A stretch of DNA of 37,951 nucleotides, from assembly GCA_016182615.1 (NCBI GenBank), contig JACPGF010000142.1, positions 1-37,951 on the forward strand, written 5' to 3'. The notes beneath the pieces are model-generated. The model had not been told where the DNA came from. It saw only the letters and a list, made by a program, of their open reading frames with translations, and made no database searches. This stretch comes from Ignavibacteriales bacterium (GTDB taxonomy: Bacteria; Bacteroidota; Ignavibacteria; Ignavibacteriales; Ignavibacteriaceae). Made by a program: the position numbers and the translations under genes. Positions 1 to 37,951 of the stretch are shown here, piece after piece (the stretch's first letter is position 1; each line of letters begins with the position of its first letter).

Positions 1-243
1 ACGTGCATCCGGGGATGATACTTCATAGGCTTTACCATCGATGATAAGGCGGAAAACCCCGGCTGCATCGCCACCGGTATGAAATTCAAATCCTGAAGGA
101 CGGACTTTTACTACACTTTTACCATTACCAACAAGCCCATCAGGTGTTTTTCCATTATACATTATTACATCGCTTTGCTGCGCAAAGGCTATCGAGGGGA
201 GAACGAGGGCAATTATTAATTGAAACATGGCCAGTATTTTCAT
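1..243 (-). CDS. Secreted protein of unknown function, N-terminal part only
   Basis: The reading frame starts at the ATG at 243 and is open to the left edge, so only the first 81 residues are visible. The first 22 residues form a typical Sec signal peptide: a Lys near the start, a hydrophobic stretch, and an AFA-Q cleavage site. The mature part begins QQSDVIMYNGKTPDG and is rich in Gly and Val, with a short segment (RLIIDGKAYEVSSPDA) that reads like beta strands. No family is recognised. The export signal points to the periplasm, outer membrane or cell surface. Upstream of the start on the minus strand is an AAGG-type ribosome binding site (TCTCCTTAAAGG in the plus-strand vicinity of 253-262). 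It is separated by a 960-base spacer from its right-hand neighbour and is probably transcribed on its own. Confidence 0.7.
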   Translation of the reverse strand, partial: MKILAMFQLIIALVLPSIAFAQQSDVIMYNGKTPDGLVGNGKSVVKVRPSGFEFHTGGDAAGVFRLIIDGKAYEVSSPDAR

Positions 244-571
244 AGTGCTTGCCTTTAAGGAGAAATTTTAAAAAGACTTTTTAATATACCCCTTCAAGCT
301 TTTATTGTATAGATAGAGAGCCCTGGTTTATACACTAATAAAACTCAATAGGGAAATAGAATTTTGTGCAAATAAGAAAATACAAAAATAAGGAAAAAGT
401 TATTAACCTTATAGGATACGTCCTTCAGAGCAATGCAGTCAACTTAAGGATTTCCACTTGTAAGAACTTCACTTCAACTGGAAAACCCTCACCCTACCTT
501 AAGGTAGGTAAACTCTAAATCACCTCTCCCTAAGGGCGAGGAGACTTAAAACCCGCTCCATTGGCGGCTTG

Positions 572-720
572 TCAAAAACCGCATCAAGCAGTAACGAGTC
601 CATGCAAATTGAGCCCCATTTGATGGGGCTTTTTCATATCCAGCGTCGGCCTTCAGGCCGGTGAAGCAATAAAAGAAACTGGGAAAAAGTGGGGTTGGGT
701 AAATTTCTTCCCCGCCGGAA
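572..720. repeat. Direct repeat copy 1 with terminator-like hairpin
   Basis: Bases 572-675 are identical, base for base, to 775-878 (104 bases, offset 203). The next 45 bases match with substitutions and a one-base indel. Each copy holds a strong hairpin, AGCCCC-ATTTGAT-GGGGCT followed by TTTTTC (about 611-635 here), which looks like a plus-strand intrinsic terminator, and a second hairpin CGGCCTTCAGGCCG at 647-660. No plus-strand gene lies upstream, so the terminator-like shape is probably part of the repeat itself rather than a gene's end. Confidence 0.85.
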
Positions 721-774
721 ACGACGGGACTGGTAGCGAGAAAGCACCATGAATGGCGCTCAAAAATAAAGACC

Positions 775-924
775 TCAAAAACCGCATCAAGCAGTAACGA
801 GTCCATGCAAATTGAGCCCCATTTGATGGGGCTTTTTCATATCCAGCGTCGGCCTTCAGGCCGGTGAAGCAATAAAAGGCAACTGGAAAAAGGTGAGGTT
901 GTGTAAATTTCTTCCCTGCCGGAA
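775..924. repeat. Direct repeat copy 2 with terminator-like hairpin
   Basis: Second copy of the unit at 572-720, with the same two hairpins (about 814-838 and 850-863). The perfect identity over 104 bases but drift in the following 45 suggests recent duplication or gene conversion of the hairpin-bearing part. Confidence 0.85.
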
Positions 925-1203
925 AAACAGAATATGCAGAAAAGATACCAACCCCTCCCTCTGCTATAAAATCAATTACTAACTGATGTTTATTTGTGTA
1001 CCGGAATTTTTCCATTTGCCTGCATGTTATCTATTTGTTGCTGCATCATAAAATACGGGCTTGGAACCGGTTGAGTTTTTGAAATAGGTGTTTTTGCATT
1101 ATCTCATTATTCAACAAAAAAATTAAAATAATTCTGAATTGCAAAACACATCAAAACGGGCACTATTCTTGAGCACAGCTAATGCGGCAAATGAAAAGCA
1201 ACT

Positions 1204-2781
1204 TCACTTTCCGTCTTTCCAGTATTTGGCGTGTATTTCCACTATGTTATTCTGCACCACTTCTAAAGTTGAATTTTCAGGAACCCTTTTATTGTCGTCC
1301 AACCGTTCAGCATACCAGCTGCCGCGCGTTATTTTGTATGACAATATCATCCCTTCATTAAATTTTACTGTTTTTTCCCATGTGTTTTTGTTTATTTTTT
1401 GCAAAGCAACAATTCCCGGGTTCCAGTTGCCCAATTCTGGAAGGCTGCCTGTAATAAATATAGTATCATTCGCAGGGACGTTTTCAACAAAAACCCTGAA
1501 TGTTACCGCCCTCTGCGGCCCAAAAACCACTTCATTCTTTTTGTGGTACTCCTTCCACTGATGTATCATCCCGTCCAAACTTGCATGATATATTTCCATG
1601 AATGCGGTATCCATATCCGAAATATGGACAAATAGCTTAAAACGATTAAGCCCAAAGCTATCAATTAAGAACTTAGTAAAATGCGCAGCGGCTGTATAGC
1701 TCATTTCGTTAAACCCTTGAGAATGCCAATCCCGGATTAATTCTTTCATCGGAAAATTAGGATTTGATGTCATCAACAATCGGTCTTTTTTCCATTTGAG
1801 AGAATCGATACTTGCATAATAATAACCAACAATCCCTTCTGAAAAAAAAGTACTCTCTAAATTATTTCCCTGGTTTTCAAATAATATATGGATACTTTCA
1901 TGCTCAACAGGGCTCAATCCAATGCTGTGGTTCTGCCAAGCTTTTATAAACGGGTTTCCATAGCCCGGTGTAGCCGAACAATAATACTTTTGCAATATAT
2001 CCTTGTAAACATAGCATTGTATTTTTCTAGCCGGTTTATCATACTGCAGTATTGCCATTACATTTTCTATTTTCTTATCCTCTACTAGAAAAGCACTATC
2101 CATGCCCGCGTGATAGGCATGTTCATCATAGTAAAAATCATAATACCTGGTTGATGTTTTTCTTAGCTGCTGTTTGCGAAGCTTTTCAACATCATAGTGA
2201 TTTTCGGGATCAAGGCTTTCCCCGTTAAGAAAACCATGATGTGAGACTGCATGTTTTTCCATTATGAGATATTGGCTCATATCATAAAAGGTCTGCCACA
2301 ATTGTGTGCATCCGGAATATGAATTGCCGATGTGAAAGAACCGCGTGGAATCCGGGCTAAACAATACGATGCCCGTCATCGAATCAACAAAACTATAGGG
2401 GCCTAAAGAAAATCCATCTTTTGTTAGTTTTAAAACTTGAGGAAGGTAGAGCGTTAAATTTTTGAATGAGCCAATCGGGCCAAAAAAATACAGGTGCTTT
2501 TTGTTGTCCTCCGGCAGTAACTCGCTTTCTGATTTAACCGTGTACCTGCTATCTGCGAATCTATCGAAATAAGATTCTATGTCTTTACCGTATTTGGATA
2601 TATATTCTCCTTTTACGAAGATAACCGATTCACTTTTCCAAAATGCACCGGAAAATTTGTTTACCCGCTTATCCGGCATTTCCTGCGCTGTTAATAAATG
2701 TGTTACGGAAAAAAGAAATAGGAATAAGTGAAACGAACCGCTCTGCCAGCCATTGTTCCGAATTTTATTAATCGATTGCAT
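1204..2781 (-). CDS. Secreted putative zinc metallopeptidase with C-terminal CBM20-like domain
   Basis: A 525-residue protein with a hydrophobic N-terminal export segment (about residues 15-32, ending LLTAQ). The central region has HESIH at about 294-298 followed 17 residues later by FFSEG (Glu about 315). That is the HExxH...E arrangement of gluzincin peptidases, as in the peptidase MA-like group, and predicts zinc bound by two His and the distal Glu. The last 100 residues (about 425-525) match a CBM20 starch-binding fold: an opening strand VTFRVFVENVP, the signature ITGSLPELGNWNP, then KTVKF and a closing LEVVQNN strand. CBM20 domains bind alpha-glucans, but here the domain may simply help bind a surface glycan. 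It is alone in its transcription unit. The two domains are clear by motif. Peptidase activity, and whether the substrate is a glycoprotein or cell-wall material, are inference. Confidence 0.7.
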   Translation of the reverse strand: MQSINKIRNNGWQSGSFHLFLFLFSVTHLLTAQEMPDKRVNKFSGAFWKSESVIFVKGEYISKYGKDIESYFDRFADSRYTVKSESELLPEDNKKHLYFFGPIGSFKNLTLYLPQVLKLTKDGFSLGPYSFVDSMTGIVLFSPDSTRFFHIGNSYSGCTQLWQTFYDMSQYLIMEKHAVSHHGFLNGESLDPENHYDVEKLRKQQLRKTSTRYYDFYYDEHAYHAGMDSAFLVEDKKIENVMAILQYDKPARKIQCYVYKDILQKYYCSATPGYGNPFIKAWQNHSIGLSPVEHESIHILFENQGNNLESTFFSEGIVGYYYASIDSLKWKKDRLLMTSNPNFPMKELIRDWHSQGFNEMSYTAAAHFTKFLIDSFGLNRFKLFVHISDMDTAFMEIYHASLDGMIHQWKEYHKKNEVVFGPQRAVTFRVFVENVPANDTIFITGSLPELGNWNPGIVALQKINKNTWEKTVKFNEGMILSYKITRGSWYAERLDDNKRVPENSTLEVVQNNIVEIHAKYWKDGK

Positions 2782-2964
2782 TCGATATACCTCTCACCAT
2801 GATTATAAAAATTTGTATTGCCAAACCGCGCATACAAAAATAAAACCTTATTTCTATTTTACCCGTGCACAAATTTTGGGATAAGACGCGGTACGCTATT
2901 CATTCGCCCGTGCCCGGTTTATTTTTGCCATCATAGCGGAATAACGACAACCATTAACTGCTTT

Positions 2965-3052
2965 CTTGACAATTTATTTTTAAGACAATGCACTCGTGTT
3001 TACACTTTAAATTTTGCCTCACTATTCATTATTCATTCTCAATAATTCATTT
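2965..3052 (-). repeat. Dispersed spacer repeat, inverted copy of 18851-18941
   Basis: The reverse complement of this stretch matches 18851-18941 with about a dozen differences. Shared blocks include TTGAGAATGAATAATGAATA, AAAGTGTAAAC, GTGCATTGT and TTAAAAATAAA. Both copies sit in gene-free spacers close to a stop codon or gene end. The element is A/T-rich and has no reading frame. The rest of the 2782-3085 spacer shows nothing else I can name. Confidence 0.75.
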
Positions 3053-3085
3053 CCACTAAACTACTCAATACTCCAACAAATAGTT

Positions 3086-5284
3086 TTACCACATGAGGTT
3101 GCAGCCGAAAACAACTGTCCTCTTTCCGAAATAGCTTTTGATAGTTTTCTTTGCTGAGTAGTCCGGTGCATAACTATACCCGAAAATATTCTCAAGATTC
3201 AATATGTTCAGTCCTTCAAAAAAAACTACAACCCGTGTGCTGCCAATCGAGTTAAAGTGAGTCAGGCGCAAATCTACACGGCGGTAACCGGGAAACCTGC
3301 CGGAATTTACCGGAGATTCCACCGGTTCCCATATATGCTGCTGCGTGTTATAAGCCCCGCCGGTAATTGGCGTGTATGGTCTTCCGGTAGCAAATTTAAT
3401 ATTTAATCCGGTGTGCCATTGCGAAGTGATTGCATATTTAAGGACACATGACACGTTGTGCGTTATATCAGTAGTGGCGCTGCTCTCTTTTTCATAATCC
3501 ATCCAAAACCGTCTGCTCCTGATAAAACCATACGAAAGCCAGCCTTCAAATCCATCGGCTGTGTTTGCCTTCAGGATAATATCAACACCTTTCGCGTAGC
3601 CATAGCCGTTGTTATTGTACCGCTGAACATCGTCTTCCCGGGGAAGGTTCAGATATTTTTTATAATAGCCTTCTATCCGGCACTGCATCCAACCTTCCAC
3701 ATCATACTGATAGGCTGCTATATAATGGTACGCTTTCATTGCCCGAAGTGCAGTGTTCCCGTCAACCGGATTATATAGTCTCATATCGGGCAGTTGTGTA
3801 AACACGCCAAATGAGGCCATGGCTTTTTGATGCTCAGATATGATGTATCCCGCGTTAAACCGGGGATTCATCCAAAACAAATCAAGCTCCTGAATATAAT
3901 CTCCCCGGATTCCTATACTACCCGACAGTGACTTAAAATTTGCCACGCGGGCGTTTTCATATTCCGCGTAAGCAGCGAATCGTTTAAAACCGGTGCGCGC
4001 GTCGATTACTTTTTTTGTTCCTTCAGGCCTTATATCATAGTCCTCCGCTGGTACTGTCCCAGTGTATTGTATGGTTCGTTCTTCAGCCTCAAGCCCGGCA
4101 TTGAGAATTGCAAAGTGGCTGAGAGTTATTCCCATATCCTTCCGGATTGCAAGAACTTTGTCCTCCTTTGCCAGGTCAAGATTACCAAGCAGCCAGTGAT
4201 TGGTATAAGTATTTTGTGATATACTCACTTTTGTGTTTACCTGTTTTCCAAGCATATCACTCCACTGAAAACAATACAGTGAAGAAATTGAGTTACCGTT
4301 AAATATCCCAGTGTATTCGGGCCTTTCAACTTCTACGCCTTGTTCATCGTCTGCAAATACTGAAAGCAGCTTTACTTTTCCTGTTCCTGAATAATTCGCT
4401 GCAAAACTACCGGTCATGTTTTGCGAAACCGGGGTTACCGTGAAACGGTCAGCTCCACCATTGAGCCAAAACAATGGCCTTGTCATGCTCCTGTCAAAAG
4501 AGAGCCTGAGGCCTGCGGTTTTTTTTATAACCGGCACATCAAGCGATAAGGCAGTATTTGCTAAAGATACACCCACGTTTACCGCCCCCGCTGTGGGTAT
4601 GCCCTCTGTTTCGATTGCCAGAACGCCGGATAAGGCATTGCCATATTTTGCAGAAAATCCACCGCTTGAAAAATAGAGGTTCTTTATAAAATTGGTTCTC
4701 ACGTTTGAAAAAAGAGCCCCGTATGTTGATTCCATAGTAAACGGATGATACACGGGTGCCCCATCGATAATCGTCAGCGTTTCCATGGGGTCACCGCCGC
4801 GTACATACAATTCTGCACTTTCTGATACCTGTGTTAATCCGGGCAACGTTTTTATTGACTGGAAAATATCTGCAGCACCGCCGGGAGTCATAAGTATATC
4901 AATCTTCTTCATAACTACTCCTTTCTCACTAATGCTGCCGAAAGAACTGGCAGTAACAACAGCCTCTTTCAATACAGTAACTTTTTCTTCAAGCTCCATT
5001 GTACATTTCACCGGAACCGCATCCTGTAAATGCAGTTCGGTTACTTGTTTATTATATCCCACCAGAGTTGCAATAATCTTTACTTTACCCTTCTGTTTTG
5101 ACTGCAATGTAAATTCACCATTCTCCCCTGAAATAGTTCCTTCAGAAGTACCTTCGATAAAAATTGTTACAAGGCCTAATGGCTGCTTGTTTGTATCAGT
5201 AACTTTTCCGGAGATTACCGTTTTTGTTTGAGCATGCAGTATCCCGGTTATAGCAGCCAATACCAAGAGTAAAGTAAATTTCAT
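3086..5284 (-). CDS. TonB-dependent outer-membrane receptor with carboxypeptidase-regulatory-like domain
   Basis: A 732-residue outer-membrane protein. Residues 1-18 are a signal peptide (ITGILHAQ). Residues about 22-105 form a carboxypeptidase-regulatory-like beta-sandwich (ISGKVTDTNKQPLGLVTIFI ... GENGEFTL), common at the N-terminus of FCB-group receptors. Residues about 118-225 are the plug (TPGGAADIFQSIKTLPG, ELYVRGGDP, IIDGAPVYHP, SGGFSAKYGNALSGVL). The remainder is the strand-rich barrel, ending in an aromatic-containing strand (VVFGCNLMW). Such receptors import scarce ligands across the outer membrane using TonB energy. No SusD partner is adjacent, so a glycan-uptake role is not supported and the ligand is unknown. 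It is the last gene of a four-gene minus-strand run, 10 bases after the TPR gene. Confidence 0.85.
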   Translation of the reverse strand: MKFTLLLVLAAITGILHAQTKTVISGKVTDTNKQPLGLVTIFIEGTSEGTISGENGEFTLQSKQKGKVKIIATLVGYNKQVTELHLQDAVPVKCTMELEEKVTVLKEAVVTASSFGSISEKGVVMKKIDILMTPGGAADIFQSIKTLPGLTQVSESAELYVRGGDPMETLTIIDGAPVYHPFTMESTYGALFSNVRTNFIKNLYFSSGGFSAKYGNALSGVLAIETEGIPTAGAVNVGVSLANTALSLDVPVIKKTAGLRLSFDRSMTRPLFWLNGGADRFTVTPVSQNMTGSFAANYSGTGKVKLLSVFADDEQGVEVERPEYTGIFNGNSISSLYCFQWSDMLGKQVNTKVSISQNTYTNHWLLGNLDLAKEDKVLAIRKDMGITLSHFAILNAGLEAEERTIQYTGTVPAEDYDIRPEGTKKVIDARTGFKRFAAYAEYENARVANFKSLSGSIGIRGDYIQELDLFWMNPRFNAGYIISEHQKAMASFGVFTQLPDMRLYNPVDGNTALRAMKAYHYIAAYQYDVEGWMQCRIEGYYKKYLNLPREDDVQRYNNNGYGYAKGVDIILKANTADGFEGWLSYGFIRSRRFWMDYEKESSATTDITHNVSCVLKYAITSQWHTGLNIKFATGRPYTPITGGAYNTQQHIWEPVESPVNSGRFPGYRRVDLRLTHFNSIGSTRVVVFFEGLNILNLENIFGYSYAPDYSAKKTIKSYFGKRTVVFGCNLMW

Positions 5285-5294
5285 AATATACCAG

Positions 5295-6068
5295 CTATTC
5301 TTTGTTCATCTTTTTTTCAAGATCGGGGAGCAGTTTATACTTTACCCATCCGTATTCAGGATTAACCTCTAAAGCCTTCTTATAGTAAAACTTTGCAGTT
5401 TCAAGGTTTTCATCTTCTGCATACGCCTGTCCGCTCCAGGTAAGGCATGCAATGTAGCCCCACCGTGGCCCATCGGTTTTACTTGTCCGTTCAGCTTCAA
5501 ATAGAGCGTTAGCTTTTGTAAAAAGTTTTAATGCTTCCTCCCGGCTCCCTCCAAACATCGATGGTGTCTTCAATTTCATCATACCTTTAATATAAAAGGT
5601 TCTCGGGTTATCAGGATTAATTTGTTCAGCTTCGGCTAACAGCATATAAAACGGTTTAGAAAGGCTCATCGCCTCAGTCCAGCTATGCGCGATTTTCATC
5701 ATATATATTGCGGCCAAAAGGGTCTTCCCTTCCGAAGAGAAACCCCGTACTTCTGCCACCGCGGCGGCATGTTTTTCAGCCGGGGTATAAAAACGGTCAA
5801 ACAGGTCTAGAGCATCATCATTTAATGACATAGCGACGAGGTTGTATTCCGTGTAAGCCAGATAATACAATACCGTATTATTGGAACTGTCAGCGGCAAA
5901 TATTTTCTGCAGAGTTGAATCAATGCCAAGTAACGCTGCGGCGCTATATCCGGAAACAGCAACATCTATTTCAGTGATAAGTTTAGGGAGCGGGGATCTA
6001 TTTTCAGTCTGTGCCGAAATAACTCCCGAAACGACAAATACAAGCGTAACAAAGAACATCCGTAACAT
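5295..6068 (-). CDS. Secreted TPR-containing protein
   Basis: A 257-residue protein with a signal peptide (FFVTLVFVVSGVISAQ). The rest is almost wholly alpha-helical with tetratricopeptide-like repeats, clearest near the C-terminus (LETAKFYYKKALEVNPEYGW, about residues 222-241) and around 150-190 (AEQINPDNPRTFYIKGMM). TPR domains bind other proteins; no catalytic motif is visible. The start at 6068 has an AAAGGAAG ribosome binding site a few bases upstream; a second Met three codons later is possible. It lies 10 bases before the TonB-dependent receptor gene, so it may be a periplasmic partner or assembly helper for that receptor. This partnership is inferred from position only. Confidence 0.75.
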   Translation of the reverse strand: MLRMFFVTLVFVVSGVISAQTENRSPLPKLITEIDVAVSGYSAAALLGIDSTLQKIFAADSSNNTVLYYLAYTEYNLVAMSLNDDALDLFDRFYTPAEKHAAAVAEVRGFSSEGKTLLAAIYMMKIAHSWTEAMSLSKPFYMLLAEAEQINPDNPRTFYIKGMMKLKTPSMFGGSREEALKLFTKANALFEAERTSKTDGPRWGYIACLTWSGQAYAEDENLETAKFYYKKALEVNPEYGWVKYKLLPDLEKKMNKE

Positions 6069-6129
6069 ATTTCTTCCTTTGATATTATTATAAAGAACTT
6101 TAAAATTTAAAGTTAATGAACAAAAAAAA

Positions 6130-6426
6130 CTATTTTTTCAAAAGCTGTTCCAAGCGCAGTATATAGGCTTCAAAGGCCAGTTTACCTTTTTCCGTAAGGC
6201 CGTATGTTGAGCTTGGTTTTCTGTTAATAAACTCTTTCTTCACGGTAATATAATCTGCACCCTCAAGTTTTTTCAGGTGAATACTCAGATTGCCGTCTGT
6301 CGTATTGACTTTTTCACGTAGAAAGGTAAAATCTGCCTGTTCCACTGCAACCAGAACTGCCATAATCGCCAGCCTGATGCGCGAATGAATAATCTCGTCC
6401 AGTTGCTGATAGTCGAAGTCCTGCAC
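6130..6426 (-). CDS. Small winged-helix transcriptional regulator (HTH_34 type)
   Basis: A 98-residue protein that is essentially one winged-helix DNA-binding domain: IIHSRIRLAIMAVL (helix 1), LREKVNTTDGNLSIHLKKL (helix-turn-helix with recognition helix), then a basic wing (KKEFINRKPSSTYGLTEKG) and a C-terminal helix likely used for dimerisation. It matches the MarR/ArsR-like family annotated as 'winged helix DNA-binding domain' (HTH_34). No metal-binding cysteines are present, so ligand sensing is not obvious. It starts with GTG at 6426, only 4 bases after the stop of the membrane-protein gene. Pairing of this regulator type with a small multi-pass membrane protein is common in FCB genomes. 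It probably controls its own operon. Confidence 0.85.
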   Translation of the reverse strand: MQDFDYQQLDEIIHSRIRLAIMAVLVAVEQADFTFLREKVNTTDGNLSIHLKKLEGADYITVKKEFINRKPSSTYGLTEKGKLAFEAYILRLEQLLKK

Positions 6427-6430
6427 GGCT

Positions 6431-7021
6431 CTATTTCACCAGACCCTTTGCTTGCCGGTACATAACAATACCCGGCACTACCTGAAAAAACAGCATCATT
6501 CCGGCCATAATCAGTATATTATGAAACCCCGGGTAAACCATCATTACAATTGCTCCACACCACCATCCTAACGAAAGTAGTTTAAAAGCTTTTGAGTTAA
6601 AAATTGCGCCAGTCATGAAATAGGTCATACCCAAAACAACACTCAGCAGCGGGCTAACTGCCATCCCGCGTATCATGCCAGATAATGTGGCAACAAACCC
6701 GATAATTGTCATACTGATACCAGCACACATCCATAAATAACCAACAAGCCGGCCAGTAAATGTTTTAGCACTTTTAACAGGCCTGAATTTTGTATAATAG
6801 ACAAAAGTCCACAGCCAGCCGCCGCCGATTAGTATAGCCCAGCGGATTAAAGAATTGGCTCGTCCGTAGAGGGATACTTCAATATAATCGGAAAGCATTC
6901 CCGCGAAGACAATCAGGCCCCAAATTATATACCCCATGCCATTATCAACCAAGGCGCGCTTAGAGTCTTCTATCACCTTTTTGATGAACTGCAACTCGTC
7001 TAAAACTTTATTTTCTTCCAT
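6431..7021 (-). CDS. Multi-pass inner-membrane protein, partner of winged-helix regulator
   Basis: A 196-residue protein with a soluble N-terminal helix (ENKVLDELQFIKKVIEDSKR) and about six predicted membrane segments, e.g. YIIWGLIVFAGML, LIRWAILIGGGWLW, LWMCAGISMTIIGFVATL, LLSVVLGMTYFMTGAIF, WCGAIVMMVY and MAGMMLFFQVVPGIVM. No transporter or enzyme signature is visible. It is first in the minus-strand run membrane protein - regulator - TPR - TonB receptor. Such proteins encoded next to HTH_34 regulators have no established function that I know of; a role in sensing envelope state is a guess. The promoter should lie in the 194-base A/T-rich spacer it shares with the divergent DUF2975 gene. 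Confidence 0.7.
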   Translation of the reverse strand: MEENKVLDELQFIKKVIEDSKRALVDNGMGYIIWGLIVFAGMLSDYIEVSLYGRANSLIRWAILIGGGWLWTFVYYTKFRPVKSAKTFTGRLVGYLWMCAGISMTIIGFVATLSGMIRGMAVSPLLSVVLGMTYFMTGAIFNSKAFKLLSLGWWCGAIVMMVYPGFHNILIMAGMMLFFQVVPGIVMYRQAKGLVK

Positions 7022-7215
7022 ATTTCAAAGTTCTTTGTTTTTTAAAGGACAATATACGCACGCACCGGAGTAATGTCAAGAAAAATTCCAATCAAATGCA
7101 TATAAATTACAAAAAAGAATTAATTTTATCTTTATACAATATTTATTTATTGTTTTACGATAAATTTATATTTATTTTTAGTTACAAATAATAACAAACT
7201 GAGAGAAAGGCATAT

Positions 7216-7833
7216 ATGCAGCCGGTAAAAAGAACCCCAATTGTTATCATGTACAGTTTTCTCAACCTGAGCCTTGGAGTGGTAATTGCCCAATCGTTGT
7301 TAGTTCTGGCGGGATTGATATATACATTTTTTACAAAATCTTCTCTTTTTCTTAATTCATTCGTACCGGTTACTGTCGAGTTAACCAAGGATTTAAATAA
7401 TGCACTTTCGCATCAGGGGTTAAATTTGCCAGGATTAAAGGGAAATCTTTTCATTACACCACTCTTCAACAATACTCAATTAATAACCTATACCGGCATA
7501 GTTTACAATTTATTCTGGAATATTTTTATCATAGTCGGCATACAAATATTGAAAAAGTTTCTTTTTACACTCACCATCGGGACCCCTTTTACCTTAGAAA
7601 ATGCAAAACGCTTACGGATGTTGGCCTTCATGATTATCTTGGTTCCGCTTCTGCTGCATATTGTCTGCCGATTATTCATCAACTTGACAATTCCCGTTAC
7701 AAACGGCTATATTACAATTAAGGGCAACTGGGATACTTTTGAATATATTTTTATCGGGGGATTAGTTTTTATCATCTCTGAGGTTTTTAGAAAAGGTGTA
7801 CTACTTCAAGAAGAAAACAATTTAACAGTATAG
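7216..7833 (+). CDS. DUF2975-family membrane protein
   Basis: A 205-residue protein with four membrane segments: about residues 12-38, 92-115, 135-158 and 178-195. Family features of DUF2975 are the conserved middle 'GTPFTLENAKRLRMLAF' and the C-terminal 'EVFRKGVLLQEENNLTV'. The biochemical role of DUF2975 is unknown. It is followed 8 bases later by a small XRE-type regulator, the usual partner of this family, which supports the call. Translation starts at ATG 7216 behind a GAGAGAAAGG ribosome binding site. The A/T-rich region upstream (7022-7215) is shared with the divergent operon and must contain both promoters. Confidence 0.8.
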   Translation: MQPVKRTPIVIMYSFLNLSLGVVIAQSLLVLAGLIYTFFTKSSLFLNSFVPVTVELTKDLNNALSHQGLNLPGLKGNLFITPLFNNTQLITYTGIVYNLFWNIFIIVGIQILKKFLFTLTIGTPFTLENAKRLRMLAFMIILVPLLLHIVCRLFINLTIPVTNGYITIKGNWDTFEYIFIGGLVFIISEVFRKGVLLQEENNLTV

Positions 7834-7841
7834 GAAGTATT

Positions 7842-8045
7842 ATGCCAATACGGGTAAACCTCGACGTGATGATGGCGAAGCGAAAAATTTCCTTAACGGA
7901 ACTCGCAGAGAAAATGGATATTACTTTGGCTAATCTTTCAATCTTAAAAACAGAAAAAGCAAAGGCAATCCGGTTTTCGACATTGGAAAAGCTTTGTTCT
8001 ATTCTACAATGCCAACCGGGAGATTTGCTGGAATATACAGAATAA
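7842..8045 (+). CDS. Small XRE/YozG-type helix-turn-helix regulator
   Basis: A 67-residue protein consisting of one Cro/CI-type domain: VNLDVMMAKRKISLTELAEKM (helices 1-2), ITLANLSILKTEKAKAIRFS (recognition helix and turn) and LEKLCSILQCQPGDLLEY, the typical end of the YozG-like family. It binds DNA as a dimer in related systems and is normally encoded next to a DUF2975 membrane protein, as here (8-base gap, AGGAAGT ribosome binding site). The pair may form a small membrane-linked regulatory unit, but the signal and target are unknown. A hairpin terminator follows at 8074. Confidence 0.88.
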   Translation: MPIRVNLDVMMAKRKISLTELAEKMDITLANLSILKTEKAKAIRFSTLEKLCSILQCQPGDLLEYTE

Positions 8046-8073
8046 AGGAATCACACTCCTGAAAAAAAAATAA

Positions 8074-8110
8074 AGCGGACTCTGTCTTCAACACAGTCCG
8101 CTCAACTTTT
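8074..8110. terminator. Bidirectional hairpin terminator after the XRE gene
   Basis: AGCGGACTcTGT pairs with ACAcAGTCCGCT (12-base arms with one mismatch). The left side is preceded by a run of nine A (8062-8070) and the right side is followed by CTTTT, so it can end transcription from either direction. It lies 28 bases after the stop of the XRE gene. Confidence 0.75.
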
Positions 8111-9024
8111 AAAAAGTTTTCACTCAACAACAGATCCCTTGCCCGCCCAAAGCCGAACAGACGGCCGTTCTTTCATGTAATCCCCGTGCTATACTACGAT
8201 TGCTTCGTTCCGTATAAGGAGAGCTTGTTTAATTAACCCCAAATACAAACTGCACTTTAATTCAGCTTACGTCTTTATACAAAAATGTACAAGTATAAAA
8301 CCAACATTAAAATTTGAAGCATATTTGCACGATTAGAATATAATTATTTTTTTTGCAAATAGCAATTTTTTTAATATTTATTTTGTTCATATTTCATAAC
8401 TCATACGCTGGCAAAGCCAGAAGCGAAAATCTGTAAATATAACTACTCAAGCCTGATGGAATATAGACAATTAGAATTCATTGCCCCGAATGGGGCTAAA
8501 TCTGAGTAACCGCGGGTTCCCTACCCGCGGAACACAAACGAACAGAGCCTCCGTCCCCGAACGGGGGCGAACCTTGTGTCATTAAATAGATACCTTTAAC
8601 TGTTCGAAAATGATGTGAACACATGTAAGAAATATCAGAAAAATTGAAATTGTTGCAACTCAACATTGAGGTTCGCCCCCTTCGGGGACGTTTTCGCTGT
8701 TGGATTCTCTTTCCGTGGGTTTCACCCACGGTTAATCAGATTTAGCCCCGTTGGGGCATTTGAAAAAGAATTTTCCCTTTTCGCATCAACCTTAGCTATT
8801 TTGCAAACAGCTACGATAACTCCTCGCAATGAGGCTCAAAAAAAACTTTTCACATTTGAGATTAATTTAACTGCTTATGGAATAATTAAATGAAAAGGCC
8901 ATCTCAAAGAAATAAATTTTTAACTATTCTAACTGTAAAAGCACATGGAAAAATTTCTATTTATTTTCTTCAAGACAGCCATGTCAACCTACCGAAACTA
9001 TATTTCTTCTATCTATTCCGGTAT
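8111..9024. other. Gene-free spacer between XRE gene and amt
   Basis: No supported gene. The main content is the large hairpin-bearing inverted repeat at 8481-8760 (listed separately) and, at 8440-8450, a copy of the TAACTACTCA motif found at the ends of the element at 11701-12021, with no matching right end in view. The remainder is A/T-rich. Confidence 0.6.
8481..8760. repeat. Large imperfect inverted repeat built of paired hairpins
   Basis: The left arm (8481-8574) and right arm (8670-8760) are reverse complements over about 90 bases with mismatches, enclosing a 95-base loop. Each arm has three local hairpins: GCCCC/GGGGC (8483-8496; 8746-8758), CCGCGGGT/ACCCGCGG (8510-8530) matching CCGTGGGT/ACCCACGG (8714-8732), and a CCCCG/CGGGG pair (8555-8567; 8677-8688). 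The inner ends GGGGGCGAACCT (8563-8574) and AGGTTCGCCCCC (8670-8681) are exact complements. There is no reading frame worth naming. The shape resembles bacterial REP/BIME-type repeats or a non-autonomous element. Confidence 0.8.
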
Positions 9025-10248
9025 TTATAGCTGTTCGTCCAGATACGCAGTTTCTCCATGCAGCGAACTATCCAGACCTTCAGACTCATCTGAATCTTGT
9101 ACATGGACAGGTGTAATTCTGTCTATCACCCACAACATACCATACGTGAAACCGAAAGCCCACACAGATGAAATAACAACCGCGGCAACCTGCTTGCCGA
9201 AGAAAGAAACATTTCCTGCAAGCAATCCATCGGTTCCAGCGGGATTAAATGCAACCGTGGCAAAAACGCCGAGTAGGATTATACCCAGTAAACCACCAAC
9301 ACCATGCACTCCCCATACGTCTAAGGCATCATCTAATTGCAGTTTGTTTTTTAATGCCACTGCATAATAACAGACAACACCGGCAATAACACCAATAATT
9401 ACCGCGGTTGTTGGTGAAACATACCCAGCAGCAGGAGTAATAGTGGCTAAACCCGCTACAGCCCCTGTCAGCAGCCCGAGAAATTTCGGTTTCTTAGAAA
9501 CCATCCAATCAACAAGTAACCAAGTAACAGCTGCAAACGACGCGGCTATATCAGTATTAAGAAAGGCGATTGCAGTTACAGAATCAACCCTGAACTGACT
9601 GCCGGCATTAAAGCCATACCATCCAAACCAAAGTAACCCGGTACCAAGAGCAACCAAAGGAATGCTATGCGGACCCCTGTCAATAACTTTTCGTTTACCC
9701 ACGTAAAGCACGGAAGCAAGCGCTGCCATACCGGCAATGTTATGCACAACAATACCGCCTGCAAAATCGAGTACTCCCCATTGCTGTAATATACCACCGC
9801 CCCAAATCATATGAACAAACGGGCAGTAAACAAAAATCAGCCATGCTGTTAAGAAAAACATATATGCTTTAAATGTAACACGGTTTGTAAATGCGCCGGT
9901 AATAAGGGCGGGAGTGATAATTGCAAACATCATTTGATAAGCAACAAACACGATAAGTGGAATAGTCGGATTGATTGGTGAAGGAGCCATCAGATCGACA
10001 CCGCGGAGAAAAGCCATATCGAGATTACCAATCACTCCGTAAACATCGCCGCTAAAACACAACGAGTAGCCCAGGAAATACCAAATTACGGTCGTCCACC
10101 CCATTGATACAAAGCTCTGTATCATAATTGTTAACACATTTTTTCTTCCCACCAGTCCGCCATAGAAAAAAGCAAGCCCGGGAGTCATGAGCATCACCAA
10201 ACTTGAGCAGAGCAGCATAAAGGCAGTATTGCCAGTATCGATTTGCAT
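9025..10248 (-). CDS. amt: Ammonium channel (Amt family)
   Basis: A 407-residue inner-membrane channel with 11 predicted membrane helices. Family landmarks are FFYGGLVGRKNVL near residue 27-39, DFAGGIVVHN with Asp161 and pore His169, and WGVHGVGG with pore His315; the twin histidines line the conduction path. The C-terminal tail (ESEGLDSSLHGE) is the conserved cytoplasmic segment that contacts PII proteins in characterised members. The start at 10248 lies behind a AAAGGATG site. Unlike many amt loci there is no glnK/PII gene next to it, so regulation by PII, if any, is in trans. It imports ammonium for assimilation. Length and motifs are complete. Confidence 0.95.
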   Translation of the reverse strand: MQIDTGNTAFMLLCSSLVMLMTPGLAFFYGGLVGRKNVLTIMIQSFVSMGWTTVIWYFLGYSLCFSGDVYGVIGNLDMAFLRGVDLMAPSPINPTIPLIVFVAYQMMFAIITPALITGAFTNRVTFKAYMFFLTAWLIFVYCPFVHMIWGGGILQQWGVLDFAGGIVVHNIAGMAALASVLYVGKRKVIDRGPHSIPLVALGTGLLWFGWYGFNAGSQFRVDSVTAIAFLNTDIAASFAAVTWLLVDWMVSKKPKFLGLLTGAVAGLATITPAAGYVSPTTAVIIGVIAGVVCYYAVALKNKLQLDDALDVWGVHGVGGLLGIILLGVFATVAFNPAGTDGLLAGNVSFFGKQVAAVVISSVWAFGFTYGMLWVIDRITPVHVQDSDESEGLDSSLHGETAYLDEQL

Positions 10249-10750
10249 AAAACATCCTTTAAATTTTAAGAATTACCTTTGCAAACTGCTCAATACGGCA
10301 ATAAAATCTTGTCCTAAATAAGATGATAGTTTTGTAGGGTTTTCCCGACAATCATAGCAAATTCAATAAGAATATGGACTCTTTCACTCATCAATCCATT
10401 TTTTGCTATAATACTAGAAACCATGCAACGCTGGAAACGAATTCTTGCAACAGCTTAAGCAAGTATGGTATGCTTATTATTTTAATTCAGTGCTCCAGAA
10501 AGGGCGCCGTGCACTTGCAGGGTGCAACATTGGCACAGGTAAAATAGTTTGATTTCTATATGAAATTTTGTGCGTTGTCTAAAGATAACCCGAAGTAAGA
10601 ATTAGCGGGTGTTTTTTTATACATATAGGAAGCTTGGGGCGCGGAAATGGCTGCTTTGGCTGCAGCTACAAATTTGGGAGAGAATCGTATTTTAGGCAAT
10701 GCAAATGCCGCAAAACAAAAACTGAACCCCTGTCAGAGTATGCTGAAATA
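10249..10750. other. Spacer upstream of amt; no supported gene
   Basis: This spacer must contain the amt promoter, on the minus strand and ending near 10260. I could not identify a convincing sigma-70 or sigma-54 element for it. A short plus-strand frame at 10647-10751 (Ala-rich, 34 codons) lacks a clear ribosome binding site and is not called. Confidence 0.4.
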
Positions 10751-10784
10751 AAAACCCTAAGAATATCCCAACTTCTTGGGTTTT
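10751..10784 (-). terminator. Hairpin terminator after the yceH gene
   Basis: Read on the minus strand: AAAACCC-AAGAA, a 9-base loop, then TTCTT(A)GGGTTTT followed by more T. The arms pair over 12 bases with one bulge. It starts about 30 bases after the stop of the YceH-family gene, as expected for an intrinsic terminator. Confidence 0.75.
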
Positions 10785-10812
10785 GCTTTTAAAATAAAAT
10801 AGATATTCTTAA

Positions 10813-11445
10813 CTAAAATTGTCCCTTGAATTCATCGAACATATTTCTGAGATTAGAAAGTTCGTCTCTTAGTCCGGAAACCTGTTGCTCAAGTTCCGCA
10901 ATTCTTTCAAGGTATGGTTTTTCCGGTTTAGCTTCCTGTATTTGTATTTCCGGTTCACCGGAAAGCAGGTGCATATAGCGCGGGTCTTTACCGGGTTGGC
11001 GGGGCAGCTTAACGGCTAATGGATTGCCTTCTCTTCGTATCAATCCCGAAAGAATTTCTTCAACCTGTGAAAGTTCAGTGAACTCATGGATTTTTCCAGT
11101 CCGGCCTTTTATTTCCCCAATTGTCTGAGGGCCGCGGAGCATAAGAACGGTAAGCACTGCTGTTTCCTGCCGGGTTAGTTGCATTGCAGAACTGAAGCTT
11201 TCCTTGTAACGCGGCACACGCATATCCGTACCGGTTACCTGTCCCGCTAACCGTTTAATACGCAATAAATCAAGCGCATCTTCAACCTGCATTTCAGTTA
11301 AAGCAACTACCGGTTCACGGTTTGATTTTTGATTGCACGCGTTAACTAATGCATTCAGGGTCAACGGATAATATTCAGGTGTGTTATATTCTTTTTCAAT
11401 TAATGCGCCAAGGATGCGTACTTCTTCAAATGTTAATATTTCCAT
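10813..11445 (-). CDS. yceH: YceH-family protein (DUF480)
   Basis: A 210-residue protein matching the YceH family over its length. The hallmark N-terminus is present (LTFEEVRILGALIEKEYNTPEYYPLTLNAL ..., residues 3-32, read here in parts: VRILGALIEKE, YYPLTLNALVNACNQKSNR). A second domain follows with LTRQETAVLTVLMLRGPQT and LPRQPGKDPRYMHLLSG. Known structures of the family show two winged-helix domains, suggesting DNA or protein binding, but no function is established. The last 40 residues form a predicted coiled coil (RIAELEQQVSGLRDELSNLR), likely for oligomerisation. It stands alone, with an intrinsic terminator downstream. Confidence 0.9.
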   Translation of the reverse strand: MEILTFEEVRILGALIEKEYNTPEYYPLTLNALVNACNQKSNREPVVALTEMQVEDALDLLRIKRLAGQVTGTDMRVPRYKESFSSAMQLTRQETAVLTVLMLRGPQTIGEIKGRTGKIHEFTELSQVEEILSGLIRREGNPLAVKLPRQPGKDPRYMHLLSGEPEIQIQEAKPEKPYLERIAELEQQVSGLRDELSNLRNMFDEFKGQF

Positions 11446-11634
11446 ATCTCAAAGGGAATTGGTTAAATGAATCAATCGGCAAAATTATAAAAAATCTCCT
11501 GTTTTTCAATTAAACAGCCGCGGGTATTATCGGATTTTATTAAAAGATAACAGGCAATGTTTCTATCCGCGAAAAATTTATTAAAAACACGCTCTCGATA
11601 TTCAAGTGAAAAAGGCAAAACCGGATATTATTAA

Positions 11635-11693
11635 ATCATGTATCAGAATCTCCCGGAATTTACTGCAAACTGAAGGGTGACCTGATACATGAT
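11635..11693. repeat. Perfect 12-base inverted repeat with 35-base loop
   Basis: ATCATGTATCAG (11635-11646) and CTGATACATGAT (11682-11693) are exact reverse complements. The pair ends 7 bases before the left end of the element at 11701. It has no T-run, so it is not a typical terminator. Confidence 0.7.
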
Positions 11694-11700
11694 CAAAATA

Positions 11701-12021
11701 TTGTAACTACTCAGCTCATCTCTATAAAAGCTCCCATCTCCTAACCTCAGACTTTCACGAAGTGATGGAAACCCATAGTCTGAGGCATCCCAACCCATCT
11801 AATCACAGGCTTAAGCCACTGGATATTGATTTGAAATTATAAAGCAAAATTTAGTGGCTTGGCATCCACTCCTTTGGAGAAAGCCTGATGTTTAGTGGTT
11901 ATTTAAACCTCAGACTAAAGTCTGAGGTTAGGTCATAAAAATTTCGCTGTACTTTTTCAGCTGTTAATTTTAGTTAAACACCAAAACTCGACTTTATTTC
12001 ACCTAAGTTGAGTAGTTACAA
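11701..12021. mobile_element. Miniature transposon-like element (MITE-like), 321 bases
   Basis: The ends are a perfect 13-base terminal inverted repeat: TTGTAACTACTCA at 11701-11713 and its reverse complement at 12009-12021. The four bases before the left end (11697-11700) and after the right end (12022-12025) are both AATA, as expected for a target-site duplication. Inside are further inverted repeats: CTAACCTCAGACTTT near the left (11740) pairs with AAAGTCTGAGGTTAG near the right (about 11919-11933), and ATCACAGGCTT..AGCCACT pairs with the AGTGGCTT...AAGCCTGAT block. There is no reading frame, so it would need a transposase supplied elsewhere. No named family is recognised from the ends. 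Confidence 0.65.
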
Positions 12022-12032
12022 AATATCAAAGG

Positions 12033-13808
12033 TTAAGTCAAAAAGCCCCAGCCTCTTTTACTCATGCCAATGTAAATAAATACTCCGGAAAGAATTCCTA
12101 ATGCAGTTAAAAGAACTCCGTAGAGATTGCTGCCCAGAAGAAAATTACCCAGCCCGAAAAGGAAGCCATAAATCATAATAACACCGGCAATCCAGTTCCC
12201 GAAGTTAAATAAGCCGTCTTTTTCCTGTGGTACATCCGGTGCAGCTTTCGCGATAGGAGCCCAGAACTTAGGATTGGGCCGCACTTTCCGGTAAAACGAG
12301 AGTAATTTGTCCTGTGGTTCGGGATTGGTTAAAAATGTGGCAGTAACCCAAACGAATGTTGTAATGCTCACCGTTATCAGTAACAGGTAAGCAAAATCTT
12401 CAGGATTTTCTTCCTTGAAACCAAAACCGAATTGCAACACAAGAGAAGTTACAAAAGCCGCGGCCATTGCCGATATTTCGCTCCATGCATTGATGCGCCA
12501 CCAGAACCAGCGGAGAATATAAACCAAACCGGTACCGGCACCAATTGCCATAAGGAATTTCCATGCACCCGCGATTGAATCCATGTAATAGGTTACAACG
12601 GCAGAAAGAACCATAAGCAGCATAGTTGCAGCCTGCGAGACCCAAACATAGTGCTTCTGCGATTTTTCTTTACGGTACCGTTTATAGACATCGTTTACAA
12701 TATAGCTTGCACCCCAGTTAAGTTGTGTGCCAATTGTTGACATGTATGCCGCCGCGAAAGCAGCAAGCATTAATCCACGTAAATATACCGGAAGGTCTGT
12801 CATAAGGATGCGTATATAGCCCGATTCAGGGTCGGCAGCAAACTGTGCATCGTCCTGATAGCGGACAACTGCAACAAGTGCAACCAATATCCAGGGCCAT
12901 GGCCGCAATGCATAGTGAGCAACATTAAACCAGAGTGTTGCAAGTAAGGAGTTTTTCTCGTCTTTTGCCGAGAACATGCGTTGTGCCACATAACCGCCAC
13001 CGCCCGGTTCAGCGCCCGGGTACCAGCTCGCCCACCAGTTTACCGCGATATACACGAAAAAGGTTGTCATGGGCATCCAGAGCGAGTTTAAGTCGGGTGT
13101 AAATGAAAGGATTGAGCCGCTGCCGCCGCCCGCTGGTTTAATGGTTTGGAGTTTGCTTACTAGGCTGCCCATGCCGCCTTCGGCTTGAACGGCAAACACG
13201 GCAAGAACGATAACCATACCCATTTTAAGGGCAAATTGAAACATATCTGTCCACAGTACACCCCAAAGGCCTGAAAGTGTTGAAATAGAAGCGGTAAGGA
13301 ACATGATTACAACTGCAATAAGGAGTGCTTCAATTTTATCAATACCAAGCACGGACTGCATAATTTTAACGATTGCAAGATTTACCCAGCCCATGATGAT
13401 AAGGTTAATTGGTATGCCGAGATAGAGCGCCCGGAAAACACGTAAAAACCCTGCCGGTTTGCCCGAATAACGCAATTCTGCAAACTCAACATCGGTTAGA
13501 ACTTCAGCCCGGCGCCAAAGCTTTGCATAAAAGAAAACGGTAAGCATACCGCTGAATACCATGCTCCACCATATCCAGTTACCGGCGATGCCGTTTTTAG
13601 CAACAAGGCCTGTTACAACCAGTGGGGTGTCGGCTGCAAACGTTGTTGCTACCATCGAAGTTCCGGCTAACCACCATGAGACATTTCTGCCTGAAACAAA
13701 AAAATCATCCATACTCTGTGTTGCCCGTTTTCTCAGGTAAAGGGCAATCATCAAATTAAATAAAAAATATGCCGCGATAACAATTATATCAATATATGTC
13801 AACTGCAT
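12033..13808 (-). CDS. Sodium:solute symporter (SSS family), large form
   Basis: A 591-residue inner-membrane transporter with about 13-14 helices. The SSS-family start is clear: YIDIIVIAAYFLFNLMIALY (helix 1), then DDFFVSGRNVSWWLAGTSM and a sodium-site helix region (VATTFAADTPLVVTGL). Later segments include YMSTIGTQLNWGASYIVNDV, matching the conserved helix-8 Ser/Thr region that contributes to Na+ binding in family members. The substrate cannot be told; sugars, amino acids and organic acids are all possible. It begins 2 bases after the stop of the upstream SSS gene, so the two are co-transcribed. The downstream end lies 12 bases from the mobile-element-like sequence at 11701-12021. Confidence 0.88.
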   Translation of the reverse strand: MQLTYIDIIVIAAYFLFNLMIALYLRKRATQSMDDFFVSGRNVSWWLAGTSMVATTFAADTPLVVTGLVAKNGIAGNWIWWSMVFSGMLTVFFYAKLWRRAEVLTDVEFAELRYSGKPAGFLRVFRALYLGIPINLIIMGWVNLAIVKIMQSVLGIDKIEALLIAVVIMFLTASISTLSGLWGVLWTDMFQFALKMGMVIVLAVFAVQAEGGMGSLVSKLQTIKPAGGGSGSILSFTPDLNSLWMPMTTFFVYIAVNWWASWYPGAEPGGGGYVAQRMFSAKDEKNSLLATLWFNVAHYALRPWPWILVALVAVVRYQDDAQFAADPESGYIRILMTDLPVYLRGLMLAAFAAAYMSTIGTQLNWGASYIVNDVYKRYRKEKSQKHYVWVSQAATMLLMVLSAVVTYYMDSIAGAWKFLMAIGAGTGLVYILRWFWWRINAWSEISAMAAAFVTSLVLQFGFGFKEENPEDFAYLLLITVSITTFVWVTATFLTNPEPQDKLLSFYRKVRPNPKFWAPIAKAAPDVPQEKDGLFNFGNWIAGVIMIYGFLFGLGNFLLGSNLYGVLLTALGILSGVFIYIGMSKRGWGFLT

Positions 13809-13810
13809 TG

Positions 13811-15280
13811 TCAGTTTTCCTTATTTGATAGTGAGAAAATAAAACTGCTTATTATTCCACAGGCAATAGTAGTAAAACTGCCAATAAGGGTATGCCATGT
13901 GAAATCGATTTTTGTATTGTACAAAACGGATATCATAACAATAATGCCAACAATAAATCCGATAAATGCATCCCGCTGCTGTACCCGTTTTGAAAGAAGG
14001 CCAAGGAAAAATACACCGAGTAAACTTCCTGAAGTGAACGATGCGATTTTTAAACCAAGTTCAATGACCGGGTTTTTCGTATCGGTAAACAACATCGCAC
14101 CCCCGATGAGAATCACTCCCCATAACAATGTGAACAGTTTTGGCCAGTACAGGGCTGATTTTTCAGAGGCACCTTTATTGCTCCGCAGCTTGAATAAATC
14201 AAGGTAAGTTGACGATGCCAGAGAACTGATGGATGATGAAAGGGAACCCATGGCAGAAGCGAGCACTCCTGCTATCACCAAACCCGAAAGCCCGTGCGGT
14301 AAATAATCGATGATAAAACGGGGGAATATTTCATCAGAAGATTTGAATCCCATTTCCAAATATGGTTTTCCTTGGTAGAATGCATAGAGGCATAAACCCA
14401 GTATCAGAAAGAAAGCAAACTGCAGCACGATGAATGATGCATCAAGCATGAGGGCTTTCTGACTGTCGCGTTTGTTTTTGCATCCCAAAAGCCGCTGTAC
14501 CAGCAGTTGATCTGTGCCATGCGAGGCCATAGTTAAGAATGTGCCGCCAACCAAACCGCCGAGCAATGTGTAAGGCGAGCAGAAGAAATCATACCATCCC
14601 GTGCCGGTTGTCCAGTTGAATATCTCGAATTTATTACCGTTGACTGTAGCATAGCGTACAACGTCCGACCAGCCACCGGGTAAATGATTTAAAATAATCC
14701 CCATGGCAACAGCAGCGCCGGCCAGATAGATAAAGAGCTGTATAACATCCATTGCAACAACGGCTTTCAGTCCGCCGACATAGGTATAAAGCAAAGTAAA
14801 ACCGCCGATGATGATGATGCAGGTTGGGTAATCCCAACCGGTAATAATGTGAACTGGAATTGCCGTTGCAAATAAACGGACACCGGAAGCGAGCACCCGT
14901 GTGGTGATAAATACCGTGGAGGTAAATTTACGAAGGGACAGACCAAACCGTTTGCCGAGGAAATCATAAGCAGTTTCAAGGTTTCCTTTATAATAGGCTG
15001 GTATAAATATTACGCTAACTAAAAGCCGGCCAATAAAATAGCCGATCGCGACTTGCAAAAAATGCATGTTTGATTTATAAGCGAGACCGGGAATACTTAT
15101 AAAGGTCAGCGTGCTGGTTTCACTCGCTACTATCGAGAAACCAACCGACCACCATGACATGGTCCGGCCGCCTAAAAAGTAATCCTGTGCATCTTTTTGT
15201 CGTTTGCCGATAAACATACCGGCAACAGTTACACCAATAAGGTATAATGCTATAATGAGGTAATCGAAATATAAACCCAC
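13811..15280 (-). CDS. Sodium:solute symporter (SSS family)
   Basis: A 489-residue transporter with about 13 membrane helices. It starts with FDYLIIALYLIGVTVAGMFI, then DAQDYFLGGRTMSWWSVGFS and IVASETSTLTFISIPGLAYK, the canonical opening of the family. The Ser-rich helix LASAMGSLSSSISSLASSTY is the sodium-site helix. Members move a solute inward using the Na+ gradient. It is the first gene of a two-gene unit with another SSS transporter, only 2 bases apart. The two proteins are related but not near-identical, so they may serve different substrates of one pathway. No enzyme gene is linked, so the substrate is unknown. Confidence 0.9.
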   Translation of the reverse strand: MGLYFDYLIIALYLIGVTVAGMFIGKRQKDAQDYFLGGRTMSWWSVGFSIVASETSTLTFISIPGLAYKSNMHFLQVAIGYFIGRLLVSVIFIPAYYKGNLETAYDFLGKRFGLSLRKFTSTVFITTRVLASGVRLFATAIPVHIITGWDYPTCIIIIGGFTLLYTYVGGLKAVVAMDVIQLFIYLAGAAVAMGIILNHLPGGWSDVVRYATVNGNKFEIFNWTTGTGWYDFFCSPYTLLGGLVGGTFLTMASHGTDQLLVQRLLGCKNKRDSQKALMLDASFIVLQFAFFLILGLCLYAFYQGKPYLEMGFKSSDEIFPRFIIDYLPHGLSGLVIAGVLASAMGSLSSSISSLASSTYLDLFKLRSNKGASEKSALYWPKLFTLLWGVILIGGAMLFTDTKNPVIELGLKIASFTSGSLLGVFFLGLLSKRVQQRDAFIGFIVGIIVMISVLYNTKIDFTWHTLIGSFTTIACGIISSFIFSLSNKEN

Positions 15281-15744
15281 CGTTCGGGTCCTTTATATGA
15301 ATTGAAATGGGTGGATACTTTTTATCCGTCAGGTAAGTACTTTCGGAAAAAAATTTGATTTACCCTGACAATGTAAAAAAAATGTTGGAATGGTTATGAT
15401 ACTTATTTTAATGGATACATAGAACTTTTGGTTAGTGTAGCTCATTTGCGGATAATGACTCACCTCAGGAGTTGGAAAATTACCGTTTTGTCGCTTTCAA
15501 TAAAATATCAGGCAAATTACCTATCGCCTTTTAACTTCTCATTAAATGGGGGATTATAATTTCAAATAAAAATCAATTTCGTTCCTACAGAACTTTAGCT
15601 TTGTATGGTGGTCGTTTTGCTATAGATATTTCGTCTCGATGGGACTCAGAGCACTCCAATTCAGAATCACTTTCCTGGGAATAAGTATTTCATAAACTCC
15701 ACAATTTTATTAGCAGAAACAAAACAATGAAACCTGTCCTATTC
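15281..15744. other. Spacer upstream of the symporter pair; holds a half-element
   Basis: No gene is supported. The spacer contains the hairpin half-element 15576-15646 (listed separately). The symporter promoter should be on the minus strand close to 15290-15340; no clear consensus is visible. Confidence 0.45.
15576..15646 (+). repeat. Hairpin half-element, homologous to 26499-26569
   Basis: A 71-base stretch that aligns without gaps to 26499-26569. It opens with ATTTCGTTCCTACaGAACTT and ends with ATTTCGTCtCGatGGGACT, joined by a GGTCGTTTTGCTATAGAT-like linker. Here only one arm is present, whereas at 26499-26750 two arms face each other. The several base changes in the hairpin stems suggest an older, decayed copy. 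Confidence 0.75.
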
Positions 15745-16743
15745 TTACAAACTAGTAAACTGTGTTTCAATGCCTGTGGAAGTTAGTACAAGCTCATTTT
15801 TTGTAATCTTCGTTATCTTGAAAGTCGCTATTGCCTCAGCAGATTGAAACGTAATAGTTTTTGAACTATCGTCAAATTTCCACTGTTCACTGGCTGTGTT
15901 GCCATTTGGATACTCTTCGTATAGCAGGCCGCCTTCAAGAAAATAAAACCGCATTTCGGGAACCAGGGTGGGTGCATTTATTATTTGTCCATTGTCGGGG
16001 TTTACAACTTTTTGCAATATCCATATATGGGATGTTACATGTTTGGGGCTATCGGCAGAAAGGTGCTTTGCTTGTGTGCTTTGCATACTATGCAGGAAGG
16101 GAGCCGTATAAGGTAATAATGAAAACCACACTTGAAAAAAGAAATACACAGCGAGGCTTACGTTAAGAATAGATAAACCATATCTGATAAACGGAGGGCG
16201 GATTTTTCTGAGTATTATTGCATTTGTAAATAGTGATGCCCCGCCAATGATGCCGCCAAGTAAACCCAAAAACAGCAGGGGCAGGCTCAACGCCAGCAGG
16301 ATGTAGTCATACCAGAGCAGTTTTCTCGCAATCTGCACCTCTCTTCCCTGCACAAAAATACTGGGAATCGGGTCAATGAGTCTTCTTCTGAAAACAATTA
16401 CGAGATGCTCGGAAAATTCTGTTGGTATTATGTATTGCTTTTTTCTTTTCAAGAAAATTCTTTTGGCAGGTTTTACTTTTTTATCATCGATATATAAACG
16501 GCAGCCAAAAAAATACGAGGCTCTGATCTGAACTTTTTTTCCGGGAAGTTGTGGGATATTGAGGATAAAATCGGAGTTATCAATAAGTCCTTTTGATTGA
16601 TTTGGTGCATCCCCGGCAAAACCATCGCCAATATGTGTTTCGGATTTTTGCCACATATAGCGGCAGAGGTTGTTACAAAAATTCAGGTTTTTATACGTAA
16701 CAAAACCTATTTCCAACTGCTTCCCGCAATGCGAACAAATCAT
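15745..16743 (-). CDS. Zinc-ribbon membrane protein with C-terminal lipocalin-like domain
   Basis: Called from the ATG at 16743, which has a TGAGGA ribosome binding site 7 bases upstream; an upstream TTG (16764) is in frame but less likely. The 332-residue protein opens with ICSHCGKQL ... FCNNLCRYMW, a four-cysteine zinc ribbon. A beta-rich region (about 55-140) is followed by two membrane segments (YDYILLALSLPLLFLGLLGG and ILNVSLAVYFFFQVWFSLL). The C-terminal 100 residues (WKFDDSSKTITF ... ATFKITKITKNELVLTS) look like a lipocalin-like beta domain. The function is unknown. The order zinc ribbon - beta domain - two helices - lipocalin-like domain is not one I can match to a characterised protein. 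It is divergent from the glycosylase gene. Confidence 0.65.
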   Translation of the reverse strand: MICSHCGKQLEIGFVTYKNLNFCNNLCRYMWQKSETHIGDGFAGDAPNQSKGLIDNSDFILNIPQLPGKKVQIRASYFFGCRLYIDDKKVKPAKRIFLKRKKQYIIPTEFSEHLVIVFRRRLIDPIPSIFVQGREVQIARKLLWYDYILLALSLPLLFLGLLGGIIGGASLFTNAIILRKIRPPFIRYGLSILNVSLAVYFFFQVWFSLLPYTAPFLHSMQSTQAKHLSADSPKHVTSHIWILQKVVNPDNGQIINAPTLVPEMRFYFLEGGLLYEEYPNGNTASEQWKFDDSSKTITFQSAEAIATFKITKITKNELVLTSTGIETQFTSL

Positions 16744-16923
16744 TTTTTTCCTCAGAATTTGCAAAAGATTGAAACTGATTGGACAAAATAATAAATCTAT
16801 GCGGGAATAATAGGATTAACTTTGGTACAATTCTTAAAAATATGGGAAATAGTATGAACCCCATTTGATTTGGAATACTGAATTCTGTAAATTCTCGAAA
16901 CAAAATCCGTATGTAAACCGCAA

Positions 16924-18180
16924 ATGATAAAACGTATAGAAAAGCTTTCAAGAGAAGATGCCCGTAAGATAATTCTACAGGCTCAATTACTCTATAAATA
17001 TAAACCCGCGCGCGATATAACAGAGGCAGCAGCCGGGACAATCGGGCATCTCGGTTATATTCAAATCGACACGATAGCAGTTGTGGAGCGTGCACATCAA
17101 CATATATTTTGGTCGAGGGATGAACGCTTTTCACCAAAAATACTTGACACTTTACAACGGGGAGGCAGGGTTTTTGAGTATTGGACGCATGCCATGTCCT
17201 ATGTCCCTATGGAAGATTACCGTTATTATCTCCCCCGGATGCAGAATTTTCTGAATGCTAAAAACCCCTGGTTTGTTAACCGGTATGAAAAAAGCAAACA
17301 GCTCGCTGATTCCGTGCTCGCTCGAATACGGGCTGAGGGGGCACTCGGTGCAAGAGATTTTGAAAACAACAGGGACGTAAAAAGTACTGGCTGGTGGGAT
17401 TGGAAACCTGCAAAAGATGCTCTTGAGTTTTTATTCTGGCAGGGAAAGCTGATGATTGCCGCAAGGGATAAATTCCAGAAAATTTATGATTTACCTGAGC
17501 GGGTTCTACCGGAAGGAATAGATACTTCGCATCCCGGTGAGGAAGAAACCGCTTTGTTCATAGCACGAAGGGCGTTGCGTTCACTAGGGTTATTTACCCG
17601 GAAAGATGCAGGCAAGTATTTACACCCTGAAGGCACAAGGGATTCGGATATGCGCGCATGTTCCCCTGAAGCTATGGAAGCCGCCTACAACAAACTGATT
17701 GAAATGAATGAGGCCGTGTTGTTGTCCGTTGAGAGTGATGATTCGGGGAGCTATCTCGTCAATCCAGCCCAGCTGGCAAAAACAGGCAGAAGCCGAATAT
17801 CCGATGATGTACATTTACTTTCACCTTTCGATAATCTTGTTATAAAACGGGAACGGCTAAGCCGCCTGTTCGATTTTGACTATACTATCGAGTGTTACGT
17901 GCCGGCACCTAAAAGACAGTTTGGCTATTTTGTACTGCCGGTTATCTATGGCAGTAATTTTATCGGCAGGATGGATGTTAAAGCAGAAAGAAAAACAAAA
18001 ACATTGCTCATACAGAATTTGGTTAAAGAAAAGAGCGCTGATACCGGAAATGGCATGATTGAAAAACTTGCCGGAAAAATAAACAGTTTTGCACGGTTTA
18101 ACGGCTGTGAAAAAGTTATGATTTTGAAGAATAACGACAAGAAACTTGTGAAGCATTTACAAAGCTTGTTAATAAAATAG
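16924..18180 (+). CDS. YcaQ/AlkX-type winged-helix DNA glycosylase
   Basis: A 418-residue member of the HTH_42/AlkZ-YcaQ family. Its N-terminal region carries GHLGYIQIDTI with QID at 47-49. In the characterised enzymes a QxQ (AlkZ) or QxD (YcaQ/AlkX) motif at this place is catalytic, and QxD enzymes open interstrand crosslinks and remove bulky alkyl lesions. Other family segments are VERAHQHIFWSRD, RVFEYWTHAMSYVP (EYWTHA motif) and DVHLLSPFDNLVIKRERL near residue 290. Length is normal. It is followed 8 bases later by a TrpF-like gene, probably in the same transcript. The role in crosslink repair is inferred from the family. Confidence 0.85.
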   Translation: MIKRIEKLSREDARKIILQAQLLYKYKPARDITEAAAGTIGHLGYIQIDTIAVVERAHQHIFWSRDERFSPKILDTLQRGGRVFEYWTHAMSYVPMEDYRYYLPRMQNFLNAKNPWFVNRYEKSKQLADSVLARIRAEGALGARDFENNRDVKSTGWWDWKPAKDALEFLFWQGKLMIAARDKFQKIYDLPERVLPEGIDTSHPGEEETALFIARRALRSLGLFTRKDAGKYLHPEGTRDSDMRACSPEAMEAAYNKLIEMNEAVLLSVESDDSGSYLVNPAQLAKTGRSRISDDVHLLSPFDNLVIKRERLSRLFDFDYTIECYVPAPKRQFGYFVLPVIYGSNFIGRMDVKAERKTKTLLIQNLVKEKSADTGNGMIEKLAGKINSFARFNGCEKVMILKNNDKKLVKHLQSLLIK

Positions 18181-18188
18181 GTTTCGCT

Positions 18189-18842
18189 ATGAATAAAGTA
18201 CGGGTGAAAATTTGTTGCATTAACTCCGTTCAGGAAGCTACATTAGCCGTCCGGTATGGTGCGGCTGCCCTTGGGCTTGTAGGTAAAATGCCAAGCGGCC
18301 CGGGTGTTATTGATGATGAGGTCATCCGGCAAATAGTTAAAACGGTTCCTCCGCCAATTGCTACTTTCTTACTATCATCGGAGACAAAGGCAGAAGACAT
18401 TATTGCTCATCAAAAAATAACCAACGCGAACACACTTCAACTGGTTGACCGTGTTATGCAGGATGAGTACACGATTATAAGAGAAGCATTGCCGACGGTA
18501 AAAGTTGTTCAGGTTATACACGTGCTTGATGAGGCATCCATCGATGAGGCGCTTTCCTATGCCGGGATTGCAGATGCTCTTTTACTCGATAGCGGGAATC
18601 CAAACTTGCAAGTTAAATTATTGGGTGGTACCGGCAATGTGCACAATTGGGATATCAGCCGGAAAATTGTTGAGCAATCATCTATTCCGGTTTTTTTGGC
18701 TGGCGGGCTCCACGTTGGGAATGTTGCAGAGGCAATAACTTCCGTTCACCCGTTCGGTATTGATATTTGCAGCGGGCTTCGGACGAATGGTATGTTAAAT
18801 GAAGAGAAACTATACGGGTTTATGAGTCAGGTTGGCTATTAG
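18189..18842 (+). CDS. TrpF-like phosphoribosylanthranilate isomerase family protein
   Basis: A 217-residue (beta/alpha)8 protein. TrpF landmarks are present: KICCI at 7-11 (catalytic Cys9, in the usual KICG motif), LLLDSG with Asp134, LGGTG at 145-149, FLAGGL at 169-174 and FGIDICSGLR at 189-198. TrpF isomerises phosphoribosylanthranilate in tryptophan synthesis. Two points call for caution: the Gly after the catalytic Cys is Cys here, and no other trp gene is nearby. Instead it sits 8 bases after a DNA glycosylase gene. It belongs to a TrpF subfamily with the KICC signature whose substrate I cannot confirm. For that reason no gene symbol is given. Confidence 0.75.
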   Translation: MNKVRVKICCINSVQEATLAVRYGAAALGLVGKMPSGPGVIDDEVIRQIVKTVPPPIATFLLSSETKAEDIIAHQKITNANTLQLVDRVMQDEYTIIREALPTVKVVQVIHVLDEASIDEALSYAGIADALLLDSGNPNLQVKLLGGTGNVHNWDISRKIVEQSSIPVFLAGGLHVGNVAEAITSVHPFGIDICSGLRTNGMLNEEKLYGFMSQVGY

Positions 18843-18850
18843 TGGCGTGG

Positions 18851-18941
18851 TAATGAATAATTGAGAATGAATAATGAATAATAATGAGGGCAAAATTCAA
18901 AGTGTAAACTTGTGTGCATTGTATTAAAAATAAACTGTCAT
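18851..18941 (+). repeat. Dispersed spacer repeat, inverted copy of 2965-3052
   Basis: It begins 9 bases after the TrpF-like stop codon and matches the reverse complement of 2965-3052 in order (TTGAGAATGAATAATGAATA, AAAGTGTAAAC, GTGCATTGT, TTAAAAATAAA). The two copies differ at about a dozen sites and small indels. Confidence 0.75.
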
Positions 18942-19570
18942 GACAAATTTAGTATTCGGGCAATTAAATCAATCCAAAATGTGAAAAGCTTTTCTTAATT
19001 GGTTTGAATATAAAAAGTAGGTATAGATTTGAGCCACCTCTAAAGTGGAGGACGTGGCGAGAAAGAATATATTTTCAAATTCGCCAACGGTGCAAACTAT
19101 TACCGGATTTGAATTTCATTAACATATATGAGTTTAACTAAAGGTGACAATACAATGCTTTTATATGTATTTTAAAAATACTATTATCGTAGCAACATGC
19201 GCCGTTCAAAGACCCGCAGGTGATTGCCGCATAACATAAAATGGAGAATATACAACAAAGTTTGGCTGAATGTCGTTGTTCTTTGTGTTTTTATTCCCGG
19301 TTTACCCAATGCCAACTATTGGTTCATGGGATGAGTCCGTGGACAATTTAATAAATACATTTTGAGCAGCCATTCATGCGGTTATTCTAAAATTGCCCCC
19401 GGATTCATCCGGGGGGATAGAACACTTTCAAGAAAAAATGGCTTTAGCCAATTCATTCTACAAATACATTTTTAGTCAGTGTTTTTATTGAGGGACTCCC
19501 CTAATCAATGGTTTTGACTCAACAAAAAAGAAAATGTAGAATTACCCATACAAAACGGAATTGGACCCCA
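18942..19570. other. Gene-free spacer with hairpins
   Basis: No supported gene. Hairpins are seen at about 19034-19050 (CCTCTAAAGTGGAGG) and 19395-19420 (CCCCCGGATTCATCCGGGGG). A short frame at about 19220-19330 resembles a signal peptide (WLNVVVLCVFIPGLPNA) but stops six residues after it; it may be a gene remnant. Confidence 0.45.
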
Positions 19571-19609
19571 AAAAAAGCTCCGGTAAAAACAATCCACCAG
19601 AGCTTTTTT
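19571..19609. terminator. Bidirectional terminator after the alanine symporter gene
   Basis: AAAAAAGCTC (19571-19580) and GAGCTTTTTT (19600-19609) are exact complements, with GG/CC extending the stem past one mismatch. Both sides have homopolymer runs, so it could act in either direction. It lies 10 bases after the minus-strand stop at 19619. Confidence 0.85.
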
Positions 19610-19618
19610 CTTTGCAGT

Positions 19619-20944
19619 TTAGTCAATTTCGTTAATGTGGTCTTTGGTTTCTTTTTTAATAATATGCACCAGCAAAAGCAGGGAGATTAAATTTGGAATA
19701 GCCATTAATGCATTTGTTATGTCAGCAAAGGTCCATACGATTGGAAGCGATAATACAGAACCCACAAAGACCATGATAACCCATAACACGCGGTAGGGGA
19801 CAATTATTTTAGTACCGAATATATACTCGGCGGCTTTCTCGCCATAATACGACCAGCCCAGAATTGTGGAATACACGAATGTTAATAAACCCACTGTAAG
19901 AACAATTGGGCCTATAACAGGAATTTGCGAAAAGGCCGAGTGTGTAAGTGCTGCACCTTTTAAGCCTTTTGTCCAGTCGCCTGAGTTTACTAAAACAAGT
20001 CCTGTCATAGCACATACAACAACAGTGTCCCAAAATGTGCCGGTTGATGAAACCAAAGCTTGCCTGAGTGGTGTTTTTGTTTGCGCTGCCGCGGCCACGA
20101 TTGGAGCGCTTCCCAAACCGGATTCATTCGAAAACAATCCCCGGGCAATACCATATCGCATGGCTTCTTTCATCCCAGCACCAAGAAATCCGCCCATGGC
20201 CGCCTGACCGGTAAAAGCAGAGTTGAGTATCAGCATTATTGTCTCCGGGATTTGCTGATATTTCATAAAGAGGAGTATTAAACAGCCAAGTATGTAGAAC
20301 ACCGCCATGAAAGGAACAAGTTTTTCACAAACATTGGATATTTGTTTAATTCCACCGAGCAGAACTATACCGGTAATTACGGTCAGAGTGAGTCCCGTTA
20401 TCCAAGCAGGGATTTGCATAGATTCAATAGCGAGTGAAGATATTGAATTTGCCTGAACCATGTTGCCGATACCAAACGCGGTAATAGCTGTAAGCCCTGC
20501 AAATGCGTATGCAAGCGGTTTGTTCTTTAACCCGCGCTCTAAAACGTACATCGGTCCCCCTGCCATGCTGCCATCTTTGGTTTGAATGCGGTACTTAACG
20601 GAAAGCAAAGCTTCGGAAAATTTTGTAGCTATGCCAAATACACCGGTAAGCCACATCCAAAGGACCGCTCCCGGTCCGCCTGCGGCAATAGCGGTTGCAA
20701 CACCGACAATGTTTCCAGTTCCAATAGTTGCCGCGAGAGCTGTTGTGAGCGCGCCAAACTGTGTAATATCACCATCGCCTTCTTTTTTTCGGCTGAAGGA
20801 TATTTTTATCGCTTTCCAGATATACCGCTGTATAAATCCGGTCCGCACAGTAAGATAGAGGTGTGTGCCAAAAAGCAGAATAAGCAGGGGATAACCCCAA
20901 ATAAAATCACTTATTTGTTGGAGAAAAAGTTCAACCTGTTGCAT
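19619..20944 (-). CDS. Sodium:alanine/glycine symporter (AGCS family)
   Basis: A 441-residue inner-membrane transporter. The AGCS signature is present: GDITQFGALTTALAATIGTG, then NIVGVATAIAAGGPGAVLWM, GGPMYVLERG, and later RGLFSNESGLGSAPIVAAAA. These regions form the Na+ and amino-acid sites in the family. About 10-11 membrane segments are predicted. It imports alanine or glycine with Na+. It is a single-gene unit with a strong terminator downstream and a 561-base spacer upstream. Length and motifs are complete. Confidence 0.93.
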   Translation of the reverse strand: MQQVELFLQQISDFIWGYPLLILLFGTHLYLTVRTGFIQRYIWKAIKISFSRKKEGDGDITQFGALTTALAATIGTGNIVGVATAIAAGGPGAVLWMWLTGVFGIATKFSEALLSVKYRIQTKDGSMAGGPMYVLERGLKNKPLAYAFAGLTAITAFGIGNMVQANSISSLAIESMQIPAWITGLTLTVITGIVLLGGIKQISNVCEKLVPFMAVFYILGCLILLFMKYQQIPETIMLILNSAFTGQAAMGGFLGAGMKEAMRYGIARGLFSNESGLGSAPIVAAAAQTKTPLRQALVSSTGTFWDTVVVCAMTGLVLVNSGDWTKGLKGAALTHSAFSQIPVIGPIVLTVGLLTFVYSTILGWSYYGEKAAEYIFGTKIIVPYRVLWVIMVFVGSVLSLPIVWTFADITNALMAIPNLISLLLLVHIIKKETKDHINEID

Positions 20945-21431
20945 GCATCTGTCTCATTTTTTTTGAGTGTAATATCAGTTCATTAAATGGAAAACCAAGG
21001 GAGCAATTAAGTTGGTATTTCAGGAAGAATAATTTACGAAAAGTTTGTTTCAATTTGTATGTTTTCGGACTCTAGTTAAATAACCTGCTAAAAATATATG
21101 AATGAAAAAGTACTGAACTACGGGAAAGATATAAACACCATTTTAACTAAAATAAAAGCAGAAAATAGGATTGTATATTCAATTGCCGGGAAAAATATAA
21201 GGCATTCCCGCAGGAATTAAGTCGCCGATTTTAACCGGCGACAAATACTAAATGAAAAAATAGTATTTTCTATCAAGCAGAAATAAGGAATAATCAGGAA
21301 GGCAAAAAATATCAGGCTTTTGAGAAAATTTAATTAACGTGATGGAAGTCACACAAAATTCGCAGAGCCAAAATAAAAATGTGGAATATGGCAGGTATAT
21401 CCTTGTTAAACGAAAAAAAAATGCTAAAAAT
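20945..21431. other. Spacer between divergent alanine symporter and rplM
   Basis: No gene is supported. One clear hairpin, GTCGCCG (21221-21227) with CGGCGAC (21236-21242), has no T-run and looks like a REP-type hairpin rather than a terminator. The rplM promoter lies at the right end. Confidence 0.5.
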
Positions 21432-21460
21432 TTGACATTTGCAAAATAAAAAGGTATCTT
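21432..21460 (+). promoter_or_regulatory. Sigma-70-type promoter of the rplM operon
   Basis: TTGACA at 21432-21437, a 17-base spacer, then TATCTT at 21455-21460. The -35 box is a perfect consensus match and the -10 box matches 4 of 6. The start of rplM is 46 bases downstream, a usual leader length. Confidence 0.7.
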
Positions 21461-21505
21461 TCCAATCTTTATTTAGGAAAACTATGGATTTGGAGGAATG
21501 ATCCT

Positions 21506-21946
21506 GTGAAACAAGAAAAAGTAACCCGCTTTTTCCAGTCAGAAGACATCGATAAGAAATGGTATGTTATTGATGCTGAAGGACAGGTACTCGGACGGTT
21601 GGCTACAAAAGCTGCCCGTATTATTCGTGGTAAAGAAAAACCAACCTTTACCCCTAATGCCGATACCGGCGATTTTGTGATTGTTATTAATGCTGATAAG
21701 ATAAAACTTACCGGCAAGCGTGCAGAAATGAAAGAATATTTTCACTATTCCGGTTATCCGGGTGGATTGAAAATTCAGTCTTTTAAAGAATTGATTGCGA
21801 AAAAGCCCGAATACGTAATTGAACATGCCGTTCATGGTATGTTACCGAAAAACCGTCTTGGTGCGCGTCTTTTCAAAAAATTGAAAGTTTACCGTGGTAC
21901 AGAGCATCCGCACGAAGCTCAGCAGCCCGAAGTAATTAGCTTATAA
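21506..21946 (+). CDS. rplM: Ribosomal protein L13 (50S subunit)
   Basis: A 146-residue protein with the L13 landmarks [49 protein letters not shown] and [18 protein letters not shown]. It is an assembly protein that binds 23S rRNA. Translation starts at GTG 21506: a GGAGGA ribosome binding site sits 8 bases upstream, and the only nearby ATG (21499) reads into a stop after three codons. It leads the operon rplM-rpsI, followed by rpsB-tsf, the order usual in this phylum group. Confidence 0.97.
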
Positions 21947-21957
21947 TTGGAGAAAGA

Positions 21958-22344
21958 ATGACCGAAAAAATCTTTTTAGGCAGGCGTAAAACATCAGTAG
22001 CCCGCGTTGTTCTCCGCAGTGGTTCAGGCGTTATTACCGTTAACAACCGCCCGGTAGAAATATTTTTTAACCAGCAGGTTAACCGCGATGACGTGGTTTT
22101 TCCGTTTAACCTGACTGAAACTTTTGGACAGTACGATGTGAAAGCTAATGTAGCTGGCGGTGGAACCACCGGACAGGCTCAGGCAATCCGTTTGGCTATT
22201 TCAAAAGCTTTGGTTGAATTTAATCCTGAAAACAGGCTTAAGTTAAAACCCCACGGACTCTTAACCAGAGATCCCCGCATGGTTGAACGTAAAAAATACG
22301 GTCATCCAAAAGCTCGTAAGAGATTCCAGTTCTCTAAGAGATAA
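21958..22344 (+). CDS. rpsI: Ribosomal protein S9 (30S subunit)
   Basis: A 128-residue protein with the S9 landmarks [46 protein letters not shown] and the invariant C-terminal KRFQFSKR. In family members the C-terminal tail reaches the P-site tRNA. It starts 11 bases after the rplM stop, behind GGAGAAAG, so the two are translated from one message. Length is normal. Confidence 0.97.
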
Positions 22345-22380
22345 AAACTTAATTAATTTTTTTAAAATCATATTTCCTGA

Positions 22381-22422
22381 TTTGCCCCCTGTGTTCCGCC
22401 AAAGAGCGGTATGAAAGGCAAA
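22381..22422 (+). promoter_or_regulatory. Possible structured mRNA leader of rpsB
   Basis: In the 115-base gap between rpsI and rpsB, TTTGCC (22381-22386) pairs with GGCAAA (22417-22422) and encloses CCGC (22396-22399) pairing with GCGG (22406-22409). Autogenous S2-binding leaders are known upstream of rpsB in several phyla. I cannot confirm that this matches any of them. Confidence 0.3.
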
Positions 22423-22459
22423 AAGGACGGAAATAATCGAATAACAGGAGTATTGCGTA

Positions 22460-23060
22460 ATGGCAAAATTAGATGTTACTCAACTTGTTGAGGCAGGTGC
22501 TCATTTTGGTCACTTGTACAAAAAAGCAGGCGCAGAATGTTATTGAATCCGAAGCTAGACGCTGTGAATGCTATTGGGTTTCGTCACGCTGGTTAGGTGG
22601 TATGCTTACCAACTTTACAACTATTCGTAAAAGCATTAAAAAAATGCACACCATCGAAAAACAAGAAGTAGATGGCACATTTGAAAAGATAACCAAAAAA
22701 GAACGCCTCATGCTCAGCCGTGACAAGGACAAACTGAAAAAAGTCCTTGAAGGTATCGAGAATATGGGTCGTCTTCCGGGAGCTCTTTTTGTTGTTGATA
22801 TTAAAAAAGAAGCAATTGCAGTTCAGGAAGCAAAACGGTTGAATATTCCCGTGTTTGCTATCGTTGATACAAACTGTGATCCTACATCTGTAGATTATGT
22901 TATCCCTGCAAATGATGATGCTGTTAAAACTATCGAATTGATTGTAAAGAATTTGGCTGATGCAGTTATTGAAGGTTCACAGAAAGCCAAAGAGATTCGT
23001 GCCGAACAATCTGCAGAATCTGAAAGAGTTTCTAAAGAAACCGAAACGCAGAATAATTAA
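22460..23060 (+). pseudogene. rpsB: Ribosomal protein S2 gene with internal deletion and frameshift (or assembly error)
   Basis: The true start is ATG 22460 behind AGGAG. Codons 1-19 read as a normal S2 start ([19 protein letters not shown]). The frame then changes and the first reading frame stops at 22544-22546. In the +1 frame, from 22518, S2 resumes with [45 protein letters not shown] and [20 protein letters not shown], and continues to a normal end at 23060. In complete S2 proteins roughly 50 residues (the WNPKM ... LFVG part) lie between those two segments. About 160 bases are therefore missing at 22516-22518, with a one-base frame change. S2 is essential and tsf follows intact, so either the assembly lost this segment or another copy exists. 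Confidence 0.9.
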
Positions 23061-23088
23061 ATTAGATAGTTTTTAATAAGGAAATTGT

Positions 23089-23961
23089 ATGTCAGTAACT
23101 ATTACCGCATCGCAGGTTAACGCACTTCGCCAGAAGAGTGGTGCCGGCATGATGGATTGCAAAAATGCATTAAAAGAATCTGAAGGCGATTTGGAAATGG
23201 CAATGGAAATTCTTCGCAAGAAGGGTGCTTCCGTGGCTGCTAAACGCGCCGACCGCAGCGCAAGTGAGGGAGTAATCTTTTCACGCGTTAATGATGATAA
23301 AACTAACGGTACTATTGTTGAAGTTAATTGTGAGACCGACTTCGTTGGGAAATCTGATGACTTTTTAGCTTTCGCTAAAGTTGTTCTTGAAAAAGCATTT
23401 GTATCCAAAGCCGTATCTGTTGAAGATTTACTTGCAAAGAATGCCGATCTCGCTGGTCTTATTAATGAAATTACCGGCAAAGTCGGCGAAAAAATTGAAA
23501 TCAGCCGTGTTGCTTTTGCAGCGGTCGAAAATGGTTTTATTGCAGAATATATTCATCCGGGTAACAAAGTTGGCGCTTTGGTTGTTTACAGTAATGTATC
23601 AGCCACCGCAAAGGATGAGTTTGCTAAAGTAGGCCGTGATATTGCCATTCAGGTTGCAGCCATGAAACCGATGGCTGTCGGTCGTAAAGATATCGATGCC
23701 GCTGTTGTAGCAAAAGAAATCGAAATCTACAAAGAACAGGCAAAGAACGAAGGCAAACCTGAAAATGTGCTTGAAAGAATTGCAACCGGCCGTTTGGACA
23801 AGTATTATCAGGAAGTTTGTTTACTTGAACAAACCTTCTTCAAAGATCAAAGTAATGCACGTACCATCGCGCAACTAGTTGAAGAGTTTAACAAGCAGCA
23901 TCAAAGTGAAATAGTTGTTGCTTCATTTTATCTTTACCTGTTGGGTGGGACAAGCAAATAA
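23089..23961 (+). CDS. tsf: Translation elongation factor Ts
   Basis: A 290-residue protein. The N-terminal UBA-like domain has the EF-Ts signature VNALRQKSGAGMMDCKNALK and the second signature is EVNCETDFVG. The core continues with EYIHPGNKVGALV and DIAIQVAAMKP, and the C-terminal region has LEQTFFKD. EF-Ts exchanges GDP for GTP on EF-Tu. It starts 28 bases after rpsB, the universal gene order, and is followed directly by an intrinsic terminator, so pyrH is likely read from its own or a read-through transcript. No missing segment is seen. Confidence 0.97.
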   Translation: MSVTITASQVNALRQKSGAGMMDCKNALKESEGDLEMAMEILRKKGASVAAKRADRSASEGVIFSRVNDDKTNGTIVEVNCETDFVGKSDDFLAFAKVVLEKAFVSKAVSVEDLLAKNADLAGLINEITGKVGEKIEISRVAFAAVENGFIAEYIHPGNKVGALVVYSNVSATAKDEFAKVGRDIAIQVAAMKPMAVGRKDIDAAVVAKEIEIYKEQAKNEGKPENVLERIATGRLDKYYQEVCLLEQTFFKDQSNARTIAQLVEEFNKQHQSEIVVASFYLYLLGGTSK

Positions 23962-23970
23962 TTTTTAAGA

Positions 23971-24002
23971 AAAGGCCTGAATTTATTTAGGCCTTTTTTT
24001 TT
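23971..24002 (+). terminator. Intrinsic terminator after tsf
   Basis: AAAGGCCT (23971-23978) and AGGCCTTT (23989-23996) are exact complements around a 10-base loop, followed by a run of T to 24002. It lies 9 bases after the tsf stop. Confidence 0.88.
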
Positions 24003-24020
24003 GTACAGAAAGGAATTCTG

Positions 24021-24737
24021 ATGAGCGAATTAAAATACAAAAGAGTTCTGCTGAAACTCAGCGGTGAATCACTCATGGGCGAAAAAGGTTTTGGTATTGA
24101 TGCGGATATGCTGAACTTTTATGCAAGTGAAGTGAAAATAGCTCAAGAGCATGGTGCACAGGTTGGCATTGTTATTGGCGGCGGTAATATTTTCCGCGGG
24201 CTGAGTGCCTCGGCACAAGGCATAGACCGTGTTACCGGAGATCATATGGGCATGCTTGCAACTATGATTAATTCACTTGCACTGCAGAATGCTATCGAGC
24301 ATAAAGGAGTTTATACCCGGTTAATGAGTGCTGTGCATATGCACGAAATGGCCGAACCATATATCCGGAGGCGTGCAATGCGCCATTTGGAGAAAAAGAG
24401 AGTCGTTATTTTTGGAGCCGGTACAGGACATCCTTATTTTACTACTGATACTGCTGCCGCTTTGCGTGCTGTAGAAATTCAAAGTGATGCCATTCTTAAA
24501 GGTACAAGAGTTGACGGTGTGTATGATTCCGACCCTGAAAAAAATCCTGATGCAGTAAAATTTGAATCGATTTCGTACATTGAAGTGCTCAAAAACAACC
24601 TTCGCGTTATGGATTTGACGGCTGTCAGCCTTTGTTCAGAGAACAATTTACCCATGATAGTGTTTAATATGAATAAACCGGGCAATTTGCTTGCATTGTT
24701 ACGTGGAGAACATGTAGGTACTAAGATACAAAATTAG
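24021..24737 (+). CDS. pyrH: UMP kinase
   Basis: A 238-residue amino-acid-kinase-fold enzyme. Landmarks are [19 protein letters not shown] at the start, [32 protein letters not shown] and [19 protein letters not shown], with DGVYDSDP later. It phosphorylates UMP to UDP and is the bacterial hexameric form. It starts 60 bases after tsf, behind AGAAAGGA, and just after the terminator hairpin. It is followed 33 bases later by frr, the usual neighbour. Confidence 0.97.
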
Positions 24738-24770
24738 TATTTTTGATAAACTGAATTAATAAGGATTGGT

Positions 24771-25325
24771 ATGGATCAAATACTTAAAGAAACGAAATCA
24801 AAAATGGACAAAACCATGGAAGCATTACGGAATGAACTTGCAAGGGTTCGCACCGGAAAAGCAACGACTGCTTTGCTTGACATGGTAAAAGTCGACTATT
24901 ACGGCTCTACGATGCCGTTAAATCAGGTCGCTAACGTTACTGTTCTTGACGCGCATACACTCTCGGTTACTCCATGGGATAAAAGCATGGTAATACCGAT
25001 TGATAAGGCAATACTGAAGGCTGACCTTGGGTTAAACCCCGTTAGTGATGGGACGAATCTTAAAATTCCTATCCCGCCGCTTACGGAAGCACGCAGAAAA
25101 GACTTTGTGAAATTAACCAAAAAATTTGGTGAAGAAGCTAAAATTGCTGTTCGTAATGTACGGCGTGAAGCCAATGAACACCTGAAGAAAGCACAGAAAG
25201 ATAAAAAACTTTCTGAAGATTTACTGAAGGATAATGAAGCTAAGGTGCAGAAAATGACTGATGAGCATATCGGCTTTATTGATGAGATACTGAAGCATAA
25301 AGAAAAAGAAATTCTTGAAGTGTAG
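24771..25325 (+). CDS. frr: Ribosome recycling factor
   Basis: A 184-residue protein of normal length for RRF, with LRNELARVRTGKATTALLD, the middle domain VDYYGSTMPLNQVANVTV and the closing helix pair (KFGEEAKIAVRNVRREAN, DEHIGFIDEILKHKEKE). It splits post-termination ribosomes together with EF-G. It is last in the tsf-pyrH-frr series and is followed at once by an intrinsic terminator. Confidence 0.97.
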   Translation: MDQILKETKSKMDKTMEALRNELARVRTGKATTALLDMVKVDYYGSTMPLNQVANVTVLDAHTLSVTPWDKSMVIPIDKAILKADLGLNPVSDGTNLKIPIPPLTEARRKDFVKLTKKFGEEAKIAVRNVRREANEHLKKAQKDKKLSEDLLKDNEAKVQKMTDEHIGFIDEILKHKEKEILEV

Positions 25326-25331
25326 AACACG

Positions 25332-25359
25332 AAGCTCCGGTGACACGGAGCTTTTTTTT
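25332..25359 (+). terminator. Intrinsic terminator after frr
   Basis: AAGCTCCG (25332-25339) and CGGAGCTT (25346-25353) pair perfectly around GTGACA and are followed by T to 25359. It lies 7 bases past the stop of frr. Confidence 0.92.
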
Positions 25360-25447
25360 GCTGTTGTAATTACACACCGTTTATTATGTAAGTGAAGATT
25401 ACTATCTTATAACACGAAGTAACAGAAAAAAATAGAAAAGAAATCAA

Positions 25448-26302
25448 ATGGATAAATCAAGTAAAATATATATTGCCGGCCACAAAGGTATGGTGGGTTC
25501 GGCTATACACCGCTCGCTGCAAGCAAAAGGGTTCACTAACATATTTGGAAAATCGATTGACGAACTGGATTTGATGAGGCAAAAGGAGTTTCTCTATGAG
25601 AATCTGATGATTCAGGCGAACCTGATTCATGCAGCCTATTTAAACGGTGTTAAAAAATTAATCTTTCTTGGAAGTTCGTGCATATATCCTAAGCTTGCAC
25701 CACAGCCTTTGAAGGAAGAGTATTTACTGAGTGATTATCTTGAGTACACGAACGAGCCATACGCGATTGCAAAAATTGCCGGAATTAAACTTTGCGAAAG
25801 TTATTACAAACAGTATGGCTGTAATTATTTTTCGGTTATGCCGACAAACCTCTATGGACCGTATGATAATTTTAATCTGGAAACCTCCCATGTGATGCCG
25901 GCTCTTATCCGTAAATTCCACGAGGCAAAAATTGCAGGTGTTAATGAAGTAGTTATGTGGGGAACCGGTACCCCATTCAGGGAGTTCCTCTATGTGGAAG
26001 ATTTGGCAGATGCGGTTACTTTTCTTTTGGAAAAAATTGATGCTAAGGATATTTACGATTTGGGAATCTCACAGATAAATATCGGCACCGGTGAGGATAT
26101 TACTATCGGTGATTTAGCTGTTCTAATTAAGAAAATTGTTGGATACACCGGCGAAATTGTGCACGACACCAGTAAACCTGACGGCACACCCAAGAAACTG
26201 ATGAACGTTTCACGGCTCGAGTCACTCGGTTGGAAATACACGACTACCCTTGAGGAAGGCATTACCAAAGCGTATAAATGGTTTTTGGAAAACTATAAAT
26301 AA
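25448..26302 (+). pseudogene. fcl: GDP-L-fucose synthase with internal in-frame deletion
   Basis: A 284-residue short-chain dehydrogenase whose sequence matches GDP-L-fucose synthase (GDP-4-keto-6-deoxymannose epimerase/reductase): AGHKGMVGSAI (NADP-binding loop, 10-20), LGSSCIYPKLAPQPLKEE, EPYAIAKIAGIK (catalytic YxxxK) and MPTNLYGPYDNF. Members usually have 305-320 residues. Here ELDLMRQKE runs straight into FLYENLMIQ at residues 47-48 (about 25586-25589). The usual intervening 33-37 residues, including the conserved AAAKVGGI segment near the cofactor, are missing. The frame is kept, so a stable protein could be made, but activity is doubtful. No gmd (GDP-mannose dehydratase) gene is adjacent. 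Either a real deletion or an assembly error explains the gap. Confidence 0.85.
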
Positions 26303-26811
26303 AATCCGTCGCTCAAATTGGCAATATCTAAAAATCATTATTAATATTACCGGAATTAAAACCTAATTTGAAACGGATTTTGCTAAATACCGACTACCTG
26401 TATTATCAGGTGTTGTTTGTTAAACTGGTAAATTCTCATTACGCAGTGGACTTTTATTCCTCTCCTTTACAACAATAGTAATGGGCAATTACAAATCTAT
26501 TTCGTTCCTACGGAACTTTGAAATGGCTTGGTGGCCGTTTTGCTAGAGATATTTCGTCCCGCTGGGACTTAGGGCTTAAGAAATAATATGAGGAAAATAT
26601 CCATGATTTTGGTCGAATTCTAATTTTTTCGCCCTAACAGTTTTAAACCAGATTATTATATTATATTTACTCAGTCCCATCGGGACGAAACCCGCCCAGG
26701 CGGGTAGAAAAAAATAAACAAAATGATCTTAAGTTCCGTAGGAACGAAATAGGTTCAACAGATTATTGAGAAGTTACTTAAAGTGTTAAATTTAAAATAA
26801 AGTCAAAGATT
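26303..26811. other. Spacer carrying a paired-hairpin element
   Basis: No gene is supported. Nearly the whole spacer is occupied by the element at 26428-26777 (listed separately). The hydrolase gene that follows has only a weak ribosome binding site. Confidence 0.5.
26428..26777. repeat. Paired-hairpin element, possibly with degenerate terminal repeats
   Basis: The inner arms are clear. ATTTCGTTCCTACGGAACTT (26499-26518) is the exact reverse complement of 26731-26750, and ATTTCGTCCCGCTGGGACT (26551-26569) faces AGTCCCATCGGGACGAAA (26673-26690). The outer ends GTAAATTCTCATTA (26428-26441) and TATTGAGAAGTTAC (26764-26777) match as inverted repeats at 12 of 14 positions, similar to but weaker than the ends at 11701-12021. 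The left arm is homologous to 15576-15646. An extra hairpin, CCCGCCCAGGCGGG, sits at 26691-26704. Confidence 0.7.
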
Positions 26812-27603
26812 ATGCATTCATTTTGGCTGGAACCCGAGCAAATATACATAAGGTATCTTGACAGTATGAATGGAAAGACTCCGCTGCTTTTCATACACGG
26901 CTTGGGAGCCTCTTCAATTGCCGATTTTGGCAGCATCCTTATGGATAGAGCATTTGACAATTACCGCTGTATTTTAATTGATCTACCAGGGCAAGGTTTC
27001 AGTGATAAACCTCAAAATTTTTCCTATACTTTGTATTCTTACTCGAGTGTTGTTGAACGGTTAATTGAACACCTGAAACTGGCAAGTGTTACGCTTGTAG
27101 GACATAGTTTGGGGGGCACCGTTGCCATTGCCCTATTGCAAAAAAGAGAGGATATGGTTTCTCACGTTATTCTCATGGAACCCAACCTTGATCCGGGAGT
27201 AGGTACCGGCAGCAAAATAATTGCGGCTCAAACTGAGGATGACTTTGTAAGCAAAGGTTATTTTACGTATTTATCCGCTTTGCAAGTGATCGGCAATGAA
27301 AGTACAAGTGCTTCTATTTATCCGGGCACTTTTGCTGTTGCCAGTTCTTTAGCTATACACCGCAGTGCAATTGGGTTGTTGGCAGGAACTACACCCCCGC
27401 AAAGAGAAATTCTACAAGCCGCGAAAGCCAAACGAACCTATATAGTTGGGGACCAAAACATCAATGATGTTCCGCTAAATGAACTTGAAGAACTGGGGTT
27501 TGATGTTTTTATAATTCCACAAGCAGGACATGCCATGATGCATGATAATCCGGAGAAATTTCGGGAGATATTACTGCAAGCTATTGTTGAAGCAAATTCC
27601 TGA
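26812..27603 (+). CDS. Alpha/beta-hydrolase fold protein
   Basis: A 263-residue alpha/beta hydrolase. The oxyanion region is PLLFIHGLGAS (24-34), the strand-turn DLPGQGFSDKP follows at about 62-72, the nucleophile elbow is GHSLGG (Ser about 98), and the catalytic His is in QAGHAMMHDNPEKF near residue 243. An Asp around YIVGDQNINDV (about 218) is the likely third member of the triad. Substrate specificity (esters, lactones, C-C bonds) cannot be told. It has no signal peptide, so it is cytoplasmic. It stands alone between two hairpin elements. Length is complete. Confidence 0.85.
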   Translation: MHSFWLEPEQIYIRYLDSMNGKTPLLFIHGLGASSIADFGSILMDRAFDNYRCILIDLPGQGFSDKPQNFSYTLYSYSSVVERLIEHLKLASVTLVGHSLGGTVAIALLQKREDMVSHVILMEPNLDPGVGTGSKIIAAQTEDDFVSKGYFTYLSALQVIGNESTSASIYPGTFAVASSLAIHRSAIGLLAGTTPPQREILQAAKAKRTYIVGDQNINDVPLNELEELGFDVFIIPQAGHAMMHDNPEKFREILLQAIVEANS

Positions 27604-27616
27604 TGATATATGGACT

Positions 27617-27929
27617 GTAACTACGCTGTCGTTAAATATTTTCAGTCGCCGGAGGTAGGAAATTTTTCCTGCCTACCGGGCAAGTAAAGTAGCTGTGAAA
27701 AAAACAAATTAAAAGTCCCAGCGGAACGAAATTATTATTTTGAGAATGCTAAATATCCAATATTTAGTTTTACTGTCGTGCTGTTGGCACTTTTTAAGCA
27801 GTAGATGTATATTTTTCTACCATTCACATAGTGATGGATGCCCAAATTTCGTCCCGCTGGGACTACGAAAACGATTAAAAGATTTTTTTAAGATCATTCG
27901 GTGCTTTTAATTCTCCACTGAGTAGTTAC
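27617..27929. repeat. Second paired-hairpin element, possibly MITE-like
   Basis: Inner arms AGTCCCAGCGgAACGAAAT (about 27714-27732) and ATTTCGTCCCGCTGGGACT (27846-27864) pair at 18 of 19 positions; the latter is identical to 26551-26569. The outer ends GTAACTAC (27617-27624) and GAGTAGTTAC (27920-27929) repeat the terminal motif of 11701-12021 in inverted orientation, though only 8 bases match exactly. The length, 313 bases, is close to the 321-base element. The element fills most of the spacer between the hydrolase and arsR genes. Confidence 0.6.
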
Positions 27930-28048
27930 TATAGACTTAACTTTTTCAATTATTATCTTCTGCAAACCGACTCCACAGATTTGTAAAAAAAAGTTCATTC
28001 CCGTGGGTCCCACATTGGCACTTAACAAATAAAATATTTTTAAAACAC

Positions 28049-28086
28049 TTGACAAGTATCCCCGTAATATCGTATATTTACGATAT
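28049..28086 (+). promoter_or_regulatory. arsR-arsM promoter with overlapping ArsR operator
   Basis: A -35 box TTGACA (28049-28054) is followed after 18 bases by TATATT (28073-28078). Over the -10 box lies a perfect palindrome, ATATCGTA-TATT-TACGATAT (28067-28086). Its position, blocking RNA polymerase, is what is expected of an ArsR-family operator. It is 17 bases before the arsR start. Confidence 0.85.
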
Positions 28087-28103
28087 ACGATTAGAAAGAT
28101 TAT

Positions 28104-28421
28104 ATGGCTAAAGCAAAAACTGATGAGTTTACCGCGGATGAAATCTGGCTTGCGGACGTTGCAAAATCATTGTCACATCCCGCGAGAATTGCAATACTAA
28201 AACTACTGACAGAATTAGATAACTGCATGGTGGGTAGTATCGTGGAGCAACTGCCTCTGTCGCAGTCAACGGTTTCGCAACACCTGAAGGAATTGAAAAG
28301 AGTGGGATTAATCGATGGGGAAATAGATGGCCCGAGAGTTTGTTATTGTGTTAACGCGAATGTGCTTATCAGGGCAAAAAAAGCACTCGATAAGCTTTTT
28401 TCAAAAATCGGATGCTGCTAA
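28104..28421 (+). CDS. arsR: ArsR-family metalloregulator
   Basis: A 105-residue winged-helix repressor. SHPARIAILKLLTELDNC is the first helices, LPLSQSTVSQHLKELKRVGL the helix-turn-helix and GEIDGPRVCYCVN the wing. Candidate metal ligands are Cys in DNCMVG, the pair CYC in the wing and the C-terminal GCC; the classical ELCVCDL box is replaced by DNCMVG. The linked methyltransferase makes arsenite the likely inducer. It probably represses its own promoter through the palindrome at 28067-28086. The arsM gene starts 25 bases downstream. Confidence 0.88.
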   Translation: MAKAKTDEFTADEIWLADVAKSLSHPARIAILKLLTELDNCMVGSIVEQLPLSQSTVSQHLKELKRVGLIDGEIDGPRVCYCVNANVLIRAKKALDKLFSKIGCC

Positions 28422-28446
28422 ACAATTTTAAAGAAAGGAACATTTT

Positions 28447-29373
28447 ATGCAGAAGACTGATGATGTAAATACTGCTGGCTTTGACCAGAACAAAAAAGCG
28501 AATGGAAATATAGATGCTGAAGCTTGCTGTGCACCTTCATGCTGCGGCACGGAAACCAAGGCCAAGGACGTTAAAAGTGCCGAGGAAATAAAGCGCTCAG
28601 TAAATGAAAAATACAGTAAAATTGCGCTCGCGTCTGAAAGCGGGAGCTGTTGCGGCACCAGTTGCTGTGAATCGGATGCCGGTGACTACAGTATCATGAA
28701 CGATGAATATCAGTCCCTTGATGGCTACGTACCGGATGCCGATATGGGATTGGGCTGCGGATTGCCTACCGAGTATGCCGGAATAAAAGCCGGTGATACG
28801 GTGGTTGATTTGGGTTCGGGTGCAGGGAACGATGTGTATGTCGCAAGGAAAATTACCGGGGACACTGGCCGGGTAATTGGTGTGGATATGTCCGAAGCGA
28901 TGATCGCGAAGGCGAACGCGATTAAAGCTAAGTACGGGTTTACTAATGTTGAGTTCCGTTTAGGAGATATTGAGAACTTGCCGGTGGAAGACAACGCGGT
29001 TGATGTTGTTGTTAGTAATTGTGTACTCAATTTGGTACCGGACAAAACTAAGGCATTTGCTGAAGTTTACCGTATCCTTAAACCTGGTGCACATTTTAGT
29101 GTTTCCGATATTGTCGTTCAGGGTATCATGAGTACGGAGTTGCAGGAATCTGCTGCAATGTACGCGGGCTGCATTTCCGGGGCTTTGCAAAGAGAAGAAT
29201 ATATGGCAATTATTGAACAGACCGGGTTCAAGGATGTGCAAATTAAAAAATCGCGAAAAATAGAATTACCAGAAGTAATGCTTGAGAAGTATCTTTCACC
29301 AAAAGCAGTGGAAGACTATCACAAAAATATTCAGGGAATATTCAGCATCACGGTAAACGGATATAAACACTAA
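28447..29373 (+). CDS. arsM: Arsenite S-adenosylmethionine methyltransferase
   Basis: A 308-residue enzyme. The SAM-binding core has VVDLGSGAGNDVYVARK and RVIGVDMSEAMIAKA, then EFRLGDIENLPVEDN and SNCVLNLVPDK; the Cys in SNCVLN and the Cys in MYAGCISGAL are positions used to bind As(III) in characterised ArsM proteins. GLGCG (about residues 101-105) precedes the core. Two cysteine clusters of the form CCxxSCC lie at about 27-33 and 68-74; the second is in the usual ArsM place, whereas the first is in a 50-residue N-terminal extension. It methylates arsenite to volatile or less toxic forms. It is cotranscribed with arsR and ends at a hairpin terminator. Confidence 0.92.
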   Translation: MQKTDDVNTAGFDQNKKANGNIDAEACCAPSCCGTETKAKDVKSAEEIKRSVNEKYSKIALASESGSCCGTSCCESDAGDYSIMNDEYQSLDGYVPDADMGLGCGLPTEYAGIKAGDTVVDLGSGAGNDVYVARKITGDTGRVIGVDMSEAMIAKANAIKAKYGFTNVEFRLGDIENLPVEDNAVDVVVSNCVLNLVPDKTKAFAEVYRILKPGAHFSVSDIVVQGIMSTELQESAAMYAGCISGALQREEYMAIIEQTGFKDVQIKKSRKIELPEVMLEKYLSPKAVEDYHKNIQGIFSITVNGYKH

Positions 29374-29386
29374 CAAACTCCGGATG

Positions 29387-29424
29387 AGAAGTGCCGCGCT
29401 TGTTGAACAATGTGCGGTACTTCT
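29387..29424 (+). terminator. Hairpin terminator after arsM
   Basis: AGAAGTGCCGC (29387-29397) pairs with GCGGTACTTCT (29414-29424) with one G-T pair, followed by TTG. It lies 13 bases after the arsM stop. The short T-run makes termination moderate. Confidence 0.7.
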
Positions 29425-29462
29425 TTGTCATTTAAAAAGGTCCATCAGGGAAAGGGCACTGT

Positions 29463-29672
29463 AACGCAAAGCCGCCAAGGAAGCGCAAAGAACGCAACGA
29501 GTGACTGTTCATTTCATGTCCCTCGAAACATAAAAGTGTCATCCAGCATTTTCGGACATTCTTCATTCTAAGTCCGTGAGCTTATGCAATACTTTCAAAT
29601 TCGTTCAGATGCTAAAGGTTTACTTAATCTTGGGCGAACTAATTCATAATTAAAAATTCACAATTCATAATT
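29463..29672. repeat. Spacer with common low-complexity repeats
   Basis: At 29463-29500 is a run built on ACGCAAAGCCGCCAAGGAAG-type units (CGCAAAG/CGCCAAGG), a simple repeat seen in many bacterial spacers. At 29640-29672 AATTCATAATT recurs three times with small changes. No gene is supported between 29425 and 29751. Confidence 0.5.
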
Positions 29673-29751
29673 GCTTTTGCACGTTTTGTTGCATGAATTT
29701 TGTATTATACAATTCAGTAAAGGAAGTGTGTAGTAATAAAGGAGATTGAGG

Positions 29752-31408
29752 ATGTTTAGATTAAAAATTCTTGTGATGTTTTTTATTCTTGCAATTGGAA
29801 GTACGAGCATTCTCGGGCAGGTTACACCACAAGTTACCAATGCCGTTGTTGTTGGCGGTGTTACCGAAAACTCCGCCCGCTTTTGGTGTCGGCTATCTGC
29901 GGCAGGGAAGTTTGCTATTCAGCTTTCTACTTCAGCAGGCTTTCAAAATTTAATCACATCGCAAACGATTACAGTTACTGCCGAAAGTAATTTCGCGGGA
30001 ATTGCAAATGCCGCGAGTCTTTCCGCTTTAACAAAATACTTTTACAGGGTAGTTGTTAATGATACAATTGCCGATACCATACAGCGGTATTTCTCAACCT
30101 TTCCCTTGAAAGGAATTTCTTCCAATTTTTCGTTTGCATTCGGCTCCTGCCAGCAGAGCGGCAACTTTTTGCCTTCGGGAACTCCAAGTGGTAATGTGTT
30201 CAGGGAAATTAAACGGAAAGCGCCAGCGTTCTTTTTGCAAATAGGGGATTGGTGCTATCCTGATACAACAGACAATACACCATTTGATAATGATTACTTT
30301 TCAAACGTGTTTGAATATGTGCAAAAATCGTACGAAGGAAAATTTTCTTCGTATTATCCGATGGACTCACTTATGCGGATATGCCCCGTTGACTACGTGT
30401 ATGATGACCATGATTTTATGAACGACAACGCTTCTGCCACAACAGCAAGTTTTGCTGTGCCGTTTAGGCCAAACCCGTTAAGCAATGATTTTGTAGTGAT
30501 GGAAATACCGGCTTTGCCGGATGCACGGTTGAACTCGATTCGAGGCTACAAGGAGAACATGCCGACTTACCCGCTGGTTAATGAATCAAGGGGAATTTAC
30601 CATAAGTTCACATACGGCAATTGCGAGTTTTACATGCTGGATTTACGCTCACAGCGTACGCCTAATCTTTCGGCATTACAAAAAAACACCGTTACGGGAA
30701 AGTGGGAGTTTAAACCGGGTGCAGATAGAACCATACTCGGGCGGGATAATTCATTAGGCGCAGGGGAAAGCCAGTTAACATGGTTTCTCAATAACCTAAA
30801 TTAAACAGAATAACCTGAAAAATATTATCGTGCTCTCAGGAGATTCACACACCGCGGCAATGGATAACGGTGTCAATGCAGGGCTGCCGGAAATTATGGC
30901 TGCCGGGCTTGATATAACAAACTCAAAAACTGCAATGATATTCGCAACCTTTGGTATGAATATATGGAATGCAGGCGGACAGGGGCTTACCACGCCGGAT
31001 TTTTTCAATGCATTCGGGCATATAAATGTTTTCGGCAAAGACAGCGTCAGGCTGCAATTAATTGATGAATTTGGAACTGAGTTTGCACGGCTTACCGTAC
31101 CCAAAGACATGGTAATTAAAATGGAAACGTTTGAACAAAAAGAAATAGCTTATACACTTGAACAAAATTTTCCTAACCCGTTTAACAACAGCACAAAGAT
31201 TACTTATACATTGCCAGAACAAGGAAATGTTACGGTAACAGTATATAACAGTATGGGCGAAAGGGTATCCGTGCTAGAAAATAAATTCCATACGGCGGGG
31301 GCTCACAGCATCAATTTCAAAGCGGCAGGATTACCAAGTGGTGTGTATTTTTACGAATTGCAGAGTAATGGAGTAAGATTGACAAAGAAGTTTGTTCTTT
31401 TAAAATAA
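29752..31408 (+). pseudogene. PhoD-like metallophosphatase with T9SS sorting domain, internal deletion and frameshift
   Basis: Start ATG 29752 follows AAGGAG; the signal peptide ends around ILGQ. A fibronectin-like N-domain (about 20-115) leads into the PhoD-type phosphatase: AFGSCQQSG, FLQIGDWCYPD and YVYDDHDFMND hold the metal-binding Asp/His residues. This frame stops at 30804, just after LTWFLNNLN. In the +1 frame, starting near 30800, the protein continues KQNNLKNIIVLSGDSHTAAM, with the final metal-binding His motif, and ends with a T9SS C-terminal domain (LEQNFPNPFNNSTKITYTLP ... GLPSGVYFYEL). Roughly 70 residues expected between the parts are missing. The intact protein would be a secreted, surface-anchored or released phosphatase/phosphodiesterase. 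The repeat AATAACCT occurs at 30790 and 30809, flanking the break. Confidence 0.85.
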
Positions 31409-31512
31409 CAGTTTAAAGAGAAGTCTTCGTTGTTATATATGTGCTATTTTTGGATCTGATAAGTAATTTTAGTAATTTGAGACGAATATTTCACTAAGGT
31501 AAAAGGAATTAC

Positions 31513-32862
31513 ATGTTAGTCAGATTTGTCGTGGCGAATTTTCTCTCCTATAGAGATGAGACAGAATTTAATATGATTGCCGAAAAGCTTAAGCAACATG
31601 CAAATCATGTCAAAAAAATTGGCAAGACCGGATTGCTGAGAACTTCTGTTTTGTACGGTGCAAATGGCTCGGGCAAATCAAACTTGATTAAAGCGATTAG
31701 TATTTTTCAAGAAATTGTTAAGGATGGAAAACTCAAAAAAACTGTTGAAAATTTTAAATTCAAATTAGATAATACATTCATCGATAAGCCAATACATCTT
31801 GAAATGGAAATTACCGTTTCGCAAAAATTCTATTCATATGGTCTGAAAATATCAGGAAAAACTATTTTGGAAGAGTGGCTTTATGAAAGTGGGGGTGAGG
31901 CTGGAAAAATGCTTTTTGAGCGAACAGCAGGATCGGATGGAAAAGTTGATATAAAGGTAGCTCCTAAATTTGAAAAAAACAGCAAAGAGCGGTTGCTGAT
32001 CCAATTGATGCAGGAAAATCTTGTAAAGGAAGATGAATTATTTATAGGTAAGGCAGATTATCTAAATATTGAGCAGCTCACAGAAGTGAGGAATTGGATA
32101 ATGAAAAAAATGGTCGTTATTTTTCCAACAACCGTGTATAAAGATATTGCTGCAAGTCTTTTATTCGAATCATCAAATAAAATTTTTAGCGAAACTCTAT
32201 GTTCTTTGGATACCGGCATAAAAGGTTTAAAATTGAAGCGAATCGAATATGAGCAGTTTGAGAAAAAAGATCAAGAGTTTTTCGAAAAAGAATTGGCTAG
32301 TCAACTTACTGATGATAAAATTGTTATTCTTGAGAGTTATAGAGGTTCCAAATTTGCCTCAAAGGAAAATGGTCAACCTGTTATTTACGAAGTTGTAACT
32401 GCTCATGAGGATAAAAATGGAAATGAAGTACTATTTGATTTGAAAGATGAGTCGGATGGAACAAGGCGTCTTTTAGATTTAATTCCAATGATTAATCTAC
32501 TAAAAAAAGAAGATATTACTTTTATTGTAGATGAAATGGATCGAAGCTTGCATCCCTCTTTACAGTACGAGTTTATTTCAAAAATATCAAAAGAGAAGGA
32601 TCTTGCAGGTCAATTGATCTTTTCAACACATGAATCAAACTTATTAGATATGGATATTTTCAGGCAGGATGAAATTTGGTTTGCTGAGAAAGACAAACAA
32701 ACAGGTTCAACAAAGTTATACTCACTTAATGAGTTCAAACCACGGTATGATCTTGATATTCGAAAAGGGTATCTCATGGGCAGGTTCGGAGCCATCCCCT
32801 TTTTGGCGGATTTAAAAGAGTTAAATTGGAGTACAAATGGGATTCAAGAGACGGGGTTATAG
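31513..32862 (+). CDS. AAA15/SMC-like ATPase of an RloAB/AbiL-type defence pair
   Basis: A 449-residue ATPase of the AAA_15/AAA_21 (OLD-like, ABC-type) group. Walker A is GANGSGKSN at 49-57, the ABC-type signature region is DESDGTRRLLDL (312-323), Walker B is TFIVDEMDR (336-344), and the switch His is in FSTHESN (370-376). The opening MLVRFVVANFLSYRDETEF is typical of the group. The middle (100-300) is a variable helical insertion. It overlaps the next gene, an RloB-type nuclease-like protein, by 26 bases. The same pairing occurs in RloAB and in the abortive-infection system AbiL (AbiLi and AbiLii). It likely forms the sensor/ATPase part. The defence role is inferred, not shown. Confidence 0.85.
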   Translation: MLVRFVVANFLSYRDETEFNMIAEKLKQHANHVKKIGKTGLLRTSVLYGANGSGKSNLIKAISIFQEIVKDGKLKKTVENFKFKLDNTFIDKPIHLEMEITVSQKFYSYGLKISGKTILEEWLYESGGEAGKMLFERTAGSDGKVDIKVAPKFEKNSKERLLIQLMQENLVKEDELFIGKADYLNIEQLTEVRNWIMKKMVVIFPTTVYKDIAASLLFESSNKIFSETLCSLDTGIKGLKLKRIEYEQFEKKDQEFFEKELASQLTDDKIVILESYRGSKFASKENGQPVIYEVVTAHEDKNGNEVLFDLKDESDGTRRLLDLIPMINLLKKEDITFIVDEMDRSLHPSLQYEFISKISKEKDLAGQLIFSTHESNLLDMDIFRQDEIWFAEKDKQTGSTKLYSLNEFKPRYDLDIRKGYLMGRFGAIPFLADLKELNWSTNGIQETGL

Positions 32863-33502
32863 CAGAGAGGTTTCCGCCGAACTGGCAAGAGATTATAAAC
32901 TCTTTGTTATCGCGTGTGAAGGTGCAAAACGGGAGCGGGAATATTTTGAGTTTTTTGAAAGAATTTCCGACAAAATCAAGGTTGATGTTATTGACGAAAT
33001 AACACAGGGTAAGGAGAATTTCGATTCGGCACCGGTTTGGGTGCTAGACAGGGCAGTTAAATATGTGGATAAATTGGGGTTATCTGATGAGGACGAATTG
33101 TGGTTTGTGATGGATATTGACAGATGGAAACCCGATCAACTTCGGGAAATATATATGGACTGTGAAAAAACTAAGAACTGGAATTTAGCTTTAAGCAACC
33201 CGTGTTTCGAAGTTTGGTTATACTTTCATAAGAAGAAAGAGTTTTCCGGTTTAACAAAAATGATCTGCAAGGAAATAAAACATCAATTATCGACACTTGA
33301 ATCAGGTGGATATAGCCCGGAAAAGTTTATCCCGGATGTTTTCCATGCAATTCAAAACGCAAAGGAATCAGATTCAAATCCGGGTCACTATTCTCCCGAA
33401 ATACTTCAAACAAAGGTTTATCACCTCGCTGAGGCTCTGTTGAAAAAAATCGGTTTACCTGCCTTTAATGCGTTTATAACAAGACTACAAAAGAAAAAAT
33501 AG
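32837..33502 (+). CDS. RloB-family TOPRIM-like protein
   Basis: A 221-residue protein starting at ATG 32837 with GGAG upstream, inside the end of the ATPase gene. Family features are KLFVIACEGAKREREYF with Glu28 as the TOPRIM glutamate, WFVMDIDRWKPD with the DxD acidic pair (93-95), and the RloB-specific SNPCFEVWLYFH at 120-131. TOPRIM domains cleave nucleic acid with Mg2+ in OLD, topoisomerase and related proteins. RloB homologues act with AAA ATPases in AbiL-like phage defence. The 26-base overlap implies tight co-translation. The likely role is effector nuclease. The exact substrate is unknown. Confidence 0.85.
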   Translation: MGFKRRGYSREVSAELARDYKLFVIACEGAKREREYFEFFERISDKIKVDVIDEITQGKENFDSAPVWVLDRAVKYVDKLGLSDEDELWFVMDIDRWKPDQLREIYMDCEKTKNWNLALSNPCFEVWLYFHKKKEFSGLTKMICKEIKHQLSTLESGGYSPEKFIPDVFHAIQNAKESDSNPGHYSPEILQTKVYHLAEALLKKIGLPAFNAFITRLQKKK

Positions 33503-33712
33503 TGAAAGTTCACAATTGTAAATCACTTATTCTGAATCATGATGGTAATGTGGGCGGATGTATCAGCTATATCGAAGTGCTCAATAATTAAAGAATCTCA
33601 GAAATTAAAAATTTTTTGAGTTCTGTAAAATAGAGTGTTATTAATTTGTAGCTATCTTGTTAGTTTTAAACCTAAAAGGGAATGCTGTTCCCAATTTTTA
33701 TATACTGAAAAT

Positions 33713-33741
33713 AAAAGAGCCGCGTAATCTGCGGCTCTTTT
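33713..33741. terminator. Bidirectional terminator between rloB-like gene and lipoprotein gene
   Basis: AAAAGAGCCGC (33713-33723) and GCGGCTCTTTT (33731-33741) are exact complements around a 7-base loop. The symmetric A and T runs let it serve both convergent genes. A smaller hairpin, GGGAA-TGCTG-TTCCC, lies at 33678-33692. Confidence 0.88.
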
Positions 33742-33755
33742 ACTATCCAATATTT

Positions 33756-34445
33756 TTAATCTCTTCGTTTCCTGAAAAGGAAGTAGGTAACGATAATCAG
33801 CATTAGTCCCGCCAAAGCAAATATCCATGTGGGAGTTTCTTTTAATTTATACGGGCGGTAAGTTACTGAGATTGCTTTGCCTTTACCAAGCTGGCCAAGA
33901 TTGTATGACCATGTGAGAGTCTTTTTCCCAACTGCTGTTGCATTGTGGGTGATAATCTCACCGGGAAAACTATACACATAGGTTACATTAAACTTTGTTC
34001 CATCATCTAGCCCAAAGCCTGATGCAACGGGAGAAATGAATTGTGAAAATACTTTTTGCCCGGCAGCGCCGTCCTGCAGCGAAAATCCGGCATCAGCAAA
34101 GGGTTTCAGTTTCGTCAGAGAATCAATATGAACAAATTCAAACTCTATTCTAGTATGGTATGATGAATCGGTTGTATCGGCTACAACCGTTAGATTATGC
34201 ATTTTAACAAATTTGGATTCGAATTGGACTAATAGAGAGTCCCTGTTAAAAATTGATAATTGCGGTAACAGTTCATCTTTACTGACGGGTGGTATCTGCA
34301 TCCAATAGTGAATTTTCATAGTTCCCGAACCATCGGGATTAAGGCTGACCTCCTGATTGTAATTTAAACAGCCTGTTATGGACAGAAAAGCCAATAAGAT
34401 CAATACATAGCCTGTTAAACGAACGCGTCTCATGGTGTTACTCAT
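33756..34445 (-). CDS. Membrane-anchored lipoprotein of unknown function
   Basis: A 229-residue protein. The N-terminus has a lipoprotein signal (LILLAFLSITGC; Cys at residue 26), so the mature protein would be lipid-anchored. The body is beta-rich (EVSLNPDGSGTMKIHYWMQI), and near the C-terminus is one membrane helix (TWIFALAGLMLIIVTYFLF) followed by basic residues. The combination of N-terminal lipid and a C-terminal helix suggests it spans the periplasmic face of the inner membrane. The 'NPDGSGTM' motif is common in lipoproteins of this type, which have no known function. It is convergent with the ATPase/RloB pair and divergent from the FmdB-type gene. Confidence 0.7.
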   Translation of the reverse strand: MSNTMRRVRLTGYVLILLAFLSITGCLNYNQEVSLNPDGSGTMKIHYWMQIPPVSKDELLPQLSIFNRDSLLVQFESKFVKMHNLTVVADTTDSSYHTRIEFEFVHIDSLTKLKPFADAGFSLQDGAAGQKVFSQFISPVASGFGLDDGTKFNVTYVYSFPGEIITHNATAVGKKTLTWSYNLGQLGKGKAISVTYRPYKLKETPTWIFALAGLMLIIVTYFLFRKRRD

Positions 34446-34530
34446 TATTGCAAAAATTTATCCGGTTAAATTATAGAATTTTTTACACAAATTCATTACT
34501 TTTACACACGAAAGCGAGGATTATTATACA

Positions 34531-34830
34531 ATGCCAACATATGAATATATTTGCACAGAATGCAATTATGAATTTGAATCATTCCAGAGTATGAGCGCGG
34601 CGGTTTTAACGGAGTGCCCCACGTGCAAAGGAAAAGTAAGAAGAAAAATTAGTGCCGGTTTAAGCCCGATATTCAAGGGTTCCGGGTTTTATCAAACTGA
34701 CTATAAGGACAGCAAGAAACCCTCTGCCCCTGCGTCAACACCTAAAAAAGATACACCCGCGGAAAGCGCACCAGCAAAACCTGCAGCCGATGCACCTTCT
34801 TCAACAAGTTCATCATCAACGGAGAGTTAA
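34531..34830 (+). CDS. FmdB-family small zinc-ribbon protein
   Basis: A 99-residue protein. Residues 1-45 are the FmdB/CxxC zinc ribbon: MPTYEYICTECNYEFESFQS, then CPTCKGKVRRKI, with four Cys as two CxxC pairs. It then has FKGSGFYQTDY, the usual conserved extension. The last 40 residues are low-complexity, rich in Ala, Pro, Ser and Lys, ending SSSSTES. The family is thought to act as a small regulatory or nucleic-acid-binding protein, but its role is not well defined. It starts 85 bases from the divergent lipoprotein gene. Confidence 0.9.
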   Translation: MPTYEYICTECNYEFESFQSMSAAVLTECPTCKGKVRRKISAGLSPIFKGSGFYQTDYKDSKKPSAPASTPKKDTPAESAPAKPAADAPSSTSSSSTES

Positions 34831-34834
34831 GGGG

Positions 34835-35656
34835 TTACCCCTTAATTCCCGTTGAAAAAAACTCACGCATTTTTTCAACCTGTTCCTTAATTGTCAAAAC
34901 CGAGTACTCCGCGGTCAGCGGGTAAATGCTCGAGATGTTTCTATCACAACGTTCTGAGGCTTCAACAGGCCGGATGGCAATACCCAGTTCGTACGCGGTG
35001 TTTATCACGGAGACCAGTTCAAATTTCGAGAGTGTATCCGGAGAGTGGACATGCCATAACCCGGGCTTATATGCGCCATTTTGTATTATCCTGTAAACAA
35101 TATCTGCAAGGTACCACGTAGTCAATCCATTCCAGCGGTGATTAGTGAAGCCGTTTATTTCCTTGCCTGCATTGCCCCGGACCCACTCGAGCAAAGAGCG
35201 CTTTTGTCCGTGTTCTTCTCCGATGATTGATGTCCTGATTGTCATGATGTCTTTCGATTCACCGGCATTTTTGCTCATTCCATAGACATCATCCGCATCA
35301 AAGAAATCAAGCTCGTTATAGTTACCGGTTTTGCCTGAATATACACAATCAGTAGTAACATGAACACAGGGAACATTCATCGATATGCATAGTTTTGCCA
35401 GATTGTGTGGGAAAACAGCATTAACCCGTAAAACATCTTCTATGCTCATCGTGGCGATTTGCGGCTTAATAACGCCTGCTGCATTTAATACCAAATCCGC
35501 TCCGGTAACATACTCTTTCAGTTTTGCAATCGGGTCTTTTGCAATATCAAATTCATTCCGGCTTAATGCACAAACGTCTTCGGCTTTAGCCCGGAAGTAT
35601 TTTGTCGCGGCATAGCCGAGCATCCCCTTGGCACCAAGGATAACAACTTTTTTCAT
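34835..35656 (-). CDS. RmlD-like nucleotide-sugar reductase (short-chain dehydrogenase)
   Basis: Called from ATG 35656, where AAAGG is the ribosome binding site and the Rossmann fold begins at once (KKVVILGAKGMLGYAATKYF); the longer frame upstream adds 22 residues without sense. The 273-residue protein has NAAGVIKPQ, HVTTDCVYSGKTG, YGMSKNAGE (catalytic YxxxK) and MTIRTSIIGEE, all of the RmlD/sugar-nucleotide reductase family. It would reduce a 4-keto nucleotide sugar. It is the last gene in a minus-strand run of nucleotide-sugar genes, 4 bases after the cupin gene. The exact sugar is not clear. Confidence 0.85.
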   Translation of the reverse strand: MKKVVILGAKGMLGYAATKYFRAKAEDVCALSRNEFDIAKDPIAKLKEYVTGADLVLNAAGVIKPQIATMSIEDVLRVNAVFPHNLAKLCISMNVPCVHVTTDCVYSGKTGNYNELDFFDADDVYGMSKNAGESKDIMTIRTSIIGEEHGQKRSLLEWVRGNAGKEINGFTNHRWNGLTTWYLADIVYRIIQNGAYKPGLWHVHSPDTLSKFELVSVINTAYELGIAIRPVEASERCDRNISSIYPLTAEYSVLTIKEQVEKMREFFSTGIKG

Positions 35657-35660
35657 AGGA

Positions 35661-36107
35661 TTACCTTTCTTCAATTTCCCATGGATTCCAGTACCGAGCC
35701 TCGAACCGGAAATCATCAGCAAGGCTTTCAGCTATGCTTGAGGTTGAGAGAAACATGATTTTACAATCATCGCTTAATGACATGAACCCGTTTGCATATC
35801 CGGCTGGAATAAAAAGTATCGACGGAGATTTTTCGCTGAGTACAAAGCGGTTAACTTTCAAGTCCTTTGATGGAGCATCCCAATTATCTATCTGCACATT
35901 AGCTACAACGGCTGAGCCTTTTAAAACAAAGACATATTTGGCTTCGTTTTTATGCCCATGCCAGGCGCGGATAAAACCTTTCTTATGGTTTTCCACCATG
36001 TAGAAACGTTTCACGCCTTCAAAATTAAAATCATTGACAAAGCTAACGGTTCCACGGTCATCAACCGCGAGGCCGCCTTTAATAAGGGTTGGTTCTGCTG
36101 GCAGCAT
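35661..36107 (-). CDS. RmlC-like cupin, nucleotide-sugar 3,5-epimerase/isomerase family
   Basis: A 148-residue cupin of the dTDP-sugar isomerase type. VDDRGTVSFVNDF (14-26) opens the fold. IRAWHGHKNEAKYVFVLKG supplies the active-site His pair seen in RmlC-like proteins, and ILFIPAGYANGFMSLSDD and FLSTSS complete it. RmlC enzymes epimerise 4-keto-6-deoxy sugars; this one is shorter than most RmlC proteins (about 180), so the reaction may differ. It shares its first base with the stop of the upstream SDR gene. It is next to an RmlD-like reductase, so the two could act in sequence on one sugar. Confidence 0.8.
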   Translation of the reverse strand: MLPAEPTLIKGGLAVDDRGTVSFVNDFNFEGVKRFYMVENHKKGFIRAWHGHKNEAKYVFVLKGSAVVANVQIDNWDAPSKDLKVNRFVLSEKSPSILFIPAGYANGFMSLSDDCKIMFLSTSSIAESLADDFRFEARYWNPWEIEER

Positions 36108-37045
36108 TATTTTCCTTCCAATTCCTGCAGGTAAGCCTGATTGGAATAGCGGTTGCTATTCAGGTTTTTGATTCTTTTATTTTCAACAAGAAATTTTAAC
36201 TCGTCAATTCCTTCATCAATCGAGTGCAATGATTTGTAACCGAATACTTCTTGTGCTTTTTTGCTCGATACACGGTAGTTCCGCGTGTCCTGAAACGGCA
36301 TTTCTGTTTCTTCGATTGTTATATCGGGAAAATGATTCCGCAGTTGATAAGCAAGGTCGCGGATGCGGACATTTTGCCGGTGCAGGTTAAACACTCCCGC
36401 ATGTTCAGTCTCCAGATTCATCAGCACCGCGTTTGCAACATCTTTAACATGCAACAGTGGCCTGAACTGCTCACCGCCGAATACACTAATCTTGCCGACT
36501 GTAGAAGCTTTTACGGTAAGGATATTGACTACCAAGTCGAGCCGGATGCGTGAGTATAAATCGCCGACCCCAAACAATGTTCCCAAACGGAAAATCAGCG
36601 CGTTCTTGTTTTGCAAATATTCTTCAGCTTTCAGTTTGGTTGAAGCGTAGAGTGACAATGGCCGTTTTGGTGAAAGTTCATCCAGTTCTTTATCCTGCGC
36701 ACCATAGACTGAACAGGTGGACATAAAAATAATACGTCCGCTGTAGTTTTCACTCAGCCACTTTACCGATTCCTGATTAACGGCAATGGTTAAATCGGGG
36801 TTTAACTGGCATGCACCGTCTCCTACAATTGCAGCGAGCCAAACAACTACATCAGCCCACTTAAGGTGCGGTTCAAGTGTTTTTCTGTCAAGCACATCTC
36901 CATAATAAAAATCAACTTCTTTGCGGTATGAATCCTCGTATAACAGCGAATCGAATACCCGTACTTTGTAGCTCTTGCTGAAAATCAAATCGGTTATTGC
37001 TCCGCCCACGTAACCGGCACCGCCGACAATTAATACATTTTTCAT
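36107..37045 (-). CDS. NAD-dependent epimerase/dehydratase (extended SDR)
   Basis: A 312-residue extended short-chain dehydrogenase. It has GGAGYVGGAI at 8-17 (NAD-binding loop), DVVVWLAAIVGDGACQLNP, FMSTCSVYGAQ, and YASTKLKAEEYL with the catalytic YxxxK. The late segment FRPLLHVKDVANAV is common to this family. It would act on a nucleotide sugar, as epimerase or dehydratase. The start overlaps the end of the 2-epimerase gene by 4 bases (ATGA type). All four genes of the run are on one strand with small gaps or overlaps, a clear operon. Confidence 0.88.
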   Translation of the reverse strand: MKNVLIVGGAGYVGGAITDLIFSKSYKVRVFDSLLYEDSYRKEVDFYYGDVLDRKTLEPHLKWADVVVWLAAIVGDGACQLNPDLTIAVNQESVKWLSENYSGRIIFMSTCSVYGAQDKELDELSPKRPLSLYASTKLKAEEYLQNKNALIFRLGTLFGVGDLYSRIRLDLVVNILTVKASTVGKISVFGGEQFRPLLHVKDVANAVLMNLETEHAGVFNLHRQNVRIRDLAYQLRNHFPDITIEETEMPFQDTRNYRVSSKKAQEVFGYKSLHSIDEGIDELKFLVENKRIKNLNSNRYSNQAYLQELEGK

Positions 37046-37951
37046 TTTTCTAATTTCCTCTGTAATATTTTTATAATTCGATCGGAGGTTTTACCATCAC
37101 CGAGCCATTTGACTTGTGCCGGTGAGATAGTATAATCATTAAAGAACTTCAGGGTTTCATTAAGCATTTTTTTAATCGGGCGTGTTTCACCAATCATGAT
37201 GCTGTTGCCGAACTCAACCGATTCAGGCCGCTCCGTAAAATTGCGGGGCACAGCAACAGGGGTTTTTAACAGCGGGCATTCTTCCTGGCTGGTTCCCGAA
37301 TCTGAAACAACTCCATACGCGTGATATTGCAGCTCAAGATAATTGAGGAATCCGTAAGGGCCGACAAGTGATATATTCGGCTTTCCTTTTAATAACCTGT
37401 GTTTTACAATGTGTTTCAAAGCACGGTTAAAACGCACGAGTTTCACTTCCATTTTTAACTGGCTTCCCAGTTCATCCAGAAAAGTTAGAATATAGTTGTA
37501 CTGTTCGGGGGAGCTGAGGTTTTCGTTACGGTGTATATCGGCAACGATATAATTCCGCTTTTTGGTTCCGGTTGGTAAGTAAGGTTTTACCACTTCAACA
37601 ATGGTATTGCCGACAACATGAATGGCTTTCGGGTCTTTATTCTCCTTCAGCAGCCGTTCTTTGTATTTATTGGTATAAACAAAGATGTGGTCTGAAACAT
37701 AGTCGCAGATAACCCTGTTCACTTCTTCAGGCATGCGCCTGTCGTACGAGCGCATACCGCCTTCGATATGCCCGATGCGGTATCCTTCCTTAAATAAAGG
37801 AGCGCTTACCAGAGCTGAGTGTGAGTCACCCAGAAACAAAATAAGTTTCGGGTCAATTTTTTTCTTTTTCAGCAGGTAGATAACCTCTTTCGAGAGGTAA
37901 GAGAGTTGTTCGTACGGGGTTGTGGAGTTTTTTCCCGCGGCAAGCGTATAA
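37042..37951 (-). CDS. UDP-N-acetylglucosamine 2-epimerase family protein (FnlC/WbjD-like), N-terminus beyond the edge
   Basis: The frame is open to the right edge, so about 303 C-terminal residues are visible. The first are YTLAAGKNSTTPYEQL and then ILFLGDSHSALVSAPLF. HIEGGMRSYDRRMPEEVNR, the DYVSDHIFVYT stretch, HVVGNTI and SDSGTSQEECPLLKTPVAV-ERPE match the non-hydrolysing UDP-GlcNAc 2-epimerases. The RRMPEEVNR...SD form and the late ERPE are closest to the FnlC/WbjD group, used for N-acetyl-fucosamine precursors, rather than plain WecB. It is the most upstream visible gene of the sugar operon. Sub-family assignment is inference. Confidence 0.8.
   Translation of the reverse strand, partial: YTLAAGKNSTTPYEQLSYLSKEVIYLLKKKKIDPKLILFLGDSHSALVSAPLFKEGYRIGHIEGGMRSYDRRMPEEVNRVICDYVSDHIFVYTNKYKERLLKENKDPKAIHVVGNTIVEVVKPYLPTGTKKRNYIVADIHRNENLSSPEQYNYILTFLDELGSQLKMEVKLVRFNRALKHIVKHRLLKGKPNISLVGPYGFLNYLELQYHAYGVVSDSGTSQEECPLLKTPVAVPRNFTERPESVEFGNSIMIGETRPIKKMLNETLKFFNDYTISPAQVKWLGDGKTSDRIIKILQRKLEK

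What the first reader, a model, noticed from the sequence alone, without database searches (positions are those of the whole stretch)
11697..12025. 321-base element with perfect 13-base ends and AATA flanks
Seen: TTGTAACTACTCA and its exact reverse complement bound the element, AATA precedes and follows it, and it has internal nested inverted repeats but no gene. Inference: a non-autonomous transposable element. I do not recognise the terminal repeat, so the family may be undescribed.
Basis: partly seen in the sequence, partly recalled or inferred. Interest (0 to 1): 0.6.

Follow-up and report, generated by a model that had tools for sequence, protein, structure and literature searches.

The report
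IS66-end MITE with palindromic repeat core
The 317-base element is one of about 40 related, gene-less jumping-DNA copies in this Ignavibacteria genome: its ends are those of a known transposon family (IS66, ISBst12 group), but its hairpin-rich core looks borrowed from the flanks of an unrelated IS200-type transposase, so it is a hybrid of two mobile-DNA systems.

Summary
The element is real and is a MITE, but its ends are not undescribed. The true ends are GTAACTACTCAG (11703 and 12019). Related copies lie at about 40 places in the genome. Of 39 elements chosen by their ends alone, 20 have an 8-bp duplication (at least 7/8; control 1.2%), and other lengths show nothing comparable. The end motif bounds both sides of 44 of 80 single-gene IS66-family elements from many phyla (shuffled control 0.05). 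It also matches ISDge4, an ISBst12-group IS66 element seen to transpose with an 8-bp repeat (PMC12898284). No IS66 transposase was found in this 90%-complete assembly, and the copies are 70-91% identical, so the family looks old. The core is an inverted pair of hairpin repeats homologous to the flanks of an IS200-type Y1 transposase gene in the same genome. A second MITE family with the same ends carries repeats of a different Y1 gene, and another genus carries a relative of that second family. This hybrid make-up is the new part. Exact 20-21-nt present/absent modules at hairpin tips remain unexplained. Interest moderate.

The parts
11703..12019 (.). Whole MITE, 317 bp (family A)
   Evidence: Ends and duplications shared with other copies
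11695..11702 (.). Left copy of the target duplication, AAAATATT
   Evidence: 7/8 match to the right copy
12020..12027 (.). Right copy of the target duplication, AAAATATC
   Evidence: 7/8 match to the left copy
11703..11716 (+). Left terminal inverted repeat, GTAACTACTCAGCT
   Evidence: Same motif bounds single-gene IS66-family elements
12006..12019 (-). Right terminal inverted repeat, read inward GTAACTACTCAACT
   Evidence: Inverted repeat I1
11740..11785 (.). Hairpin repeat 1 of the core, homologous to the flank of a Y1 transposase gene (L104 1349-1394)
   Evidence: 91% over 46 bp, E 1e-13
11755..11775 (.). 21-nt module at the tip of hairpin 1, present in some copies and absent in others with the same borders
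   Evidence: Alignment A2
11808..11817 (.). Hairpin 2, GGCTTAAGCC, here without its tip module
11856..11885 (.). Hairpin 3, with a 20-nt tip module at 11860-11879
11880..11954 (.). Right half of the core, including hairpin 4 (11908-11927, CCTCAGACTAAAGTCTGAGG), homologous to the flank of the Y1 gene (L104 1220-1298)
   Evidence: 81.7% over 82 bp, E 3e-14; hairpin site
27617..27929 (.). Second element in the window with the same kind of ends and a different core (family C), duplication TATGGACT/TATAGACT
   Evidence: 7/8 duplication
26428..26777 (.). Probable decayed element with related ends, duplication TTAAACTG/TTAAAGTG and an inverted pair of other hairpins
   Evidence: ends differ at several bases, so less certain
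8481..8758 (.). Inverted pair of family-B-type hairpin repeats without a clear pair of IS66 ends

Best explanation
The element is a MITE moved in trans by an IS66-family transposase of the single-gene ISBst12 type. That enzyme recognises GTAACTACTCAG at both ends and makes an 8-bp staggered cut, giving the 8-bp duplication (shown: ends, duplications, shared motif; inferred: the enzyme and the act of transposition). Its core is a REPIN-like inverted pair of hairpin repeats from the unit of an IS200-like Y1 transposase (shown: homology to flanks of Y1 genes; inferred: direction and route of capture). The family amplified some time ago and has since diverged; no transposase source was found in the assembly.
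For: About 40 places in the genome. 8-bp duplications in 20 of 39 elements chosen by ends alone, control 1.2%, no other length comparably enriched. 44 of 80 IS66-family single-gene elements have the motif at both ends, shuffled motifs 0.05, 12 with 8-bp duplications; same-class IS66 elements L114, L116, L113, transposases confirmed by Pfam and NCBIfam. ISDge4 ends and 8-bp repeat (PMC12898284). Core homologous to Y1 gene flanks: L104 for family A, L105 and L107 for family B. Same ends and a family-B-like core in G013 of another genus.
Against: No IS66 transposase in the own genome (assembly about 90% complete, 489 contigs). The MITE arms match known IS66 elements only in the outermost 16-23 bp, so no parent element is identified. 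No transposition or empty site was observed. Which way the core repeats travelled is not shown.
Confidence: 0.85

Rival explanations
1. The Y1 (IS200-like) transposase itself spreads the whole element as a REPIN-like unit, and the GTAACTACTCAG ends are only the outer part of its recognition sequence.
For: The core is homologous to Y1 gene flanks, and family B repeat pairs also occur without IS66 ends.
Against: Y1 (HUH) transposases are not expected to make target duplications (established knowledge), yet 8-bp duplications are frequent. The Y1 loci lack these ends, and the ends are those of IS66 elements.
Confidence: 0.06
2. The core came first inside the IS66-ended MITE, and the Y1 genes took their flanking repeats from the MITEs rather than the reverse.
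For: Of the family A hairpin sites listed, nearly all lie in MITE copies; I found exceptions only at the Y1 gene (C289), at C50 and at C396, and C396 looks like a decayed MITE by eye.
Against: Family B repeats occur at many places without IS66 ends, and two families carry repeats of two different Y1 genes, which reads more simply as repeated capture.
Confidence: 0.2
3. The hairpins are a conserved structured RNA or regulatory element carried for its function.
For: Very stable predicted fold, z -10.6 as RNA. The element lies between genes, its right duplication ending 5 bp from the end of a sodium:solute symporter gene.
Against: The stability is expected of inverted repeats. Consensus folding gives no covariation support (covariation term +1.14), and no Rfam family matches above its cut-off.
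Confidence: 0.05

Closest known systems
IS66 family, ISBst12 group (e.g. ISDge4 of Deinococcus geothermalis, PMC12898284)
   Same: Terminal motif (GTGACTACTCAGCA / GTAACTGCTCAGCA in ISDge4) and 8-bp target repeat
   Different: The element has no transposase gene and matches such elements only in the outermost bases
Bacterial MITEs as listed in PMC3733652 (e.g. RUP, NEMIS, Nezha)
   Same: Short, gene-less, terminal inverted repeats, dispersed, strong secondary structure
   Different: IS66-type ends; I found no published ISBst12-end MITE in the library searched
REPINs and REP dimers with RAYT genes; TIRtrons (PMC3733652, PMC3116915)
   Same: Core is an inverted pair of hairpin repeats found also on either side of a Y1 transposase gene
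   Different: Bounded by DDE-type ends with target duplications; no GTAG or CGTC tag seen by eye on the family A hairpins; the Y1 proteins fail the NCBIfam REP-associated model
REP dimers inserted in longer palindromes (Anabaena variabilis GTAG-15, Halothiobacillus neapolitanus CGTC-1; PMC3733652)
   Same: A palindromic repeat pair sits inside another palindromic sequence
   Different: There the outer palindrome is not assigned to a transposase family; here it is IS66-type with 8-bp duplications

Membership tests
MITE | Short, no coding capacity, terminal inverted repeats | tested here: met
   317 bp, no ORF of 80 aa or more, inverted ends
MITE | Multiple dispersed copies with target duplications | tested here: met
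   About 40 places; 20 of 39 with 8-bp duplications
IS66 family, ISBst12 group (ends) | Terminal repeat shared with autonomous single-gene IS66 elements | tested here: met
   44 of 80 loci with the motif at both ends, control 0.05
IS66 family, ISBst12 group (ends) | 8-bp target duplication | tested here: met
   Only 8 bp comparably enriched; focal copy 7/8
IS66 family, ISBst12 group (ends) | Transposase in the same genome | tested here: not met
   No PF03050 match in the about 90%-complete assembly; not required of a MITE
IS66 family, ISBst12 group (ends) | Mobilisation of the element by that transposase | not testable with these tools
   Needs an assay
REPIN / REP-RAYT system (core) | Inverted repeat pair homologous to repeats flanking a Y1 transposase gene | tested here: met
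   L104 for family A, L105 and L107 for family B
REPIN / REP-RAYT system (core) | The Y1 enzyme is a REP-associated tyrosine transposase | tested here: not met
   NF047646 at 20.8 and 24.2 bits, cut-off 80; both pass the IS200/IS605 model NF033573, cut-off 55
REPIN / REP-RAYT system (core) | GTAG or CGTC tag at the foot of the hairpin | tested here: inconclusive
   None seen by eye on the family A hairpins; family B hairpins read CGTCCCC...GGGG, but the AT pairs at the base of CGTC repeats (PMC3733652) are missing

The most novel reading that the evidence does not exclude
A recurrent hybrid class: IS66/ISBst12-ended MITEs that repeatedly take up the hairpin repeat pairs of Y1 transposase units, so that a DDE transposase, not the Y1 enzyme, does most of the spreading of those repeats; with hairpin tips that gain or lose an exact 20-21-nt double-hairpin module.
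Probability: 0.35. Interest if true: 0.6.

Novelty: new variant of a known kind. Interest (0 to 1): 0.42.

Why it matters
It ties an unassigned repeat to a transposase group for which transposition was only recently reported, and shows two unrelated transposition systems joined in one small element, in at least two families in this genome and in another genus. PMC3733652 left open whether palindromic repeats can be carried by transposases other than their own; this is a concrete case where that can be tested.

Tried and rejected
A 4-bp AATA duplication with TTGTAACTACTCA ends: rejected, only 8 bp is clearly enriched. An autonomous partner on C41:6848-9067, suggested by two GTAACTACTCCG matches 2.2 kb apart: rejected, it holds a methyltransferase-like gene and a one-ended MITE remnant. 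The IS66 remnants of G013 as the source: their ends read GTAACTGTTTAG, a different variant. Structured RNA: no covariation support, no Rfam match above cut-off. Plain internal deletion of a known IS66 element: arms do not match beyond the ends. The E-values are for a small set of 12 loci.

Full report
Observation. Comparing copies moves the ends in by two bases: GTAACTACTCAG at 11703 and, inverted, ending at 12019; 317 bp.

It is a mobile family. DNA search of the own genome finds it at about 40 places (79 matching pieces). The family was found only in this species among those compared: no match in 40 relatives including the one same-genus genome. I selected 39 elements in own-genome loci by their ends alone (up to 4 mismatches in total). 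Of these, 20 have an 8-bp duplication with at least 7 matches, 9 of them exact, where swapping flanks between elements gives 1.2%. No length from 3 to 7 or 9 to 12 shows a comparable excess. The focal copy is 7/8. Eighteen aligned full-length copies are 70.5-91.1% identical, median 84%, so there is no sign of a recent burst.

The ends belong to IS66, ISBst12 group. IS66-family elements in the same class have similar ends: L114, 1537 bp, GTAATTACTCAG and GTAACTACTCAG; L116, 1552 bp; L113, 1565 bp, GTTACTATTCAG. An alignment of their transposases (PF03050) brought in 80 loci from many phyla. In 44 the motif with up to 2 mismatches stands at both ends, in 12 of them with a duplication of at least 7/8; 40 shuffled motifs gave a mean of 0.05. 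Such an element of Oscillatoriales (L156) has GTAACTACTCAGCTTA and the duplication TTAAAGTT. Published ISDge4 has GTGACTACTCAGCA and GTAACTGCTCAGCA, an 8-bp repeat and observed transposition, and is placed in the ISBst12 group (PMC12898284). Organism names come from NCBI titles (L137, Ignavibacteriales bacterium; L153, Ignavibacteriae); that the window is from Ignavibacteria is inferred, because the same-class genome G107 carries the same IS66 element as L137.

The partner is missing. No IS66 transposase lies in the assembly. The MITE arms match IS66 elements only in the outermost 16-23 bp.

The core. Between the ends lie four hairpins arranged as an inverted pair. They match the flanks of an IS200-like Y1 transposase gene at C289 (L104): 82 bp at 81.7% (E 3e-14) and 46 bp at 91% (E 1e-13). 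A second family with the same ends but an unrelated core (B: L035, L082, L089) matches the flanks of two other Y1 genes, L105 (E 4e-12) and L107 (E 2e-10, a broken gene); at L105 the repeats stand inverted on either side of the gene. The Y1 proteins of L104 and L105 pass the IS200/IS605 model and fail the REP-associated model, so I do not call them RAYTs. The Y1 loci have no IS66 ends.

How general. In 391 genomes of the class, exact ends 259-289 bp apart occur in six. In G013, of the same bacterial family but another genus, they occur 8 times; the five copies read have a core like family B, one of them with an exact 8-bp duplication. G088 also shows hairpin repeats, and G317 has an exact duplication but a different core. 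In the own genome most listed family A hairpins lie in MITE copies, while family B repeats also occur at many places without IS66 ends. Repeated capture is therefore the simplest reading, but the route is not shown.

Tip modules. At the tips of the four hairpins a 20-21-nt module (NNNN-GAA or AAA-NNNN-TGGATNCCA) is present or absent with the same borders in the aligned copies. One version stands in the outer hairpins (1 and 4), the other in the inner ones (2 and 3). The first also occurs beside the Y1 gene of L104 and in family C. I cannot say whether this is gain or loss.

Function. Consensus folding gives no covariation support for a conserved RNA. I regard the element as a relict MITE; an effect on transcripts of the neighbouring symporter gene is possible but untested.

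Noticed in passing
11755-11775, 11860-11879 and the homologous sites in other copies (alignment): A 20-21-nt double-hairpin module is present or absent with the same borders at the tips of four hairpins, in two sequence versions; one version also occurs in family C at 27833 and beside the Y1 gene of L104.
   Followed up: partly
27617-27929: Another element with the same kind of ends, a 7/8 8-bp duplication and a different hairpin core; a 147-bp partial relative is L036.
   Followed up: partly
26428-26777: Decayed IS66-like ends, 7/8 duplication and an inverted pair of GTTCCTACGGAAC and GTCCCGCTGGGAC-type hairpins: possibly a fourth core type.
   Followed up: partly
8481-8758: Inverted pair of family-B-type hairpin repeats without a clear pair of IS66 ends; one ATAACTACTCAA lies upstream at 8439.
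   Followed up: partly
11635-11646 and 11682-11693: Perfect 12-bp inverted repeat ATCATGTATCAG / CTGATACATGAT, 35 bases apart, just before the element and upstream of the DUF480 gene.
   Followed up: no
L264 1501-1789 (G261): Exact IS66-type ends around a core with GTCATTCCAGCACGTGTGGGAATGAC, which resembles a CGTC/TGTC-tagged REP; no target duplication.
   Followed up: no
L103 (G000:C260): Another Y1 transposase gene amid arrays of CCCCTACGGGG-type hairpins, not linked to these MITEs.
   Followed up: no
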